A stretch of 64,000 nucleotides of DNA from Winogradskyella eximia (GTDB taxonomy: Bacteria > Bacteroidota > Bacteroidia > Flavobacteriales > Flavobacteriaceae): positions 506,622-570,621 of the forward strand of contig NZ_QRDV01000002.1 of assembly GCF_003386165.1 (NCBI RefSeq), read 5' to 3'. How positions within the stretch are numbered: the stretch's first letter is position 1; every line of letters begins with the position of its first letter. Below the pieces are notes generated by a model. The model searched no databases. It was not told the origin of the DNA and saw only the letters and a list, made by a program, of their open reading frames with translations. The position numbers and the translations under genes are program-made. Positions 1-64,000 of this stretch are shown here, in pieces.

Positions 1-257
1 GCTATGGCAATATTGCCTTTAAAACTTACACCAATTAAAGCCGTATTACCTGAAGCGTCTTTTGCATTAAGATCTGCCTTATGATCTATAAGCAGTTGTG
101 TTGCCACTTCGTTATCAAAATAAGTTGCTAAAATGAGCGGAGTAAATCCACGAGCATCTTTTTCGCTAATTAATTTGGGATTTATATGTATTAAGGCTTC
201 TAATCTGTCTTTATCACCAGAACGAATCGCCTCGAAAAACACATCTATATCTTTCAT
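1..257 (-). CDS. Ankyrin repeat protein, 3' part cut by window edge
   Basis: This is the N-terminal 85 residues of an ankyrin-repeat protein; the rest lies beyond the left edge of the window. The start is the ATG complementary to 255-257. Ankyrin signatures are visible, for example DARGFTPLILATYFDN and DASGNTALIGVSFKGN, each followed by the expected helix-loop-helix residues. No signal peptide is seen, so the protein is probably cytoplasmic. It lies 73 bases downstream of katG on the same strand. Ankyrin genes directly beside catalase genes are known in other bacteria (ankB next to katB in Pseudomonas), where the ankyrin protein supports catalase activity. A similar helper role here is inference from position. 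Confidence 0.85.
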   Translation of the reverse strand, partial: MKDIDVFFEAIRSGDKDRLEALIHINPKLISEKDARGFTPLILATYFDNEVATQLLIDHKADLNAKDASGNTALIGVSFKGNIAI

Positions 258-330
258 CTTCTTACTTTTTTAAAAGAAAAAGGAATGAGTTTTTAAGCCC
301 ACTCCTCTTTATTCTTCTTAATTCATTTAA

Positions 331-2565
<2,235 letters not shown>

Positions 2566-2602
2566 TTACAATTTTTATGTAGTTTAATTTTTTATAAATT
2601 TA

Positions 2603-2614
2603 TGCATTAATGCA
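2603..2614. repeat. 12-bp perfect palindrome upstream of katG
   Basis: TGCATTAATGCA lies 41-52 bases before the katG start codon. It is self-complementary and placed where an operator could act, but it is short and AT-rich enough to occur by chance. Confidence 0.3.
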
Positions 2615-2710
2615 CTTTAGGCTTAAGTTACGCATTTTTTTAATTTATTTTTTGATAGCTAAAAACTATGAAAACATAAATAACCATAGTCAATACAAAT
2701 AAAATTATGA

Positions 2711-2727
2711 ATTATTTAGTAAATAAT
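2711..2727. promoter_or_regulatory. 17-bp palindrome between katG and the DUF2007 gene (possible Fur/PerR-type box)
   Basis: ATTATTTA-G-TAAATAAT is a perfect inverted repeat with a single central base. Its core is a 7-1-7 arrangement, the same geometry as Fur and PerR boxes in other bacteria. It lies about 150 bases before katG and 48 bases before the divergent gene. Assignment to a peroxide- or iron-responsive regulator is inference from geometry and from katG being a common PerR target. Confidence 0.35.
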
Positions 2728-2774
2728 ATCGATAAAATTTCGTAACTTTTCTATATCAATTAAAACATACAATT

Positions 2775-3017
2775 ATGAGCACTACAGAATATACAAAAGT
2801 TTATTACGGTAATTTTATTTTAGTTTCACGTGTTAAAGAAGAATTAGAACATGTTGGTATCGTTCCTATTATTAAAGACGAAGGTGAATCGCAACGTTTA
2901 GCTGGCTATGCCTCAATGAATCAAGGGTTTCAAGATCTTTATGTCCATAACGATGAGTTAGAGAAAGCTATGGTTATTGTTAATAGAGTGAAAGCTGAGA
3001 TGGATGCTGCTTCTTAA
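2775..3017 (+). CDS. DUF2007 domain protein (putative signal-transducing protein)
   Basis: This 80-residue soluble protein matches the DUF2007 family by its pattern: an N-terminal KVYYGNFILVSRVKEELE strand-helix, then a GIVPIIKDEG strand, and a C-terminal VHNDELEKAMVIVNRV segment. The family is described as putative signal-transducing and resembles small ferredoxin-like alpha/beta folds; no enzymatic residues are known. There is no signal peptide or membrane segment. The gene stands alone, divergent from katG and convergent with guaB, and is followed by a long hairpin and a shared terminator. Function unknown. Confidence 0.75.
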   Translation: MSTTEYTKVYYGNFILVSRVKEELEHVGIVPIIKDEGESQRLAGYASMNQGFQDLYVHNDELEKAMVIVNRVKAEMDAAS

Positions 3018-3064
3018 AGTGATGCAGGTATTATAAATAATCAATATAGCCATACTGGTGTTTT

Positions 3065-3106
3065 CTATGAACTAAATGCCTCTTTTAGAATGAATTTAGT
3101 TCATAG
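3065..3106. repeat. Long perfect hairpin downstream of the DUF2007 gene
   Basis: CTATGAACTAAAT (3065-3077) and ATTTAGTTCATAG (3094-3106) are exact reverse complements around a 16-base loop. No T-run follows, so it is not a typical intrinsic terminator. It may stabilise the 3' end of the mRNA or be a regulator site. Confidence 0.5.
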
Positions 3107-3177
3107 TGAGATGCTGATTCATGTACTAATTCATGCAAGTTCTAATAGCTTTAAACTATTATAGAATAACCCTTAAT

Positions 3178-3209
3178 AAAAAAAACAGCATCGTAATGAT
3201 GCTGTTTTT
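3178..3209. terminator. Bidirectional terminator between the DUF2007 gene and guaB
   Basis: A 12-bp stem, AAAAACAGCATC (3181-3192) with GATGCTGTTTTT (3198-3209), encloses a 5-base loop. A-runs on one side and T-runs on the other serve both convergent genes. Confidence 0.85.
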
Positions 3210-3246
3210 CTATTTTTATAATAAACTTCTTCTAAACAGTATTTAC

Positions 3247-4719
3247 TTATCTAGAATAATTTGGTGCTTCCTTAGTAATAGTAACATCATGTGGATGACT
3301 TTCATTAATACCAGAACTTGTGATTTTCACAAAACGTCCGGTTTCTTTTAAAGTGGCAATATCTTTAGCACCACAATAGCCCATTCCTGCTCTAAGTCCA
3401 CCAATAAACTGATGAATACTTTCTACCAACTCACCTTTATATGGCACACGACCAACAATACCTTCAGGAACTAATTTTTTAATATCGTCTTCTACATCCT
3501 GGAAATAACGGTCTTTACTTCCTTGTTTCATGGCTTCTACAGAACCCATGCCTCGATAAGACTTAAACTTACGTCCTTCATAAATAATCGTTTCTCCTGG
3601 ACTTTCTTTTGTTCCTGCTAAAAGCGATCCTAACATTACGGTATCTGCACCAGCGGCAATCGCTTTAGGAATATCTCCTGTATAACGAATTCCACCATCA
3701 GCAATCACAGGAACTCCTGAACCTTTAATAGCCGCAGCCACTTCTAAAACTGCAGAAAACTGAGGAAAACCAACTCCTGCCACTACTCTAGTGGTACAAA
3801 TTGAACCTGGTCCAATACCAACTTTCACTGCATCAGCTCCAGCTTCTACTAAATATTTTGCGGCTTCACCTGTAGCGATGTTACCAACAATAACCTCTAG
3901 TTTTGGAAATTTCTTTTTAATCTCTTTTAAAACTAAAACCACACCTTTGGTATGACCATGAGCAGTATCTATAATCACCGCATCAACACCTGCTTTTACT
4001 AAAGCCGAAGCGCGTTCTACAGCATCTTCTGTAACTCCAATAGCTGCTGCTACACGTAAACGTCCGAAAGAATCTTTATTGGCGTTAGGCTTTTGCGTCA
4101 CCTTAGTGATATCTCTAAAGGTAATTAAGCCTTTAAGTTTATAATTGTCATCAACAATAAGTAATTTTTCAATTTTATTTTGTTGAAGAATTTTTTCAGC
4201 ATCTTTTAAAGATGTTCCAACAGCGGCAGTCACTAAATTTTCTTTAGTCATAACGTCAACGATCGCTTTTTTGCTTTCGTGCTCAAAACGTAAATCTCTG
4301 TTGGTAACGATGCCTTTTAATATGCCGTTATCATCAACGATAGGAATTCCTCCAATACCATGCTCTGCCATATTAGACTTCGCATCAAAAACGGTTGCTG
4401 TTAACGGTAAAGTCACAGGATCTATAATCATGCCGCTTTCAGCACGTTTTACTTTACGCACTTTATCAGCTTGTTGGTCAATCGTCATGTTTTTATGCAA
4501 CACACCTATTCCACCTTCTTGCGCCATGGCAATCGCCATTTTACTTTCGGTAACCGTATCCATTGCTGCAGAAATCACAGGAATGTTAATGGTTATGTTT
4601 CTCGTAAATTTAGTTTGAATATTGACTTCGCGAGGAAGAACTTCGGAAAATGCTGGAACTAAGAGTACGTCATCGTAAGTAAGACCTTCTCCAACAATTT
4701 TATTTTCGTGTGCTGTCAT
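3247..4719 (-). CDS. guaB: IMP dehydrogenase GuaB
   Basis: GuaB oxidises IMP to XMP with NAD, the committed step of GMP synthesis in the cytoplasm. The protein is 490 residues, the usual bacterial length. The catalytic loop GPGSICTTR contains the nucleophile C308. Two CBS domains, which bind nucleotides and regulate the enzyme, occupy roughly residues 95-205 inside the TIM barrel. The flap region and the C-terminal segment with [12 protein letters not shown] are present. The gene stands alone between terminated neighbours and has its own promoter element at 4743-4750. Confidence 0.98.
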
Positions 4720-4742
4720 GGCAATTAAAATTTAATTGCACG

Positions 4743-4750
4743 CAAAAGTA
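4743..4750 (-). promoter_or_regulatory. -7 promoter element for guaB
   Basis: On the minus strand this reads TACTTTTG, a full match to TAnnTTTG, 24 bases before the guaB start. Confidence 0.6.
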
Positions 4751-4816
4751 CAATTTATATTGACAAATTATAAGATATTTAAAGGCTATTTGCAACACTT
4801 AACAATCTATTAATAA

Positions 4817-7015
4817 TCAATAACAATCCATTTTAAGCTGATCGTTGTTTTCAAATGCACTTAACGGTTTGTCTAAGTGTGTTGTAGTGATGGTATGCAA
4901 TACCTCTAAAACGCGATTTTGCATGGCTACAGAACCACAAATCATTACCACTCCACCTGTATTTAAAACACGGCTTAATAAGTCTTGATGCTCTAAAATT
5001 AAATCTTGAACGTAAATTTTATCTTTCTGCTCTTGTGAATAGGCAATATGAAAACTAGATAAGTTTTTCTTACTAAATGCCGAATCGATAATGTTTTCGT
5101 AAATATTTAGAGAATCTTGTGTGCGTCCTCCCCAAAATAAATGGTTCTTTGTTTTAATATGATTCTCATTAATCATTCCTAAAAACGGTGCAATTCCGGT
5201 ACCGTTGGCTATCATTACCACTTCTTTTACATCGGTTGGAAAATGAAAATCTAAGTTTCGTTTAACTTGCGCTTTAACGATTTCATTGACTTTTAAGTTG
5301 TTAAAATAATTAGAACAGACCCCAAATTCGTGTTTTTTGATGCTTAAAATAATGTCATTTTCTATTTTACCAATAGAATATTGGCGTTCAACAAAATCGG
5401 CTTCAGGATATAAAGACAACAAATCACCAGACTCAAATTTTACTTTTTTTTGTGGTCGCAATTGCACTAAAAATGAATCGTCATTATTAGGCTCTGATTT
5501 ATTAATAACCTTAAACTCCTTTAATTTTTTTAAATTGATTTGAGGTTTTTGAAACTTAATCTTTAAATCGTGATTTGTATGCTCATTCCATTGCTTAATC
5601 CATATTTTATAAGCTTCAAAGGATTGATTATTAATTTTGAAAAGCGGAAGGTGTTCCTCAAAATTGTCTTGCTTTTGAAACATCTCATCCACTTCAATGG
5701 CATATTTACAATAGTCAGGATACATAAGCGATCCAAAACCAACAATTGCATACTTCATCGTTTGCTTCTGCTGCACTTTTCGAAATACTTTTTCAAAATT
5801 TGAAGCACTTGTTGGTGCTTCACCTTCGCCATAAGTCGATGCAAAAACAGTGATATATTTCGCATTTTTATATTCTGAATACGCGTTTAAAGCTGTAATA
5901 AAAACCGAATGACCTTCTGCGATTAAAGCGTCATAAAATAGCTTGGCAGAATTAAAGGTATTGCCAGTTTCAGAACCCACTAAAATGATATAGTCTGCCT
6001 CATCTTTTTTAAATTTATTCTTAATTATCGAGGTTTCTTTTCGTCGTTTTAACGTCATAGAAAAGCCAGAATACATAAAAAACAAAATAGCCAAACTCGC
6101 TAATAACAATACTATTGACCAAAGGATAGTCCCTTGACCTGTATGTAAAATTAAGCTCCAATAAGACGCTAATACTACAAGCGAGGTTTTCTGGTTGCTG
6201 ACGATAGCTCCTGTATATTGATTGACTAAAATTTCCTTATCCGATAATTTAACGGTGAAATAATCTTCAATATCATCAGAAAACGGAAACTCAACATAAC
6301 TTACATCTTCAAGTTTTATGTTTTGAAACGTTTGAAACTCTAAGATGTCTAATTTGTTTTCAACAGCATCTTGCTCAGGATAATTGTGTGAGATTTTTGA
6401 ATCTGGAAGTAAATCAAATTTTTCAAGCGATAGAAATACACCAGTCAGTGTAATAATTACAATAGGAATTAAAGCATATCGTCCTATAACAACATGGTAA
6501 TATTGATCAAAGTTTTCTCTAACCACTTTAGAAAAGAAACGTTTGATACCACCTTGACGTTTTAATATTAGTTGAATTCCTGTTACTGAAATCAGAAATA
6601 GCAAAAAGGATACGACTCCTATTAAAACACGACCTGTTGTTTTTAGGAACAGCGAACGATGAAGGTTAGTTGCGAATTCATAAATAGGTGCTTTCTTAAT
6701 AATATCATTTAATTTTTCGCCTGTAATGGGATTGATATAAAAGGTTTCACTGTCTCCTTCTTTGGTAATGACTGAGGCACTTACGAAATCATTTTTATCG
6801 ACTTCGAGTGTAAATACCTCATCATATTCTTGTTGTAACACATTTAAGGTTTCAGCAAGAGACCTATCGTTTGCCCCAGAAACAGCATACGGTTGCAACT
6901 GATTTGTAATGGGTTCAAACGCTAAAATAGCACCTGTTACCGATGCTATTAAAATGAATAAAGAAGATATGACAGCCAATACTAGATGACTGTATCTCCA
7001 GATGGAAATGGTCAT
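4817..7015 (-). CDS. PepSY transmembrane / flavodoxin / FAD-NAD(P)H reductase fusion
   Basis: This 732-residue inner-membrane protein looks like a complete electron chain in one polypeptide. Residues 1-330 form a PepSY-TM module with four membrane helices (near 11-33, 130-150, 178-198, 283-315). Histidines H10, H119, H174 and H291 are placed to bind two b hemes. Residues 341-480 are flavodoxin-like with the FMN loop GSETGNT (347-353). Residues 500-732 are a CPR-type reductase with the FAD motif RQYSIG (544-549), the NAD(P)H motifs GTGIAPF (605-611) and CGSVAM (693-698), and a terminal tyrosine. The expected role is moving electrons from cytoplasmic NAD(P)H across the membrane to a periplasmic acceptor. 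It ends a four-gene operon. A ferric or heme reductase role is inferred from the neighbouring heme receptor genes. Confidence 0.9.
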   Translation of the reverse strand: MTISIWRYSHLVLAVISSLFILIASVTGAILAFEPITNQLQPYAVSGANDRSLAETLNVLQQEYDEVFTLEVDKNDFVSASVITKEGDSETFYINPITGEKLNDIIKKAPIYEFATNLHRSLFLKTTGRVLIGVVSFLLFLISVTGIQLILKRQGGIKRFFSKVVRENFDQYYHVVIGRYALIPIVIITLTGVFLSLEKFDLLPDSKISHNYPEQDAVENKLDILEFQTFQNIKLEDVSYVEFPFSDDIEDYFTVKLSDKEILVNQYTGAIVSNQKTSLVVLASYWSLILHTGQGTILWSIVLLLASLAILFFMYSGFSMTLKRRKETSIIKNKFKKDEADYIILVGSETGNTFNSAKLFYDALIAEGHSVFITALNAYSEYKNAKYITVFASTYGEGEAPTSASNFEKVFRKVQQKQTMKYAIVGFGSLMYPDYCKYAIEVDEMFQKQDNFEEHLPLFKINNQSFEAYKIWIKQWNEHTNHDLKIKFQKPQINLKKLKEFKVINKSEPNNDDSFLVQLRPQKKVKFESGDLLSLYPEADFVERQYSIGKIENDIILSIKKHEFGVCSNYFNNLKVNEIVKAQVKRNLDFHFPTDVKEVVMIANGTGIAPFLGMINENHIKTKNHLFWGGRTQDSLNIYENIIDSAFSKKNLSSFHIAYSQEQKDKIYVQDLILEHQDLLSRVLNTGGVVMICGSVAMQNRVLEVLHTITTTHLDKPLSAFENNDQLKMDCY

Positions 7016-7025
7016 AGTATCTGTT

Positions 7026-7511
7026 TTATTGAGGCATCATTCGGATGTAACGGATAAATCCTTTTCCTTCTACTTTAGATTTTATGGTCTCTGAAGTTAA
7101 TTCAAATTCCACATCACTTTCGTAATAGTCTTGATCTTCAACAGCGGTTTCAAATCTTAACTTGTAACCTTTATCTAATTTGTCGTTATCAATTTCAATG
7201 ACATTAATGGTACGCTCTCCTCCACTCACTGTGGCTCCTGTAATAGCATCAATATCATTACGTTTTTTGCCGTAAAAGTCCCACCAAGACTCTACGGTAT
7301 TATACCATTCATCATCGTCGCCAATAACGTTTAAGGTTTCTACATAGTCACCTTCAGGACTTAGTAATGAAATAACAATATAGGCTCCTTCACCTGTATA
7401 ATTTGTCATTTGAATCATGCACTTATATTTTGCTGATTCTGTAAAATTAGTAAATGATACTAAACTAAAAACTACAATAAATAGTAATGCTGTAATGCGT
7501 ATATTCTTCAT
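7026..7511 (-). CDS. Secreted DUF2271 protein with a candidate flavinylation motif
   Basis: This 161-residue protein has an N-terminal signal peptide (hydrophobic residues 5-22) and matches the DUF2271 pattern of small periplasmic beta-sandwich proteins encoded next to PepSY reductases. Residues 88-94 read DAITGAT. This fits the D-x-x-[ST]-G-A-[ST] motif that ApbE-type transferases modify by attaching FMN covalently to the last Thr (T94 here). It lies 10 bases upstream of the PepSY reductase gene in the same operon, so it is the obvious periplasmic electron acceptor. FMN attachment is inference from the motif, and no apbE gene is in this window. Confidence 0.8.
   Translation of the reverse strand: MKNIRITALLFIVVFSLVSFTNFTESAKYKCMIQMTNYTGEGAYIVISLLSPEGDYVETLNVIGDDDEWYNTVESWWDFYGKKRNDIDAITGATVSGGERTINVIEIDNDKLDKGYKLRFETAVEDQDYYESDVEFELTSETIKSKVEGKGFIRYIRMMPQ
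7230..7250 (-). other. DAITGAT codons: candidate FMN attachment site
   Basis: These codons give DAITGAT in the DUF2271 protein. The same signature, DAISGAT, occurs in the FMN-binding protein encoded at 14018-14539. Confidence 0.55.
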
Positions 7512-7524
7512 CTTAAAAATTCTA

Positions 7525-9006
7525 TTACTTTAAAAATTCTATTGAAACATTGTTTTTCTTTAACAACTCATTTTCTTGTGCTAAATCATAAGCAGATTCT
7601 TCAAAATCCGTAACGATATCTTTCTTTGCCCCATTTTCTATAAGAAACTTAAGAACAGAATCATCGTTAGCTTTTAATGCAGCTAAATGTAAAGCAGTAT
7701 TACCTTCACTATTTTTTGCATTGATATCTTGATTCATATTTAATGCCAATTTTAATAAATCAAGACTATTTTTTTCAGCTGCTAAATGAAACCAATTATT
7801 TCCATTTTTTTGCACTTGAGCTAAATTGACCTTATTCGCTTTTAATAATGCCATTTTTTTAGAAAACACTTCCTTATTTCTCGTTGAATACGAATCAATT
7901 AAATAATAAATTAAATTATTTCCTTCATTATCTACAATAGTAGTTTTAGAGCCTTTATTGATTAAGAATTCTACAACATCTGAAGTATTTCCGCCTACAG
8001 CGAGCGTTAAAGCCGACTGCCCTTTCTTATTAGTATCATTATAGGTTTTTAAATTTTCAGCTAAAAGCTTAACAATCTCTACGCTATTTTTTGAAGCCGC
8101 ATGCATTAATGCATTATTGCCTTTATGATCTTTAGTACTCACCACTAAACCTTTAGCTATTAGGAAATCGATAACTTCTTCATCTTTACTTCTTGCAGCT
8201 AAAATATGTAATGGTGATACCCCTTCTTTATCATATACATTTGGATTTAAACCTACACTTTCTAAGTACTTATAAACCTCAATACCATTAGCTGCACCTC
8301 TTGCCCCATTTGCCGCAAATATAAATGCTTGATCAGTGCCTTTAATTCCTTGTTTCAATAAGGCATTTAACGATTCTATTTGACCTTTTTTGGTAACGTA
8401 ATTAAAAATACCATTCCCTTCACTATCAACACTATTAATATCTAATCCTTTAGACTGAAAATAGGATACCAATTTAAAATCTGGATCATTTGGTGCTGCT
8501 AATAATAAAGCGTTGGCTCCATCTGGATTTAAGTCCTTCTGTATGTCTGCTCCATATTTGATAACGAGATCATATACTTTAGTATTTTGTTGACCAGAAC
8601 CAGCTGCGAAATTGATTATAGAATTCCCTTTATCGTCTGTTATATTGGTTTTTGCTCCATGCTCTAAAAGGTATTTCACCAATTCGTCATTACCTTTAAA
8701 AGCAGCCCAAAACGCATAGGTTCTACCATCGTGCGTTAATTTATTGACGTCATTTCCTTTTTGAGAAATTAAATAAGTAATGGTTTCTAAAGGTGCATCT
8801 TGTAACGTTGCGTAAACGACTCCATCAAAATTATTTCCATTGGCTTCAGCAGGATTATTGCCTTTATTTATTTTCTCTTTTATAATTTCTACCGTTGGCT
8901 GGGTTTTCCAAAACTCACGATCTAAAAAAATATTCTTATTCTGAGCAAAAGTGGATAATGACATTGCTACAAAAAGTATGAATAATGTTGATTTAATTAT
9001 TTTCAT
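7525..9006 (-). CDS. Secreted ankyrin-repeat protein
   Basis: This 493-residue protein begins with a signal peptide (MKIIKSTLFILFVAMSLSTFAQ), so it is exported to the periplasm or the outer membrane, which is unusual for an ankyrin protein. Most of the remainder is ankyrin repeats of about 33 residues. Clear ones include DDKGNSIINFAAGSG, DKEGVSPLHILAARS, DHKGNNALMHAASKN and NSEGNTALHLAALKA. It is the second gene of the operon, 25 bases after the DUF6607-like gene and 13 bases before the DUF2271 gene. Its place between secreted proteins and a membrane reductase suggests a periplasmic protein-protein scaffold for heme/iron uptake, which is inference. Confidence 0.88.
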   Translation of the reverse strand: MKIIKSTLFILFVAMSLSTFAQNKNIFLDREFWKTQPTVEIIKEKINKGNNPAEANGNNFDGVVYATLQDAPLETITYLISQKGNDVNKLTHDGRTYAFWAAFKGNDELVKYLLEHGAKTNITDDKGNSIINFAAGSGQQNTKVYDLVIKYGADIQKDLNPDGANALLLAAPNDPDFKLVSYFQSKGLDINSVDSEGNGIFNYVTKKGQIESLNALLKQGIKGTDQAFIFAANGARGAANGIEVYKYLESVGLNPNVYDKEGVSPLHILAARSKDEEVIDFLIAKGLVVSTKDHKGNNALMHAASKNSVEIVKLLAENLKTYNDTNKKGQSALTLAVGGNTSDVVEFLINKGSKTTIVDNEGNNLIYYLIDSYSTRNKEVFSKKMALLKANKVNLAQVQKNGNNWFHLAAEKNSLDLLKLALNMNQDINAKNSEGNTALHLAALKANDDSVLKFLIENGAKKDIVTDFEESAYDLAQENELLKKNNVSIEFLK

Positions 9007-9031
9007 ATATGATGATTTATTTTAAACTTAT

Positions 9032-9934
9032 TTATTTTACAAATGATTCTATAATACGATTAATGTCTTTTTTAGCTGTTATTTCGTCATCTAATAAGTA
9101 TTTGAACAACACTTTATTATCCACTTTTTCAGCCAAGGTTAAATCTTTATTTCTGCCATAAACTGCATCCCATTTTGTTCTTACCAAAGCCCATTTATCT
9201 TGTTGTGCTTTCCACCAGTCTTTTGAAGCTTGACATCTACTATCATCCACTTTTTTATAGGTATTATACCCTTTTTCCTTGGCAATAATAACGTCTTCTT
9301 TTCCTATTTCTCGTAACACTTTCTCATTATCTTGATCGTGTACCCAACCATAGTTTGTTATCTCGTGACGGTTACCTCTTAATGTAATATTATAATCGCT
9401 GCGTTTGGTGTATTCGCGTCTTGGTAATGGTGCTGTTGTTGTGTTTTCCCAGTAATTTTTACCATCGACATGCACCCAAGTACCAGAACCTTCATAACGA
9501 GGACTATCATCTACCTGAAAAACTTTTTGTGTCCACTGCCCTTTTACATCATCCTTAGATTTTTTTTCAAAGGTCCAATTATTATCGCCATTATACATGT
9601 AAAACTCTTGATTTTGAAATAACCAATCTTGTCTCCAGTGTTTAATAATCATCGGACTATCTGGTCTCCCAACTTGTAATAAATGTTGAATTGAGATTTT
9701 ATCATCCTCATCTACAATAGCAAATGCATACTCTAAACCTTTATCAACTTTAGTTTCAGAAGGTCTATAAAGTGAATCGCTACTATAGTTAAACGTCTCT
9801 GTAAAATTGAACGTTACTTCAAAACAACCACACATGGCTTTAATGGCTTCTTGATCTAGAGTTTTCTTTTTTTGTGCATTACTGCTTAATGTAAATGCTA
9901 ATACAATAACTAAAACTGGTACTACTCTTTTCAT
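9032..9934 (-). CDS. Secreted protein, probably DUF6607 family
   Basis: This 300-residue protein has a signal peptide (residues 1-20, ending SSNAQ). Right after it comes a MCGCFEV motif with two closely spaced cysteines. The middle is rich in Trp, Tyr and beta-strand-like segments (WVHVDGKNYWENTT, RREYTKRSDYN), followed by a charged C-terminal helix region. The overall pattern agrees with what I remember of DUF6607, a family of unknown function. It is the first gene of the minus-strand operon and shares the 102-base intergenic region with the divergent heme receptor gene, so co-regulation is likely. The Cys pair could bind metal or heme, but that is speculation. Confidence 0.65.
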   Translation of the reverse strand: MKRVVPVLVIVLAFTLSSNAQKKKTLDQEAIKAMCGCFEVTFNFTETFNYSSDSLYRPSETKVDKGLEYAFAIVDEDDKISIQHLLQVGRPDSPMIIKHWRQDWLFQNQEFYMYNGDNNWTFEKKSKDDVKGQWTQKVFQVDDSPRYEGSGTWVHVDGKNYWENTTTAPLPRREYTKRSDYNITLRGNRHEITNYGWVHDQDNEKVLREIGKEDVIIAKEKGYNTYKKVDDSRCQASKDWWKAQQDKWALVRTKWDAVYGRNKDLTLAEKVDNKVLFKYLLDDEITAKKDINRIIESFVK

Positions 9935-9983
9935 ATTTAAAAGTTTACTGTTGTGGTTAAAAAAAAATTAAAAAACCTTATTC

Positions 9984-10006
9984 TTATTTAGAATGAATTA
10001 AAATAA
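9984..10006. promoter_or_regulatory. Fur-like operator between the DUF6607-type operon and hmuR
   Basis: Half-sites TTATTTA (9984-9990) and AAAATAA (10000-10006) flank a 9-base spacer; the wider inverted repeat TCTTATTT/AAATAAGA also holds (9982-9989 and 10001-10008). It ends 6 bases before the -7 element of the heme receptor gene, so a bound protein would block RNA polymerase. A near-identical site lies at 15805-15827. The iron-responsive assignment is inferred from the genes controlled. Confidence 0.55.
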
Positions 10007-10011
10007 GATTA

Positions 10012-10019
10012 TATATTTG
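10012..10019 (+). promoter_or_regulatory. -7 promoter element for the heme receptor gene
   Basis: TATATTTG matches TAnnTTTG exactly, 18 bases before the start codon at 10037. No good TTTG is seen at -33, where the operator lies. Confidence 0.65.
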
Positions 10020-10036
10020 CGGCAAATTTATATAGA

Positions 10037-12181
10037 ATGAGTCTAATTAAAAATAAAAATCCATTTTATTTTTTACTTTTTTTAAGCTGCTTTTTAAATG
10101 CTCAAGAAAAAGAAAGAGACAGTACTAAAACTGAAAAACTAAAAGAAGTCGTTGTCGTTGGTGAAAGCAATGTGACTTCTGTAAGTAAAAAATTATTTAC
10201 AGTAAGTACTATAAAAAGGGCTGATATTGATAATGTCGCTGGATCTAATTTAGCAGATATCTTATTTAATAGCTTAAATATTACGGTGACTCCAGATGCT
10301 TCATCAGGACGCTCAACCGTTAGTCTATTTGGTCTGGACGGTCAGTATGTAAAAATTCTAGTCGATGGTATTCCTATTGTTAGTGATAATGGCCTAGGAA
10401 ATAATATAGACATTTCACAAATAAACATCGATGATATTGAACGTGTAGAAATTGTAGAAGGCTCAATGGGAGTATTATATGGTGATAATGCTGTAGCTGG
10501 AGTTATTAATGTAATTACTAAACGAGGATTAAAAGATCAGGGTTGGCAATTACAATTGTCCTTACAAGAAGAAACTGTTGGAGATGAATTTGAGTTTTTC
10601 GATGAAGGCAGACATATTCAAAATTTTAGGGCAACCAACCAAGTCAATGAAAAATTATCTTACGCCTTTGGTGTCTCTCGAAATAATTTTGCTGGATACT
10701 ATAATGGCTATAAGGGGCAGAACTATGTTAATATTCAAGATAATATTGTTGTAAATGATAGCTTACGTGGTACAGAATGGAATCCTAAAGAACAAATTAC
10801 GGCCTCGGCTAATGTAAGTTTAGACTTAGGTAAACACAATGTGTTTTATAAATTGCAATACTTTAATGAAGATTTAGACATATATAATCACATTGTAAAC
10901 GGTAGATATCAAAACGGTACGCTCAATCCAACTGCATTAGATGAAAATTATAAAACGGATAGATGGGTTAATAACATCAATGTTTCTGGTCCACTAAAAG
11001 GAGAAACCAAGTATAATTTTTCATTTTCCTATCAAAATCAAAAACGAAATTATAAAGAGTTTGTTTATAACATTTTTGAACAACAAAATCAATCTGTAGA
11101 AACGGATGCTTTAAGCCAATCGAGTGAAGTTTGGTACTCTAAAGCCTTTGTAAATAATATCGTGTCGCAATCTCGTTTTTTTGATTTGCAGCTTGGGTAC
11201 GAGTTTACTAATCAAACTGGTTTTGATGCTAATGCTTCTGGTGCTTATTCTAATAACGTCGTAGAAAATACAATTACTAATTATGAATTATTCGGTATTA
11301 CTGAGTTTCAACCAACAACTAAATTATCAATAAACCCAGGAGCTCGATTCACTCATAGTTCGCAATTTAATAATCATGTCATATGGTCCTTATCCTCTAA
11401 CTATGACTTTTCAGAAAAATTAAAATTAAAAGCTGTAGTAGGCTCAGCTTATAGAGCTCCTAATTTTGAAGAACTTTTCTTCTATTTTGTAGATGCCAAT
11501 CACAACGTACAAGGAAACGAAGACTTGCAACCTGAAGATGGTATTTCGGTTTTTGTTAACTTAAAAGATAACTTTAAAATTGCTAAAGAAGGCTATTTAA
11601 ATACCAACTTTAACTTTTTTCATATCTACTTAAAAGACGCTATTACCAGCATTACGACTGAAGACGAAGATGGAAGAACGTTATTTACACAAGACAATAT
11701 AGATTATAGTTCAAGACTAGGGTTTACATTAGATAACAGTTTTATTTACAAAAACTGGAATATTGGTATTGGAGGTACATATCTCGGAGTTAAAAATGAC
11801 ATTCAAGCCTCTGGATCTGGTAATGAGGATTATTTATGGAGTCTTAATCTACAAACGTCGTTGGCTTACAAGATACCTAAATGGCTTACTACAATTTCAG
11901 CCCAATTAAAATATACAGGTGAAACCGAAGGGCTTTTTAGTAATAGTGATGGAGAACCATTTGTTGGTGTAACCGAATCTTTTACTTGGTTAAACGCTTC
12001 CATCCGAAATAAGATTACATCTAATATAGAAGCCACACTTGGCGCTAGAAATATTTTTGATGTTGTAAATATCAACTCCTCAACTTCAGCAGGAAGCCAT
12101 ACGGGTTCAACATCTACATCTCGACTTATCGGTAACGGCCGATCTTATTTTTTAAAATTAACATATAACTTAAATTTTTAA
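10037..12181 (+). CDS. TonB-dependent outer-membrane receptor, HmuR/heme type
   Basis: This 714-residue protein has a signal peptide (residues 1-22, ending LNAQ) and a TonB box-like segment LKEVVVVGES. A plug domain spans about residues 45-160 (VLVDGIPIVSDNGLGNNIDI, VEIVEGSMGVLYGDNAVAGVINVITK), followed by a beta barrel ending in LKLTYNLNF. It lacks the SusC-type N-terminal extension, which fits small-ligand receptors. The next gene, 11 bases downstream, encodes a HmuY-type heme-binding lipoprotein, so heme is the most likely ligand, as in the HmuR-HmuY pair of Porphyromonas. The promoter carries a Fur-like palindrome. Energy would come from TonB (a tonB gene is at 52738-53469). Confidence 0.88.
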   Translation: MSLIKNKNPFYFLLFLSCFLNAQEKERDSTKTEKLKEVVVVGESNVTSVSKKLFTVSTIKRADIDNVAGSNLADILFNSLNITVTPDASSGRSTVSLFGLDGQYVKILVDGIPIVSDNGLGNNIDISQINIDDIERVEIVEGSMGVLYGDNAVAGVINVITKRGLKDQGWQLQLSLQEETVGDEFEFFDEGRHIQNFRATNQVNEKLSYAFGVSRNNFAGYYNGYKGQNYVNIQDNIVVNDSLRGTEWNPKEQITASANVSLDLGKHNVFYKLQYFNEDLDIYNHIVNGRYQNGTLNPTALDENYKTDRWVNNINVSGPLKGETKYNFSFSYQNQKRNYKEFVYNIFEQQNQSVETDALSQSSEVWYSKAFVNNIVSQSRFFDLQLGYEFTNQTGFDANASGAYSNNVVENTITNYELFGITEFQPTTKLSINPGARFTHSSQFNNHVIWSLSSNYDFSEKLKLKAVVGSAYRAPNFEELFFYFVDANHNVQGNEDLQPEDGISVFVNLKDNFKIAKEGYLNTNFNFFHIYLKDAITSITTEDEDGRTLFTQDNIDYSSRLGFTLDNSFIYKNWNIGIGGTYLGVKNDIQASGSGNEDYLWSLNLQTSLAYKIPKWLTTISAQLKYTGETEGLFSNSDGEPFVGVTESFTWLNASIRNKITSNIEATLGARNIFDVVNINSSTSAGSHTGSTSTSRLIGNGRSYFLKLTYNLNF

Positions 12182-12192
12182 CACTAAATATT

Positions 12193-13383
12193 ATGACAAA
12201 CAAATTTTTAACATTGGTATTATTTATAAGTACTGCACTTTTTACAGGTTGTAGCAAAGATGATGATGGTACGTCAACACCTGTTACTGCTCCTTCCTCT
12301 GGTGGTATTATAGACCCTGAAGTTGGAGGGTTTAATCAGGCTAATCGCGTGTATGTAGATTTAAGTACTGGTACACAAATCTCATCTCGTCGCGATTCAT
12401 GGGAAATTGCTGTATATAACGGCTCTCAAAATAGAGTTTATCTAAATAGCACATTATTGGTCTCTGCTGTAGAATTAGAAGGTATCAATGACATTACAAC
12501 AGTTTCTGAAACAACGACATTAACATCACCTGTAACGTTAAATGCGTTAGACCAAACTTTTACGCCAACCACAGTAACTGTTTCCACTGTTGCTGAGTTA
12601 ATGCAAGGGCTTCCGATTGGTTATTATCAATACGGTGATTTAAGTGCTGGTATTTCTTTTACTGATAGTAAAGAAGGTGAATTAACAGGCACTGCGTTCG
12701 ATGAAATTTCTACTACAGATGGTAACAATAATGTTTACATTGTAAATTTAGGAAACGACATACCAGCAACAAACAATGGTACGCTAAATACTACTGGAGA
12801 CCCAAGAGGTTTTATGAAGGTAAGAGTTTTAACCGACGGAAGTAGTTATACTATTCAATACGCTCTACTGAGCAATACTGTTGATTATTCTGAAATCACG
12901 GTAACTAAAGATAGTAACTACAACCTTACTGCTGTAAGTTTAACAGATGGTCAAATTGTTAGCGTAGAACCAAAATCTTCAAATTGGGATATTGATTTTG
13001 GTGGTGTATTTTCTTATTACGGTTTACAAGGTACTATAGCTGCTGGATTAACTTATTCTGATTACACATTACATAACACACTTAGTGGTGTTGGTTTATA
13101 TCAAATAACTATTGAAGATGATGCTACTCCAAGCTATACCAATTTCACCTTAGCTGATATTAATGAAACTAATTTTATATATAATGATCGTACTGTAGTC
13201 GGTAGCGGTTGGAGAAGTGTAGATTATTTGACAGGTGAAACTTCGGTAAGAGAAGATCGTTATTATATCGTAAAAGATACGGATAACAACTACTACAAAT
13301 TAAGATTTACTGCTGTTGAAAGTGAAACAGGTGAAAGAGGTTACCCTCAATTTCAGTATGAATTATTAGTAAGTGACAACTAA
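12193..13383 (+). CDS. HmuY-family heme-binding lipoprotein
   Basis: This 396-residue lipoprotein has a lipobox LFTGC near residue 20, followed by an Asp-rich spacer typical of surface-exposed Bacteroidota lipoproteins. The HmuY-family pattern is visible twice: VYVDLSTGTQISSRRDSWEIA with RVYLNS, and later SVEPKSSNWDIDFGG. HmuY proteins capture heme and deliver it to the partner TonB receptor, encoded here immediately upstream. It is about twice the length of the P. gingivalis protein, which is common for flavobacterial members. A strong terminator follows. The specific heme-ligand residues cannot be assigned by eye. Confidence 0.85.
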   Translation: MTNKFLTLVLFISTALFTGCSKDDDGTSTPVTAPSSGGIIDPEVGGFNQANRVYVDLSTGTQISSRRDSWEIAVYNGSQNRVYLNSTLLVSAVELEGINDITTVSETTTLTSPVTLNALDQTFTPTTVTVSTVAELMQGLPIGYYQYGDLSAGISFTDSKEGELTGTAFDEISTTDGNNNVYIVNLGNDIPATNNGTLNTTGDPRGFMKVRVLTDGSSYTIQYALLSNTVDYSEITVTKDSNYNLTAVSLTDGQIVSVEPKSSNWDIDFGGVFSYYGLQGTIAAGLTYSDYTLHNTLSGVGLYQITIEDDATPSYTNFTLADINETNFIYNDRTVVGSGWRSVDYLTGETSVREDRYYIVKDTDNNYYKLRFTAVESETGERGYPQFQYELLVSDN

Positions 13384-13415
13384 TCAGTAATTTATAAAAT
13401 AATCTAAATTTGATT

Positions 13416-13450
13416 AAAAAAGTCCTTATTGAAAAATAAGGACTTTTTTT
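13416..13450. terminator. Terminator of the hmuR-hmuY unit
   Basis: The stem AGTCCTTATT (13421-13430) pairs with AATAAGGACT (13435-13444) around a GAAA tetraloop. A and T runs on the two sides extend the stem and make it active both ways. Confidence 0.9.
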
Positions 13451-13514
13451 ATACTACTATGTAAAATATATATGATTTAATCATCTACCATTATTACACT
13501 AATAATTAATTTCA

Positions 13515-14018
13515 TCATTTTTTATAATGTGCTGGTGATTTTAGCAATTGTTTCAGAATTACAACAATAGCAAGTGTATAACACAAGGTCATTAATAAAC
13601 CAGAAACCATAACCACATACTTTACCCAAAGCATGCCTTTCCACAATAGGTAAAGTCCACCAAAGGTTAAGATTACAGAAACAAAAGGCTCTATTAATAA
13701 GAAGATTTTTAACTTATAATTAAGTCTTGTAGTCACCAAAATTAAGCCTGTAAGAAAGAAAATAATTGACATTGATAAAATATGTCCATGAACTAAAGTG
13801 AGCATTTCTTGTTCACTTTTTTTAAATCTCATTACATCAGCTTCTTCATCGTCTTCATTCCCTAAGTATTGTTCTTCTATTCCATTTGGACGTGCTGAAG
13901 ATGTTTCACCGACAAACAAAAGTCCGGTGTAAAAACCAACACTTAATACAATAACAAAAGCTGCAATAAGCAGCTTTAATTCCTTTGGAAATGTTTCAAT
14001 GAGGCCATTTACTATCAT
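13515..14018 (-). CDS. Small integral membrane protein, four predicted helices
   Basis: I do not recognise the family of this 167-residue protein. Hydrophobic segments are near residues 15-36, 80-97, 104-124 and 131-156. An acidic loop (GNEDDEEADVMRF) follows the first helix, and VHGHILSMS stands at the start of the second. The two histidines in HGH could bind heme or metal, but no full bis-His pattern can be shown. Its ATG overlaps the stop of the FMN-binding gene by one base (TAATG), so the two are probably translationally coupled and may form a complex. It is the last gene of the porin operon. Confidence 0.75.
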   Translation of the reverse strand: MIVNGLIETFPKELKLLIAAFVIVLSVGFYTGLLFVGETSSARPNGIEEQYLGNEDDEEADVMRFKKSEQEMLTLVHGHILSMSIIFFLTGLILVTTRLNYKLKIFLLIEPFVSVILTFGGLYLLWKGMLWVKYVVMVSGLLMTLCYTLAIVVILKQLLKSPAHYKK

Positions 14019-14539
14019 TATATGAGATCTTTAGCGCTTAATATTTTTAAGGACTTCATTAAATCATCCATAGCTTTTGTCATAGATCTTACTGAAATAG
14101 TTGCTCCAGAAATGGCATCGATATTATCACCATATCTAAACTCATCGTCCTTGGTTTTACCAATAAACTGTTTTAACCAACGTTTACTTCCTATTTCTCC
14201 TCCGTAATCTTCACGATAAATTAAGACTTTCGTTTTAACAATAACTAAGTTAATATCTAACAGCACCAAGTAATCAAACTGATCTGTTTTACTTGGTGCT
14301 TTAGACACGTATGCATATCCTAAAAGTTTAGTGTCTTTTTTAATTTCGAAAAAATTATCAGCACCAAATTTTGAAGGTAATTCTTTTGCAACATTAGAAG
14401 CTATTATTTTAGCATCGAAAGAAAATGATTCTACAGAGTACGTTTTCTTTATTTCAGAATCTACTTTCTTTTGAATGTTTTTAGGCAATCCAAAAGCAAG
14501 AATAGATAGTACTAAAATGATAATGCTACTTAATTTCAT
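14018..14539 (-). CDS. Secreted FMN-binding domain protein
   Basis: This 173-residue protein has a short N-terminal hydrophobic segment (signal peptide or anchor, residues 3-18). Its C-terminal region is typical of the FMN-binding domain found in RnfG, NqrC and NosR. The motif DAISGAT (residues 141-147), followed by ISVRSMTKAM, is the covalent FMN attachment signature, with T147 the expected acceptor. A preceding YGGEIG segment also fits the domain. Such proteins carry electrons outside the cytoplasm. It is co-transcribed with an outer-membrane porin and a small membrane protein under a Fur-like operator. A role in extracytoplasmic iron or flavin redox chemistry is inference. Confidence 0.85.
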   Translation of the reverse strand: MKLSSIIILVLSILAFGLPKNIQKKVDSEIKKTYSVESFSFDAKIIASNVAKELPSKFGADNFFEIKKDTKLLGYAYVSKAPSKTDQFDYLVLLDINLVIVKTKVLIYREDYGGEIGSKRWLKQFIGKTKDDEFRYGDNIDAISGATISVRSMTKAMDDLMKSLKILSAKDLI

Positions 14540-14565
14540 ATTGCAATAGTATTAAATTGTTTTAA

Positions 14566-15723
14566 TTAGAACCAAACTCCTAAGCCAATATTTAATTGGT
14601 TAGGACTATCTTCATCTGTTGCATCATTAAAAAATTGATAATCTGCTTTTACAACAGCTCCTGGTGCAATTTTATAGCTTAAACCAAATGTCCATTCATC
14701 TCTGTCGTAAGCATCATTTTTTACTAACGCACCTTCAACAGAAGCATGTGTATCGTAATCAGAATAGCGTGCAAATGCAAATAATTGTTGTTCCTTGTTT
14801 TGTGGTAATAAATTATAAGCACCTTCAACATACCAACCTTGTAATGCACTACCTAAATCGGCACTATTAAGTGTATTATAATCTTCGGTATCTGAAATAC
14901 TGGCATGTATAAATTGACCTCTTGCTGTAAAACGTTTGTAAGCATAACGTGCATCTAAGCCAATCATAGAAATACCAACACTAGTACCATTAATATCTTC
15001 AATTTCATCTTCGGCTTGTGTTCTCCCAAAATATCCAGACAATCCTAAGCGCAAACCTGGTAAGCCATAATAATCTAGTTTAGCAGCAAAGTTTGGTGAG
15101 TCTACTGTAGATTGAATTCCTTTTTGTCTTCCATTTCTTAATCCATTTGCTCCTCCTAAAACCTTAGAACCATTTACAGATTTAAAGCCATTAAAAATAT
15201 AAGCTTGATAACGTAATGAAACATTATCTACACGACCTGCAACACCAAAACCAATCTCTCTCCAAGTGGTTGGCACAATACTCTTATCTATACTTGGTCT
15301 TTCAACTCCATTAAAAGTTGTTGGCTCATGATACTCATTCGTTATTCCCATAGGTACTAACATTAACCCACCTCTAAGGTTTACATTATCAGTTAAACTA
15401 TATTGTACAAAGGCTTGCTCTACAAAAACTTCTTCTACATGTTCTAATTCAATTTCTGTAACAAATTGTACACGGTCGTTAAACTTATAACCAAAAAGTA
15501 ATACTAAACGTTGTACATCTAATTCTCCATTATCACCTTCTGGTTGGTTGTATGTAATCTCTCCATAACCACCAACTGTAACACCAGTATTGATATTTCC
15601 TGATAAAATACGCTGCGCTGCATTTTGTTGCGTTTGAGGATTAGTAGACAATGAATCTGGTACCGTTTGCGCATATGTAAAGGATGCAATTAAAAGGGTA
15701 AGACTAAGGGTAATTTTCTTCAT
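14566..15723 (-). CDS. Outer-membrane porin, phosphate-selective porin (OprO/OprP) type
   Basis: This 385-residue beta-barrel protein has a signal peptide (residues 1-18, ending TYAQ). Alternating hydrophobic strands run through the protein, and the last strand ends in a terminal Phe (NIGLGVWF), the standard outer-membrane signature. Segments such as VTVGGYGEITYNQPEGDN and LFAFARYSDYDTH fit the OprO/OprP-like porins common in Flavobacteria. The ligand is unknown; the family name does not prove phosphate transport. It heads an operon with an FMN-binding protein and a small membrane protein. Its promoter has the clearest operator in the window, which points to iron control rather than phosphate control. 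Confidence 0.82.
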   Translation of the reverse strand: MKKITLSLTLLIASFTYAQTVPDSLSTNPQTQQNAAQRILSGNINTGVTVGGYGEITYNQPEGDNGELDVQRLVLLFGYKFNDRVQFVTEIELEHVEEVFVEQAFVQYSLTDNVNLRGGLMLVPMGITNEYHEPTTFNGVERPSIDKSIVPTTWREIGFGVAGRVDNVSLRYQAYIFNGFKSVNGSKVLGGANGLRNGRQKGIQSTVDSPNFAAKLDYYGLPGLRLGLSGYFGRTQAEDEIEDINGTSVGISMIGLDARYAYKRFTARGQFIHASISDTEDYNTLNSADLGSALQGWYVEGAYNLLPQNKEQQLFAFARYSDYDTHASVEGALVKNDAYDRDEWTFGLSYKIAPGAVVKADYQFFNDATDEDSPNQLNIGLGVWF

Positions 15724-15771
15724 TAGTATTCTTATTTAGACTTGATATGAATTATTTTTCATTTTAAGCTG

Positions 15772-15802
15772 CAAATTTAAAACAGAATAGTAATTACACA
15801 AA
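15772..15802 (-). promoter_or_regulatory. Promoter of the porin operon
   Basis: On the minus strand a -33 TTTG (15802-15799) and a -7 TAAATTTG (15779-15772) are separated by 19 bases, a good match to the Bacteroidota consensus. The left arm of the adjacent palindrome overlaps the -33 element. Confidence 0.7.
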
Positions 15803-15832
15803 GTTTATTTAGATTAATTTTAAATAAACTTT
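15800..15832. promoter_or_regulatory. Fur-like operator of the porin operon
   Basis: AAAGTTTATTTA (15800-15811) and TAAATAAACTTT (15821-15832) are a perfect 12-bp inverted repeat with a 9-base spacer. The 23-base core (15805-15827) has the same half-site, spacing and nearly the same spacer as the site before the heme receptor gene. It covers the -33 region, consistent with repression. Confidence 0.6.
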
Positions 15833-15926
15833 ATAGTAAAATATGATTTAAACCAAAGAATTTTAAGTCTTTAATCATTTAAAGTATAGAATTAGAAAAG
15901 AAAGAATTACACCTAAGAATTTACGA

Positions 15927-16790
15927 CTAATGATATTCAGTAAAAATCTTAGTCGCTTCATTATAAGAGCTCTCAAAACACATAGCATTAAGATTATGTG
16001 CTTTTTTCTGCGTAAAGTAAGACAACATTTTTTCCGTTGGCATATTGCCAGTAAGATCATCCTTTGCCATTGGGCAACCACCAAAACCTTGAATAGCTCC
16101 ATCAAAACGTCGGCAACCTGCTTTGTAGGCTGCGTCAATTTTTTCAAACCATGTGGTTGGTGTGGTATGTAAATGTGCACCAAATTCGATATTTGAGTAC
16201 GAAGGAATTAAATTAGAAAATAAGTAATCAATATTTTCGGGATCCGAACTACCAATAGTATCGCTTAGCGACAATATCTTCACTCCCATTTTAGATAAAC
16301 GTTCTGTCCACTCACCTACAATATCTACATTCCAAGGATCTCCATAAGGATTACCGAATCCCATAGAAATATAAACTACAACTTCTTTACTGTTTTTGTC
16401 TGCAATCTCTAGTATTTCAGATAGAGTAACTACAGATTGTGCTATCGTTTTATGCGTATTACGCATTTGAAAGTTTTCTGAAATTGAAAATGGAAAACCT
16501 AAATAATCGATTTCTTTGTGCACAGAGGCATCACTAGCTCCTCTTGTATTGGCTATAATAGCAAGTAATTTACTTTCGGTTTTACTTAAATCGAGCTGCG
16601 CTAAAACTTCTGCCGTATCAACCATTTGTGGAATCGCTTTTGGTGATACAAAACTTCCAAAATCAATAGTATCAAAACCAACACGAAGTAAAGATTGAAT
16701 GTATTGCACCTTCTTTGCAGTAGGTATAAAATCCTTAATGCCTTGCATAGCATCTCTTGGACATTCTATAATTTTAACGGCTTTATTCAT
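15927..16790 (-). CDS. Hydroxymethylglutaryl-CoA lyase
   Basis: This 287-residue TIM-barrel enzyme cleaves HMG-CoA to acetoacetate and acetyl-CoA, the last step of leucine breakdown. Its start VKIIECPRDAMQGI is the typical substrate and metal site region, with E and D next to the CPRD turn. The C-terminal signature GAIQGFGGCPMA contains the active-site Cys loop. Metal-binding His residues are in FGAHLHTT. The gene stands alone with LysE 38 bases upstream on the same strand. A possible -7 element (TATATTTG, 16803-16796) lies only 6 bases before the ATG, which would give a nearly leaderless mRNA. Other leucine-pathway genes are elsewhere in the window (30055-32055, 46350-47453). Confidence 0.93.
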   Translation of the reverse strand: MNKAVKIIECPRDAMQGIKDFIPTAKKVQYIQSLLRVGFDTIDFGSFVSPKAIPQMVDTAEVLAQLDLSKTESKLLAIIANTRGASDASVHKEIDYLGFPFSISENFQMRNTHKTIAQSVVTLSEILEIADKNSKEVVVYISMGFGNPYGDPWNVDIVGEWTERLSKMGVKILSLSDTIGSSDPENIDYLFSNLIPSYSNIEFGAHLHTTPTTWFEKIDAAYKAGCRRFDGAIQGFGGCPMAKDDLTGNMPTEKMLSYFTQKKAHNLNAMCFESSYNEATKIFTEYH

Positions 16791-16828
16791 TGGTTCAAAT
16801 ATAAGAGTTACTCAATCGATTTCAAACT

Positions 16829-17446
16829 TTAAAGTAATATGAAAATCGCAATCCCAATAAAAACTACAATTTGAAGCCATTTTAAAACCAACCCAGAGTT
16901 CTTATGTTTTAACGTATATGTTTTTATGTTTCCGGCAAGTAACGCTAGAGTAGAAAAAATAATAAAAGACACAAACATAAAAATGCCTCCTAAAATATAA
17001 AACTGAATTACAGTATTCATGGTGTTACTAAACAAAAAGCCCGGAAAGAATGCCAAAAAGAAAATAGCAACTTTTGGGTTAAGAACATTCATGAAAAAAC
17101 CTTGAACAAATAATTGCTTCAAACTTTTCTTAGGAAGAACATCTGAATTTAAACTAATATTAGCATCAGATTTATATACTTTATAGGCAAGAAAGAGAAG
17201 ATAAAAAGCACCTAAAAGTTTTATACCAAAGTATAAATTTTCATTAGCACTAATAATTGCTGAAACTCCAAAAGCTAGCAAGGTGGTGTGCACTATACAA
17301 CCTGTAATTAATCCGCAAACGGTTGCCAATCCATAAGATTTTCCGTTGCTAATACTTTGTACTAAAACATAAATATTATCTGGTCCTGGCGAAATTGCCA
17401 AAACTGATGTTGCTAATGCGAATGATATGAGGATGTCGTAATTCAA
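16829..17446 (-). CDS. LysE/RhtB family amino-acid exporter
   Basis: This 205-residue inner-membrane protein has about six hydrophobic helices and the family signature SPGPDNIYVLVQSISNGKSYG near residue 20, followed by GLITGC. These transporters export amino acids such as lysine, threonine or homoserine lactones; the substrate cannot be told from sequence. It lies between pyrD and the HMG-CoA lyase gene on the same strand, with 46- and 38-base gaps, so partial co-transcription is possible. Confidence 0.88.
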   Translation of the reverse strand: MNYDILISFALATSVLAISPGPDNIYVLVQSISNGKSYGLATVCGLITGCIVHTTLLAFGVSAIISANENLYFGIKLLGAFYLLFLAYKVYKSDANISLNSDVLPKKSLKQLFVQGFFMNVLNPKVAIFFLAFFPGFLFSNTMNTVIQFYILGGIFMFVSFIIFSTLALLAGNIKTYTLKHKNSGLVLKWLQIVVFIGIAIFILL

Positions 17447-17492
17447 ATCAATGGATTAAAGTTTTCAAATTACACAAATGCTTACTCATACA

Positions 17493-18521
17493 TTACTTCA
17501 ACAACGCCTTATTTATGCGTTTTATTAAAGATGGACCTTCATAAATAAAACCTGTATATACCTGTACTAAATCAGCACCTGCTGCAATCTTTTCTAAAGC
17601 GTCTTCTGCAGAATGAATACCTCCTACTCCAATAATTGGGAATGCTTTATTGCTTTTATCAGCCAAATATTGAATTACTTTAGTAGACTTCTCCTTAATT
17701 GGTTGTCCGCTTAAACCTCCATTGCCTATTTCTGTAAGTCGTGCATCGCTTGTTTTTAAACCCCTTCTGTCAATAGATGTATTGCTAGCAATAACACCAT
17801 CGAGGTTAGTCTCAGCAATGAGTTCTATTATTTCATCTAACTGCACATCATTTAAATCTGGAGCGATTTTAAGCAGAATAGGTTTTTGTTTATTAAATGT
17901 AGTATTGGCTTTTTGAACGCTAGAAATTAACTCTAATAAATAATTTTTATCGTTTAATTTAGCATGACTTCCTACATTAGGACAACTTACGTTCAGTACA
18001 AAATAATCTACATAAGGATGCAAGGCATTAAAACATACTAGATAATCCTTAGTATAATCTTCAGGAAGTGTTTGTGTGTTTTTACCAATGTTTCCGCCAA
18101 TAATTAATTGCCCTTTATTCTTTTTAAGTTGTGTAATGGCAGCTTCTAAACCTTCATTATTAAAACCCATTCGGTTAATAATACCTTTATCCGCTTTTAA
18201 TCTAAACAAACGTTGTTTTGGGTTACCTTCTTGAGCCTTAGGTGTTATAGTTCCTATTTCTATAAAACCAAAACCAAAATTTGCTAAGTCATTATACAAC
18301 ACCGCATTTTTATCAAAACCCGCTGCTAAACCTACAGGGTTTTTAAATTTTAAACCAAACAACTCTCGTTCAAGTCTTTTATCATTTATAACATATAAAG
18401 ATTTAAATAGACTTTTAACGCCCGGAATAACTGATAAATTCCGAATTAAAGAAAAGGTAAAATAATGTACTTTTTCTGGGTCGAAGAGAAATAAAATGGG
18501 TCTAATGATAGCTTTATACAT
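17493..18521 (-). CDS. pyrD: Dihydroorotate dehydrogenase (quinone), class 2
   Basis: PyrD oxidises dihydroorotate to orotate in pyrimidine synthesis and passes electrons to quinone at the membrane. At 342 residues it includes the N-terminal helical membrane-binding extension ([21 protein letters not shown]) that defines class 2. FMN- and substrate-binding motifs are present: [28 protein letters not shown] with the catalytic Ser-containing loop VSCPN, SNTS and [11 protein letters not shown]. It is divergent from the universal stress protein gene. A -7 element is at 18540-18547. Confidence 0.96.
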
Positions 18522-18539
18522 GGCACAGATTTAGCAATG

Positions 18540-18547
18540 CAAAAATA
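18540..18547 (-). promoter_or_regulatory. -7 promoter element for pyrD
   Basis: TATTTTTG on the minus strand, 19 bases before the pyrD start codon. Confidence 0.6.
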
Positions 18548-18625
18548 CACATCTCTTCTGTATTAAAGAAGTATTAATTTTATCAGAAACTGTTCATTAT
18601 CATTTTTAATACTTTGTAATTTGAT

Positions 18626-18633
18626 TAACTTTG
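18626..18633 (+). promoter_or_regulatory. -7 promoter element for the universal stress protein gene
   Basis: TAACTTTG matches the consensus exactly, 26 bases before the ATG at 18659. Confidence 0.65.
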
Positions 18634-18658
18634 AAGTCGTAACTAAAAATAAATTATT

Positions 18659-19489
18659 ATGAAAAAAATTATAATTCCTGTCGATTTTTCAAAACATTCA
18701 GAATATGCTCTAGAAACAGCTGCAGATTTAGCTAAGCTACACAATGCTGAGTTAGTTGTTATGCATATGTTAGAATTGTCTGAATCTATATATACAACCT
18801 CTAGTTCTCAAAAAAGTGAAGAAACTGCATTTATGCTAATGGTTGCTAATAAAAAGTTCGAAAGCTTTTTAGACCAACCTTATTTAGAAGGTATTGATGT
18901 AACTCCAGTAATTAAACATCATAAAGTATTAAAAGAAGTATCTAAAGCGGCAAAAGAATTAGATGCAGACCTTATTGTAATTGGTTCTCGTGGACATAGC
19001 GAACATGATGGTATTTTTACAGGTTCTAATACTGAAAAAGTTGTTAGATATAGTGAAACTCCTGTTTTAGTCGTAAAATCTAAACCAGATACTGTAGACT
19101 TTAATAACATAGTTTTAGCCACAGATTTTATTGAAGAAAGTATTCCTGCTGTAAAAAATGCACTAGAAACTTTACAAAAATTAAGTAAGAAAGTGACTTT
19201 ACTTCATATCAATCTGCCAAATTTAGGTTTTTTAAGTACTGATGAAATTGATGAAAAAATTGAAACGTTTTTAGAATTATCACATTTAAAACAAACTGAA
19301 ATTAACATTGCTCGTATTGCAGACCATAGTGTAGAAGATGGTGTTTTAAGTTATGCTATAAAGCAAAAAGCTAATGCTGTCGCTATGATTACACATGGTA
19401 GAAAAGGATTAAGTCATTTCTTTGGTGGTAGCCTTTCTGAAGATATCGTTAACCATAGTAAACTACCTGTTATTACTTTTAAACTTTAA
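18659..19489 (+). CDS. Universal stress protein, tandem UspA domains
   Basis: This 276-residue cytoplasmic protein contains two UspA domains. The first (1-145) starts KKIIIPVDFSKHSEYALETA and ends with the ATP-loop-like GSRGHSEHDGIFTGSNTEKVV. The second (about 150-276) starts NNIVLATDF and ends with HGRKGLSHFFGGSLSEDIVNHS. Both carry G-x2-G-x9-G[S/N]-like segments, so nucleotide binding is likely. Such proteins support survival in stress and starvation. pepT follows after 21 bases and may be in the same transcript. Confidence 0.94.
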   Translation: MKKIIIPVDFSKHSEYALETAADLAKLHNAELVVMHMLELSESIYTTSSSQKSEETAFMLMVANKKFESFLDQPYLEGIDVTPVIKHHKVLKEVSKAAKELDADLIVIGSRGHSEHDGIFTGSNTEKVVRYSETPVLVVKSKPDTVDFNNIVLATDFIEESIPAVKNALETLQKLSKKVTLLHINLPNLGFLSTDEIDEKIETFLELSHLKQTEINIARIADHSVEDGVLSYAIKQKANAVAMITHGRKGLSHFFGGSLSEDIVNHSKLPVITFKL

Positions 19490-19510
19490 TAATTTATTAA
19501 AAACAATTTC

Positions 19511-20740
19511 ATGCAAAATATTATTGAGCGCTTTATTGGCTATGTAACGATAGATACAGAATCTGACCCAAATTCTGAAACTACTCCGAGCACAAAAAAG
19601 CAATGGGATTTGGCTAATAAATTAGTTGACGAGTTAAAGGAAATTGGTTTAAGTGATGTTACTATTGATAATAATGCCTATATCATGGCAACCTTGCCAA
19701 GCAACGTAGACCATAAGGTACCAACTATTGGTTTTATTTCTCATTTTGATACGTCTCCAGATTTCACAGGAGCTAATGTTAAACCTCAAATTGTAAAAGA
19801 TTATGATGGCAAAGACATTGTATTAAATGCAGATGAAAACATTGTTTTATCTCCAGATTATTTTGAAGATTTACTAATGTATAAAGGTCAAACTTTAATT
19901 ACAACCGATGGTACTACTCTATTGGGAGCAGATGACAAAGCCGGAATCACCGAAATTGTTACTGCAATGGAATATCTTATTAACCATCCTGAAATAAAAC
20001 ATGGAACCATAAGAATTGGTTTTACTCCAGACGAAGAAATTGGCAGAGGAGCTCACAAATTTGATGTTAAAAAATTTGATGCAGACTGGGCTTACACAAT
20101 GGATGGTAGCCAAGTTGGAGAATTAGAGTATGAAAACTTTAATGCTGCTGGAGCAAAAATTACTGTAAAAGGAAAAATTGTACATCCTGGTTATGCTAAA
20201 GGAAAAATGGTAAATTCTATGTACTATGCTTCAGAATTTATTAATGTTTTGCCACGATTAGAAACACCAGAACATACAGAAGGTTACGAAGGCTTTTTCC
20301 ATTTACATAATATTGAAGGTGTTGTAGATGAAACCGTACTTCAGTATATAATTAGAGACCACGACAAAGACAAGTTTGAAGCTCGTAAAGCTTTAATGCA
20401 AAAAATTGTTGAGGATTTAAACACAAAATATGAAAGTGAAGTGTTTAAGCTTGAGTTAAAGGATCAATACTTCAACATGAAAGAAAAAGTGGAACCTGTA
20501 ATGCATATTGTAGACATTGCAGAAGAAGCTATGAAAGCTGTTGGTATAACTCCATTAATTAAAGCTATAAGAGGAGGAACAGATGGTTCTCAACTATCTT
20601 ATATGGGTTTACCTTGTCCTAATATTTTTGCTGGAGGTCATAATTTTCATGGTCGTTACGAATATGTACCAGTAGAAAGTATGCAAAAAGCAGTAGAAGT
20701 CATTTGTAAAATTGCTGAATTAACGGCTGAAAAAAAATAG
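19511..20740 (+). CDS. pepT: Peptidase T (tripeptidase)
   Basis: This 409-residue M20 family metallopeptidase removes the N-terminal residue from tripeptides. Zinc ligands and catalytic residues are at the positions expected for PepT: H78 and D80 in ISHFDTS, D141 in GADDKAG, and E175-E176 in PDEEIGRG. The dimerisation domain follows (about 210-320), and the last ligand His is in [11 protein letters not shown]. There is no signal peptide, so it is cytoplasmic. It sits 21 bases after the universal stress protein gene and is followed by a strong terminator. Confidence 0.97.
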
Positions 20741-20775
20741 ATTCAGTTTATAAACTCAGCATAATAAATTACAAT

Positions 20776-20818
20776 ATAAGCAGTAAACTATGTCATTTAG
20801 TTTACTGCTTATTTTTTA
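20776..20818 (+). terminator. Terminator after pepT
   Basis: The 15-bp stem ATAAGCAGTAAACTA (20776-20790) pairs with TAGTTTACTGCTTAT (20798-20812) around a 7-base loop and is followed by a T-run. Confidence 0.9.
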
Positions 20819-20859
20819 TGTTTAATTTTAAAGTTATTATTCTTTAATCAATAAAAAAT

Positions 20860-21225
20860 ATGAGTACTACTCCAGAACACGATGCACGTGTAGCTAAACT
20901 AACATTCGCTTCAGTTTATCCTCACTACATTACTAAAGTTGAAAAAAAAGGCAGAACTAAAACAGAGTTACACCAAGTCATTACGTGGTTAACTGGATTT
21001 GACGAAGCTAAGCTTCAAAAACTTATTGAAGATAAAGCTACCTTTAAAACCTTCTTTGAAAAAGCAAATTTAAATCCAAATGCACATCTCATTACTGGAG
21101 TTATCTGCGGTTATAGGATAGAAAATATAAACACAAAATTAACACGAGAAGTACGATATTTAGATAAATTGGTAGACGAATTGGCTAAAGGACGTAAAAT
21201 AGAAAAGATACTACGATCAGCATAA
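20860..21225 (+). CDS. DUF2200 family protein
   Basis: This 121-residue soluble protein matches DUF2200 strongly: FASVYPHYITKVEKKGRTK near the N-terminus, VITWLTGF, HLITGVICGYRIE and the near-invariant C-terminus REVRYLDKLVDELAKGRKIEKIL. The family is widespread but uncharacterised. No catalytic residues are known, and there is no signal peptide. It stands alone between a terminator and the promoter of the SDR gene. Confidence 0.88.
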   Translation: MSTTPEHDARVAKLTFASVYPHYITKVEKKGRTKTELHQVITWLTGFDEAKLQKLIEDKATFKTFFEKANLNPNAHLITGVICGYRIENINTKLTREVRYLDKLVDELAKGRKIEKILRSA

Positions 21226-21384
21226 AATAAATATTAAAACTAGTGATAATTTTAAATATCCAAGGGTTTTAAAGCTTAACTAAAATAGCACAGCCACCGT
21301 TAGTTACAGATATAAAGTGTTTAATGTTTGTTGTTTTTTCTTTAAGACATGCACTACAATATTTAATTACGCGCCTTATTATAT

Positions 21385-21392
21385 TATATTTG
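21385..21392 (+). promoter_or_regulatory. -7 promoter element for the SDR gene
   Basis: TATATTTG matches the consensus. It would give a 5' leader of about 65 bases before the ATG at 21466. Confidence 0.55.
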
Positions 21393-21465
21393 TTAAAACA
21401 AAACTATTTCGTCTCTAACGCATGTGGTGATGATACTTTATCTACTCTATTAATAAAAGAATAAC

Positions 21466-22236
21466 ATGAAAAACAACACTAAATTAACTGGAAAAAACGT
21501 TCTTATAACTGCTGGAGCTCAAGGAATTGGTGAATCTATAACCAAACATTTTATTGATAGTGGAGCCAATGTTGCTATACATTATTTTTCTAGTGCTGAT
21601 ACCGCTAACGAATTAACAGCTTATGCTATTAGTAAAGGACAAAAAGCAGTAGCTATAAGTGGTGACTTAACAAAAGAAGCTGACGCAAATGCTTTAGTTG
21701 AAAAAACTATAGAAGCATTTGGGAGTCTAGATATCTTAATAAATAATGCTGGTTCACTAGTAGCACGTAGAATGTTGAGCGAAATGGAAGCAGAATTCTG
21801 GCACAAGGTAATGGACATTAACCTTACGTCTATGATGTTTGTAACACGAGCAGCAGCTCCATATTTAGGCAAAAATGATAGCAGTAGTATTGTAAATTTA
21901 GCATCATTAGCCGGACGCAAAGGTGGACATCCAGGATCATTAGCATATTCTACAAGTAAAGGAGCAATCTTAACATTAACAAGAGCACTCTCTTCAGAAT
22001 TAGGCCCTCAAGGCACACGAGTTAACGCTGTGGCTCCAGGTCTTATTCTTGGGACATCTTTTCACAATACACATACTACAAAAGAATCTGCAGCTGCAAC
22101 AACGGCTGGTATTCCTATTCAACGCGCAGGTAATGCAGATGATGTAGCAAGAGCCGTTTTATATTTGGCCTCTGAATACGATGGCTTTATTACTGGTGCC
22201 ACATTAGACATCAATGGTGGTGTATATAATATGTAA
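21466..22236 (+). CDS. Short-chain dehydrogenase/reductase (SDR), FabG-like
   Basis: This 256-residue Rossmann-fold oxidoreductase has the nucleotide motif TAGAQGIGES (a TGxxxGIG variant with Ala in place of the first Gly), the NNAG motif in INNAGSL, catalytic Ser in VNLASLAGRKG, and the YxxxK pair in YSTSKGA. The C-terminus DINGGVYNM is typical of classical SDRs. Substrate is not deducible. An RbsD/FucU family gene follows about 110 bases downstream after a hairpin, so a sugar substrate is possible but unproven. Confidence 0.93.
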   Translation: MKNNTKLTGKNVLITAGAQGIGESITKHFIDSGANVAIHYFSSADTANELTAYAISKGQKAVAISGDLTKEADANALVEKTIEAFGSLDILINNAGSLVARRMLSEMEAEFWHKVMDINLTSMMFVTRAAAPYLGKNDSSSIVNLASLAGRKGGHPGSLAYSTSKGAILTLTRALSSELGPQGTRVNAVAPGLILGTSFHNTHTTKESAAATTAGIPIQRAGNADDVARAVLYLASEYDGFITGATLDINGGVYNM

Positions 22237-22299
22237 TTTCTTTTTAATTGGCATTAAATTGAATACCAATAGATATGCTAATAATTATTAAACATAATG

Positions 22300-22325
22300 C
22301 ACCAGACACTATTTAGTATCTGGTG
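22300..22325 (+). terminator. Terminator-like hairpin after the SDR gene
   Basis: CACCAGA (22300-22306) pairs with TCTGGTG (22319-22325), followed by TTTTA. It covers a possible upstream GTG at 22323, which argues that the next gene starts at the ATG at 22347. Confidence 0.6.
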
Positions 22326-22346
22326 TTTTATTTAAAACATAAATTT

Positions 22347-22781
22347 ATGCTAAAGACTTCGGTAATACACCCAACAATTATGGAAGCGCTTGCGCGTTCT
22401 GGTCATTTTGCACAAGTTGTTATTGCAGATGGCAATTTACCCGTTGGTGCCATGACAGGTCCTAACTCCACAACCGTACACCTCAATTTTCGTCCCGGAC
22501 TTTTAGATGCATTGACTGTTTTAGAAGGTCTTTTAGAAGTTTGTCCTTTTCAAGGAGCCATAGTTATGGAAAAGCCTGCTGAAGCAAATGCAGAAATTCA
22601 TGATGCTTATAAAAATTTATTAGGTGAAGTAACATGGGAAGAAATGGAGCGTTGGGCATTCTACGACAAAATTAGAGAACCTTCTACAACGTTAATAATT
22701 CAAACAGGTGAACAACGTAGATTCGCTAATTTAATCTTAACTGTTGGCGTTGTAAAAATGGCTGAAGAAAGTGATTTCTAG
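22347..22781 (+). CDS. RbsD/FucU family sugar mutarotase
   Basis: Proteins of this family interconvert sugar anomers (ribose pyranase, fucose mutarotase). The protein is 144 residues from the ATG at 22347, which I prefer over the GTG at 22323 because the latter lies in a terminator hairpin. Family motifs are MLKTSVIHPTIMEALARSGH with the catalytic His, VVIADGNLPVG, VHLNFRPG and a C-terminal ANLILTVGV. The arrangement is nearer to FucU than RbsD. No sugar transport or kinase genes are adjacent; the SDR upstream is the only likely pathway neighbour. Confidence 0.88.
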   Translation: MLKTSVIHPTIMEALARSGHFAQVVIADGNLPVGAMTGPNSTTVHLNFRPGLLDALTVLEGLLEVCPFQGAIVMEKPAEANAEIHDAYKNLLGEVTWEEMERWAFYDKIREPSTTLIIQTGEQRRFANLILTVGVVKMAEESDF

Positions 22782-22868
22782 CAACTTCATCATTGCCTAA
22801 CCTACTTATTATAATTTAAGGTTTAAAGTAAAACCAAATCAAAAGGTTTTATTTATGTACGTTATATT

Positions 22869-22893
22869 CAGACTAATAATTGGTCTGATTTTT
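22869..22893 (+). terminator. Weak terminator after the RbsD/FucU gene
   Basis: CAGACTA (22869-22875) pairs with TGGTCTG (22881-22887) with one G-T pair, followed by ATTTTTA. Confidence 0.5.
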
Positions 22894-23021
22894 ACTTAGC
22901 GTTTTAGATAAATGATCTTTACAATTTATATGTTTTCTGCTGGTTCGTTTACTTTTATTAACTTAGTCTTAGATCATATGTCTAAAAATAATTAAAACAC
23001 CTAAACCAAACGCTTCTATAA

Positions 23022-23621
23022 ATGGGAAAAATTACCTCAGTTGAAGAATACATAGAAGTCAACTCACACTTCTCTAAAGAAATTTCTCTTCTACGAAATA
23101 TTATCAATAGTACAGAGTTAGAAGAAACCATAAAATGGAGCATGCCAACCTATTGTTTAAATGGCAAAAATGTTTTGGGCCTTGGAGCCTTTAAACATCA
23201 TTTTTGTATTTGGTTTCATCAAGGTGTCTTTTTAAAGGATGAGCATCATTTACTCTATAATACTCAAGAAGAAAAAACTAAAGCCATGAGGCAAATGCGT
23301 TTTAAATCTGAAGACACAATTAATAAAGCTGCGGTTTTAACCTATGTAAAAGAAGCCATAGAAAATCAACGATTAGGGAGAGCGTTAATGCCACAACGCA
23401 AAGCAAAACCATTAATTATTGTAAAAGAATTGAAAGCAGTACTCAATGCAAATACCGAATTAAAAAAAATGTTTAAGACAATTTCTATATCAAAACAGCG
23501 CGAGTACAATGATTATATTAAAGATGCAAAACGAGAAGAAACAAAATTAAGACGATTAGATAAGATTGTACCGCAAATTACAAATGGTAAAGCATTACAT
23601 GATAAATATAAAGATTGCTAA
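23022..23621 (+). CDS. DUF1801 / YdeI (OmdA-like) domain protein
   Basis: This 199-residue soluble protein has an N-terminal DUF1801 domain (about 1-115; TIKWSMPTYCLNGKNVLGLGAFKHHFCIWF is the hallmark region). A C-terminal YdeI/OmpD-associated helical segment (about 130-199) includes the family pattern ISKQREYNDYIKDAKREETKLRRL. Related YdeI-type proteins in Bacillus (YdhG/YdeI) have been discussed as iron chaperone or stress proteins, but function is not settled. The gene is convergent with the following one, with only 11 bases between the stop codons. Confidence 0.85.
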   Translation: MGKITSVEEYIEVNSHFSKEISLLRNIINSTELEETIKWSMPTYCLNGKNVLGLGAFKHHFCIWFHQGVFLKDEHHLLYNTQEEKTKAMRQMRFKSEDTINKAAVLTYVKEAIENQRLGRALMPQRKAKPLIIVKELKAVLNANTELKKMFKTISISKQREYNDYIKDAKREETKLRRLDKIVPQITNGKALHDKYKDC

Positions 23622-23632
23622 AAAACTATAAA

Positions 23633-24364
23633 TTAATTGTTGGAAGCGGTTTCTGCTTTGGCTTCTTCAGAAGTTTTTTCTTTTATTACTGTCTTTTCAT
23701 TATTAAAAACAATAATGGCTTTTACGCCAGTTAGAAGATTCCATTCTTTAGAAGAAATGACATTACCTTTATCATCGTAAACTACGAATTCTGCAGTATT
23801 TGGACCAGATTCCCCTTGATTTAGAGCAATAATATCAACTGTGTTTTTACCATCTACTAGGTTTACCTCTACTCTTCTATAACTACTAGTAAGTGTTAAA
23901 CTATTTCTTACTATAACTCCATTAAGTAAAATTTGAACACGGTCGCCATCTGGATATTGGTGGTCTCTACATACAATATTTACAAATTTTGTATCTACAT
24001 TATGTTCTCCTAAAAACTGATCGGACATGGTTCTTACATAACCACCTTTTACAGCTTCTTTCTTCCAACGTTTTTCAAAAATTTCACCTGGACTTTTTAA
24101 ACCGTCATTTTCCGTCATAGAAAAAGGTTTTTCAGTTTCTCTAATTACAAATTTTTCTTCTTGTTTAGATTTACCACCTGCTTTTTCTTCTTCCTTTTTA
24201 AAAATAGGTGCAACTTTTGCTTTAATTAATATAGAATCCTTTTCCTTTTTAGATTCTACCGCAGGAATACGGATAGATTTATTCTCCTTGTCCTTAACTT
24301 GGGCAAAAACCATAGTGCTGCTAATAATGCAAAATATAAAAGCTATGTATTTGATGGTTTTCAC
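23633..24364 (-). CDS. Secreted protein of unknown function
   Basis: I do not recognise the family of this 243-residue protein. A signal peptide ends near residue 21 (MVFAQ). Residues 22-85 are highly charged and Lys/Glu-rich, likely disordered. Residues 95-220 look like a beta-sandwich: FVNIVCRDHQYPDGDRVQILL, a repeated strand pattern, and NTAEFVVYDDKGNVISSKEWN. The strand region resembles accessory beta domains of secreted flavobacterial proteins. Its neighbours give no clue: a convergent YdeI gene downstream and a helicase gene upstream on the same strand, separated by 98 bases. Confidence 0.7.
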   Translation of the reverse strand: MKTIKYIAFIFCIISSTMVFAQVKDKENKSIRIPAVESKKEKDSILIKAKVAPIFKKEEEKAGGKSKQEEKFVIRETEKPFSMTENDGLKSPGEIFEKRWKKEAVKGGYVRTMSDQFLGEHNVDTKFVNIVCRDHQYPDGDRVQILLNGVIVRNSLTLTSSYRRVEVNLVDGKNTVDIIALNQGESGPNTAEFVVYDDKGNVISSKEWNLLTGVKAIIVFNNEKTVIKEKTSEEAKAETASNN

Positions 24365-24462
24365 TTTAATTAATTAGTTATATATTAGATAATATTCAAG
24401 TTACAAAAACTATTCCTAATTCAAAATAAACGTATAAAAATAGAAATCATTACAAAAAAAAG

Positions 24463-25977
24463 TTAAAACTTACCATTGAAGCTAATTCTTAACCTTCGGT
24501 TATATTCTTCAAAAAGCCAATCTTTATAATTTTGAGTACTATTCATAATGCAATAGCAATATTGTTTCACTCTATAAGCTATTTCATCTTGAAGATCTTT
24601 TATTAACTCTCTAGCTTCATAAACATCTTCACTATTCTCTACACAAATCTGAGAGTGTTGTTCAATGGAACGCTCAATAACCGTGAATGATTTTTTACCA
24701 GCATTAATCACTTCTTTATATTCTGCTTTCACATCGAAATTTAACTTGAAAGATTTTTTAAATTTCCCTTTCAATGAATCTGGCATTGTATATGTAAAAT
24801 CGCGTTCTAACAACTCATCATCAACAATATTCTCTAAATAATAGTCTGGATGCTTAAAAATATGTTGCCAATCTACAGGCTGATCCCAAGGTCCAAATCG
24901 TGCTTCATTATTACCTAAATCTATAACCTGAAATGACTTTCGGTCTTTATAAATTCGACTACCACGACCAATCATTTGAAAATACAAGGTTAGAGAACGT
25001 GTAGCTCTATTTAAAATGATAGACTCCACAGAAGGTTCATCAAATCCTGTAGTTAAAATACTTACAGAAGACAGCACAGCATCTGGTGTATGCTTAAACC
25101 ATTTTAAAATATCTTTTCGATCTTGTTTACTTGCTGTATTATCTAAGTGTTGAACATTATAACCTGCTTTTTTAAAGGTATAATAGACTTCTTTAGAGGT
25201 GTAAATTCCGTTATTAAAAATTAGTGTTTTTTTACCTTTAGACATTTCCTCATAAGCAATTAACAACTTAGATTGCATTAGAGAATTGGTGTATAAAGCT
25301 TCAGAAGATTTTACAGTATAATCTCCATTAATACCAATTTTTAGAGAGGTTAAGCCCACATCATAATTAGAAACTTCTGCTTTAGCAAGAAATCCATTTT
25401 TAATTAGGGTAGAAATATCATCACCAACAATAAGCTTGTTATAATTGTCTTTCATTGGTAGTTTTATATTACTACTCAATGGTGTTGCTGTTACGCCAAG
25501 GATAAAACAGTTTTCAAAAAACTTAAATAACTTTCTAAAAGAATTATAATGCGCTTCATCAATAATTACTAAACCGATATTTTTAAGCTCAAAATCATTA
25601 TCAGACAATCGATTATTTAAAGTTTCGACCATAGCAACAAAACACTGAAAATCATCTTGATCTGGAAGTGTTTTCACTTTACTATTAATCACTTTATTCT
25701 TAACATTAAAGCCAGATAGCACATTAGACGTTTGTTTACAAAGCTCAATTCTGTGCGTAAGAATTACAACTTTTTTATTGTGCTGCTCAGCATAGCGTCT
25801 TACTATTTCAGAAAAAATAACCGTTTTACCTCCACCTGTTGGTAATTGATATAAGAGATTAAAATCATCAGCCTCGTCTCGCATGACATCAAAAATGCGA
25901 TTAAGGTCTTTGATTTGGTAATCATAGAGACTTTTCTCGGTAGCATTTTGTTGTATAGTTTCAGATTCTGATGACAT
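24463..25977 (-). CDS. DEAD/DEAH superfamily 2 helicase
   Basis: This 504-residue SF2 helicase has a Q-like YDYQIKDLNRI start, Walker A LPTGGGKTVIFSE, motif II VIIDEAH (DEAH), motif III GVTATP and motif VI QMIGRGSR. This set fits the RecG/RadD-like or type III restriction-like SF2 helicases that translocate on nucleic acid using ATP. RadD/YejH-type proteins are similar in length and motif content. There is no methyltransferase or nuclease neighbour, so a restriction role is not supported. A -7 element lies at 26007-26014, and the gene is divergent from exbD. Confidence 0.92.
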   Translation of the reverse strand: MSSESETIQQNATEKSLYDYQIKDLNRIFDVMRDEADDFNLLYQLPTGGGKTVIFSEIVRRYAEQHNKKVVILTHRIELCKQTSNVLSGFNVKNKVINSKVKTLPDQDDFQCFVAMVETLNNRLSDNDFELKNIGLVIIDEAHYNSFRKLFKFFENCFILGVTATPLSSNIKLPMKDNYNKLIVGDDISTLIKNGFLAKAEVSNYDVGLTSLKIGINGDYTVKSSEALYTNSLMQSKLLIAYEEMSKGKKTLIFNNGIYTSKEVYYTFKKAGYNVQHLDNTASKQDRKDILKWFKHTPDAVLSSVSILTTGFDEPSVESIILNRATRSLTLYFQMIGRGSRIYKDRKSFQVIDLGNNEARFGPWDQPVDWQHIFKHPDYYLENIVDDELLERDFTYTMPDSLKGKFKKSFKLNFDVKAEYKEVINAGKKSFTVIERSIEQHSQICVENSEDVYEARELIKDLQDEIAYRVKQYCYCIMNSTQNYKDWLFEEYNRRLRISFNGKF

Positions 25978-26006
25978 AGGTGAAATTTAGCACTAGTTTA
26001 ATTTCG

Positions 26007-26014
26007 CAAAAATA
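26007..26014 (-). promoter_or_regulatory. -7 promoter element for the helicase gene
   Basis: TATTTTTG on the minus strand, 30 bases before the start codon. Confidence 0.55.
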
Positions 26015-26041
26015 GCACATTGTAAAGGTTTATGGAATGAA

Positions 26042-26100
26042 TTGTTAACAAGATTTAACAACATTGGTATTGTTATTGTGAATGTTAAAACGTTAACATT
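26042..26100. promoter_or_regulatory. Two inverted repeats of TTAACA half-sites upstream of exbD
   Basis: TTGTTAA (26042-26048) faces TTAACAA (26055-26061), and AATGTTAA (26081-26088) faces TTAACATT (26093-26100). Four copies of the same TGTTAA half-site within 59 bases suggest an operator for the divergent promoters. Confidence 0.45.
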
Positions 26101-26115
26101 TAAATATATATTATT

Positions 26116-26682
26116 ATGAAATCATTTAGAAGACACGCTGCATCGGTCAATGCAGGATCTATGGCAGACATTGCTTTTTTGTTACTCATTTTCTTTTTAG
26201 TAACGACTACAATCTCTGCAGACAAAGGAATTTTAAGACAATTACCTTCGATTTGTGATACAGAAGATTGTATTGCAGATATTACCGAACGAAATTTATT
26301 ACGCATTTCCATGAATGCAAAACAACAAATTATGATTGAGGATGACATTGTTAAACTCTCAGACGTAAAAACTTTAGTTGAAGCATTTATAGACAATAAC
26401 GGCAATAATATTTGTGCATATTGTGAAGGTGCACAATCTTCAGACTCTTCGGATCATCCTAAAAAAGCTGTAATTTCTTTAAGTCATGATGCTTTAACAA
26501 AATATGATTTGTTCATTTCTGTACAAGATGAAATTACTCAAGCATATTATAATTTAAGAATGCGGTATGCTAAACAAGTCTTTAGTAAAACACCTGAGGC
26601 CTTAACAAAAGAAGAATTAAATGAGGTACAAAAAGCGTTTCCATTTATTGTATCAGAAATAATGGTAGAACGACCTAATTAG
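26116..26682 (+). CDS. ExbD/TolR-family biopolymer transport protein
   Basis: This 188-residue inner-membrane protein has one N-terminal helix (MADIAFLLLIFFLVTTT) carrying the essential Asp of the ExbD/TolR proton channel, then a periplasmic domain. With ExbB it would drive TonB. Here it stands alone: no exbB or tonB is adjacent (tonB is at 52738-53469). The periplasmic part contains a less usual cysteine-bearing segment (SICDTEDCIADITERN and ICAYCEG). Its 3' end overlaps the convergent 3D-domain gene by 8 bases. Flavobacterial genomes often carry several exbD paralogs, so this one may be an accessory copy. Confidence 0.9.
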   Translation: MKSFRRHAASVNAGSMADIAFLLLIFFLVTTTISADKGILRQLPSICDTEDCIADITERNLLRISMNAKQQIMIEDDIVKLSDVKTLVEAFIDNNGNNICAYCEGAQSSDSSDHPKKAVISLSHDALTKYDLFISVQDEITQAYYNLRMRYAKQVFSKTPEALTKEELNEVQKAFPFIVSEIMVERPN

Positions 26683-27097
26683 ATAATGAATCTTTTGGTT
26701 GTATACAGTATTCAATCTTAATTTTCTTTTTGCCCCATTTTTTTGCTTTTTTCACATCGTTACCCATATAAATATCTATACGCTTTCTCCAACGACTATG
26801 CATTTTGTCTTTCACAGTGAATAAACTGTCGAAACCATGTATTTTTATTTTAGTGTTATGTACTAATCCAGAATCTAATAAATCGCGAGAAACCGCAACA
26901 TATCTTAATCCTGGTTTTAAACTATCACCAAAAGCTGTAATATTTGGGTTAGAATTGGTTTGATACACTAACGAATTATAAGCCGTCGCAGTTACTTTTA
27001 ATGTCATAGGTTGACAATCTAGTCTTACTCTATTATTACAATTATAGAGACTTAACACAGCTAATAAAATTAAATATCGTTTAGTTATCATACACAT
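26675..27097 (-). CDS. 3D-domain lipoprotein (RlpA/MltA-like double-psi beta-barrel)
   Basis: This 140-residue protein has a lipoprotein-type signal (LAVLSLYNC, Cys near residue 20). A 3D domain follows: VTATAYNSLVYQ, GDSLKPGLRYVAVSRDLL, and KRIDIYMG near the C-terminus, where the family normally shows its conserved Asp residues. The 3D domain occurs in murein-degrading enzymes and in secreted cell-wall proteins. Catalytic activity here is uncertain because only one Asp of the usual trio is clear. It is convergent with exbD. Confidence 0.8.
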   Translation of the reverse strand: MCMITKRYLILLAVLSLYNCNNRVRLDCQPMTLKVTATAYNSLVYQTNSNPNITAFGDSLKPGLRYVAVSRDLLDSGLVHNTKIKIHGFDSLFTVKDKMHSRWRKRIDIYMGNDVKKAKKWGKKKIKIEYCIQPKDSLSN

Positions 27098-27210
27098 AAA
27101 GATATGAATTATTGTTAAAATATGTTAAATAAGTAATGTGTTATACATAGTACTGTAACAAAAGTAAAGTTTCATCGTCTTATTAGTATAACCATTTAAA
27201 AAACAAAATT

Positions 27211-27300
27211 ATGAGAACTTTAAACAACAATCAATTAACGAGTACATCAACAGAAACTAAAAGTTATAGTTGGAACAGCAAAAGACGTTATAGATCATAA
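27211..27300 (+). CDS. Candidate 29-residue small protein
   Basis: An ATG after the AT-rich leader AAACAAAATT opens a 29-codon frame ending at TAA 27298-27300. The peptide starts MRTLNNNQLTSTSTETKS and ends YSWNSKRRYRS: polar Thr/Ser-rich first half, basic and aromatic end. It sits in a 407-base region with no longer gene and is followed by a second tiny frame and a strong terminator, which suggests a transcribed unit. No family is recognised. It could be a peptide precursor, a leader peptide or chance. Confidence 0.4.
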   Translation: MRTLNNNQLTSTSTETKSYSWNSKRRYRS

Positions 27301-27341
27301 CGTTAATAAAAAAAATCATCAATCAAATCAATCAAAAAATT

Positions 27342-27413
27342 ATGAGAGTTTTATCTAAAATTGTCAACACATCTAACAGCTTAGATGATGACTTAGAAAC
27401 CATTAGAGCTTAA
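27342..27413 (+). CDS. Candidate 23-residue small protein
   Basis: A second short frame starts 41 bases after the first, with nearly the same start context (AAAAAATTATGAGA against AAACAAAATTATGAGA). It reads MRVLSKIVNTSNSLDDDLE followed by TIRA and a stop: an acidic amphipathic peptide, opposite in charge to the first. The repeated start context and MR-x-L beginning suggest related translation signals. A terminator follows at 27450-27484. Confidence 0.4.
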   Translation: MRVLSKIVNTSNSLDDDLETIRA

Positions 27414-27449
27414 TATTGAAGTTAATTCCCTTGAATAGTTAGTCTAAAA

Positions 27450-27484
27450 AAAAAGTCAGTTTCCTATAAAGAAACTGACTTTTT
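27450..27484. terminator. Bidirectional terminator between the tiny frames and the protease gene
   Basis: A 14-bp stem AAAAAGTCAGTTTC (27450-27463) pairs with GAAACTGACTTTTT (27471-27484) around a 7-base loop. Confidence 0.9.
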
Positions 27485-27504
27485 TAGTTTAAAAATCTTA
27501 TAAC

Positions 27505-29826
27505 TTATTCTTTAATAAGCTTCTTCGTCATTGTATGCGTGTTTGTAGACAATTTCACAAAATAGATACCTGTTTGGTATGACGACATTTGTAAAGTATG
27601 TGTACTATTAGCAACTAAATTACCTTTTGCCATTTGTTGACCTAGCGTATTAAAAATCTCATAATTCACATTTTCGTTGACATTATTTAATACAATAGTT
27701 AAATTATCCTTGGTAGGATTTGGGTATATACTAATTAAACTTTCCAACCCAAAATCTGCAACACTTAAAGGTTGTGCCACACTAAACAAAACAGTATCTT
27801 CAGAATCAAATTCAGCTCCAGTTTTAATTATATTACCATTTTCATCTTCTAAATTATAAGAGCCATTTCCTGTAAAATTACCGCAACATATGCCATCTCC
27901 ATAAGTATCAGTTATAGTAAAAGTATAACAGTCATTAGTATTTGGTAATGTAATTACAGCCTCATAATCAGTGGCATCTTCAGTATATGTTCCTGCTGCC
28001 GCACTATCAACTAATACACCAGAGCTATTTATTAATTCCCATCCTGTTTCTAATGGATAATTATCTGTTAAAAGATTAAGTGTAATTGTAGAAGTTGTAT
28101 AAGAAGGTGACACTTCAAAATTAAAAATAAATGTGTCATTTGCTACATTCTCATCGGTAACACCATTAGGATTAGCGACGCTAATAGTAAAAGAATGACT
28201 TCCTGAACTTAAATTAGAATATATAGGTGTAGCCACAACCACACTTTCTCCATTTACAATATTACCTGTCCAGCTTTCAGAAGTACTAGACTCATCATCT
28301 ATAGCGTACGAAACCGTAGCAGAAGTTAATGGTAAATCTCCCGAGTTAATAAGTGTTACTTGAGGCATAAAATCTTCACCACAAATTTCTGAACTATTAC
28401 CCGAACCAGCACTTGCTCTTGCATCATTATCATAAGTTTGTAACGGAGGGTATTGATCTAAAATATCAATTCCAGAATCAGAAGGATCTAACCATTCTTT
28501 TAATCGAGATGATGTAGAACTACCAAAATCCCACGCCACATCAAAACGACCGTAATAATCTTGTAATCCATTGTTTGATGTTCCATTACAAGCTGCTTGT
28601 CCTCCAGACAACATTCCTATTAAATAACCCGTTTCATTAAACAATCCAGAACCTGAAGATCCTGGCTCAGTAACTCCAAGTTCCCATTCATCGATGTACC
28701 ACATTTTTGTATTAGCGTTACCATTAAAGTTAACATCAGCTCTGTAAGCACCATCATCTTCCCTACATACTTTTTGAATATCTCCACTTGGGTGGTGAAT
28801 TCCAAAATTTACAACAGGTACTTGCGTGGTAGATTTGTTCCAACCAGCCCAAACTAAATCAGAATTATTAGTAAAGAAACTAGTATCTGTAATTTCTACC
28901 AACTCCATATCAGATTCCGCACTGCTAGCTCTCAAAACGGATCCACTCACGGTTTGATTATAAGAACCATTGGGACTAGATGCTGTTGTAGAACACGATG
29001 GATTTGGACTTCTCCAATTAAATCTAAACGCCCAACTACCTTCACCGCCACCACAGTGATTTGCTGTCATAAAGTAAGCTTTTCCATCGTTGTTAGTATT
29101 ATTGACTAGAGTACCAGAACAATTTCCTGTACCACCAACGACTATCATGGCTGCAGCTTTTTTTACATTTTCTTTTACTGTATCTAAACCAAAAGGATCC
29201 GTTGCTGGTGTAATATCACAATCTACATCTTGGTTACAATTTCCTGAATCGCCTAAAGCTTTTTCATAAGATTTTGTGGTACGATAACCATGAACAACTG
29301 AACCCACTGTAATTTTAGCCTCACCAATAACATTTGCTGGTTGATAATATTCTAAATAAGCGGTATTACCCTCTACTAACCATGTTCCTAAAACTTCTTC
29401 AGGATTATTGTTATAATGTGTAAAAGGTCTTAATAAATCTGTTTTATCTGCATTATAGACATAAAGTTTGGCTCCAACAGGAATTTTAAACACATCGAAC
29501 AAAAAGTTTATGGAATAAGCACCTTTAGAAGCATAGCCCATTCTCCAAATACGATCACCGTTTTCTAAGGTAGTCCACTCTCCTACTTCATTAAAGTTAT
29601 GATCCACATAGATATCGTGTCCAAATCTCCAAGGAATGGATTTATCTTGATCGTTAATTTTATCCTCATCTTGTAATTTTTGTAAATCAAAAGATGGTAA
29701 TTTAAATGGCACTAAATCAGCCAAATCATCTTGATTCCAACTTGGAGGTTTAATGTCTTCGGGAATTTGCTGTGCAAAGGATAATGAAAACGCAAATAAA
29801 AGCGCAAAAAGTAATTTCAATTTCAT
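27505..29826 (-). CDS. Secreted trypsin-like serine protease (lysyl endopeptidase type) with T9SS sorting domain
   Basis: This 773-residue exported protease has a signal peptide (1-19, ending SFAQ). A chymotrypsin-fold domain follows (about 195-460) with the triad H257 in TANHCGG, D306 in ESDMELVEI and S391 in EPGSSGSGLF. Cys-rich loops resemble Achromobacter lysyl endopeptidase. Then come a CARDB-like Ig domain (about 480-580), a beta domain with the TYGDGICCGNFTG motif, and a C-terminal type IX secretion sorting domain (about 700-773; SIYPNPTKDNLTI through VKLSTNTHTMTKKLIKE). It is therefore exported to the cell surface or medium. Cleavage after Lys is suggested by similarity, not proven. 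Confidence 0.93.
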   Translation of the reverse strand: MKLKLLFALLFAFSLSFAQQIPEDIKPPSWNQDDLADLVPFKLPSFDLQKLQDEDKINDQDKSIPWRFGHDIYVDHNFNEVGEWTTLENGDRIWRMGYASKGAYSINFLFDVFKIPVGAKLYVYNADKTDLLRPFTHYNNNPEEVLGTWLVEGNTAYLEYYQPANVIGEAKITVGSVVHGYRTTKSYEKALGDSGNCNQDVDCDITPATDPFGLDTVKENVKKAAAMIVVGGTGNCSGTLVNNTNNDGKAYFMTANHCGGGEGSWAFRFNWRSPNPSCSTTASSPNGSYNQTVSGSVLRASSAESDMELVEITDTSFFTNNSDLVWAGWNKSTTQVPVVNFGIHHPSGDIQKVCREDDGAYRADVNFNGNANTKMWYIDEWELGVTEPGSSGSGLFNETGYLIGMLSGGQAACNGTSNNGLQDYYGRFDVAWDFGSSTSSRLKEWLDPSDSGIDILDQYPPLQTYDNDARASAGSGNSSEICGEDFMPQVTLINSGDLPLTSATVSYAIDDESSTSESWTGNIVNGESVVVATPIYSNLSSGSHSFTISVANPNGVTDENVANDTFIFNFEVSPSYTTSTITLNLLTDNYPLETGWELINSSGVLVDSAAAGTYTEDATDYEAVITLPNTNDCYTFTITDTYGDGICCGNFTGNGSYNLEDENGNIIKTGAEFDSEDTVLFSVAQPLSVADFGLESLISIYPNPTKDNLTIVLNNVNENVNYEIFNTLGQQMAKGNLVANSTHTLQMSSYQTGIYFVKLSTNTHTMTKKLIKE

Positions 29827-30054
29827 GTGTTATTTTTTAAGGGTTGCTAAAATTACTAATTTAAATAGTATTTTATACATCATTAATTAATGCGAAACGC
29901 AAACAATTAAAATGTAAATTAAAAATTTAAACAATTTTAGGACTTTAGTATCTAAGCCTTAGCCAAATAAACAAATCAAAAAGAAATAATAAAAGTTAAT
30001 TAGACTTAACGGGATTATGTATCTACAAATTAGGCAATTCAATCTACCAATACT

Positions 30055-32055
30055 TTAATACGCTAAGACTTGTTTCAAAGCATCTTCAAATTGCCCTTTT
30101 GCCATATACTGATCTTCTAGTTGACCAATAAATGGTATAGGCGTTTCCATACTTGCTACACGTTTTACAGGTGCGTCTAAATACTCAAAGCATTCCTCCA
30201 TAAGCATTGCTGAAAGATCGCTAGCAATACCACCAAATAAAGAATCTTCTTGAAGAATAATGGCTCGTCCTGTTTTTTTAACGGATTTTATAATGGCTTC
30301 TTTATCTAAAGGTTGTAAAGTTCTTAAATCTATTAAATCTGCCGAGATATCAGTATTATTATCTAAGGTTTCTAAAGCCCAATGCACTCCTGCACCATAA
30401 GTAATAATCGTTACAGCATTACCTTCTTTTAAAAAGGCAGCTTCACCAAATGGAATAGTAAAATAATCGGTTGGTACATCTTGTCTTATACTTCTATACA
30501 GAGCTTTATGCTCAAAAAAGAGGACTGGATTTGGATCGTTAATTGCAGTGGCTAACAAACCTTTAGCATCATATGGAAATGCTGGATAAACGACTTTTAA
30601 TCCTGGTGTTTTTGTAAACCAAGCTTCATTAGTTTGAGAGTGAAAAGGACCTGCAGCAACACCTCCTCCACAAGGCATTCTAACTACAACATCAGCTTGT
30701 TGCTCCCATCTGTAATGCGATTTCGCTAAATAATTGACTACAGGATTAAAACCAGATGTTACAAAATCTGCAAACTGCATTTCAACAACTGATTTTATAC
30801 CAGAAATAGATAAACCCATGGCAGCTTCTACAATTGCCGACTCACAAATTGGTGTATTTCTAACACGATCTTTACCAAAAGCCTCTAAAAAACCATCTGT
30901 GATTTTGAAAACACCACCATATTCGGCAATATCCTGTCCCATAATTACTAAATCTTTATGCTTTTGCATAGACTGTTTTAGCCCTTCAGAAATAGCATCA
31001 ATGAATCGTAACTCTTTCGTCTCTTTACTATGCGTAAACGACTCATAATCATACGCCTTATACACATCATTTAACTCTGTAGTTTTATTTGGGATTATCT
31101 CTGACTCAGCATAAGCAGACTCTAAAGCAGTATCAATTTCGGACTTAATTTCTGCCACATAAGCCTCATCAATTGATGTATTCAGAATTTTTTTACTAAA
31201 TAAAAAGCTTTTAAAATTTTCTATAGGATCTTTAGCTTCCCATTCATCCATTAATTCTTGAGGCACGTATTTAGTTCCACTTGCTTCTTCGTGTCCTCTT
31301 CTTCTAAAAGTTTTAAACTCTATTAAAATAGGACGTGGTCTTTTTCTAATACTATCTGCCAATTTCTGAACTTTGGTATAGGTTTCAATAATATTATTTC
31401 CATCTAAAATAAATGATTCAATACCGTAACCCTTGCCTCTATCTGCTAAATGTTTACAGTGATATTGCTCACTTGTTGGCGTAGAAAGTCCGTAACCATT
31501 ATTTTCAATACAGAAAATTACCGGCAATTGCCACACAGAAGCGACGTTTAAAGCCTCATGAAAATCTCCTTCACTCGTTCCTCCTTCACCAGAAAATACA
31601 GCAGTAACATTGCCATTTTTCTTTAAAAGATTTGCAAGCGCTATACCATCTGCGACTCCTAATTGTGGTCCCAAATGCGATATCATACCAACAATATTAT
31701 ACTCTTGCGTTCCAAAATGAAATGAGCGATCTCTACCTTTAGTAAAACCACTCATTTTACCTTGCCATTGACAAAACAAACGATGTAACGGAATCTCTCG
31801 TGTAGTAAACACACCTAGATTTCTATGCATTGGTAGTATGTATTCACTAGGTTTTAAAGCCATAGTAACACCTACAGAAATGGCTTCTTGTCCTATTCCA
31901 GAAAACCATTTAGACACTTTACCTTGACGTAGTAGAATAAGCATTTTTTCCTCTATCAATCTTGGTTTTAGCATGTTGTAATAAAGCTTTAATAACTCTT
32001 TATCACTTAAATTTCTTTTATCGTAGGCTATGTTACTTTTCGTAATTGTTGGCAT
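30055..32055 (-). CDS. Branched-chain 2-oxoacid dehydrogenase E1, fused alpha and beta subunits
   Basis: This 666-residue protein joins E1-alpha (1-330) and E1-beta (about 343-666), which are separate in many bacteria. The thiamine diphosphate motif in the alpha half is GEGGTSEGDFHEALN (156-170) with ENNGYG after it, and the phosphorylation-loop region HFGTQEYN is present. The beta half has MGQDIAEYGG, FADFV and the C-terminal GG(I)ASDLSA segment. The complex oxidatively decarboxylates branched-chain ketoacids for leucine, isoleucine and valine breakdown, and for branched fatty-acid primers. No E2 or E3 gene is adjacent. Confidence 0.93.
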   Translation of the reverse strand: MPTITKSNIAYDKRNLSDKELLKLYYNMLKPRLIEEKMLILLRQGKVSKWFSGIGQEAISVGVTMALKPSEYILPMHRNLGVFTTREIPLHRLFCQWQGKMSGFTKGRDRSFHFGTQEYNIVGMISHLGPQLGVADGIALANLLKKNGNVTAVFSGEGGTSEGDFHEALNVASVWQLPVIFCIENNGYGLSTPTSEQYHCKHLADRGKGYGIESFILDGNNIIETYTKVQKLADSIRKRPRPILIEFKTFRRRGHEEASGTKYVPQELMDEWEAKDPIENFKSFLFSKKILNTSIDEAYVAEIKSEIDTALESAYAESEIIPNKTTELNDVYKAYDYESFTHSKETKELRFIDAISEGLKQSMQKHKDLVIMGQDIAEYGGVFKITDGFLEAFGKDRVRNTPICESAIVEAAMGLSISGIKSVVEMQFADFVTSGFNPVVNYLAKSHYRWEQQADVVVRMPCGGGVAAGPFHSQTNEAWFTKTPGLKVVYPAFPYDAKGLLATAINDPNPVLFFEHKALYRSIRQDVPTDYFTIPFGEAAFLKEGNAVTIITYGAGVHWALETLDNNTDISADLIDLRTLQPLDKEAIIKSVKKTGRAIILQEDSLFGGIASDLSAMLMEECFEYLDAPVKRVASMETPIPFIGQLEDQYMAKGQFEDALKQVLAY

Positions 32056-32078
32056 AAATTGTGGTTTCTGTAATGAAT

Positions 32079-32086
32079 CAAAAGTA
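32079..32086 (-). promoter_or_regulatory. -7 promoter element for the E1 gene
   Basis: TACTTTTG on the minus strand, 24 bases before the start codon at 32055. Confidence 0.6.
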
Positions 32087-32163
32087 ATTAAAATTGCTAC
32101 AATAAACCATATTAGACTTCAAATTGTCAATAAATTCGACCTAATTTTTAACACTATTATTGT

Positions 32164-32171
32164 TAACTTTG
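32164..32171 (+). promoter_or_regulatory. -7 promoter element for the 2OG-Fe(II) oxygenase gene
   Basis: TAACTTTG matches the consensus. It lies downstream of the TTG at 32160, so it rules that codon out and supports the ATG at 32202. Confidence 0.65.
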
Positions 32172-32201
32172 TATATTCACAAAAATTTAAACAACAATCC
32201 A

Positions 32202-33152
32202 ATGGATAGAATACCTAGCGTAGATTTAAAGGATTTCATTTCTGAAGATCCAAAACGTAAACAAAAATTTATAGACGAAATAGGAAAAGCTTATGAAGAC
32301 ATAGGTTTTGTGGCATTAAAAGGACATTTTTTAGATGATACTCTAGTCGATAATTTATATGGTGAAGTCAAAAACTTTTTTAATCTACCTTTAGAAGTAA
32401 AGGAAAGTTACGAGGTGCCTGGTATTGGCGGTCAACGTGGTTATGTGTCTTTTGGAAAAGAAAGTGCTAAAGGAAAAAAAGAAGGGGATTTAAAAGAATT
32501 TTGGCATTTTGGACAATACGTTGAGGATGATGAAGAACGACGAAAAGAATATCCTGAAAATGTTGAAGTAAAAGAGCTAGAGAACTTTAATAAAATAGGT
32601 AAACAAACCTACCAAATGCTCGAAAAAACAGCTAAATATGTATTGCGCGCTTTGGCTTTATATCTCGATTTAGAAGAAACTTACTTTGATAATTACATCC
32701 ATAACGGGAACTCTATTTTAAGACCAATTCACTATCCTCCAATTACCCAAGAACCTAAAAACGCAGTAAGAGCAGCAGCACATGGAGATATTAATTTAAT
32801 TACATTGCTAATGGGTGCTCAAGGTAGAGGATTACAAGTACAACGTAATGATGGTGAATGGATTGATGCCATTGCAGAACCAGACGAATTAATGATAAAT
32901 GTTGGAGATATGCTCTCTAGACATTCTAACAATAAATTAAAATCTACAATTCATCGTGTTATTAATCCACCTAGAGAACTTTGGGGAACATCACGCTACT
33001 CTATGCCATTTTTTATGCATCCTGTAAGCGAAATGAAATTAGATGTTTTAGAAAGCTGTATTGATGAAGATAACCCAAAGCAATTTGAAGATATTACTGC
33101 TGGTGAATTTTTAAACGAACGTTTAATTGAACTTGGACTGATAAAGAAATAG
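32202..33152 (+). CDS. 2-oxoglutarate/Fe(II)-dependent oxygenase, isopenicillin N synthase family
   Basis: This 316-residue soluble enzyme starts MDRIPSVDLKDFISED, as its relatives do. Its DIOX_N domain (about 1-130) is followed by a double-stranded beta helix. The iron triad appears as the His and Asp in AAAHGDINLITLL and the distal His in STIHRVINPP, with the 2-oxoglutarate Arg-x-Ser in SRYSMPFF. All ligands are present, so it should be active. The substrate is unknown: the family includes plant-type hydroxylases and ring-forming oxidases. It is divergent from the E1 gene and has a SUI1 gene 75 bases downstream. Confidence 0.92.
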   Translation: MDRIPSVDLKDFISEDPKRKQKFIDEIGKAYEDIGFVALKGHFLDDTLVDNLYGEVKNFFNLPLEVKESYEVPGIGGQRGYVSFGKESAKGKKEGDLKEFWHFGQYVEDDEERRKEYPENVEVKELENFNKIGKQTYQMLEKTAKYVLRALALYLDLEETYFDNYIHNGNSILRPIHYPPITQEPKNAVRAAAHGDINLITLLMGAQGRGLQVQRNDGEWIDAIAEPDELMINVGDMLSRHSNNKLKSTIHRVINPPRELWGTSRYSMPFFMHPVSEMKLDVLESCIDEDNPKQFEDITAGEFLNERLIELGLIKK

Positions 33153-33227
33153 TATTCAGTACACAATCGCAGTTACTTAACGTAAATGTTTGATTGCGAC
33201 TGATAACTGAGACTGTAAAATGAACAT

Positions 33228-33557
33228 ATGGATTTACAAGATCAATTAAAAAATCTGTTCCCAGACCATACACCAGATCCAGAAGAGAACTCTGAAGATT
33301 CTAAGCAGAATCTTTGGTTACAAGATGATCCTATAATTTGCAAATACGAAAAACGAAAAGGAAAACCTATAACTATACTAGAGGGTTACACTGGTGCCAC
33401 CGAAGATTTTAAGAAATTAGCCAAAGAATTAAAAACCAAACTGAGTGTTGGTGGAAGTTTTAAGGATGATAAAATTATTATTCAAGGTGATTATCGCGAC
33501 AAAATAATGTCTATGCTAAAGGACAAAGGATTTAATGTAAAACGCGTTGGCGGTTAA
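33228..33557 (+). CDS. SUI1/eIF1-like translation factor (YciH family)
   Basis: This 109-residue protein carries the SUI1 domain in its second half (about 40-109): KRKGKPITILEGYTG, LAKELKTKLSVGGSFKDDKIIIQGDYRD and the basic end KGFNVKRVGG. Bacterial YciH relatives affect start-codon fidelity. The N-terminal half is acidic and probably flexible. Only 5 bases separate it from the DUF1835 gene, so the two should be co-transcribed. Confidence 0.93.
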   Translation: MDLQDQLKNLFPDHTPDPEENSEDSKQNLWLQDDPIICKYEKRKGKPITILEGYTGATEDFKKLAKELKTKLSVGGSFKDDKIIIQGDYRDKIMSMLKDKGFNVKRVGG

Positions 33558-33562
33558 TTACT

Positions 33563-34504
33563 ATGACTAAAAATTGTTTACATATTACCAATGGTAATGC
33601 TCTTACAGATTATTTAAGAGAATTAGATTTTTCTGAAGATATACTTACTTGGCAAGAAATGCTATGTGAAGGACCAACAATTCCTAAAATAGACTCTGAC
33701 GAATTTTTTAAGCTTAGAGCTGATTTCCTTAATACCACTTATGATATTGATGTTGATCATATAGAGCTTCAAAAAGAGTTATCTATTCTAGATAATACAG
33801 ACAATTACTCCGAAATTAATTTGTGGTTTGAGTATGACTTATTTTGTCATATTAATTTGTTAGGCGTAATAAATTTACTACATCAAAAGGAAGTTAATAA
33901 ACCATTATACCTTATATGCAGTGGACGTATAAAAGGCGAAAAAAACCTAAAAGCATTAGGTGAATTGAGTCCTGATCAAATTAAAACACATTACAATAAT
34001 AAAGTACTTTTAACTAAAGAAGATATTGATATGGCTATAGCCATATGGAGAACTTATTGTGGCAAAGATCACAATATTCTGAAACCTTATATAGTTAAAA
34101 ATTCTAGTTTTAAATACTTAAGCAGTTGTTTAAAAGCACATTTAAAGCGTTTTCCTCACAACTTAAGTGGCTTGGGAACATTAGAAGCTCACATATTAAA
34201 TCTTGTAAAACAAAATGATGTTAAATCTGAAGGTCACCTGCTAGGTTATTGTTTAAATTATCAAGGTTATTATGGCTATGGAGACATGCAACTTAAGCGT
34301 AAGATAAAAGAATTAGATTTCTTTTTCAACAAAACAGAAAATGGTCTAGAGCTTAACAGAAAAGGACACGAAGCCTTATTAAAGCAGTATAATTTCGCAA
34401 AAGAAGTCAATAACAATATGACTTACGGAGGCGTAAATCGTTTGGATTATCAATTCAACGAAAAACAGAACAAACTTATTAAAACCGTTACACATGGCAA
34501 TTAA
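33563..34504 (+). CDS. DUF1835 domain protein
   Basis: This 313-residue soluble protein begins with the DUF1835 pattern HITNGNALTDYLRELDFSEDILTWQEML, then EINLWFEYDLFCHINLL, and ends with a helical second half. The family is uncharacterised. The N-terminal segment has a nucleotide-binding-like strand-loop but no verified catalytic residues. It overlaps the nucleoside phosphorylase gene by 11 bases, indicating translational coupling. Its position in a SUI1 / DUF1835 / nucleoside phosphorylase operon hints at nucleotide or translation-related work. Confidence 0.85.
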   Translation: MTKNCLHITNGNALTDYLRELDFSEDILTWQEMLCEGPTIPKIDSDEFFKLRADFLNTTYDIDVDHIELQKELSILDNTDNYSEINLWFEYDLFCHINLLGVINLLHQKEVNKPLYLICSGRIKGEKNLKALGELSPDQIKTHYNNKVLLTKEDIDMAIAIWRTYCGKDHNILKPYIVKNSSFKYLSSCLKAHLKRFPHNLSGLGTLEAHILNLVKQNDVKSEGHLLGYCLNYQGYYGYGDMQLKRKIKELDFFFNKTENGLELNRKGHEALLKQYNFAKEVNNNMTYGGVNRLDYQFNEKQNKLIKTVTHGN

Positions 34505-35366
34505 AGATTCAGAACTTATATTAAATCCAGATGGTAGTGTTTATCATTTAAATTTAAAGCCCGAAAATATATCAGACACCATTATTTTTGTTGGTGACCA
34601 AGATAGAGTTGAGAAAATCACGAAGCATTTTGACAGTATTGAATTTAGTACTCAAAAACGTGAATTTAAAACGCAAACTGGCTATTATCAAGATAAAAGA
34701 TTAACCGTTATTTCTACAGGAATTGGTCCAGATAACATCGATATTGTTTTAAACGAACTAGATGCATTAGTTAATATCGATTTAAAAACCCGAAAACCTA
34801 AAACAGAATTATCTAGCTTAAATATTATAAGAATTGGAACTTCTGGTTCTTTACAAAATGATATTCCTGTTGATGCCTTTTTAATTAGCACGCATGGTTT
34901 AGACATTAATGGTATGTTACACTTTTATCAAATTGATGGTATTTGTAATCCAGAAATTGAAGATGAATTTATTAAACACACCAATTGGGATAAAAATAAA
35001 GCTAGACCAATTATTATAGAAAATAGTAAATTTCTCGAAAAGTATTTTGAAGGCGACCAAATATTTAAAGGTATGACAGGTACTGCTGGTGGATTTTATG
35101 GTCCACAAGGCAGAGTATTACGTTTGCCTCTGCAAGACCCTGATTTAAATACAAAGCTAGACAACTTTAATTATAAGGATTTTAGAATTACAAACTTTGA
35201 AATGGAAACCTCTGTAATTTATGGGCTTTCAAAATTATTAGGACACGAGGCTTTATCATTAAACGCTATTATTGCTAATAGAGCAAATGGTGATTTTAGT
35301 AAAGACCCTAAAAAAACAGTAGATAAATTAATAAAATATGCATTAGAGCGTATTGTAAATATTTAA
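34494..35366 (+). CDS. Nucleoside phosphorylase family protein
   Basis: This 290-residue protein belongs to the PNP/UDP phosphorylase superfamily. VGDQDRVEKITKHFDS matches the N-terminal phosphate loop (usually GDPxR, here GDQDR). STGIGPDNIDIVLNEL is the typical glycine motif, IRIGTSGSLQ carries the phosphate-binding Arg and Ser, and TNFEMETSVIYGLS contains the MExE-like nucleoside site. It is nearest to uridine phosphorylase in pattern. Enzymes of this group release free bases and ribose-1-phosphate for salvage. It is translationally coupled to the preceding gene and 49 bases from the next. Confidence 0.9.
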   Translation: MAIKDSELILNPDGSVYHLNLKPENISDTIIFVGDQDRVEKITKHFDSIEFSTQKREFKTQTGYYQDKRLTVISTGIGPDNIDIVLNELDALVNIDLKTRKPKTELSSLNIIRIGTSGSLQNDIPVDAFLISTHGLDINGMLHFYQIDGICNPEIEDEFIKHTNWDKNKARPIIIENSKFLEKYFEGDQIFKGMTGTAGGFYGPQGRVLRLPLQDPDLNTKLDNFNYKDFRITNFEMETSVIYGLSKLLGHEALSLNAIIANRANGDFSKDPKKTVDKLIKYALERIVNI

Positions 35367-35415
35367 AACATCTTGCTTTTACAAAAAGTAGATTCTGAAA
35401 TCATTTCGGCATAAT

Positions 35416-36270
35416 ATGAAAAAAGTAAACATCGGAGGAGTACCTGAACACTTTAATTTAGCATGGTACTTAACACTAAAAAATGGAGAATATAAAGCCG
35501 AAGACATCAATCTAAGGTGGCACGATTACCATGGAGGAACAGGTGCAATGAACAAAGCCTTACGTTCTGGAGAAATTGATATGGCTGTAATATTAACCGA
35601 AGGTATTATTAAAGACATAATTGATGGTAATCCTTCAAAAATTGTACAAACCTTTGTTGAAACTCCTTTAATTTGGGGAATACATGTGGCTGCAGATTCT
35701 GAATTTAATAACGTTGAAGACATTAAAGGGACTAGAGCTGCAATTAGTAGATATGGATCTGGCTCTCACCTTATGGCTTATATAAATGCTAAAAACCACA
35801 ATTGGGACCTAGAAAATGATCTCAATTTTGAAGTTATAAAGAACTTAGATGGAGCAATTAGAGGCTTAACAGAAGGAAAAGCTGACTATTTTATGTGGGA
35901 AAAATTTACCACCAAACCCATTGTAGATGATGGCATCTTTAGACGTATTGATAATTGTCCTTCTCCTTGGCCTTGTTTTGTAATTGCCGTGCGAGAAGAC
36001 TTCATTGAAAATGATGAAGAAGCGTTGAAAACAATTCTTGAGATTGTGAATCAAACCACTGCCGAATTTAAATCCATACCTAGTATAGATAAAACGATTG
36101 CCAACCGTTATGAACAAGAATTAACAGATGTGCAAGAATGGTTGTCGCTAACAGAATGGTCACAAAGCGTTATGAACGAAAAAACGATTAACAACGTGCA
36201 AGATCAACTTTATAATTTAAATATTATTCCGAAAAAAGTAGAATACTCAAAATTAATTCATAAATTATAG
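35416..36270 (+). CDS. Solute-binding-fold protein without signal peptide (NMT1/Ca3427-like)
   Basis: This 284-residue protein has the periplasmic binding protein type 2 fold: VNIGGVPEHFNLAWYLTLKNG, then LRWHDYHGGTGAMNKALRSGEIDMAVILTEG, then GTRAAISRYGSGSHLMAY. These regions normally hold the ligand in ABC transporter binding proteins of the NMT1/thiamine-precursor group. There is no signal peptide or lipobox, so it is probably cytoplasmic, and no permease or ATPase gene is near. Related signal-less proteins are known in fungi (Candida Ca3427 type). It may bind or process a small molecule rather than serve transport. Function open. Confidence 0.82.
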   Translation: MKKVNIGGVPEHFNLAWYLTLKNGEYKAEDINLRWHDYHGGTGAMNKALRSGEIDMAVILTEGIIKDIIDGNPSKIVQTFVETPLIWGIHVAADSEFNNVEDIKGTRAAISRYGSGSHLMAYINAKNHNWDLENDLNFEVIKNLDGAIRGLTEGKADYFMWEKFTTKPIVDDGIFRRIDNCPSPWPCFVIAVREDFIENDEEALKTILEIVNQTTAEFKSIPSIDKTIANRYEQELTDVQEWLSLTEWSQSVMNEKTINNVQDQLYNLNIIPKKVEYSKLIHKL

Positions 36271-36392
36271 TCGCATTCCTGAATCCACAGTAGATAGTAT
36301 TATAAATCGAAAAAAACACGATTGTTTTATGCGCTAATTATTTAGAATGAAACTGATTATCTTGATAACTTTCAGAATTTCAAAAATTTAAT

Positions 36393-36400
36393 TACATTTG
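36393..36400 (+). promoter_or_regulatory. -7 promoter element for the small membrane protein gene
   Basis: TACATTTG matches the consensus, 35 bases before the ATG at 36436. It is the main support for that short gene being real. Confidence 0.5.
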
Positions 36401-36435
36401 GTTAACAATAATACTACAATTAACAAGAGACTAAT

Positions 36436-36639
36436 ATGATTTTAACCATTACTCTTATTTTATCCTTTTTAGTTGCATTGAATTTTTTGTTATTGATTTT
36501 TAGTTGCAACAAAACCTCTAAAAAACTTGATAATAGATTACCTCCTGAAGTTAAAACGGAAGTGTTAACTAAAGATAAATCACCTAAACTAGTCTCCAAT
36601 CAATTGAAGTCTCGCCAACTTGCTCCAACTGGGAGTTAG
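36436..36639 (+). CDS. Small single-helix membrane protein
   Basis: This 67-residue protein has a hydrophobic first third (MILTITLILSFLVALNFLLLIF), then SCNKTSKKLD and a Lys-rich tail. The helix could be an anchor or a signal peptide; the Cys after a weak lipobox-like LLIFSC might even be lipidated. No family is recognised. A perfect -7 promoter element precedes it. Its last 56 bases overlap the 3' end of ung on the other strand. Confidence 0.5.
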   Translation: MILTITLILSFLVALNFLLLIFSCNKTSKKLDNRLPPEVKTEVLTKDKSPKLVSNQLKSRQLAPTGS

Positions 36640-37258
36640 TTTCACTAAAACACTTATTACCAAACCAATACCCTCTATTAGCACTTAAAGGTGAAGGGTG
36701 CCCACTTTCTAAAACAATATGCTTAGTAGTATCAATTAATTTCTTTTTCTTTTTTGCAAATCCTCCCCAAAGTAGAAAAACAATATTACTTTTCTCTTTA
36801 CTTAAAGTTTTAATTGTTGCATCAGTAAATTGCTCCCAACCTTGCTTTTGATGACTACCTGCCTTGTGCGCTCTAACCGTTAAAGTTGCATTTAATAATA
36901 GAATACCTTGGTTTGCCCATGTCATTAAATTACCGCTTTTTGGATACGGAATGCCTAAATCTTGCTCTATTTCTTTAAAAATATTGATTAACGAAGGTGG
37001 ATGTTTAATACCATCATTAACCGAAAAACACAAACCGTTTGCCTGACCAATATCATGATAAGGGTCTTGTCCTATAATTACAACCTTAACATCATTAAAA
37101 GTGCAATGATTAAAAGCATTAAAAATTTCTGATTTCTTAGGAAAACATTGAAAATTCTTATACTCACTTTCAACAAAAGTCATTAAATCTTTAAAATAAG
37201 GCTTTTCAAATTCTGGATTAAGATAAGTTTTCCAGCTTTGGTCTATATTTACATTCAT
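36584..37258 (-). CDS. ung: Uracil-DNA glycosylase
   Basis: Ung removes uracil from DNA in base excision repair. At 224 residues it is full length. The catalytic water-activating motif GQDPYHD contains D65, and the second catalytic motif is GHPSPLSANRGYWFGN with H187. The uracil-binding Asn is in LLLNATLTVR. The gene is convergent with the small membrane protein, overlapping it at the 3' end, and divergent from the YfcC transporter gene. Confidence 0.97.
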   Translation of the reverse strand: MNVNIDQSWKTYLNPEFEKPYFKDLMTFVESEYKNFQCFPKKSEIFNAFNHCTFNDVKVVIIGQDPYHDIGQANGLCFSVNDGIKHPPSLINIFKEIEQDLGIPYPKSGNLMTWANQGILLLNATLTVRAHKAGSHQKQGWEQFTDATIKTLSKEKSNIVFLLWGGFAKKKKKLIDTTKHIVLESGHPSPLSANRGYWFGNKCFSETNSQLEQVGETSIDWRLV

Positions 37259-37315
37259 ATATTAAAACAGATTATATCCTATTTAAGGCTAAAATTTACC
37301 AATAAATAACTCAGA

Positions 37316-38809
37316 ATGAAAAATTTAAAATTCCCTTCTGCACAAACCATATTATTCATAATTGCAGGTTTAGTCACACTTTTAACGTGGTTTGTGCCTG
37401 CAGGAAAATATGATACTTTAAGTTATAATGAGGCAACAGACAAATTTACACGTTTAAGTCTAGATGAAGAAATAAGCTTAGCTGCAACTCAAGCCTCTCT
37501 AGATGATTTAAATATTAAAATTCCTATAGAAAAATTTACTAATGGAGATATCTACAAACCCATTAATATTCCTGGGACATATAATAAACTAGACGCTAAA
37601 CCTCAAAGTTTTTTTGATTTTGTAAAATCTCCAATTAAAGGTATTATTGAGGCTGCTGATATCATTTTCCTTGTATTAATTATTGGTGGTTTAATAGGTG
37701 TTTTAAACAAATCAGGAGCTTTTGATGCAGCTATCGCACAACTAGCTATTATTCTAAAAGGAAGAGAATCATTACTTATTATACTAGTAACTACTTTGGT
37801 GGCTTTAGGAGGCACAACATTTGGTTTTGCAGAAGAAACCATTGCCTTCTTCCCTATTTTAATTCCTGTGTTTTTAGCTGCTAAATATGATGCTCTTGTA
37901 GGTGTGGCTTGTATATTTCTTGGTTCTGCAATTGGCAGTATGTGTTCTACTATTAATCCGTTTTCTACTATTATTGCTAGTGATGCCGCTGGTATAAACT
38001 GGACAACCGGTTTATATGGCCGTATCTTCATGCTTATTTTATGTTTAACTATTACCATCGCATATATAATGCGCTATGCTAAGCGCGTTAAAAACGACCC
38101 AAGTAAATCGCTCATTTATGATCAAAGAGACCAAATTGCACAATTGTTTACGCTAAAAGATACCACGCATATTAATTTTAATTGGAGATTAAAATTAGCC
38201 TTATTTGTTTTTACCTGTAGTTTTATTCTGATGATTATTGGAGTTTCAATGTTAGATTGGTGGTTTGTAGAAATGACAACTGTGTTCTTAATTAGCGCTA
38301 TTATTATTGGCTTTATTATTCAAATCAGTGAAACAGATTTTATAGACACCTTTGTAAAAGGTGCTGGTGATTTACTAGGTGTTGCGCTTATTATCGGAAT
38401 CGCAAGAGGCGTAACCGTTTTAATGACCGACGGCTTAATAAGTGACACGTTATTGTATTATGCTAGCGATATTACCACTGGAATGAATAAAGGAGTTTTT
38501 GCAAGTGTAATGACCATGATTTATTCTGGATTATCATTCTTCATTCCAAGTTCTTCAGGAATGGCTGTTTTAACTATGCCTATTATGGCGCCTTTGGCAG
38601 ATACCGTTGGTGTAGGCAGAGAAGTTGTTGTAAATACATATCAATACGGATTAGGCCTTTTCTATCTTGTAAATCCTACAGGATTAATTTTAGCTTCACT
38701 TGCTGTTGCCAAAATTAACTTTAGCAAATGGTTAAAATTTATAATGCCTTTATTTATCGTATTAATTATTGTCACCTTAATCGTATTAGCGGTGTCTTCA
38801 TACTTATAG
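37316..38809 (+). CDS. YfcC-family membrane transporter (C4-dicarboxylate/basic amino acid carrier type)
   Basis: This 497-residue inner-membrane protein has 12 or so hydrophobic segments. It opens FPSAQTILFIIAGLVTLLTWFVPAG, typical of YfcC/DcuC-like carriers. Characteristic segments include GGTTFGFAEETIAFFPILIPV, GSAIGSMCSTINPFSTIIAS and the C-terminal FFIPSSSGMAVLTMPIMAPL. Members move arginine/ornithine, peptides or dicarboxylates; the substrate is not predictable. A 48-base gap leads to mutS2, which has its own promoter. Confidence 0.9.
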   Translation: MKNLKFPSAQTILFIIAGLVTLLTWFVPAGKYDTLSYNEATDKFTRLSLDEEISLAATQASLDDLNIKIPIEKFTNGDIYKPINIPGTYNKLDAKPQSFFDFVKSPIKGIIEAADIIFLVLIIGGLIGVLNKSGAFDAAIAQLAIILKGRESLLIILVTTLVALGGTTFGFAEETIAFFPILIPVFLAAKYDALVGVACIFLGSAIGSMCSTINPFSTIIASDAAGINWTTGLYGRIFMLILCLTITIAYIMRYAKRVKNDPSKSLIYDQRDQIAQLFTLKDTTHINFNWRLKLALFVFTCSFILMIIGVSMLDWWFVEMTTVFLISAIIIGFIIQISETDFIDTFVKGAGDLLGVALIIGIARGVTVLMTDGLISDTLLYYASDITTGMNKGVFASVMTMIYSGLSFFIPSSSGMAVLTMPIMAPLADTVGVGREVVVNTYQYGLGLFYLVNPTGLILASLAVAKINFSKWLKFIMPLFIVLIIVTLIVLAVSSYL

Positions 38810-38824
38810 TATTACATAATGTCC

Positions 38825-38832
38825 TAAATTTG
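38825..38832 (+). promoter_or_regulatory. -7 promoter element for mutS2
   Basis: TAAATTTG, 25 bases before the ATG at 38858. Confidence 0.6.
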
Positions 38833-38857
38833 CAATTCTAAAAATGCACAATATTCC

Positions 38858-41026
38858 ATGATAAACATTCATGAAAAAACCTTAAAAGATCTTGAATTTT
38901 CTACGGTTTTAGATCAAATTCGCGAACATGCACTTACTGCTTTAGGAAAAGAAGCAGTATCAGCTATTCTTCCATTTAAAGAGGAAGAACAATTAATGCG
39001 CGAGCTTCTTTACGTTAATGAGTATTTATCCTCTTTTGAAAATGATAACCGAATACCTAATCATGGTTTTGAAACGATTGCTAAAGAATTAAAATTACTT
39101 AAAATAGAAAACACCTATCTAGAAGTTTCTAGCTTACAAAAATTAGTAAGCATTTCATTGACTGTAAATGCTATTTTAAAATTCTTAGAAAAATTTAAAG
39201 AATACTACCCAAAGCTTCAACAATTTAGTCAACATATACCAGTCTCTACAACTATTATTGAGCAAGTAGATGCTGTAGTAGATCGTTTTGGAGATATAAA
39301 AGACAATGCCTCTCCTCTACTTTCTAGTTTACGAAAAACGATTAATCAACTCAAAGGAAAAATAAATAGTAGTTTTTCTTCGGCATTAAACACCTATCAC
39401 AATTTAGATTATCTAGATGATATTAGAGAATCTGTGGTAGACAATAAACGTGTTCTCGCTGTAAAAGCCATGTATCGCAGAAAAGTAAGAGGTGCCATTA
39501 TGGGAGGCAGCAAAACAGGAAGCATTGTTTATATTGAACCAGAAACAACACTTCAGCATACTAGAGAACTTAATAATCTAGAATACGAAGAAAAGGAAGA
39601 AGTGATAAAAATCCTTAAAGAACTTACAAATTATGTTCGTGAATTTTCACCATTACTTAAAGACTATCAAGAATTTTTAACCAATATAGATGTCATTTCT
39701 GCTAAAGCTAAATATGCGCAAAGCATGAATGCCATTTTGCCAGAATTCTCAAAAGAACGCAGTATGCATTTGCGAGATGCATATCATCCTTTGCTGTTTT
39801 TGAATAATAAAGAAAAAGGTGAACATACATTTCCGCAGACTATAGGCTTAGAAAAAGACAGCAGAATTATTGTTATTTCTGGACCAAATGCTGGTGGAAA
39901 AAGTATCACTTTAAAAACGGTAGGACTGCTTCAGGTAATGATTCAAAGTGGTATGTTGATTCCTGTACACGAGCGAAGTTACGTTTGTTTATTCGATAGA
40001 ATCTTAAGTGACATTGGAGACAACCAATCTATTGAAAATCACCTAAGTACGTATAGTTACCGACTTAAACAGATGAATTATTTCTTAAGAAAGTGTAATA
40101 ATAAAACACTATTTTTAATTGATGAATTTGGAACAGGAAGTGATCCTGAACTTGGAGGTGCACTAGCTGAAACCTTTTTAGAAGTTTTTTATGAGCGTGA
40201 AGCATTTGGGATAATTACTACACATTATTCCAATTTAAAACTATTAGCTAATGAATTACCATACATGGAAAATGCTAATATGCTTTTTAATGAGAAAAGT
40301 CTAGAACCCATGTACAAGTTGGTTGTTGGTCAAGCAGGTAGCTCCTTCACCTTTGAAGTGGCGCAAAAAAATGGTATTCCTTATAGTTTAATCAACAAGT
40401 CAAAAAAGAAAATTGAACGTGGTAAAGTTCGTTTTGATGCCACTATTGCTAAACTTCAAAAAGAACGTAGCAAACTAGAGCGCACAGAACGATCACTTAA
40501 GGAAAATGAAAAAAAGAAATTATCTGAAGCCGACAAACTTGAAGAAGTTAATGCAAAGGTTCAGAAAAAACTAGAGAGTTTTCAAGAATTATACGACAGC
40601 AATCAGCGTTTAATTTATCTAGGTCAGAAGGTAAATGATATCTCAGAGAAGTATTTTGAAGATAAGAAGAAACGAGAGTTGATGGCCGAACTGTTTAGAC
40701 TGGTGCAAATAGAAAATTCTAAACGTAAAAAGGTTTCTGCAAAACAAAAACGTGCAGAAAAGCATAAAGAAACTCAAGTAAAACAGGAGGCGGAAAAGAA
40801 AGTTGAAATTATCCGTAAGAAGAAAAAAGAAGCAAAAAAGAAAGCCATACCAGTAGAAAAACCTAAACCAACATTAAAAATTGGTGACAGAGTACGACTA
40901 CAAGATGGTAGAGCCGTTGGTAGTATTGATTCTATTGAAAAAAATAAAGCTATAGTAAACTATGGCATGTTTACAACTAACGTGAGCTTAGATCAATTGG
41001 AATTGGTTGAGGCTAAAAAAAAATAA
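38858..41026 (+). CDS. MutS2-family ATPase lacking the Smr nuclease domain
   Basis: This 722-residue protein follows the MutS2 layout: N-terminal core and clamp helices (about 1-320), then the ABC-type ATPase with Walker A GPNAGGKS (342-349), DEFGTGSDPELGGALAE containing Walker B, and a long coiled coil (about 520-660, rich in Lys and Glu). MutS2 proteins suppress recombination or rescue stalled ribosomes. In Bacillus-type MutS2 a C-terminal Smr domain gives nuclease activity. Here the protein ends after a KOW-like stretch (IGDRVRLQDGRAVGSIDSIE), and no Smr motif is visible. This shorter form seems usual in Flavobacteria. Confidence 0.92.
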   Translation: MINIHEKTLKDLEFSTVLDQIREHALTALGKEAVSAILPFKEEEQLMRELLYVNEYLSSFENDNRIPNHGFETIAKELKLLKIENTYLEVSSLQKLVSISLTVNAILKFLEKFKEYYPKLQQFSQHIPVSTTIIEQVDAVVDRFGDIKDNASPLLSSLRKTINQLKGKINSSFSSALNTYHNLDYLDDIRESVVDNKRVLAVKAMYRRKVRGAIMGGSKTGSIVYIEPETTLQHTRELNNLEYEEKEEVIKILKELTNYVREFSPLLKDYQEFLTNIDVISAKAKYAQSMNAILPEFSKERSMHLRDAYHPLLFLNNKEKGEHTFPQTIGLEKDSRIIVISGPNAGGKSITLKTVGLLQVMIQSGMLIPVHERSYVCLFDRILSDIGDNQSIENHLSTYSYRLKQMNYFLRKCNNKTLFLIDEFGTGSDPELGGALAETFLEVFYEREAFGIITTHYSNLKLLANELPYMENANMLFNEKSLEPMYKLVVGQAGSSFTFEVAQKNGIPYSLINKSKKKIERGKVRFDATIAKLQKERSKLERTERSLKENEKKKLSEADKLEEVNAKVQKKLESFQELYDSNQRLIYLGQKVNDISEKYFEDKKKRELMAELFRLVQIENSKRKKVSAKQKRAEKHKETQVKQEAEKKVEIIRKKKKEAKKKAIPVEKPKPTLKIGDRVRLQDGRAVGSIDSIEKNKAIVNYGMFTTNVSLDQLELVEAKKK

Positions 41027-41105
41027 TCAACTCTAAATACTTTAAATTAAAGTTATTGCTGGTTATATTTATGAAAAAGAAATACGTTTGGATTCCTTTT
41101 TAAGA

Positions 41106-41181
41106 ATGAATCTCTCGCCAAAAAAAAAAACGAACAATAACCAAAGAAGAGGATTTAACGCAATTTTTAAATGCACTCTAG
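41106..41181 (+). pseudogene. Possible small protein interrupted at an 11-A tract
   Basis: From the ATG at 41106 the frame reads MNLSPKKK and then stops soon after. With one A fewer in the 11-A run (41120-41130) the frame continues as RTITKEEDLTQFLNAL to the stop at 41179-41181, which looks like real coding sequence. This could be a frameshifted relic, a slippery or phase-variable site, or a sequencing error. A -7 element TACGTTTG (41083-41090) precedes it. Confidence 0.3.
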
Positions 41182-41626
41182 GTATAAGACTTATCTTTGT
41201 ATTGTGATAGACAAAATACCTAAAAACAAACAATTAATACTCTTTGATGGCGTCTGCAATCTCTGCAACAGCAGTGTATTGTATGCTATAAAACGCGATA
41301 AAAACGAAAAATTTTTATTTGCTCCATTAGAAAGTGATATTGGAAATAAAATTATTCAAAAATTCAGTATAGACACAAAAGAAACAGACTCTATATTACT
41401 TTATAATCCTCTAAAAGATAGCCTAACTTATAAATCTACAGCTGCATTACTAATCGCTAAACAATTAGGTTTCCCAACAAATATCTTAACATTATTTCTT
41501 ATTGTACCTAAAGCTATTAGAAATTGGGTATATAATTATATTGCAAAAAACCGTTATAAATGGTATGGTAAAAAAGAATCTTGTATGATACCTACTCCGG
41601 AGTTAAAAGCAAAATTTATTGATTAG
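41171..41626 (+). CDS. DCC-family thiol-disulfide oxidoreductase
   Basis: The family is named after the DxxCxxC motif, present here as FDGVCNLCNSSV, and has a thioredoxin-like fold. The rest also matches: FLFAPLESDIG, SILLYN and the C-terminal helix NWVYNYIAKNRYKWYGKKESCMIP. The exact role is unknown. The start is uncertain: an ATG at 41171 gives 151 residues, but a GTG at 41204 (VIDKIPKNKQLILFDG) gives the family's usual short lead-in. A TATCTTTG promoter-like element at 41192-41199 lies between the two. A strong terminator follows. Confidence 0.85.
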   Translation: MHSRYKTYLCIVIDKIPKNKQLILFDGVCNLCNSSVLYAIKRDKNEKFLFAPLESDIGNKIIQKFSIDTKETDSILLYNPLKDSLTYKSTAALLIAKQLGFPTNILTLFLIVPKAIRNWVYNYIAKNRYKWYGKKESCMIPTPELKAKFID

Positions 41627-41652
41627 AACACATTTAGAGATATACAAAAAAA

Positions 41653-41684
41653 AAGGCCCTTTCACAACCAATGAAAAGGGCCTT
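41653..41684. terminator. Terminator after the DCC gene
   Basis: AAGGCCCTTTCA (41653-41664) pairs with TGAAAAGGGCCTT (41672-41684), with one bulged A. A long A-run precedes the stem. Confidence 0.85.
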
Positions 41685-42023
41685 ATTAATTAACAACTTA
41701 TTAAAACTTATATTAATATAAAAACAAAAATTGTAAATTCAATTCATTCATAATGAGGGAAAATAAAGAATTGTCATAACACAACTTTGTTGTTGTAAAG
41801 GTATTATAGTATCCCTGTTTTATGTAATAAACTCGTTATAAGCCTTTATATAATTGATAAATAAGTAAAATATGTCAATTATCTCTACCAACTACACTTC
41901 TGTTACATCTAGTACACTAAACAAAATATCCATTTCACTCAACAAATGTTTCACTTTACTCATTTGTACTTTATAGAGTAACTACTCCATTATAAATTTG
42001 GGTAATAGATAAATATAGACATT
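41685..42023. other. AT-rich gap between the DCC gene and the DUF4139 gene
   Basis: No gene was seen here. It holds a small ACAAC/GTTGT hairpin near 41781-41797 and, at the right end, the -7 element TAAATTTG (41993-42000) of the next gene. A TTTG at 41963-41966 is rather far (26 bases) to be its -33 element. Confidence 0.5.
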
Positions 42024-43952
42024 ATGAAAACCCAACTAAAATCCTTTAAAATTTCTCTAGCACTCCTTGTATTGTTAGGAACTCAGATAACACAAGCTTT
42101 TCAACAACCTAGTAAAATAACAGCAGTTACGGTATACTTGGATGGAGCAGAAATTAACCGTGAAGCTTTAGTGAAGCTAAATTCTGGTAAATCGGAAATT
42201 ACATTTAAAGATTTGTCACCACAAATAGACGAAAGTAGTATACAAATTTCTGGACTGAAGGATGCCTCCATTCTATCCATTAATTATGGTATTAATTATT
42301 TGTCTAAGCAAAAGCAAAGTGATTCAATATCGGCTTTACAAAATGAACTTAAAAATCTCAACACAAAAATTCAATATCAATACGATTTAATTGCTGGTTA
42401 TAACGAAGAAGTCAGTCTGATACAAAGCAATAAACATTTAGGCAATGAAACTACTGTAGTGAGTTTAGAAAAGCTAAAAACTTTTGCTACTTATTACAGA
42501 ACTCGAATTACGGATTTGAAAGTGGCAATCAATAAATCGAATTCTGAAATTGAAAAACATCAAACCACTCAAGCTAACATAACACAACAATTAGTAGAAT
42601 TTAATGTAGAAGAAAAAGTACAAACAGGTGAGATTAAGCTCAAGTTAAACAGTGACCACATAACATCTTTAGATTTAAAAATTAAATACAATATTAAAAA
42701 TGCAGGATGGTTTCCTATATATGATTTAAAAGCAGATAAAATAAACAGTCCAATTAATTTAGAGTATAAAGCGCATGTATTTCAAAATTCTGGTTGTGAT
42801 TGGACAGATGTTGACTTGGTGCTTTCTACAAGTGATCCTAATACTAATAACGAAAAACCTACTGTAAACCCAAAATACTTGAACTTTATAAGCCCATATA
42901 GTAGTTACCAATCTCAACGTGCCACTCGAAGTTATAATTACAAATACAATCCATTAGTAAAAACTGTAACAGGCATTATTACAACTTCTGATGACGGACT
43001 GCCATTACCTGGTGCAAGTGTTATTGAAAAAGGAACATCTAATGGAGTTCAAACCGATTTTGATGGTAGATATACATTAACAACGACAACGGGTAACATG
43101 CTTGAATACTCTTATGTTGGTATGAAATCGGAAGCTTTACCAATTCATTCAAGTATTATGAATGTCGTTTTAGAAAGCGATAACCAATTAGATGAAGTTG
43201 TAATTGTTGGGTATGGCATAAAAAAAACGAGTACTAGCTCAATACAAGCAAGCAGTATACAGCACATGATAGATGAAGATTTTGATGATGAACCTTATAT
43301 TAAACCAGAAAATTATACTGCTAATGGTAATATTATAGAAGAAGGCATCACCAACACTAGCTTTAAACTTACTAAAAAATACAGTATTCCTTCAGATGGA
43401 GATGTCGCTGTGATAGAAATAGATAAATTTAGTATGCCTGCAACCTACAACTATTTTGCAGCACCAGTTTTAAATGAAAATGTTTTTTTAACTGCAAAAA
43501 TTGGAAACTGGGAACAGTACAATTTATTACCAGCTGAAGCAAATGTCTATTTTGAAGGCAGTTACTCTGGCAAAACCAACATTAATCCGAGTGCAACTAC
43601 AGACAGTTTAATGGTTTCTCTAGGTGTAGATCCTAATATCGTTGTAAAACGTACTCAGCTTAATGATTATAAAAAAACGACTTTTATTGGCAGTAATAAA
43701 GTTATAAATAAAGCTTTTGAAATTGAAGTAAAGAATAACAAACAAGTTGCTATTCAATTAACTATATTAGATCGCATTCCGAAGAGTCAAAACAAAGCTA
43801 TTAAAATAGATGATATAGATATAGGCAACTCTATTTACAATGAAAATAAAGGAATAATGACATGGGAATTAAATCTAAAACCAAACACCACAGAAAATGT
43901 TAAACATTCTTATGTTGTGAAATTTCCTAAAGGGAAACGCGTTAATCTATAA
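42024..43952 (+). CDS. DUF4139 (MuiA-like) protein with an inserted carboxypeptidase-regulatory domain
   Basis: This 642-residue exported protein has a signal peptide ending near residue 25 (TQAFQ). It has an N-terminal DUF4140 domain (about 30-130; ITAVTVYLDGAEINREA), a coiled coil (about 95-190), and DUF4139 segments around 200-290 and 420-642 (GWFPIYDLKAD; the C-terminal VKHSYVVKFPKGKRV is typical). Residues about 312-400 form a CarboxypepD_reg-like domain (VTGIITTSDDGLPLPGASV through LDEVVIVGYG), normally found at the N-terminus of SusC-type receptors. Relatives are named mucoidy inhibitor A, but the biochemical role is unknown. The reading frame is unbroken, so the insertion is part of the protein. 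Confidence 0.88.
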   Translation: MKTQLKSFKISLALLVLLGTQITQAFQQPSKITAVTVYLDGAEINREALVKLNSGKSEITFKDLSPQIDESSIQISGLKDASILSINYGINYLSKQKQSDSISALQNELKNLNTKIQYQYDLIAGYNEEVSLIQSNKHLGNETTVVSLEKLKTFATYYRTRITDLKVAINKSNSEIEKHQTTQANITQQLVEFNVEEKVQTGEIKLKLNSDHITSLDLKIKYNIKNAGWFPIYDLKADKINSPINLEYKAHVFQNSGCDWTDVDLVLSTSDPNTNNEKPTVNPKYLNFISPYSSYQSQRATRSYNYKYNPLVKTVTGIITTSDDGLPLPGASVIEKGTSNGVQTDFDGRYTLTTTTGNMLEYSYVGMKSEALPIHSSIMNVVLESDNQLDEVVIVGYGIKKTSTSSIQASSIQHMIDEDFDDEPYIKPENYTANGNIIEEGITNTSFKLTKKYSIPSDGDVAVIEIDKFSMPATYNYFAAPVLNENVFLTAKIGNWEQYNLLPAEANVYFEGSYSGKTNINPSATTDSLMVSLGVDPNIVVKRTQLNDYKKTTFIGSNKVINKAFEIEVKNNKQVAIQLTILDRIPKSQNKAIKIDDIDIGNSIYNENKGIMTWELNLKPNTTENVKHSYVVKFPKGKRVNL

Positions 43953-43964
43953 ATAAATTATAAT

Positions 43965-44097
43965 CTCAAAACGAAGCAGCTTCAATAAAACCCTAACTTC
44001 TGTTAGTTAGGAATGAGTTTTATTCTTGTAAGAAGAGTTGTCTATCCTTCTTATAAGTATCTCTAATTTTAGATAGAATTGCTGTTTTCGTTTTGAG
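43965..44097 (+). ncRNA. Candidate structured RNA, closed four-way junction
   Basis: Four helices can be drawn. P1: 43965-43975 with 44087-44097 (CTCAAAACGAA/TTCGTTTTGAG), extended by 43977-43980 with 44081-44084. P2: 43984-43990 with 44018-44024 and 43992-43997 with 44006-44011. P3: 44025-44035 with 44047-44057, 11 bp with one G-U. P4: 44058-44062 with 44071-44075. P2, P3 and P4 follow each other with almost no unpaired bases and are enclosed by P1, as in natural structured RNAs. The strand is uncertain; plus is chosen because it follows the DUF4139 gene and precedes a terminator. Flavobacterial RNA motifs such as Flavo-1 would be the first comparison. Confidence 0.45.
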
Positions 44098-44149
44098 TTA
44101 TATTTATAGGAGCCATTTTAGATTGTACACTTTATAGAAAAATGATATC

Positions 44150-44190
44150 AAAAAAAAAGACCATTCAAATAAATGAATGGTCTTTTTTTT
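44150..44190. terminator. Bidirectional terminator between the DUF4139 gene / candidate RNA and yajC
   Basis: AAAGACCATTCA pairs with TGAATGGTCTTT around AATAAA, with flanking 8-base A and T runs. Confidence 0.92.
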
Positions 44191-44208
44191 ATATAAAATA
44201 CAACTAGC

Positions 44209-44499
44209 TTACTTTACTGTCGCTGGTGCATTTAGTTTTGTACTCATTTCCATAGAAATTGCAGAACGGTCAAATTTAATTTTTCCGGCTAACGTTTCAA
44301 TCACACAACTGTGATCTTTATCGTTAAGGTCTACAATTTTACCATGCATACCACTTTTGGTAATGACACGATCTCCACGTTTTAATTCAGCGGCAAACTT
44401 CTTTTCTTGTTTAGAACGTTTCAATTGTGGTGCAAGTATAAAAAAATACATCACTGCAAAAATTCCAATAAACGGTAAGGCTTGTGTTAATAAATCCAT
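44209..44499 (-). CDS. yajC: Preprotein translocase subunit YajC
   Basis: This 96-residue membrane protein has one N-terminal helix (LPFIGIFAVMYFFILAPQ) followed by the conserved cytoplasmic part: RSKQEKKFAAELKRGDRVITKSGMHGKIVDL. YajC associates with SecDF to help protein export. It lies 23 bases after the DUF1573 gene on the same strand, a common flavobacterial arrangement together with nusB upstream. Confidence 0.95.
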   Translation of the reverse strand: MDLLTQALPFIGIFAVMYFFILAPQLKRSKQEKKFAAELKRGDRVITKSGMHGKIVDLNDKDHSCVIETLAGKIKFDRSAISMEMSTKLNAPATVK

Positions 44500-44522
44500 T
44501 TGGTATTTATAAGTAAAAATTA

Positions 44523-45101
44523 TTAATCGTGGTTATGACCTTCATGTCCTGGTTGTGTAGAAGACTTTCTTACAGCACCATTATCAGTTGCTAAAGGATT
44601 AATTGTAGCAGAACCTGGTTTTTGAGTTGGCGCAGCAGCTTTAACTGGCGCATTTGGATCTTTCTCTACAAACGCAGAAATTTTAACAACCTCTGTACCT
44701 TTTTCTGTATTTGTAGTCATTGTAACTGATTTAGTTACTTTGTTTCCGTTTCCTTTTCCGTTAAACTTCACTGCAAATTCACCTGTTTCACCTGGCGCAA
44801 CTTCTTTTGTCCAGTTAGAAGGTACTGTACAACCACAAGTACTCTTAATATTGCTAACTACCAACATTGAGTTACCTGTATTTGTATATTTAAATACTGT
44901 TTCTACAGGAGTTCCATTTTCTATAGTACCAAAATCATGTTCAGTTTTATCAAAAGATACAACAGGAAAATCACCTGCATTTGCATCTCTTTCTGCTGCT
45001 ACTGCGATGTTTTCTGATTTAATTTTGCTAGCAGCATCTTCTTTACAAGATGTAAAAGCTACCATACATAATGCACTAAGTCCTAAAATTACTTTTTTCA
45101 T
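44523..45101 (-). CDS. DUF1573 lipoprotein
   Basis: This 192-residue exported protein has a lipobox MVAFTSC (Cys near 19). DUF1573 occupies about residues 45-150: FDKTEHDFGTIENGTPVETVFKYTN and IKSTCGCTVPSNWTKE, with the paired Cys of the STCGCT motif. The domain is an Ig-like (ASH/MSP-type) fold of unknown function. The tail is rich in Pro, Ala and Thr and ends in HEGHNHD, a His-rich segment that might bind metal. It is probably co-transcribed with yajC. Confidence 0.9.
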   Translation of the reverse strand: MKKVILGLSALCMVAFTSCKEDAASKIKSENIAVAAERDANAGDFPVVSFDKTEHDFGTIENGTPVETVFKYTNTGNSMLVVSNIKSTCGCTVPSNWTKEVAPGETGEFAVKFNGKGNGNKVTKSVTMTTNTEKGTEVVKISAFVEKDPNAPVKAAAPTQKPGSATINPLATDNGAVRKSSTQPGHEGHNHD

Positions 45102-45297
45102 TACTATTATTTTTTTGTTAAAGTTTGTTTAAGTTGCCGAAGTTAATGATTATTTCTACGAATTAAAATTTTTAGCCCTTTGTTAACAATTATTTGTAAG
45201 AAACAACTTTCTTGATAATCGCTTTTAACGCTTTCTAAGTAAAATTCTGAAATTTTATAGTCATAACAAATTAGAGATTGTTATAACCACTCACCTA

Positions 45298-46242
45298 TTA
45301 CATTAATCCTCTTCCTGCTTTAAGATGAATATTTTCTGCCTGATATTCTTTAACTATTTTATCTAAAATACCATTTATAAAAAGACTACTTTTTGGTGTA
45401 GAATACTCTTTAGCTACCTCTAGATATTCGTTAATAGTTACTTTATAAGGTATAGACGGAAATTTTTGAAATTCGCATAATGCCATTTTAAGCAATACAC
45501 CGTCTAAACTCGCTAAACGTTCTGAATCCCAATTGGTAGTTTTCTTACCTATTTCTTCGCCAAACTTAGAACTATTTAAAAACGTTTTTTTGAATAACTC
45601 TATAGCAAATTCCTTATCGTCATCGTCTTTATACAAATCTGGTAATAAAGCCGTTTCTGGAGATGTTAATTTTAACTTGCGTAATACTTTTAAAATGGCT
45701 GTATTTACAACAGGAATATCATCTACCCAAGTTAGTTTTTTATCTTCAAAATAATCGTAAAGCTTATTATTTGGCGCAATGATTTCTGTAAAAACTGCGA
45801 TAATAAATTGCTTATCTTTTTTAAAGTTAGTTTCAGCTTCTTCAGTATAATCTGCGTATAAATCACTTTTCAAAATAGCTTTAAACATGATATCTACATA
45901 TTCAAAATCTAAATCCCAATAATTTAGTTTTCTATTAGATATTGCCTCTTGCAACATAGTATTGCTACTAATAATATGAAGTAATTGGTTTTCTTGAAGT
46001 TTTAAACTCAAATTTTTATCAGCTTCAGACTTCACCAATTTATTTTGAAGTTTATGGTTATGATCCTTACTTTTCTTATGTATTTCAGTAAGTAAAGCTA
46101 ACAGCGATAAATATAAATCGTACATGCTATCTAAACTGTGAAGCAAAAACTTTTGTTCTTTTATTAAATCATCACTTTCGGTACCTTTAAAAGCATACAT
46201 GGATTGCATAACTTTTATTCTGATGTGTCTTCGGTTTAGCAT
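45298..46242 (-). CDS. nusB: Transcription antitermination factor NusB, long form
   Basis: NusB binds boxA RNA with S10 to keep RNA polymerase on rRNA operons. The usual protein is about 140 residues; this one has 314, as is normal in Bacteroidota. The NusB fold lies at both ends: MLNRRHIRIKVMQSMYAF at the N-terminus and LKMALCEFQKFPSIPYKVTINEYLEVAKEYS plus FINGILDKI at the C-terminus, with extra helices in between. It shares its neighbourhood with DUF1573 and yajC (196-base gap). A terminator hairpin separates it from the leucine dehydrogenase gene. Confidence 0.95.
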   Translation of the reverse strand: MLNRRHIRIKVMQSMYAFKGTESDDLIKEQKFLLHSLDSMYDLYLSLLALLTEIHKKSKDHNHKLQNKLVKSEADKNLSLKLQENQLLHIISSNTMLQEAISNRKLNYWDLDFEYVDIMFKAILKSDLYADYTEEAETNFKKDKQFIIAVFTEIIAPNNKLYDYFEDKKLTWVDDIPVVNTAILKVLRKLKLTSPETALLPDLYKDDDDKEFAIELFKKTFLNSSKFGEEIGKKTTNWDSERLASLDGVLLKMALCEFQKFPSIPYKVTINEYLEVAKEYSTPKSSLFINGILDKIVKEYQAENIHLKAGRGLM

Positions 46243-46271
46243 GTGTAAGAACTCACTTTAATTTTTAGTTA

Positions 46272-46304
46272 TTAAAAAAGGTGAACCTAATAAAGATTCA
46301 CCTT
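46272..46304 (-). terminator. Terminator of the leucine dehydrogenase gene
   Basis: AAGGTGAA (46278-46285) pairs with TTCACCTT (46297-46304). On the minus strand the stem is followed by a T-run. Confidence 0.7.
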
Positions 46305-46349
46305 GCAAAAATACTATTATTTAATTTTTATTTCAGAATTAAATTCAGT

Positions 46350-47453
46350 CTATTTTAAATTTTCTCGTTTTCTAGTTTCAATACGTTCTCTAGCAACATT
46401 TAATGCTGCATTGTGAGTTGTAAGATTATTTACTTTTGCATTGTCTAAAATCTCGAGTGTTGTATTATAAATGTTCTCCGTTTTACGCATTATTTCTTGT
46501 CTATCATAATTCTCTAATTCTGCATAAACATTAATAATTCCACCAGCATTAATTAAAAAATCTGGAGCATAAACAATACCACGTTCTTGCAAAATCTTAC
46601 CGTGCTTACTCTCTTCTGCTAATTGATTGTTTGCAGCACCTGCAATAATCTTAGCTTTTATTTTATAGATTGTATCATCGTTTATTGTTGCACCTAACGC
46701 ACAAGGAGCATAGATATCCATAGCTTCACTATAAATATCGTTACCACCATAAATAGTTGCACCATATTTAGAACGTACTTCTTCTAAACGATCTTGACTA
46801 ATATCTGCAATAGTAACATTAGCACCTTCGTTAACTAAATGTTCTACTAAAGCTTCACCAACATTTCCTATACCTTGAACAAATACATTTTTGTCTTCTA
46901 GTATTTCAGAACCATACTGAAACTTTGCTGCTGCTTTCATTCCCATAAAAACACCATAAGCCGTGATTGGAGAAGGGTTACCTGCACCACCTTTACTTTC
47001 AGAAATACCAGTAACGTAAGGAGTTACTTCTCTTACAGTATCCATATCTTCGGTGGTCATTCCTACATCTTCGGCAGTTATGTAACGACCACTTAAAGAA
47101 TGTACAAACTCACCAAAACGTCTCATTAACTCTGGAGTTTTTTGAGTTTTAGCATCGCCAATAATAACGGCTTTACCTCCACCAAGGTTTAATCCTGTAA
47201 TGGCAGATTTAAAAGTCATTCCGCGAGACAAACGTAATACGTCATTAAGCGCTTCCCATTCGTTAGCGTAGTTCCACATTCTAGTACCACCTAAAGCTGG
47301 TCCTAAAACTGTGTTATGAATACCAATTATAGCTTTTAAACCAGTATCTTTGTCATTGCAAAAAACAATTTGCTCATGATCATCAAAAGAATGTTGACCA
47401 AAAACTGGGTCCATTTTTTTTAGCTCTTTTGATGTTAAAATTTCTGAAGTCAT
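46350..47453 (-). CDS. Leucine dehydrogenase (Glu/Leu/Phe/Val dehydrogenase family)
   Basis: This 367-residue enzyme deaminates branched-chain amino acids with NAD. The substrate-binding Lys motif is in GLNLGGGKAVIIGD, preceded by LGGTRMWNY, and the Rossmann motif is VQGIGNVGEALVEHLVNEGANV. The length and the absence of a glutamate-type N-terminal extension favour leucine/valine over glutamate dehydrogenase. It would feed the branched-chain ketoacid dehydrogenase E1 (30055-32055). It has its own -7 element and terminator. Confidence 0.94.
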   Translation of the reverse strand: MTSEILTSKELKKMDPVFGQHSFDDHEQIVFCNDKDTGLKAIIGIHNTVLGPALGGTRMWNYANEWEALNDVLRLSRGMTFKSAITGLNLGGGKAVIIGDAKTQKTPELMRRFGEFVHSLSGRYITAEDVGMTTEDMDTVREVTPYVTGISESKGGAGNPSPITAYGVFMGMKAAAKFQYGSEILEDKNVFVQGIGNVGEALVEHLVNEGANVTIADISQDRLEEVRSKYGATIYGGNDIYSEAMDIYAPCALGATINDDTIYKIKAKIIAGAANNQLAEESKHGKILQERGIVYAPDFLINAGGIINVYAELENYDRQEIMRKTENIYNTTLEILDNAKVNNLTTHNAALNVARERIETRKRENLK

Positions 47454-47499
47454 GTAAGTTAAATTTTAGGGTGTTTTAGGATATTTTTAAAACAGCACG

Positions 47500-47507
47500 C
47501 AAAAATA
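47500..47507 (-). promoter_or_regulatory. -7 promoter element for the leucine dehydrogenase gene
   Basis: TATTTTTG on the minus strand, 47 bases before the start codon. Confidence 0.55.
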
Positions 47508-47560
47508 AATTATAATTAGAGCATTAGCAAAATATTAACTATAAAATACGATTATCGTAA

Positions 47561-47568
47561 TACTTTTG
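47561..47568 (+). promoter_or_regulatory. -7 promoter element for the ABC transporter gene
   Basis: TACTTTTG, 17 bases before the ATG at 47585, giving a short leader. Confidence 0.6.
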
Positions 47569-47584
47569 TCCTACCAAATACAAA

Positions 47585-49339
47585 ATGAAAGCACTAAAAC
47601 ACCTCAATAAATACTTTTACAAATACAGATATCGTTTAATCACTGGTATTGTTATTACCATTATTGCTAAGATATTTGCATTGTTTACGCCAAGATTAGT
47701 TGGCGCTTCAATTAATATTGTTTCAGACCGATTAGATGGTAAAATTTCTGAAGCTATTTTTAGAAGCGACCTAACTATTAACATTTTGTACCTCATTGGT
47801 GCTGCTGTTGTTGCTGGTATATTTACTTTTTTAATGCGGCAAACCATTATTAATGTGTCTCGTTATGTTGAATTTGATCTTAAAAATGAAATTTATAACC
47901 ATTACCAAGTACTCTCTTTAAACTTTTATAAATCTAACAGAACTGGTGATTTAATGAACCGTATCAGTGAGGATGTTGGAAAAGTAAGAATGTATGTTGG
48001 TCCTGCAATAATGTATACTATTAATACCATTACATTATTTGCGGTTGCCTTAATTTATATGATTGATAGATCTCCTTCACTAACATTATATACTTTACTG
48101 CCTTTACCCTTTTTATCGGTTGCCATTTATAAATTAAGTCGCTTAATAAATAAGCGAAGTACTATTGTGCAACAATCACTTTCTACGCTTTCAACCTATA
48201 CTCAAGAAACTTTCAGCGGAATTTCTGTAATTAAATCTTATGGCATTGAGCCAAGAACAAATGTAGAATTCGAAAAACTATCAGCAGAAAACCGTCAGAA
48301 ACAAATCAACCTCACAAAAGTACAAGCCCTATTTTTTCCGATGATGATTTTATTAATAGGTATTAGTAATCTTATTGTGATTTATATTGGTGGCATGCAA
48401 TATATGAATGGTGAAATTGAAAAAATAGGAACTATTGCAGAGTTCATCATCTACGTGAATATGCTAACTTGGCCAGTAGCAACAGTTGGTTGGGTAACAT
48501 CTTTAGTACAACAAGCTGAAGCATCACAAGAACGCATCAACGAGTTCTTAAATACAGAGCCAGACATTAAAAACACAGTAAATAAACTCACACCAATTAA
48601 AGGTGATATTGAATTTAAGAATGTTTCATTTGTATATCCTGACACTAATATTGAAGCCTTAAAAAATGTTAGTTTCACGTTAAAATCTGGACAAACCTTA
48701 GCTATTTTAGGAAAAACAGGCTCAGGGAAATCTACTATATTAGATCTCATTGGTCGTTTATATGATATTGATAAAGGTTCAATTTTAATTGATAACACAC
48801 TTATTTCAAATCTTAATCTCTTTAGTCTAAGAGAAAGCATTGGTTATGTGCCACAAGATGCCTTTTTGTTTTCAGATTCTATAAAGAATAACATCAAATT
48901 TGGTAAAGAGGACGCTACAGATGAAGACGTTATAGAAGCAGCTAAAAATGCACTTGTCCATAAAAACATTATTGGTTTTAATAAAGGTTATGACACTGTT
49001 TTAGGCGAACGAGGCATCACACTATCTGGCGGACAAAAGCAACGTGTATCTATTGCCAGAGCTATTATTAAAAAACCAAATATTTTATTATTTGACGATT
49101 GTTTATCTGCTGTTGATACTGAAACAGAAGAAAAGATACTTAAAAATCTTATTAAGCTCACTAAAGATAAAACAACCATAATTGTGAGTCATCGTGTATC
49201 TTCAGCTAAGAATGCAGATAAAATAATAGTCCTAGAAGACGGAAAAATTATTGAAACAGGTAATCATGAAAGTCTTATAAATTCTAATGGTTATTATAGA
49301 GAATTATATACCAAACAGCTCTCAGAAAAAGAAATGTAA
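47585..49339 (+). CDS. ABC exporter half-transporter (fused permease-ATPase)
   Basis: This 584-residue protein joins a six-helix transmembrane domain (about 1-310) to an ATPase domain (about 330-584). Walker A is GKTGSGKST, the Q-loop SIGYVPQDAFLF, the signature LSGGQKQR, Walker B ILLFDDCLSAVD and the switch His in VSHRVSS. Note DDC where Walker B usually has DE. The second Asp is followed by Cys, so the catalytic Glu is replaced by Asp, suggesting slow ATP turnover or heterodimer use. It resembles MsbA/MdlB-type multidrug or lipid exporters. Confidence 0.94.
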   Translation: MKALKHLNKYFYKYRYRLITGIVITIIAKIFALFTPRLVGASINIVSDRLDGKISEAIFRSDLTINILYLIGAAVVAGIFTFLMRQTIINVSRYVEFDLKNEIYNHYQVLSLNFYKSNRTGDLMNRISEDVGKVRMYVGPAIMYTINTITLFAVALIYMIDRSPSLTLYTLLPLPFLSVAIYKLSRLINKRSTIVQQSLSTLSTYTQETFSGISVIKSYGIEPRTNVEFEKLSAENRQKQINLTKVQALFFPMMILLIGISNLIVIYIGGMQYMNGEIEKIGTIAEFIIYVNMLTWPVATVGWVTSLVQQAEASQERINEFLNTEPDIKNTVNKLTPIKGDIEFKNVSFVYPDTNIEALKNVSFTLKSGQTLAILGKTGSGKSTILDLIGRLYDIDKGSILIDNTLISNLNLFSLRESIGYVPQDAFLFSDSIKNNIKFGKEDATDEDVIEAAKNALVHKNIIGFNKGYDTVLGERGITLSGGQKQRVSIARAIIKKPNILLFDDCLSAVDTETEEKILKNLIKLTKDKTTIIVSHRVSSAKNADKIIVLEDGKIIETGNHESLINSNGYYRELYTKQLSEKEM

Positions 49340-49403
49340 TAATTTGTTGTTTAGGTTACTTTTTTTTTAGATTTTTGGATTGAAATAAAAAAAAGACTGA
49401 GTT

Positions 49404-49793
49404 ATGAGTGATTATGAAACGATGGACAAAGAAGAAATATATTCTAAAGTATTACGTGCTGGAAGAAGAACCTATTTTTTTGATGTTAGAGCTACAAAAG
49501 CTGGTGATTATTATTTAACGATTACGGAAAGTAAAAAATTCACTAATGACGATGGTTCATTCCATTATAAAAAGCACAAAATCTACCTTTATAAAGAAGA
49601 TTTTACTGAATTTAAAGAGATATTAGCTGAAATGACCGATTACATCATTAATGAAAAAGGTCAAGAAGTTATTAGCGAACGTCACCAAAGAGACTTTAAA
49701 CGCGAAGATGATTTTGTAGCGCAAGAAGCAAAAACTCCAGAAGATACTAAAACTACAGAAAGTTTTACTGATATCAGTTTCGATGATATCTAA
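49404..49793 (+). CDS. DUF3276 / PUR-family DNA/RNA-binding protein
   Basis: This 129-residue protein has one PUR-like repeat (about 10-85): IYSKVLRAGRRTYFFDVRATKAGDYYLTITESK and HKIYLYKEDFTEFKEILAEMTDYI. The family is nearly universal in Bacteroidota, resembles eukaryotic Pur-alpha and binds nucleic acid. The C-terminal 40 residues are acidic and flexible. It stands alone, followed by a strong terminator. Confidence 0.93.
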   Translation: MSDYETMDKEEIYSKVLRAGRRTYFFDVRATKAGDYYLTITESKKFTNDDGSFHYKKHKIYLYKEDFTEFKEILAEMTDYIINEKGQEVISERHQRDFKREDDFVAQEAKTPEDTKTTESFTDISFDDI

Positions 49794-49820
49794 TATTTTT
49801 TCTGTTAAACTATAACACAT

Positions 49821-49860
49821 AAGTCGTCTGAAAATTATTTTTTAGACGGCTTTTTTTTAT
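49821..49860 (+). terminator. Terminator after the PUR-family gene
   Basis: A 14-bp stem (49821-49834 with 49839-49852, including two G-U pairs) is followed by a T-run. Confidence 0.85.
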
Positions 49861-49931
49861 AGAATACTAAATTTGAAAATATAAATATTGAGGCCAAAAT
49901 TAGATAGGTCGGTTTATTTACAAAAAATATA

Positions 49932-50267
49932 TTAAGAAACCACTACTCCATTCTTTACTTTTGTTTCTGGATGTAACAAGTAAACATCATTTGCTTTAAC
50001 AGCTCCAACCACTAAACACTCGCTCATAAAATTGGCAATTTGTTTTTTTGGAAAATTAACAACAGCAACAATCTGACGATTTAGTAAATCTTCCTTTTGA
50101 TATTGCGTTGTAATTTGGGCCGAAGATTTTTTAATCCCTAAATCACCAAAGTCTATAGTAAGCTGATAAGCAGGACGATGTGCATTGGGAAAATCTTTAA
50201 CCTCTATAATGGTTCCAATTCGTAAATCTACCTTTGTAAAGTCTTCATAAGTTATTATCTTTTCCAT
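49932..50267 (-). CDS. CsaA-type tRNA-binding domain protein
   Basis: This 111-residue protein consists of one EMAP/tRNA-binding OB domain: YEDFTKVDLRIGTIIEVKDFPNAHRPAYQLTIDFG, KKSSAQITTQY, and QIVAVVNFPKKQIANFMSECLVVG. It matches CsaA, described as an export-related chaperone or tRNA-binding protein. It is divergent from the thioredoxin-like gene, with only 30 bases between the start codons, so their promoters overlap. Confidence 0.92.
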   Translation of the reverse strand: MEKIITYEDFTKVDLRIGTIIEVKDFPNAHRPAYQLTIDFGDLGIKKSSAQITTQYQKEDLLNRQIVAVVNFPKKQIANFMSECLVVGAVKANDVYLLHPETKVKNGVVVS

Positions 50268-50297
50268 TCAATAAAATTAATAAAAAACCACAATAAA

Positions 50298-50858
50298 ATG
50301 GCTCGTACAGAATCAAATATGTTAGCACTTGGTACAAAAGCTCCAGATTTTAACCTCATCGATACTGTTGATGAAACAAAGAAATCGCTTCAAGAACTTA
50401 AAGGCACAACAGCAACTTTAGTTATGTTTATTTGTAATCATTGTCCGTTTGTAATTCATGTAAATGCACAATTAGCTCAGTTGGCAAAAGATTACATTTC
50501 AAAAGGTATTAATTGTATTGCTATTTCTAGTAACGATGTCGAAAATTATCCACAAGATAGACCAGAATTAATGAAACAAAACGCTATTGATAATGATTTC
50601 ATTTTTCCGTATTTATACGATCAAACTCAAAACGTAGCCAAAGCTTATGATGCAGCTTGTACACCAGATTTTTTCTTGTTTAATGACCAATTAGAATTGG
50701 TTTACACAGGACAATTGGACGATTCTAGACCAGGAAACAACCAACCAGTTACAGGAAAAGACTTAAGAGCTGCTATGGATGCTTTGGTTCATAAAGAAAC
50801 TGTAAACCCAAACCAAAAACCGAGTATGGGTTGTGGTATTAAATGGAAGAAAAATTAA
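50298..50858 (+). CDS. Thioredoxin-family protein (AhpC/TSA-redoxin type)
   Basis: This 186-residue cytoplasmic protein has a thioredoxin fold: GTKAPDFNLIDTVDETKKSLQELKG, then the active-site motif MFICNHCPFVIH with a CxxC pair, and TPDFFLFNDQLELVYTGQLDDSRPG with the cis-Pro. The family reduces disulfides or peroxides, and its exact substrate is unknown. The C-terminal MGCGIKWKK carries a third Cys. It is convergent with the sugar kinase gene. Confidence 0.92.
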   Translation: MARTESNMLALGTKAPDFNLIDTVDETKKSLQELKGTTATLVMFICNHCPFVIHVNAQLAQLAKDYISKGINCIAISSNDVENYPQDRPELMKQNAIDNDFIFPYLYDQTQNVAKAYDAACTPDFFLFNDQLELVYTGQLDDSRPGNNQPVTGKDLRAAMDALVHKETVNPNQKPSMGCGIKWKKN

Positions 50859-50905
50859 AGTACGGTACGTTTTTTTCTTTTAAAATAATTCTCTTATTCC
50901 AAACC

Positions 50906-51910
50906 TTACCTTATAAAACGACCAGAAATATTACCTTCTATAATTTTAACAACATCATCAACATTACTGTGATTGACATCACCTTCATAAGTGTGTTTTA
51001 ATGCACACGCTGCACTTGCAAATAACATAGCTTTATAATCATCATAATGCTGTAAGCCATGAATTAAACCTGCTGCAAAAGCATCTCCAGTTCCTATTCT
51101 ATCAACTATGTGCGTGATATCTAAATCTTCCGTTTCTCTAAATTCCCTACCATTCCACATTCTTGCTCTAATCTTATGCCATGAAGCATTTAAAGCCGTT
51201 CTAATTTTATCAAATACTTTTTCAATGCTTGGAAACGTCTCCATAAGTTGTTGACTAGCCTTTATAAAATCTTCGTTAGAATAACTATAATTGGTTCCAA
51301 GAACTTCATTTATCTCATTAATACCACCAATAAAGACGGTAGAATAATGCAACAATTCAATTAAAGCTGTTTTAGCATCTTGTCCATATGTCCATAAACC
51401 ACTTCTGTAAGTTGGATCTGCAGAAACAGTTAATCCCTTTTCTCTAGCTAATTTTAAACCCTCTTTTAAAGTATCATAAGCTCCTTGTGATAAAGCAGGA
51501 GTTATACCTGTCCAATGCATCCAAATTCCTTTTCTTAAAGCTTTATCCCAATCTACCATAGAAGGTATAATTTGCGAAAAAGAAGAATGAGATCTGTTAT
51601 ACGAAATTTTACTAGGTCTCATAACAGCTCCTACCTCTAAAAAATACACTCCCAAAGGTCTTTTAGAGCGCACAATAGAACTGGTGCTCACACCAAATTT
51701 TCTGATATAAGATATAGCAGTATCTCCAATAAAATCTTCAGAAACAGCACTAATATGTTTTACACTACCACCAAAGTTGGCGATTGAAATACTAACATTT
51801 AATTCTGTTCCTCCAAAATAGAATTCAACATTATTAGATTGCATAAAAGTTTTATTGCCTCTAGGCGAAATACGTAATAAAACCTCTCCGAATGTTATAA
51901 TCTGTTTCAT
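50906..51910 (-). CDS. PfkB-family sugar kinase, KDG-kinase-like
   Basis: This 334-residue ribokinase-fold enzyme opens ITFGEVLLRISPRGN and YFGGTELNVSISIANFGG, the pattern of 2-keto-3-deoxygluconate kinases. The catalytic motif near the C-terminus is DRIGTGDAFAAGLIHG, with the base Asp. YNRSHSSF fits the substrate-binding tyrosine/arginine loop. No KDPG aldolase or uronate gene is adjacent, so the pathway (KDG phosphorylation in uronate or alginate breakdown) is inferred from similarity. A palindrome lies over its promoter. Confidence 0.88.
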   Translation of the reverse strand: MKQIITFGEVLLRISPRGNKTFMQSNNVEFYFGGTELNVSISIANFGGSVKHISAVSEDFIGDTAISYIRKFGVSTSSIVRSKRPLGVYFLEVGAVMRPSKISYNRSHSSFSQIIPSMVDWDKALRKGIWMHWTGITPALSQGAYDTLKEGLKLAREKGLTVSADPTYRSGLWTYGQDAKTALIELLHYSTVFIGGINEINEVLGTNYSYSNEDFIKASQQLMETFPSIEKVFDKIRTALNASWHKIRARMWNGREFRETEDLDITHIVDRIGTGDAFAAGLIHGLQHYDDYKAMLFASAACALKHTYEGDVNHSNVDDVVKIIEGNISGRFIR

Positions 51911-52017
51911 GTGTTTTTATTTATTGTTTATCAAAAGTCACATATTACATCCTTGTAATCATTCTTATGTGTCTCATAATTTAGAAGTGGATGTTTCATG
52001 TAAATATATTTTTTGCA

Positions 52018-52036
52018 TGCATTAATACTTAATGCA
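52018..52036. promoter_or_regulatory. Operator-like palindrome at the sugar kinase promoter
   Basis: TGCATTAA-TAC-TTAATGCA is a perfect 8-3-8 inverted repeat. It overlaps the minus-strand -7 element and the expected transcription start, the normal place for a repressor site. Confidence 0.5.
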
Positions 52037-52042
52037 AAAATA
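52035..52042 (-). promoter_or_regulatory. -7 promoter element for the sugar kinase gene
   Basis: TATTTTTG on the minus strand, about 125 bases before the start codon, implying a long leader. Confidence 0.5.
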
Positions 52043-52136
52043 ATACTGCGATAAAAGATACAGACTTAAATTTACTTAACTAAATTTATTGTATTTTTTG
52101 TCTAAAAAAAATTCAACAACACCTATAAATATCTCT

Positions 52137-52664
52137 ATGACTTTTAAAATTATTGAAACCAAACGTTTATTCCTAAGACCAATCACTGAAGCTGATACAA
52201 AAGATTTCTTTGAATTAGATTCTAACCCAAATGTTCATATTTATCTTGGTAATAAGCCTGTAAAAACGATAGAAGAATCTGAAGCTATGGTTGCCAATAT
52301 TTTAGAACAATACGAGACTAATGGTATAGGACGTTTAGCCATTATAGAGAAATCAACTAAAAAATTTATTGGTTGGTCTGGACTTAAATATGAAGAAAAC
52401 CTTAGAAAAGAATTTAAATATTATGACATAGGTTATAGATTAAAAGAAAATTTCTGGGGAAAAGGTTATGCTACAGAAGCCGCTTTAGCATCATTAAATT
52501 ATGGTTTTAAAGATTTAAAACTAAATGAAATTGGAGCAGCTGCAGACGTTAACCATATTGCATCTAACACAATTCTAAAAAAAATAGGTATGCAACACTT
52601 GGGTAATTTCACCTTTGAAGGAGAGTTGTGTAATTGGTATAATTTAAAAAATCCTTATGTCTAA
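52137..52664 (+). CDS. GNAT N-acetyltransferase (RimJ/RimL type)
   Basis: This 175-residue acetyltransferase starts at the ATG 52137 (MTFKIIETKRLFLRPITEAD); the earlier TTG frame adds a Lys/Asn tail not seen in the family. The acetyl-CoA loop appears in YDIGYRLKENFWGKGYATEAALASL, followed by NEIGAAADVNHIASNTILKKIGM, the usual motif A and B region. The RimJ/RimL subfamily acetylates ribosomal protein N-termini or small molecules; its substrate here is unknown. Confidence 0.92.
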   Translation: MTFKIIETKRLFLRPITEADTKDFFELDSNPNVHIYLGNKPVKTIEESEAMVANILEQYETNGIGRLAIIEKSTKKFIGWSGLKYEENLRKEFKYYDIGYRLKENFWGKGYATEAALASLNYGFKDLKLNEIGAAADVNHIASNTILKKIGMQHLGNFTFEGELCNWYNLKNPYV

Positions 52665-52668
52665 ACAC

Positions 52669-52696
52669 AACAAAATCCCTTTTCAGGGATTCTGTT
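52669..52696. terminator. Imperfect terminator-like hairpin between the GNAT gene and tonB
   Basis: AATCCCT (52674-52680) pairs with AGGGATT (52685-52691), and ACA/TGT extend the stem after one mismatch. There is no long T-run, so activity is doubtful. Confidence 0.5.
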
Positions 52697-52737
52697 ATCT
52701 TAAGTAAGATAGTTATTAAAGTTAAATGTAATTAGGC

Positions 52738-53469
52738 TTATTGCGTTTGTAACTTAAAATTAATTGGAATACTATAAGGTACACCTACATTTCTATCACG
52801 TTGTCTACCTGGTTCCATTTTAGGTAACAAGTTTATAATTCGTTCTGCTTCAGTTTCTAGAAGTTTATCTGGGCCTCTACTTTTAACTTTAGATACCTTT
52901 CCATTTTTATCGATTAAAAAGAATACAAATACCTTACCTTGTATACTCAAATCTGCTGCAGCATCTGGATATCTAAAGTTTTTTTGTAAGTGTTCTTGAA
53001 TTTTTCTTTCAAAACATGCTCTTAACTCTTTATTATTACCAGTACATCCAGGAAACTGAGGTACTCTTTCAATCACTGCAAAAGGGACTTCTACATCTTC
53101 TTCTACCTCAACAACCTCTACATCTTCTACTCCAACTTCACGATCGTCAATAATATCATCTTGTCCAATCTCTGTACTTTGTATTACACTTTCTTCAACA
53201 TCTTCAACATCTTCAACAATTGTAATCACTTCGCTTACCGCTTGCTGTTGTGGAGGTGGTGGAGGTGGCATCACATCTATTGTTGTGATTGGTATATCTT
53301 CATCCATAAGATCATCTATCATTAAGATATCAATCTTTGTAGCTTCTGTTTCGTAAGTCTTATGTTCTAATCCTAAATATGTAAGGAGTAACATTACGTT
53401 TAAGCCAACAGCAAAGTATAAACTGCTGTTTCGACCTACATTGGCTTTTGGGTTTTTTTTGAGTTCCAT
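52738..53469 (-). CDS. TonB energy transducer
   Basis: This 243-residue protein has one N-terminal membrane helix (NSSLYFAVGLNVMLLLTYLGLE), an extended acidic region with a Pro run (PPPPPPQQQ) and a TonB C-terminal domain: FRYPDAAADLSIQGKVFVFFLI and the closing VPYSIPINFKLQ. TonB transmits energy from ExbBD to outer-membrane receptors. It stands 91 bases downstream of a TonB-dependent receptor gene on the same strand, but no exbB or exbD is adjacent; a single exbD is at 26116. Confidence 0.95.
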   Translation of the reverse strand: MELKKNPKANVGRNSSLYFAVGLNVMLLLTYLGLEHKTYETEATKIDILMIDDLMDEDIPITTIDVMPPPPPPQQQAVSEVITIVEDVEDVEESVIQSTEIGQDDIIDDREVGVEDVEVVEVEEDVEVPFAVIERVPQFPGCTGNNKELRACFERKIQEHLQKNFRYPDAAADLSIQGKVFVFFLIDKNGKVSKVKSRGPDKLLETEAERIINLLPKMEPGRQRDRNVGVPYSIPINFKLQTQ

Positions 53470-53560
53470 GACGTTTAATTTTATAGTATAAAGTTACTCA
53501 TCATCACACTAAAAAATTATGATATAAATCATGTTTACCTGATAGACAATATTTTAATCC

Positions 53561-55711
53561 TTATAAGTTATCTAACTGATTATCTTTACCATCTTCGCTA
53601 ATTGTCCAAAAGAAACCTACAACAAAGAACTGATCTGCTGCTGGTGTTAATGCTCGTCTATTAAATTGGCCACTAAAATCTGGTGTATCTGCATATTGAT
53701 AACCATTTACATTTTTAAGACCTAAAACGTTATTTACAGAGAAATACAATATTTTTTGTGGACTAAGTAAATAAGCCCAATTCACACTTAAACTATTAAA
53801 GGATTTGGTGCGCTCGCTTAAAAATTTATCTGTATTTGGATCTGTGTATGGTCTACCTGATGAAAAGCCGTATGATACACCTACTTGACTTTTCCAACGG
53901 TCTATCCAATATTTACCTACTAAAGATAAATTATGGTTAGTGGCATAACTTGGCTGTGCTGCTGTTTCAAAATTTCTGTAATCTCGTTCTGTATCTAAAT
54001 ACGAATAGCTCACCCAATAGTCTACATTCTTAATACTTGTATTATCTCTCCAAAACATATCAAAACCTTGCGCATAACCGTCACCTGAAGAATTATAGTT
54101 ACTATCAAAATTCTCAAACTGTGAATCAAATTTCACCAAGTTATCATAATCCTTTCTATAGATTTCAGCTCTAAAAATTTTACCATCATTTACATGCTGA
54201 TAGTTTAATATATAATGAGAAGTTTGTTCTGCTTTTACATCTTGATTAAACTTTAAAACCGAGCTATTAGGGTTTTGGAAAAAGTTACCATAAGCCAATG
54301 AAAATTGTCCATTAGGAGAACTCTTGTATGCTATAGCTGCTCTTGGAGCTATATCTGTTGCACTAAAAATAGAACTATAATCTGCTCTTAATCCTACTTT
54401 TAAAGCTAGTTTTTTAGAAAAGATTAAATCTGCTTCTGCAAATGCTGCTGTAATATTATTAGTGTAGCCATAAGTTTCATCAATGATTTCGTCTTTATAG
54501 TTTTCTTTAAAATCAGTGATAAATTGTTCTGCACCAAAGTTCAGTTTGAATCTGCTATTAAAACGTTTTCTTAATTTCAACTTCATATGTGCTGAATTTT
54601 CAATATCATTAATAGCACTAGTTTGTATTCCTAAATCTGTATCGGCAAACGTATAACTCAATCCTGTTTGTGTACTCCATCCATTACCCAAACTACCTTT
54701 ATAAGACGTGTTTAAATAAAAGTTATTGTTATTTAATTTATAATCTAAACCATCTTCTAAATTGATATCTTCTTGAGTCAACTCAAATTTAGAGGTATCA
54801 AATGCAGCGTAGAATTTCAATATACCATTATTTAGCTTTTGCCTAAAAACGGTTTCACCTTGCGCACCTTGGTATGGTTTTTCCCAATCGTTTCTGTCTT
54901 CAAAAATTTCTAAATACGGAGCTAAATTGACATATGATACATTAAAACTTAAAGACGATTTTTCCCATTTCTGAGTATTTCCCAGCGCAGCTCCAACCGT
55001 CATTATACCAATATCCGTTTTTTCTTGATCTGGTTCATCTATAGTATTTAAAAGTAATACACTCGATAAGGCCTGACCAAATTCTGAAGAATAACCGCCT
55101 GTTGAAAACGTTATTCCATCAAATAAAAATGGTGAATAACGTCCACGAGTTGGCATATTATTAGCTGTAGGAGTGTATGGAGTAAATACCCTTATACCAT
55201 CGATGAATATTTGAGTTTCATCTGCACTTCCTCCTCTTACAAATAAACGTCCGTCTTCTGCAACATTAGAAGTACCTGGTAAGGTTTGCAGTGCACCAAC
55301 AAAGTCACCTAAAGCACTCGCTGTAGTAACAACGTCTAAGGGTTTTAAAACAGATACTTTACTATTATCACTAGCTTCAAAAGTTCCGGCACTGATAATT
55401 ACAGCATCTAAAGATTCTACATTTTCTCTTAATTTAATATGTAGATTACTCATTTTTGAAACATCGTCAATAATAGTCTTTGTTTCAAAGGATAAAAAAG
55501 ATATAATTAATGTTTGTATGCCTTTTTCTTCTGTAGTGAAATAGAATTTACCTTCTCCATCCGTTGTTGCACCATCATAAGTACCGTCTAAATAAACATT
55601 GACGCCTAATATAGGTTGATCTTTATTGTCTACTACCTTCCCTGAAACAATGTTTTGAGCGAAAGAAAAAGTAGAAATTAAAATAAGGACAATTGCAGTT
55701 AAAATTTTCAT
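53561..55711 (-). CDS. TonB-dependent receptor with CarboxypepD-regulatory N-domain
   Basis: This 716-residue outer-membrane protein has a signal peptide (FSFAQ) and a CarboxypepD_reg-like domain (about 20-105; VSGKVVDNKDQPILGVNVYLDG). A plug domain follows (about 110-220; LGDFVGALQTLPGTSNVAEDGRLFVRGGSADETQIFIDGI), then a beta barrel ending FFWTISEDGKDNQ. The end has no terminal aromatic residue, which is unusual but seen in some relatives. Ligand unknown. It is probably co-transcribed with tonB. Confidence 0.92.
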   Translation of the reverse strand: MKILTAIVLILISTFSFAQNIVSGKVVDNKDQPILGVNVYLDGTYDGATTDGEGKFYFTTEEKGIQTLIISFLSFETKTIIDDVSKMSNLHIKLRENVESLDAVIISAGTFEASDNSKVSVLKPLDVVTTASALGDFVGALQTLPGTSNVAEDGRLFVRGGSADETQIFIDGIRVFTPYTPTANNMPTRGRYSPFLFDGITFSTGGYSSEFGQALSSVLLLNTIDEPDQEKTDIGIMTVGAALGNTQKWEKSSLSFNVSYVNLAPYLEIFEDRNDWEKPYQGAQGETVFRQKLNNGILKFYAAFDTSKFELTQEDINLEDGLDYKLNNNNFYLNTSYKGSLGNGWSTQTGLSYTFADTDLGIQTSAINDIENSAHMKLKLRKRFNSRFKLNFGAEQFITDFKENYKDEIIDETYGYTNNITAAFAEADLIFSKKLALKVGLRADYSSIFSATDIAPRAAIAYKSSPNGQFSLAYGNFFQNPNSSVLKFNQDVKAEQTSHYILNYQHVNDGKIFRAEIYRKDYDNLVKFDSQFENFDSNYNSSGDGYAQGFDMFWRDNTSIKNVDYWVSYSYLDTERDYRNFETAAQPSYATNHNLSLVGKYWIDRWKSQVGVSYGFSSGRPYTDPNTDKFLSERTKSFNSLSVNWAYLLSPQKILYFSVNNVLGLKNVNGYQYADTPDFSGQFNRRALTPAADQFFVVGFFWTISEDGKDNQLDNL

Positions 55712-55888
55712 GGTTTGGTTGATGATTAAAAGTTCGTTTTTTGATGATACAAACTTCTAACATTTTTAAGCCAACAAAAATTCAATTTCCCTGAACTGTT
55801 TAATTTTAATGACGAATTGATTTTTTTGATATAAAAATACCTCATTAGATCAAATAATCATTATTCCTGTATCAAGAGAAAGCCTCAA

Positions 55889-57160
55889 TTACTTCTTGTA
55901 AGGTCTGATAATAAGACGTGCTGCTTTATCAAAATTAATATAATTGTATGTCCAGTTGAACAAAACAATTACTCGATTTCTAAACCCAACTAAAGACATT
56001 AAATGCACAAACATCCAAACAAACCATGCAAAAAAGCCTCCAAATTTATAGTGCTTTAAATCTACAACAGCTTTATTTCTTCCTATAGTTGCCATAGACC
56101 CTTTATCTCTATATGTAAAAGGCTTTAAGGGTTTATTATCTATTAATCGTAATAAATTCTTTCCTAATAATTTACCTTGTTGAATAGCAGGTTGAGCAAC
56201 TTGTGGATGTCCTTTGGGATAGTCTTCTGATGCCATTAATGCAATATCTCCAACCGCAAAAATATTAGTATGCCCTTCTATTTGATTAAATTGATTCACT
56301 TTATAACGGTTGGCTCCTTGTATTAGAGCTTCAGCTTTTAAACCTTGAATTGGAGCTCCTGTAACACCAGCTGCCCAAATTAAGGTCTCAGATTCTAATT
56401 TTAATTCAGAATTAGTAGTTACTGTTGTACCATCATAATGTTTAACAAAGGTGTTCCGATGAATTTTCACACCTAACTTCTCTAAAAATCTTTCCGCTTT
56501 TTTTGAAGCATGCTCACTCATAGGTGGTAATACACGATCTGCACCTTCTAATAAGTGAATGTGCATATCGTTTGGATTTAAATCGCGATAATCTCTAGGT
56601 AAGATATTGTTTTTTAACTCTGCAATGGCACCTGCTAATTCCACTCCTGTTGGTCCTGCTCCAACGATAACAAAATTAAGATAAGCTTCTCGCTCTTCTT
56701 CTGTATCTGCAATGGCTGCCTTTTCAAAATTTTGTAAAATGAGACTTCTTATATTAAGTGCTTGTGGCACTGTTTTCATTGGCATACTGCTAGATTCTAT
56801 AGCTTTATTACCAAAGTAGTTTGTTTTAGTTCCGGTAGCAATAATTAAATAATCATAAGATAAATGACCAATTGAGGTAATGATTTCTTTATTTTCAGGT
56901 AGAATTTGTTCTACTTGTGCTAAACGAAAAAAAGACGTCTTATGCTTTTTTATAATCTTTCTTAACGGGTAAGCAATAGAGTCTGGTTCTAATCCAGCAC
57001 TAGATACTTGATATAATAAAGGTTGAAAAGTGTGGTAATTACGTTTGTCGATTAAGACAACCTGAACATTTTTATTAGCAAAGGCTTTGACCAAATTAAC
57101 ACCTGCAAAGCCACCACCTATAATGACAACTCTTGGTAGGTTAGATTGTGGGATATTCAT
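55889..57160 (-). CDS. NADH:quinone oxidoreductase type II (NDH-2)
   Basis: This 423-residue flavoprotein has the two dinucleotide motifs of NDH-2: RVVIIGGGFAGVNLVKAF for FAD and FVIVGAGPTGVELAGAIAELK for NADH. ALNIRSLILQNFEKA and FAVGDIALM (the FAD-phosphate-linked Asp) complete the core. The C-terminal amphipathic or membrane-binding part (about 370-423) fits peripheral membrane attachment. It passes electrons from NADH to quinone without pumping protons. A -7 element lies at 57186-57193. Confidence 0.94.
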   Translation of the reverse strand: MNIPQSNLPRVVIIGGGFAGVNLVKAFANKNVQVVLIDKRNYHTFQPLLYQVSSAGLEPDSIAYPLRKIIKKHKTSFFRLAQVEQILPENKEIITSIGHLSYDYLIIATGTKTNYFGNKAIESSSMPMKTVPQALNIRSLILQNFEKAAIADTEEEREAYLNFVIVGAGPTGVELAGAIAELKNNILPRDYRDLNPNDMHIHLLEGADRVLPPMSEHASKKAERFLEKLGVKIHRNTFVKHYDGTTVTTNSELKLESETLIWAAGVTGAPIQGLKAEALIQGANRYKVNQFNQIEGHTNIFAVGDIALMASEDYPKGHPQVAQPAIQQGKLLGKNLLRLIDNKPLKPFTYRDKGSMATIGRNKAVVDLKHYKFGGFFAWFVWMFVHLMSLVGFRNRVIVLFNWTYNYINFDKAARLIIRPYKK

Positions 57161-57185
57161 AAAATACTACTTGAAAATATAAGTG

Positions 57186-57193
57186 CAAAAATA
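57186..57193 (-). promoter_or_regulatory. -7 promoter element for the NDH-2 gene
   Basis: TATTTTTG on the minus strand, 26 bases before the start codon. Confidence 0.6.
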
Positions 57194-57236
57194 CGAATTA
57201 TAGCAGCAAAAACGCTTCTTTAAAACAATAGTTGAA

Positions 57237-57244
57237 TAAATTTG
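57237..57244 (+). promoter_or_regulatory. -7 promoter element for the sigma factor gene
   Basis: TAAATTTG, 53 bases before the TTG start codon. Confidence 0.6.
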
Positions 57245-57296
57245 TAACAAAATGGAAACTCTTACTACTAATTAAATAACTAACCAATTATATCAG

Positions 57297-57791
57297 TTGA
57301 ACAAAGAACTAGAACATAGTTTTGTAGAACAGTTGCAAAAACATCAAAATATTGTGCATAAGGTATGTCGCTTATACACTAATAATGTTGATGCACATAA
57401 CGATCTGTTTCAAGAAATCACCATACAATTATGGAAAGCGTTTCCAAAATTTAGAGGTGACGCTAAATTTAGCACTTGGATGTACAGAGTAGGTTTAAAT
57501 ACTGCAATTACGTTATACAGGAAATCGAAAAGACGCATAGATACGCAGGCATTTGACTCAGTTGAGTTTAAAATTAAATCGGAAGATTATGACGATACGG
57601 AAGAGCAACAGCTAAAACTTTTATACCAAGCCGTTCATCAATTAAATGATATTGAAAAAGCGTTAGTTTTCTTGTACTTAGAAGACAAAGATTACAGAGA
57701 AATTAGTACAACTTTAGGTATAACTGAAGTTAATGCACGTGTAAAAATGAATCGTGTAAAAAAGAAATTAAAAACCATACTAAATCCGTAA
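57297..57791 (+). CDS. ECF-type sigma-70 factor, TTG start
   Basis: This 164-residue sigma factor has region 2 (LFQEITIQLWKAFPKFRGDAKFSTWMYRVGLNTAI) and region 4 (LYLEDKDYREISTTLGITEVNARVKMNRVKKKL). The start must be TTG at 57297: an in-frame stop lies at 57273-57275 and there is no ATG or GTG between. The N-terminus NKELEHSFVEQLQKHQNIV fits the family. It is followed after 4 bases by a membrane protein that is the probable anti-sigma partner. The target genes are not known. Confidence 0.93.
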   Translation: MNKELEHSFVEQLQKHQNIVHKVCRLYTNNVDAHNDLFQEITIQLWKAFPKFRGDAKFSTWMYRVGLNTAITLYRKSKRRIDTQAFDSVEFKIKSEDYDDTEEQQLKLLYQAVHQLNDIEKALVFLYLEDKDYREISTTLGITEVNARVKMNRVKKKLKTILNP

Positions 57792-57795
57792 AATT

Positions 57796-58428
57796 ATGGA
57801 TGAATTAGAATTATTAAAAAAAGATTGGAATAAGTCCAATACCCAATATAAATCATTTTCGGATAGCGATATTTATAAGATGAGCCATAAAAAATCATCA
57901 ACTATTGTTAAAACTCTATTTTACATTAGTTTGGCGGAATTGGTCTTTTGGATATTTATCAATTTCTTACCGTTTGTTCTTTCAGACAGAATGAAAGCAC
58001 AACTAGAAGAAATGAGTCATAGTTGGATATATATAGGATTGAATATATTAAGCTATGCAGTCATTGTTTTATTTATTTATCTGCTATGGAATGCTCAAAA
58101 ATCCATTTCAGTTACGGATAATGCAAAAAAACTGATGGAAAGCATCTTAAAGACAAGAAAAATAATTAAATATTATGTGCTTTACAATTTATTAATAGCG
58201 CTAATAAGTATTCCTATTTCACTTTATTTTAGTATTAATGAGCATCCTGAAATTTCAGAAAAATTAAGTACGGCCTCATCTACACAATTAGCGATGATTC
58301 TTTTAATAACAATCTTAGTTACAGCCGTTTTTTTAACCTTAATCTGGTTATTCTATAAATTAATTTATGGTATTTTAATTAAACGTCTTAACGCTAATTA
58401 TAACGAATTAAAAAAGTTAGAAGTTTAG
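57796..58428 (+). CDS. Four-helix membrane protein, probable anti-sigma partner
   Basis: This 210-residue protein has a short soluble N-terminus (MDELELLKKDWNKSNTQYKSFS) followed by about four helices near residues 37-60, 77-98, 116-135 and 155-180. The soluble start before the first helix suits sigma-factor binding. In Flavobacteria this type of protein is found directly after ECF sigma genes, although annotation often gives it misleading names. The role is inferred from position, since no zinc-type anti-sigma motif is present. A strong terminator follows. Confidence 0.8.
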   Translation: MDELELLKKDWNKSNTQYKSFSDSDIYKMSHKKSSTIVKTLFYISLAELVFWIFINFLPFVLSDRMKAQLEEMSHSWIYIGLNILSYAVIVLFIYLLWNAQKSISVTDNAKKLMESILKTRKIIKYYVLYNLLIALISIPISLYFSINEHPEISEKLSTASSTQLAMILLITILVTAVFLTLIWLFYKLIYGILIKRLNANYNELKKLEV

Positions 58429-58436
58429 TATAAAGC

Positions 58437-58467
58437 AATAAGCCAGCAATATGATTGCTGGCTTATT
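58437..58467. terminator. Bidirectional terminator between the sigma/anti-sigma unit and the acyltransferase gene
   Basis: The 14-bp perfect stem AATAAGCCAGCAAT (58437-58450) pairs with ATTGCTGGCTTATT (58454-58467) around an ATG loop. Confidence 0.9.
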
Positions 58468-58488
58468 ACTTAAAACAAAGATTGTAAT

Positions 58489-59289
58489 TTACATATCTCT
58501 TAATTCTCTATTTAAACGTTCATTTTCTTCAAGTACATCTTGTGGAATCACTTTTAAGAATGAAGGGTGTTGCTCAATAGCATACTCAATTTTTTCTACA
58601 ATATCTGCAATAGATTCGTTATCGTAATCAATATCTAAAGGCTCTTTAATTTCAAAAGATTGAAAAATATTTTTCTTTTTAATTCGCAATCCTTTTTTAT
58701 CAAACGAACGTCTAAATCCATCAATTACAATAGGTACAACAATTGGTTTGTACTTTTTTATAATGTGAGCAGTTCCTTTTCTAATGGGTTTAAAAGGTGT
58801 TGTTGTCCCTTGCGGAAACGTTACTACCCAACCATCGTCTAAAGCTGTTTTTATCATTGTAATATCACTCATCTTCACTTGGCGATTAATATCCTTCCCT
58901 TCAGAACGCCATGTACGTTCAATACTAATTGAACCTGTATAAGCAAATATTTTTGGCAATAGTCCAGATTTCATGGTTTCCTTTGCAGCAACATAATACA
59001 TGTTTAATTTAGGATTCCATAAATAACCTACATTTTTAATATTATCTAATCGACCGCTTAAACTCGCATTAAATACGTGAAACATAGCAATAACATCAGC
59101 AAAATAAGTTTGATGATTAGATATAAACAATACGTTGGTATCTGGTAGATTCTTTAAAATATCCGAACCTTCAATCTGCAAATCATTAAAACCTCTAAAG
59201 CGTCTATGTGTAGCAACACCTAGTATTCTAATAAGCCATTTTTTAACCCAAAGTATATGTCCGAAAGGATTTCGTTTAAATAATCCCAT
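58489..59289 (-). CDS. PlsC-like 1-acylglycerol-3-phosphate acyltransferase with altered motifs
   Basis: This 266-residue protein has the PlsC fold and a membrane-associated N-terminus. The catalytic block is SNHQTYFADV: H59 and D65 are separated by five residues (HX5D) instead of the usual HX4D. The second block, usually FPEGTRS, is FPQGTTTP (158-165), with Gln in place of Glu. The phosphate-binding and acyl motifs IERTWRSEG and VPIVIDGFRRSF are present. The family makes phosphatidic acid for membrane lipids. The changes suggest altered specificity, or a subtype shared by related flavobacteria. A -7 element lies at 59316-59323. Confidence 0.88.
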   Translation of the reverse strand: MGLFKRNPFGHILWVKKWLIRILGVATHRRFRGFNDLQIEGSDILKNLPDTNVLFISNHQTYFADVIAMFHVFNASLSGRLDNIKNVGYLWNPKLNMYYVAAKETMKSGLLPKIFAYTGSISIERTWRSEGKDINRQVKMSDITMIKTALDDGWVVTFPQGTTTPFKPIRKGTAHIIKKYKPIVVPIVIDGFRRSFDKKGLRIKKKNIFQSFEIKEPLDIDYDNESIADIVEKIEYAIEQHPSFLKVIPQDVLEENERLNRELRDM

Positions 59290-59315
59290 AGTAAATTTTC
59301 AGTTTTTATCAATTA

Positions 59316-59323
59316 CAAATGTA
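59316..59323 (-). promoter_or_regulatory. -7 promoter element for the acyltransferase gene
   Basis: TACATTTG on the minus strand, 27 bases before the start codon. It lies just upstream of the 3' end of the Nudix gene. Confidence 0.5.
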
Positions 59324-59337
59324 ACTAATATGTTAAA

Positions 59338-59982
59338 TTATAAAACCTGTTTTAACAAGTCTTTTATTTCGCCAAGCATCATAGCTGTTGCTCCCCAAAC
59401 AATATGACCGTTTAATTTAAAAGCAGGCACATCGGCTTCAACATTAAAAGAGGTTGGCACTCTTGCAGTTAACACATTAGTATCGCATAAAAAATCCCTT
59501 AGTTTCACTTCTATGATGGCGTCTACTTCTTCATCTTGCTTTGAAAAAATTAAACTTTTTTCTGAAATGCCTATAAAAGGATGTACCATAAAATTACTTG
59601 GTGGTATATAAATAGGAGACATTCTTTTCAAAACCTCAAAATCTTCTTTTGCAACACCTATTTCTTCTTCGGTTTCTCTAATAGCCGTTAGCATTAAATC
59701 ATTGTTATCATCATCTTCATATTTTCCACCAGGAAAACCAACTTGTGCGGAATGGACACCTTTATATGTATTACGGAGAATAAGAACCAAAGTGGTTTCG
59801 TCTTTAGTATTTGGATAAAACAAAGCCATAACACCAGCTTGTCTTGCTGTTTTAGACTTCGCTTTCATCTTCTCAGCCAAGTCTAACCGATAAGGAGGAG
59901 ACATTTTAGCATGAGAGTCTTCGCCTGAAAGCTCAAGATGTTTTATTTTTACTACTGATTCTAAAAACGTACTAAATAGCAT
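59338..59982 (-). CDS. Nudix hydrolase, CoA pyrophosphatase (NudL-like)
   Basis: This 214-residue enzyme has the Nudix box in GFPGGKYEDDDNNDL followed by AIRETEEEIGV, with the metal-binding Glu residues present. The N-terminal SHAKMSPPYRLD and GVMALFYPNTKDETTLVLILR fit CoA pyrophosphatases, which cleave CoA to 4'-phosphopantetheine. The start codon lies 2 bases from that of the divergent cyclophilin gene, so each promoter must lie within the other gene's beginning. Confidence 0.93.
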   Translation of the reverse strand: MLFSTFLESVVKIKHLELSGEDSHAKMSPPYRLDLAEKMKAKSKTARQAGVMALFYPNTKDETTLVLILRNTYKGVHSAQVGFPGGKYEDDDNNDLMLTAIRETEEEIGVAKEDFEVLKRMSPIYIPPSNFMVHPFIGISEKSLIFSKQDEEVDAIIEVKLRDFLCDTNVLTARVPTSFNVEADVPAFKLNGHIVWGATAMMLGEIKDLLKQVL

Positions 59983-59984
59983 TT

Positions 59985-60698
59985 ATGAAATTTCGATTAT
60001 TGTTTCCGATAGTTATAGGAATAGGATTACTACTTCTGAATTGTGAAGATAAGCAAACTTCAAAAAAATCAGATACTACAGTAGTAAAAGATTCAACTAT
60101 TTCTAAACCTGAAAACAAACTTAAAAAAACATTAAAACCAGAATACCCAAGACTTACAGATAACAATGCCATGGAATTCTTTTTAGAATACGAAAAAGAA
60201 AACAAGGAAGATAAAGTACGGATTACTACTGATTTTGGCATTATAGAAATTCAGTTATATGATAAAACGAAATTCCATAGAGCCAATTTTGTTTACCTCA
60301 CAAAGCGCAATTATTTTGAAGGCACACAGTTTTACAGAGTTGTAAAAGATTTTGTAATTCAAGGAGGCAGTAGTGATGATTACAACTTAGCCAAAAAACG
60401 ACAAAAAATTGGCAAGTACTTATTGCCACCAGATACCAAAAGAGGTTACACGCACAAACGCGGAGCCGTTTCTATGCCAAGTAGCGAAATTGAAAGTGCA
60501 TACAAACTCGCCTCTCCTTTTCAATTTTTTATTATTCAACGTAAAGGTGGAGCACAATATTTAGATGGTGATTATACTGTTTTTGGTGAAGTAACATTAG
60601 GAATGGATGTGGTAGATAAAATAGCGAATGTAAAAACAGACGATGGAGATTGGCCTTTACAAAATGTTTATATAAGAAAAGTAGAGTTAATAGATTGA
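59985..60698 (+). CDS. Cyclophilin-type peptidyl-prolyl isomerase lipoprotein
   Basis: This 237-residue protein has a lipoprotein signal (IGLLLLNC, Cys near 20) and a charged linker, then a cyclophilin domain (about 75-237): DFGIIEIQLYDKTKFHRANFVYLTKRNYFEGTQFYRVVKDFVIQGG, then PSSEIESAYKLASPFQFFIIQRKGG and YTVFGEVTLGMDVVDKIA. The catalytic Arg is in FYRVV. It helps fold periplasmic or outer-membrane-bound proteins. The short inserted loop SSDDYNLAKKRQ is typical of bacterial members. Confidence 0.94.
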   Translation: MKFRLLFPIVIGIGLLLLNCEDKQTSKKSDTTVVKDSTISKPENKLKKTLKPEYPRLTDNNAMEFFLEYEKENKEDKVRITTDFGIIEIQLYDKTKFHRANFVYLTKRNYFEGTQFYRVVKDFVIQGGSSDDYNLAKKRQKIGKYLLPPDTKRGYTHKRGAVSMPSSEIESAYKLASPFQFFIIQRKGGAQYLDGDYTVFGEVTLGMDVVDKIANVKTDDGDWPLQNVYIRKVELID

Positions 60699-60725
60699 TT
60701 ATAAAATCGATAACTAAACAAGTAC

Positions 60726-60758
60726 ACTCATTATTGCATTTTTCAGATTATAATGAGT
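60726..60758. repeat. Hairpin in the gap between the cyclophilin and M3 peptidase genes
   Basis: ACTCATTAT (60726-60734) and ATAATGAGT (60750-60758) are perfect inverted repeats around a 15-base loop. No strong T-run follows. It is the only structure seen in the 204-base gap. Confidence 0.45.
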
Positions 60759-60902
60759 CTAGAATGTATTTAATTTTTCATACAATCTATTAAAACCAAC
60801 CTCGAAGAATTATAAATTATTTAAGAAACTTGAAATCTAATTTAAGTACCTTGTTTGCTTTATAAATTGCTATCAATTTATCAATGCTAAAAACGAACTA
60901 AC

Positions 60903-63047
60903 ATGATATCTAAATCTATTAAAGCCACTTTTATTTGCAGCCTTATTTTATTAACAAACTGTAAAGAAGAAGCCAAACAAACACCCCAAACAGCAATGAG
61001 TGATAACGTATTAATCCAAGAATGGACAGGACCTTACGAAGGTGTACCTGCTTTTGATAACATGTCTGTAGATGATATAAAATCTGCCTTAGAAGAAGCT
61101 ATGAAGCTCAACCTTGAAGAGATTGAAGCTATTGCAAATAATACTGAAGCAGCTACGTTTAAAAACACCATTGTTGCTATGGAAAGTGCAGGCAAGCCGC
61201 TTAATAGAGTGTTTGCTTATTATGGTATTATGGGAAGTAATGTCTCAACACCCGAGTTTAGAACCATACAGTCTGAACTTGCACCAAAACTTTCAGATTT
61301 TAGATCTCAAATTTCTCAGAATGAAAAATTATTTCAGCGTATAAAAACTGTTTACGATGCTTCTCAAAAAACACCTTTAGAGTCACAAGCACAACGTGTC
61401 GTTGATTTAACCTATAAGCAGTTTGAAATGAATGGTGCCAACCTAGATGCCGAAAAGAAAAAACGCTATGCCGAAATCAATAAAGAACTCTCTATATTAT
61501 ATACCGATTTTGCAAATAATGTTTTGCATGATGAAGAAAACTATATTACATATTTAAACAAAGATCAATTGGGTGGTTTGGCAGATGGTTTTATTAAATC
61601 TGCAGCAAAAATAGCCACAGATAAAGGTGAAGATGGAAAATACGCCATTACCAATACGCGCTCGTCAATAGATCCGTTCCTTACCTACTCTACTGAACGC
61701 GAATTACGCAAGCAAGTTTGGACCAACTACTACTCTAGAGGTGATAATGGAGATGATTATGATAACAATGAAATTATAGCCAAAATTTTAAGACTACGAA
61801 AAGAACGTGTTGGCCTTATGGGTTATAACAATTTTGCTGAATGGAGATTACAAGATCGTATGGCAAAAACTCCAGAAAATGCTATGGATTTAATGATGGC
61901 TGTTTGGCCAGCTGCAACTGCTAGAGTAAAAGAAGAAGTTGCAGATATGCAAACTGTAGCTAACGAGCTTGGAGACAAAATAACCATTGAGCCTTGGGAT
62001 TATAGATATTATGCTGAGAAAGTTCGTAAGAAAAAATATGATTTAGATAGTGACGAAGTCAAACAATATTTACAATTAGATAAACTAACAGAAGCGATGT
62101 TTTTTACAGCTGGAGAATTGTTTAATTATAAGTTCACACCTGTTGCAGAAGGCTCTGTGCCAGTATTTCATGAAGATGTAAAAGTTTGGGAAGTAACAGA
62201 TAAAGATTCCGGAAAAAACATTGGCTTATGGTATTTAGACCCTTATGCTCGCCAAGGTAAACGTTCTGGTGCATGGGCAACAACCTATAGAAGCTCAGAT
62301 TCCTTTGAAGGTAAAACCAATGTTTTAGCCTCTAACAATTCTAACTTCGTAAAACCGGCTCCAGGAGAAGCTGTTTTGGTATCTTGGGATGATGCCACAA
62401 CGTTTTTTCATGAGTTTGGTCATGCCCTTCACTTCTTTTCTGCTGATGTAAAATATCCAACCTTAAATGGAGGAGTTAGAGATTATACAGAATTCCAATC
62501 GCAATTATTAGAACGTTGGTTATTTACCGATAAAGTTATTAATCAGTTTTTAGTGCATTATAAAACAGGCGAGCCTATTCCTGCTACTTTAGTTGAAAAA
62601 ATAAAGAAAGCCTCTACCTTTAACCAAGGTTTTGGAACCACAGAATATTTGGCCTCTGCTCTTATAGATATGAAATTGCACTTAGCAGATCCAACGGACA
62701 TTGACATTGATAAATTTGAACGCGAAACTCTTGACGAATTAGGTATGCCAAAAGAATTACCAATGCGTCATAGAACACCTCAATTTGGTCATGTGTTTTC
62801 TGGTGAAGGTTATGCAACGGCATATTATGGTTACATGTGGGCAGATGTATTAACAAGTGATGCGTCTGAAGCGTTTAGAGAAGCCGAAGGCGGTTTTTAT
62901 GACAAAGAAGTTGCCGACAAATTAGTGAAATATTTATTTGCACCACGTAACGCTATGGATCCTGCTGAAGCCTATAGAAAATTTAGAGGACGCGATGCCA
63001 AGATTGAAGCTTTAATGAAAGATCGTGGATTTCCAATCTCTAAATAA
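60903..63047 (+). CDS. M3-family zinc metallopeptidase, Dcp-type lipoprotein
   Basis: This 714-residue protein has a lipobox-type signal (LILLTNC, Cys near 20), so it is probably lipid-anchored in the envelope. The zinc motif HEFGHALH (503-510) with the third ligand Glu in YTEFQSQLLERW is complete. The N-terminal half is the helical lid typical of oligopeptidase A and dipeptidyl carboxypeptidase. VFSGEGYATAYYGYMWADV near the C-terminus contains the substrate-binding His/Tyr residues of the family. It would trim peptides in the periplasm. Confidence 0.95.
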   Translation: MISKSIKATFICSLILLTNCKEEAKQTPQTAMSDNVLIQEWTGPYEGVPAFDNMSVDDIKSALEEAMKLNLEEIEAIANNTEAATFKNTIVAMESAGKPLNRVFAYYGIMGSNVSTPEFRTIQSELAPKLSDFRSQISQNEKLFQRIKTVYDASQKTPLESQAQRVVDLTYKQFEMNGANLDAEKKKRYAEINKELSILYTDFANNVLHDEENYITYLNKDQLGGLADGFIKSAAKIATDKGEDGKYAITNTRSSIDPFLTYSTERELRKQVWTNYYSRGDNGDDYDNNEIIAKILRLRKERVGLMGYNNFAEWRLQDRMAKTPENAMDLMMAVWPAATARVKEEVADMQTVANELGDKITIEPWDYRYYAEKVRKKKYDLDSDEVKQYLQLDKLTEAMFFTAGELFNYKFTPVAEGSVPVFHEDVKVWEVTDKDSGKNIGLWYLDPYARQGKRSGAWATTYRSSDSFEGKTNVLASNNSNFVKPAPGEAVLVSWDDATTFFHEFGHALHFFSADVKYPTLNGGVRDYTEFQSQLLERWLFTDKVINQFLVHYKTGEPIPATLVEKIKKASTFNQGFGTTEYLASALIDMKLHLADPTDIDIDKFERETLDELGMPKELPMRHRTPQFGHVFSGEGYATAYYGYMWADVLTSDASEAFREAEGGFYDKEVADKLVKYLFAPRNAMDPAEAYRKFRGRDAKIEALMKDRGFPISK

Positions 63048-63122
63048 GGTTAATAGCGATAAAAACTGTTGTTATCCCGCAAATTTCAATGATAATTTAC
63101 TATAATTGTGTTGATATAACTA

Positions 63123-63131
63123 GTTAGGCAC
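63123..63131. repeat. GTTAGGCAC boundary element
   Basis: The GTTAGGC core fits the GTTRRRY recombination core of integron attC sites. Its exact reverse complement is at 63900-63908, on the other side of a two-gene segment. Confidence 0.35.
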
Positions 63132-63144
63132 AAGCTGAAGAATA

Positions 63145-63555
63145 ATGGAAACAGAAGAAATCAAAATTTTTGTTTATGACAAAAGAGAGAAAATAACTTC
63201 TTCTTGTTATGTCGAACAAATATCCGAAAACAAGTTCCGAATGACCGAAAATGACCTTTTCAATTGTCACCTAACAAAAGGAACTGAATTTAAAACGAGA
63301 TTAAATGAAGATGGAAATCACGAAGTTGTCAAAATCCTTAAGAAATCTGAATTTATTACAAGACGTTTCCTTTTATCAACTCAATACAAAGAATCCGACT
63401 ATAGAGTTTTAGGAGACGAATTAATGAAGCGTGGTGGATTTTGGCAAGTAGATTTTGGTGGAATAGCGACAGTTAATATTCCTAAAGACTTTGAATTTAA
63501 TATTGACCAAGTTATGAAAGAATTAGACTTGAATTTGACCGAAATAACTGAATAG
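63145..63555 (+). CDS. Protein of unknown function, weakly DUF4265-like
   Basis: This 136-residue soluble protein has no signal peptide. The pattern CYVEQISENKFRMTENDLFNCHLTKGTEFKTRLNEDG followed by VVKILKKSEFITRRFLL weakly recalls DUF4265, whose members have a similar beta-rich start and a charged turn; this is my impression only. The gene is 2 bases before the next gene. Its codon use differs from the preceding genes (for instance more CCG, CGA and GACC combinations), and it lies between GTTAGGCAC and GTGCCTAAC. Confidence 0.65.
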   Translation: METEEIKIFVYDKREKITSSCYVEQISENKFRMTENDLFNCHLTKGTEFKTRLNEDGNHEVVKILKKSEFITRRFLLSTQYKESDYRVLGDELMKRGGFWQVDFGGIATVNIPKDFEFNIDQVMKELDLNLTEITE

Positions 63556-63557
63556 AT

Positions 63558-63923
63558 ATGGATTTCCCTTTGCAACCTTTAATCATTCCCAGTGGATGTC
63601 GAATCTCTAAAAATGATTTTACGACTTATAATCCTGAAATTGATTTTACAGAAGAACGAAATTTGTATAATCTAACAGAAGACCTTTTACAAATTGCATT
63701 TGATTACTCAAATCTGTTAATTGATTTGGGTTGGTATGGAGAAATCTCAACAAACGATGGGGAATTTTATATTCACGTTATAGAAAATGAAAATTGGGAT
63801 AATCCGATACGCACTGAAAAGTCAAAATCTCAAAAGACTATAACAGAAAAACTTGAACTTCTACTATTGGAAATTCGCGAAAGTGGAAAGATAAAGCCAG
63901 TGCCTAACAAAGTACTGTGGTAA
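63558..63923 (+). CDS. Protein of unknown function, immunity-like features
   Basis: I recognise no family for this 121-residue protein. It is soluble, acidic and rich in aromatic residues: LLIDLGWYGEISTNDGEFYIHVIENENWDNPI, then a Lys/Glu-rich helix (TITEKLELLLLEIRESGK). Small acidic proteins with this kind of mixed alpha/beta pattern are common among toxin immunity proteins and cassette genes. It follows the previous gene by 2 bases, so the two form one unit. The sequence GTGCCTAAC lies inside its last codons. Confidence 0.6.
   Translation: MDFPLQPLIIPSGCRISKNDFTTYNPEIDFTEERNLYNLTEDLLQIAFDYSNLLIDLGWYGEISTNDGEFYIHVIENENWDNPIRTEKSKSQKTITEKLELLLLEIRESGKIKPVPNKVLW
63900..63908. repeat. GTGCCTAAC boundary element
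   Basis: The core GCCTAAC fits RYYYAAC, the other attC boundary, and is the exact inverse of the element at 63123-63131. No partner core is visible in the remaining 92 bases of the window. Confidence 0.35.
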
Positions 63924-63941
63924 AAAACAAGTAAAAATGTA

Positions 63942-64000
63942 TTAATTTTTCACTAAAGTACTTTTATAATTTCCATCATATATTAATCCTGATTTAGCTA
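63942..64000 (-). CDS. Possible 3' end of a gene running in from the right edge
   Basis: On the minus strand, reading from 63998 gives AKSGLIYDGNYKSTLVKN and a stop at 63942-63944. The residue mix looks coding, but only 18 codons are in the window, so the call is tentative. Confidence 0.35.
   Translation of the reverse strand, partial: AKSGLIYDGNYKSTLVKN

Follow-up and report, generated by a model that had tools for sequence, protein, structure and literature searches.

The locus described here raises the question of whether heme uptake and an extracytosolic flavin electron chain, encoded side by side, work together. It lies in Winogradskyella eximia (GCF_003386165.1, contig NZ_QRDV01000002.1, positions 506,622-570,621, forward), and the whole 64,000-nt stretch analysed is called the window below. 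A Pfam scan confirmed nine genes at the positions and in the families assigned to them by an earlier note on this DNA. Six of them form an island of two joined modules (window positions 4817-13383), in which a heme-uptake unit shares one predicted operon with a module that would probably pass NAD(P)H electrons across the inner membrane to reduce incoming ferric heme or its iron.

In the heme-uptake unit, the DUF6607 protein (9032-9934, minus strand) matched the solved haemophore RhuH (8xjc_A) over residues 11-294 with an E-value of 2.7e-83. Its residue H99 aligns with the haem-iron ligand His96 of RhuH (KHWRQDW) and was invariant in all 82 aligned DUF6607 sequences; here and below, residue conservation was taken from aligned homologues, excluding rows under a score threshold. 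By homology, this protein is thus a RhuH-type haemophore, which corrects the previous label of DUF6607-like and ties the Pfam family to the heme-binding role of RhuH; a full-text literature search under the name DUF6607 found no paper. The RhuH of Riemerella is reported to bind heme with picomolar affinity and to pull it out of hemoglobin. The rhuH gene is divergent from a TonB-dependent receptor gene in the HmuR/RhuR position (10037-12181, plus strand, Pfam), followed after 11 bp by a HmuY-family gene (12193-13383, plus strand; PF14064, 5.6e-18). The receptor scored 73.9 bits against TIGR01785 (cut-off 316.85), a family score that is no proof of a heme receptor. The HmuY protein has a lipobox by eye and two matched stretches corresponding to two HmuY-like halves. 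It contains a single histidine, H294, which is shared by 35% of the 54 sequences aligned, so that the two-histidine heme ligation of P. gingivalis HmuY is absent from it; ligands are reported to differ among other HmuY proteins. Moreover, among 60 related DUF6607 loci, which were retrieved with the DUF6607 of the window, are biased to its relatives and include some stretches shorter than 20 kb, receptors were matched at 55 and our own HmuY profile at 48, a profile that misses short HmuY proteins such as the one recognized by Pfam in locus L077 (7142-7792).

Directly behind rhuH, and on the same strand, three genes make up the flavin module. An ankyrin-repeat protein (7525-9006), with a signal peptide by eye and only ankyrin repeats in Pfam, gave an AlphaFold2 model with a mean pLDDT of 94.3 and helical repeats across the mature part. 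It is followed by a DUF2271 protein (7026-7511, 1.3e-39), in which D88, G92 and T94 were conserved in at least 95% of 68 sequences. The TGAT of its IDAITGAT stretch fits the [S/T]GA[S/T] flavinylation motif, and covalent flavinylation is predicted at T94 (codon 7230-7232); flavinylation of DUF2271 has been demonstrated elsewhere (PMC8238504). The adjoining gene encodes a 732-aa fusion of PepSY_TM (7.6e-35), Flavodoxin_1 and NAD_binding_1 domains (4817-7015), a predicted inner-membrane electron carrier and the sole PepSY_TM match in its genome at an E-value of 0.001. The four candidate heme-ligand histidines of its membrane region (H10, H119, H174 and H291) were identical in 61/61 aligned sequences, and in the same alignment the FMN (E349/G351/T353), FAD (R544/Y546/S547) and NAD(P)H (G605/T606/G607) residues were each at least 95% conserved, bearing out the four histidines and intact motifs noticed earlier. 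Two heme sites with two histidines each are reported for the FoxB-type di-heme reductase (PMC11334425), to which the fusion is likened by the number of conserved histidines, not residue by residue.

By the published definition (PMC8238504), a PepSY-like flavinylation system is one whose flavinylation-associated gene cluster encodes a PepSY_TM protein, and the window cluster, with its PepSY_TM protein beside DUF2271, fits that definition. Both also share the NAD-binding PepSY_TM protein and the [S/T]GA[S/T] motif. In contrast to those systems, the window adds the ankyrin protein, a word absent from the main text of that source, and the joining to heme uptake, while its nine genes include neither DUF4198 nor ApbE. 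The latter is frequent in such clusters and not required by the definition; it had two matches elsewhere in the genome, and adjoins the module in Riemerella columbipharyngis.

The linkage of the module to the heme unit was examined in a sample of 149 genera drawn independently of this locus, 55 of which had DUF6607. An ankyrin or DUF2271 gene lay within 10 kb of DUF6607 in 31 of these 55 genera. For DUF2271 itself the figure was 30, against about 0.2 expected under random placement, a statistic that ignores relatedness. In eight other genera, with no overlap with the 31, an FMN_bind gene stood directly behind DUF6607 (within 3 kb), and in the remaining 16 genomes neither flavin partner was found within 10 kb. 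These counts exclude two DUF2271 matches below the cut-off, merge the second piece of one ankyrin gene and include 47 of the listed PepSY rows (long fusions and three shorter neighbours); at most five ankyrin candidates per genome were scored, which makes ankyrin absences soft. Among the 60 related loci, ankyrin, DUF2271 and PepSY genes were all near DUF6607 in 47, with the gene order of the window in 45, and the module was missing at 13. Furthermore, across the 149 genera the ankyrin gene was beside DUF2271 in 44 of 46 cases, also away from heme genes. New here are an ankyrin protein as partner and the finding that heme uptake has been joined repeatedly to extracytosolic flavin chains; the haemophore, PepSY/DUF2271 systems and Fur control were already known.

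The module also occurs without DUF6607. An outer-membrane receptor was near it in 12 of 20 fetched loci of this kind, and a receptor of about 800 aa lay just upstream in 9 of 16 fetched ankyrin loci, eight of them with a gene of about 430-470 aa from one cluster and six with an AraC regulator. The one member of that cluster tested matched DUF4374 with an E-value of 0.0016, below the cut-off, and is thus weakly XusB-like. Since the module stands beside a receptor and such a protein as well, its role is probably general iron reduction, not confined to heme, and the occurrence of the module without DUF6607, together with the single PepSY_TM match in the genome, means that it may serve all iron import. 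A further step would be to regard it as a general ferric-iron or siderophore reductase having only regulation in common with heme uptake and no action on heme itself, the operon joining saving a promoter. This explanation draws on the resemblance of the separate loci to XusABC, on the published link of PepSY-like clusters to iron reduction (PMC8238504) and on Riemerella, where the heme and ankyrin-containing sets bear distant locus tags. However, shared regulation alone does not predict the repeated joining seen in the 31 genera, nor FMN_bind in the same place in eight others, and we consider it somewhat unlikely.

The three remaining genes of the window, all on the minus strand, encode a Porin_O_P outer-membrane porin (14566-15723, Pfam), an RnfG-like FMN_bind protein with predicted flavinylation at T147 (DAISGAT; 14018-14539, Pfam and motif) and a four-helix membrane protein (4TM; 13515-14018), known from homologues and a model and unmatched in the Pfam copy used, whose H77 and H79 were invariant in 24/24 sequences. 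A single electron pathway through all nine genes, with this second operon as the outer part of the chain, would agree with its own Fur-box-like site, with the heme unit neighbouring the porin operon in two other genera and with FMN_bind, once together with the 4TM gene, behind DUF6607 in others. In contrast, the porin was present at one of the 60 related DUF6607 loci, and DUF6607 and HmuY genes were absent from 19 of 20 fetched porin-type loci, hand-picked from 66 listed matches and mostly away from DUF6607; of these 66, eight lay directly behind DUF6607 and three more within 10 kb. Elsewhere the operon adjoins HMG-CoA-lyase-like and IMP dehydrogenase genes. A nine-gene pathway is therefore very unlikely, and the porin-FMN_bind-4TM set is a separate conserved operon. 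Thus the seven families whose co-occurrence the earlier note had proposed to check are not one unit: the heme unit co-locates with ankyrin and DUF2271, and the porin-FMN_bind-4TM operon mostly stands apart.

Regulation was approached by scoring sites against the published Riemerella Fur box, ATTTAGAATNATTCTAAAT. Three matches were found in the 64 kb, every one at these operons: a palindrome in the gap that separates rhuH from the receptor gene (9986-10004, three mismatches), a second match over the receptor start codon, which may be partly coding (10030-10048, three mismatches), and a palindrome upstream of the porin operon (15807-15825, two mismatches). Sites with at most three mismatches lay upstream of DUF6607 in 53/60 and 16/20 loci, the 53 including sites over the receptor start codon; a stricter intergenic count excluding these was weaker, with 23/60 relatives at up to three mismatches and 49/60 at up to four. 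Such three-mismatch sites also preceded the receptor in 8 of 10 separate-module loci and the porin operon in 19 of 21 relatives, compared to 3 of 190 other genes, and none was found before the ankyrin gene within 48 rhuH operons. In two published data sets, genes of Riemerella anatipestifer that look like counterparts of the module, matched by name and order from annotation, were induced by iron limitation, including an ApbE gene next to a reductase-like gene. In strain RA-YM, the module-like genes were iron-regulated in both the wild type and the fur mutant and were absent from the examined part of the published Fur table, which makes any Fur control of these genes at most putative in that strain. 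The window operons are likely a Fur-controlled iron island. The idea of shared regulation stands, that of one system only partly, and neither chance-level co-occurrence nor a lack of iron or heme response, named beforehand as refuting, was observed.

Among known systems, the closest is RhuH-RhuR-RhuA of R. anatipestifer, where a Fur box lies between rhuH and the receptor and HmuY-like genes that diverge from it (PMC11967795). The window has a like layout, a Fur-box-like site and the haem-ligand histidine, but its rhuH heads a predicted operon with the module. XusABC of Bacteroides is alike in combining a receptor, a surface lipoprotein and a PepSY inner-membrane reductase (PMC13142918), whereas the window has HmuY and RhuH, no DUF4374/XusB lipoprotein among its nine proteins, a reductase that itself includes flavodoxin and NAD(P)H domains, and DUF2271 and ankyrin proteins in addition. 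HmuYRSTUV shares HmuY and the receptor; its de-chelatase HmuS acts on heme NADH-dependently (PMC12583661), and a search of the window's genome for the CobN-like family of HmuS (PF02514) gave no matches. Finally, Caulobacter CCNA_03155-03159, whose expression rises in cciT and cciO mutants starved for iron, has flavin reductase, PepSY and DUF2271 genes in common with the window, but has DUF4198, and the passages of the source mention neither ankyrin nor joining to heme uptake (PMC12004947).

Gene order, families, the RhuH ligand, the flavinylation threonine, the four histidines, the Fur-box-like sites and the recurrence across genera come from sequence, and from them we infer the following course for the joined operon. 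Under low iron, Fur would release both promoters; RhuH would capture heme, which HmuY and the receptor would hand into the periplasm. Electrons from NAD(P)H would pass through FAD, FMN and two hemes of the PepSY protein before reaching the flavin bound covalently to DUF2271, and the ankyrin solenoid would keep DUF2271 and its client together. We infer that the electrons reach heme, after which the reduced iron would enter via a ferrous route, and the neighbouring porin-FMN_bind-4TM operon would belong to this regulon as a second flavin operon acting independently. A protective chain, serving heme or peroxide detoxification or the repair of oxidised periplasmic proteins during heme import, would suit the varied uses of extracytosolic flavin chains (PMC8238504), but is highly improbable given the receptors near the module at loci without DUF6607 and the published iron control of such genes.

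A bolder form of the reductive reading, which we put forward as rather doubtful, is that flavobacteria take heme iron by periplasmic reductive release, in which a covalently flavinylated DUF2271, docked on an obligate, secreted ankyrin solenoid and charged across the membrane by the PepSY reductase, would reduce the heme brought by RhuH and HmuY, with the chain assembled twice in evolution at the same locus (DUF2271/PepSY and FMN_bind) and replacing the HmuS of gut Bacteroidota. The recurrent operon of a proven haemophore family and an extracytosolic electron chain is a testable candidate for iron release from heme in flavobacteria, and the ankyrin-repeat protein with its signal peptide gains a precise partner in DUF2271. 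Such a pairing would permit the reduction of captured heme iron under iron scarcity.

All nine genes listed in the earlier note, which had proposed a single heme/iron electron-transfer island, were found in the window, and a Pfam scan placed them in the families claimed. Four of them, encoding DUF6607, ankyrin repeats, DUF2271 and a PepSY_TM-flavodoxin-NAD(P)H-reductase fusion, ran head to tail on the minus strand from 9934 down to 4817 with intergenic gaps of only 25, 13 and 10 bp, so they were predicted to form an operon. The DUF6607 gene lay 102 bp from a divergent TonB-dependent receptor gene, with a HmuY-family gene 11 bp downstream of the latter. Past this pair, a second set appeared on the minus strand (13515-15723), comprising a Porin_O_P porin, an FMN_bind protein and a four-helix membrane protein (4TM). 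The genome holding the window was 4.24 Mb long, and the DUF6607 proteins of the closest named relatives at this locus (Winogradskyella; loci L032-L034 and L072 from other genomes) showed 92-95% identity.

The sole solved-structure match of the window DUF6607 was 8xjc, described as a "haemophore" (E 2.7e-83, residues 11-294). This entry is RhuH of Riemerella anatipestifer and, judged by that sequence match, the heme half of the island is a known system. RhuH has been reported to bind heme with an affinity of ~34 pM, to take it from hemoglobin and to be exported in outer-membrane vesicles, with heme coordination by His96 being modelled and mutants in support (PMC11967795). The residue aligned to His96, H99 in the window protein, was kept in 82 of 82 aligned relatives. 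The window heme unit also had the layout of the Riemerella locus, where rhuH and the rhuR-rhuA pair, coding for a receptor and a HmuY-like protein, are transcribed divergently from a common promoter that contains a Fur box (PMC11967795). Since a full-text literature search for "DUF6607" found no paper, it is the comparison made here that ties this Pfam family to RhuH. At L181:12547-13014 and other fetched loci, a DoxX-family membrane protein gene repeatedly adjoined a single-domain HmuY gene, and at L084:8729-9979 a type IX secretion C-terminal domain protein was encoded between HmuY and DUF6607.

Four membrane-region histidines of the PepSY fusion (H10, H119, H174 and H291) did not vary among the 61 sequences aligned, and the residues of the flavin and NAD(P)H motifs showed at least 95% conservation; in PepSY proteins of the FoxB type, a pair of His flanks each of the two hemes (PMC11334425). 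The DUF2271 protein carried the motif IDAITGAT, with T94 at least 95% conserved (n = 68 sequences), and ApbE flavinylates a DUF2271 protein carrying the same motif, iron reduction having been proposed for PepSY-DUF2271 clusters (PMC8238504). The ankyrin-DUF2271-PepSY half is a known kind of flavin reductase system, plus a partner for which no description was found in print. This ankyrin protein was modelled as helical repeats along its mature length (AlphaFold2, mean pLDDT 94.3), and its best-conserved stretches were residues 61-129 and the C-terminal cap. The main text of PMC8238504 does not use the word "ankyrin", nor do PMC11334425 and PMC12004947, and literature searches for ankyrin with PepSY, TonB and iron (also with Flavobacteri and iron limitation) found no paper; an iron-induced "Ankyrin" gene is tabulated in Riemerella, that part of the source making no comment on a flavin-module link (PMC5429918). 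At L167:7813-9378, from one genus of the family, ApbE and DUF2271 domains were joined in a single protein, a candidate for self-flavinylation.

One genome per genus was surveyed across 149 genera of the family, of which 55 had DUF6607, 48 DUF2271 above the cut-off, 66 HmuY and 44 an ankyrin homologue at 1e-30. Of the 55 DUF6607 genomes, 49 had HmuY and 30 had DUF2271 at most 10 kb from the DUF6607 gene, versus ~0.3 and ~0.2 expected, respectively, under random placement and with kinship ignored. DUF2271 was found within 3 kb of 44 out of 46 ankyrin genes, the remaining two being a contig-end gene (genome G015) and an extra copy (genome G079). Conversely, among the 50 DUF2271 genes, an ankyrin gene lay within 3 kb of 44 and one of the 47 typed PepSY genes within 6 kb of 46. 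In a phylum sample of 296 genomes, DUF2271 appeared above the cut-off in 22 and the ankyrin gene in 20, all 20 of which also had DUF2271. Ankyrin, DUF2271 and PepSY keep company in these surveys and therefore form a module of their own.

Among 60 related loci retrieved with the window's own DUF6607, the full three-gene module was present in 47 and the window's gene order in 45, and an FMN_bind gene stood immediately behind DUF6607 in 7 of the 13 loci lacking the module (e.g. L080). In the 149-genus sample, ankyrin or DUF2271 was found within 10 kb of DUF6607 in 31 of the 55 DUF6607 genomes and FMN_bind within 3 kb in 8 further ones, with 0 cases of both partner types at one locus at these spans, and 16 genomes had neither flavin partner within 10 kb. 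Heme uptake is joined to a flavin protein in two ways, by the DUF2271/PepSY module or by FMN_bind. A small cysteine-containing protein followed FMN_bind behind DUF6607 in several genera (L080:11417-11797, L084:11430-11789 and L179:10455-10832), with a weak DUF6686 match in L084 only.

Furthermore, 20 loci were fetched around DUF2271 genes with no DUF6607 nearby, and 16 of them had the ankyrin gene, immediately preceded in 9 by a receptor of ~800 aa. Those 9 receptor loci also had a gene of ~430-470 aa from a single cluster (8/9) and an AraC-type regulator (6/9); the one cluster member tested had weak DUF4374 similarity (E 0.0016, below the cut-off). The loci combining receptor, ~430-470 aa gene and module resemble XusABC, in which the PepSY protein XusC is regarded as the reductase of siderophore iron (PMC13142918). 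At L171, HmuY and its receptor adjoined the ankyrin gene without DUF6607. At L163 and L164, which lacked ankyrin, DUF2271 and a short PepSY gene stood beside receptor, imelysin, DUF4856 or HTTM/gamma-carboxylase-like genes, a further iron-import setting for this pair, and L046 united the heme and receptor-module arrangements, with an additional ~800 aa TonB receptor (L046:10930-13356) between DUF6607 and the ankyrin gene.

Regarding the second operon, 20 porin-type loci, most of them distant from DUF6607, were chosen by hand among 66 listed matches. Porin, FMN_bind and 4TM occurred together in 20/20, and the same 20 stretches contained genes for an IMP dehydrogenase (19), an HMG-CoA-lyase-like protein (18) and DUF6607 (one, L206). 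Because genes of the same two families flank the whole region in the window, the heme unit appears to lie inside, or to have grown up beside, an older neighbourhood; at L176 and L206, from two other genera, it was on the opposite side of the porin. The 4TM protein (13515-14018; PF27139 in newer Pfam, 1934 homologues) had an HxH with H77 and H79 invariant (24/24), and its model gave no significant match to solved structures. One possibility is that it binds heme or quinone and supplies the FMN_bind protein, and it may be part of another extracytosolic flavin system, distinct from the first but belonging to the same regulon.

The Riemerella Fur box, ATTTAGAATTATTCTAAAT, has gel-shift support at hmuR and other promoters (PMC5609570). 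Allowing up to 3 mismatches, 3 matches were found in the 64 kb window versus 0.34 expected, a number reached in 0 of 100 shuffles. Two of these Fur-box-like sites were located between rhuH and the receptor gene (9986-10004 and 10030-10048, the latter overlapping the receptor start codon, so that it may be partly coding) and one upstream of the porin operon (15807-15825). This last site forms the centre of an extended, almost perfect palindrome at 15800-15832 (AAAGTTTATTTAGATTAATTTTAAATAAACTTT). In relatives, at the same threshold, boxes were found upstream of DUF6607 (53/60 and 16/20 loci), separate-module receptors (8/10) and the porin (19/21). They preceded HmuY in 1/59, other sampled genes in 3/190 and, within the rhuH operon, the ankyrin gene in 0/48. 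In a stricter count that left out the receptor start codon, 23 of the 60 loci had a site with up to 3 mismatches and 49 had one with up to 4, the corresponding shares of shuffles being 0.4% and 2.9%. Of the 17 ankyrin reading frames at separate-module loci, 5 had a box of their own, and from this distribution in rhuH-operon versus separate-module loci the module behind rhuH seems to depend on the rhuH promoter.

Under iron limitation, R. anatipestifer CH-1 upregulated B739_0173 (receptor, log2 3.3), 0174 (hypothetical, 3.6), 0175 (Ankyrin, 2.4), 0176 (Predicted periplasmic protein, 3.1) and 0177 (Nitric oxide synthase, 1.0), as well as B739_1415-1417 (rhuH, receptor and HmuY; log2 4.7, 3.8 and 4.5) (PMC5429918). 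In strain RA-YM under iron restriction, increases were tabulated for RAYM_04481 (TonB-dependent receptor, 6.36), 04491 and 04496 (hypothetical, 5.24 and 3.42), 04501 (Nitric oxide synthase, 2.80) and 04506 (Thiamine biosynthesis protein ApbE, 1.84), together with HmuY (6.71), HmuR (7.89) and the gene at the rhuH place (7.25) (PMC5609570). From names and order, we infer that RAYM_04481-04506 holds the ankyrin-DUF2271-PepSY module; the window reductase domain matched nitric oxide synthases, and R. columbipharyngis had an ApbE gene after a row of ankyrin, DUF2271 and PepSY fusion genes. This run is tabled as iron-responsive in the wild type and the fur mutant alike, and is absent from the Fur table passages in which HmuY, HmuR and the rhuH gene appear (PMC5609570), a placement that counts against a simple Fur reading.

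In relatives, heme capture by RhuH and iron/Fur control of rhuH are established (PMC11967795), as is PepSY reductase action for VciB, FoxB and XusC (PMC8238504, PMC11334425, PMC13142918). Beyond the parts, conserved residues, gene order, recurrence and promoter sites, which are observed, electrons would reach heme or heme iron, the ankyrin protein would be a docking frame and iron would enter as Fe(II). A strong rival is that the module is a general iron reductase. Gut Bacteroidota have HmuS, which takes iron out of heme with a requirement for NADH (PMC12583661); no HmuS-type protein was found in the window genome. Since a published figure of heme-uptake clusters in Porphyromonas includes a pepSY gene (PMC12106395), the neighbourhood of PepSY and heme uptake is not wholly new. 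Overall, a known haemophore system is joined here to a flavin reductase module whose type is also known, with an ankyrin partner of which no description was found, in an island that is real, conserved and equipped with iron-type promoter sites.
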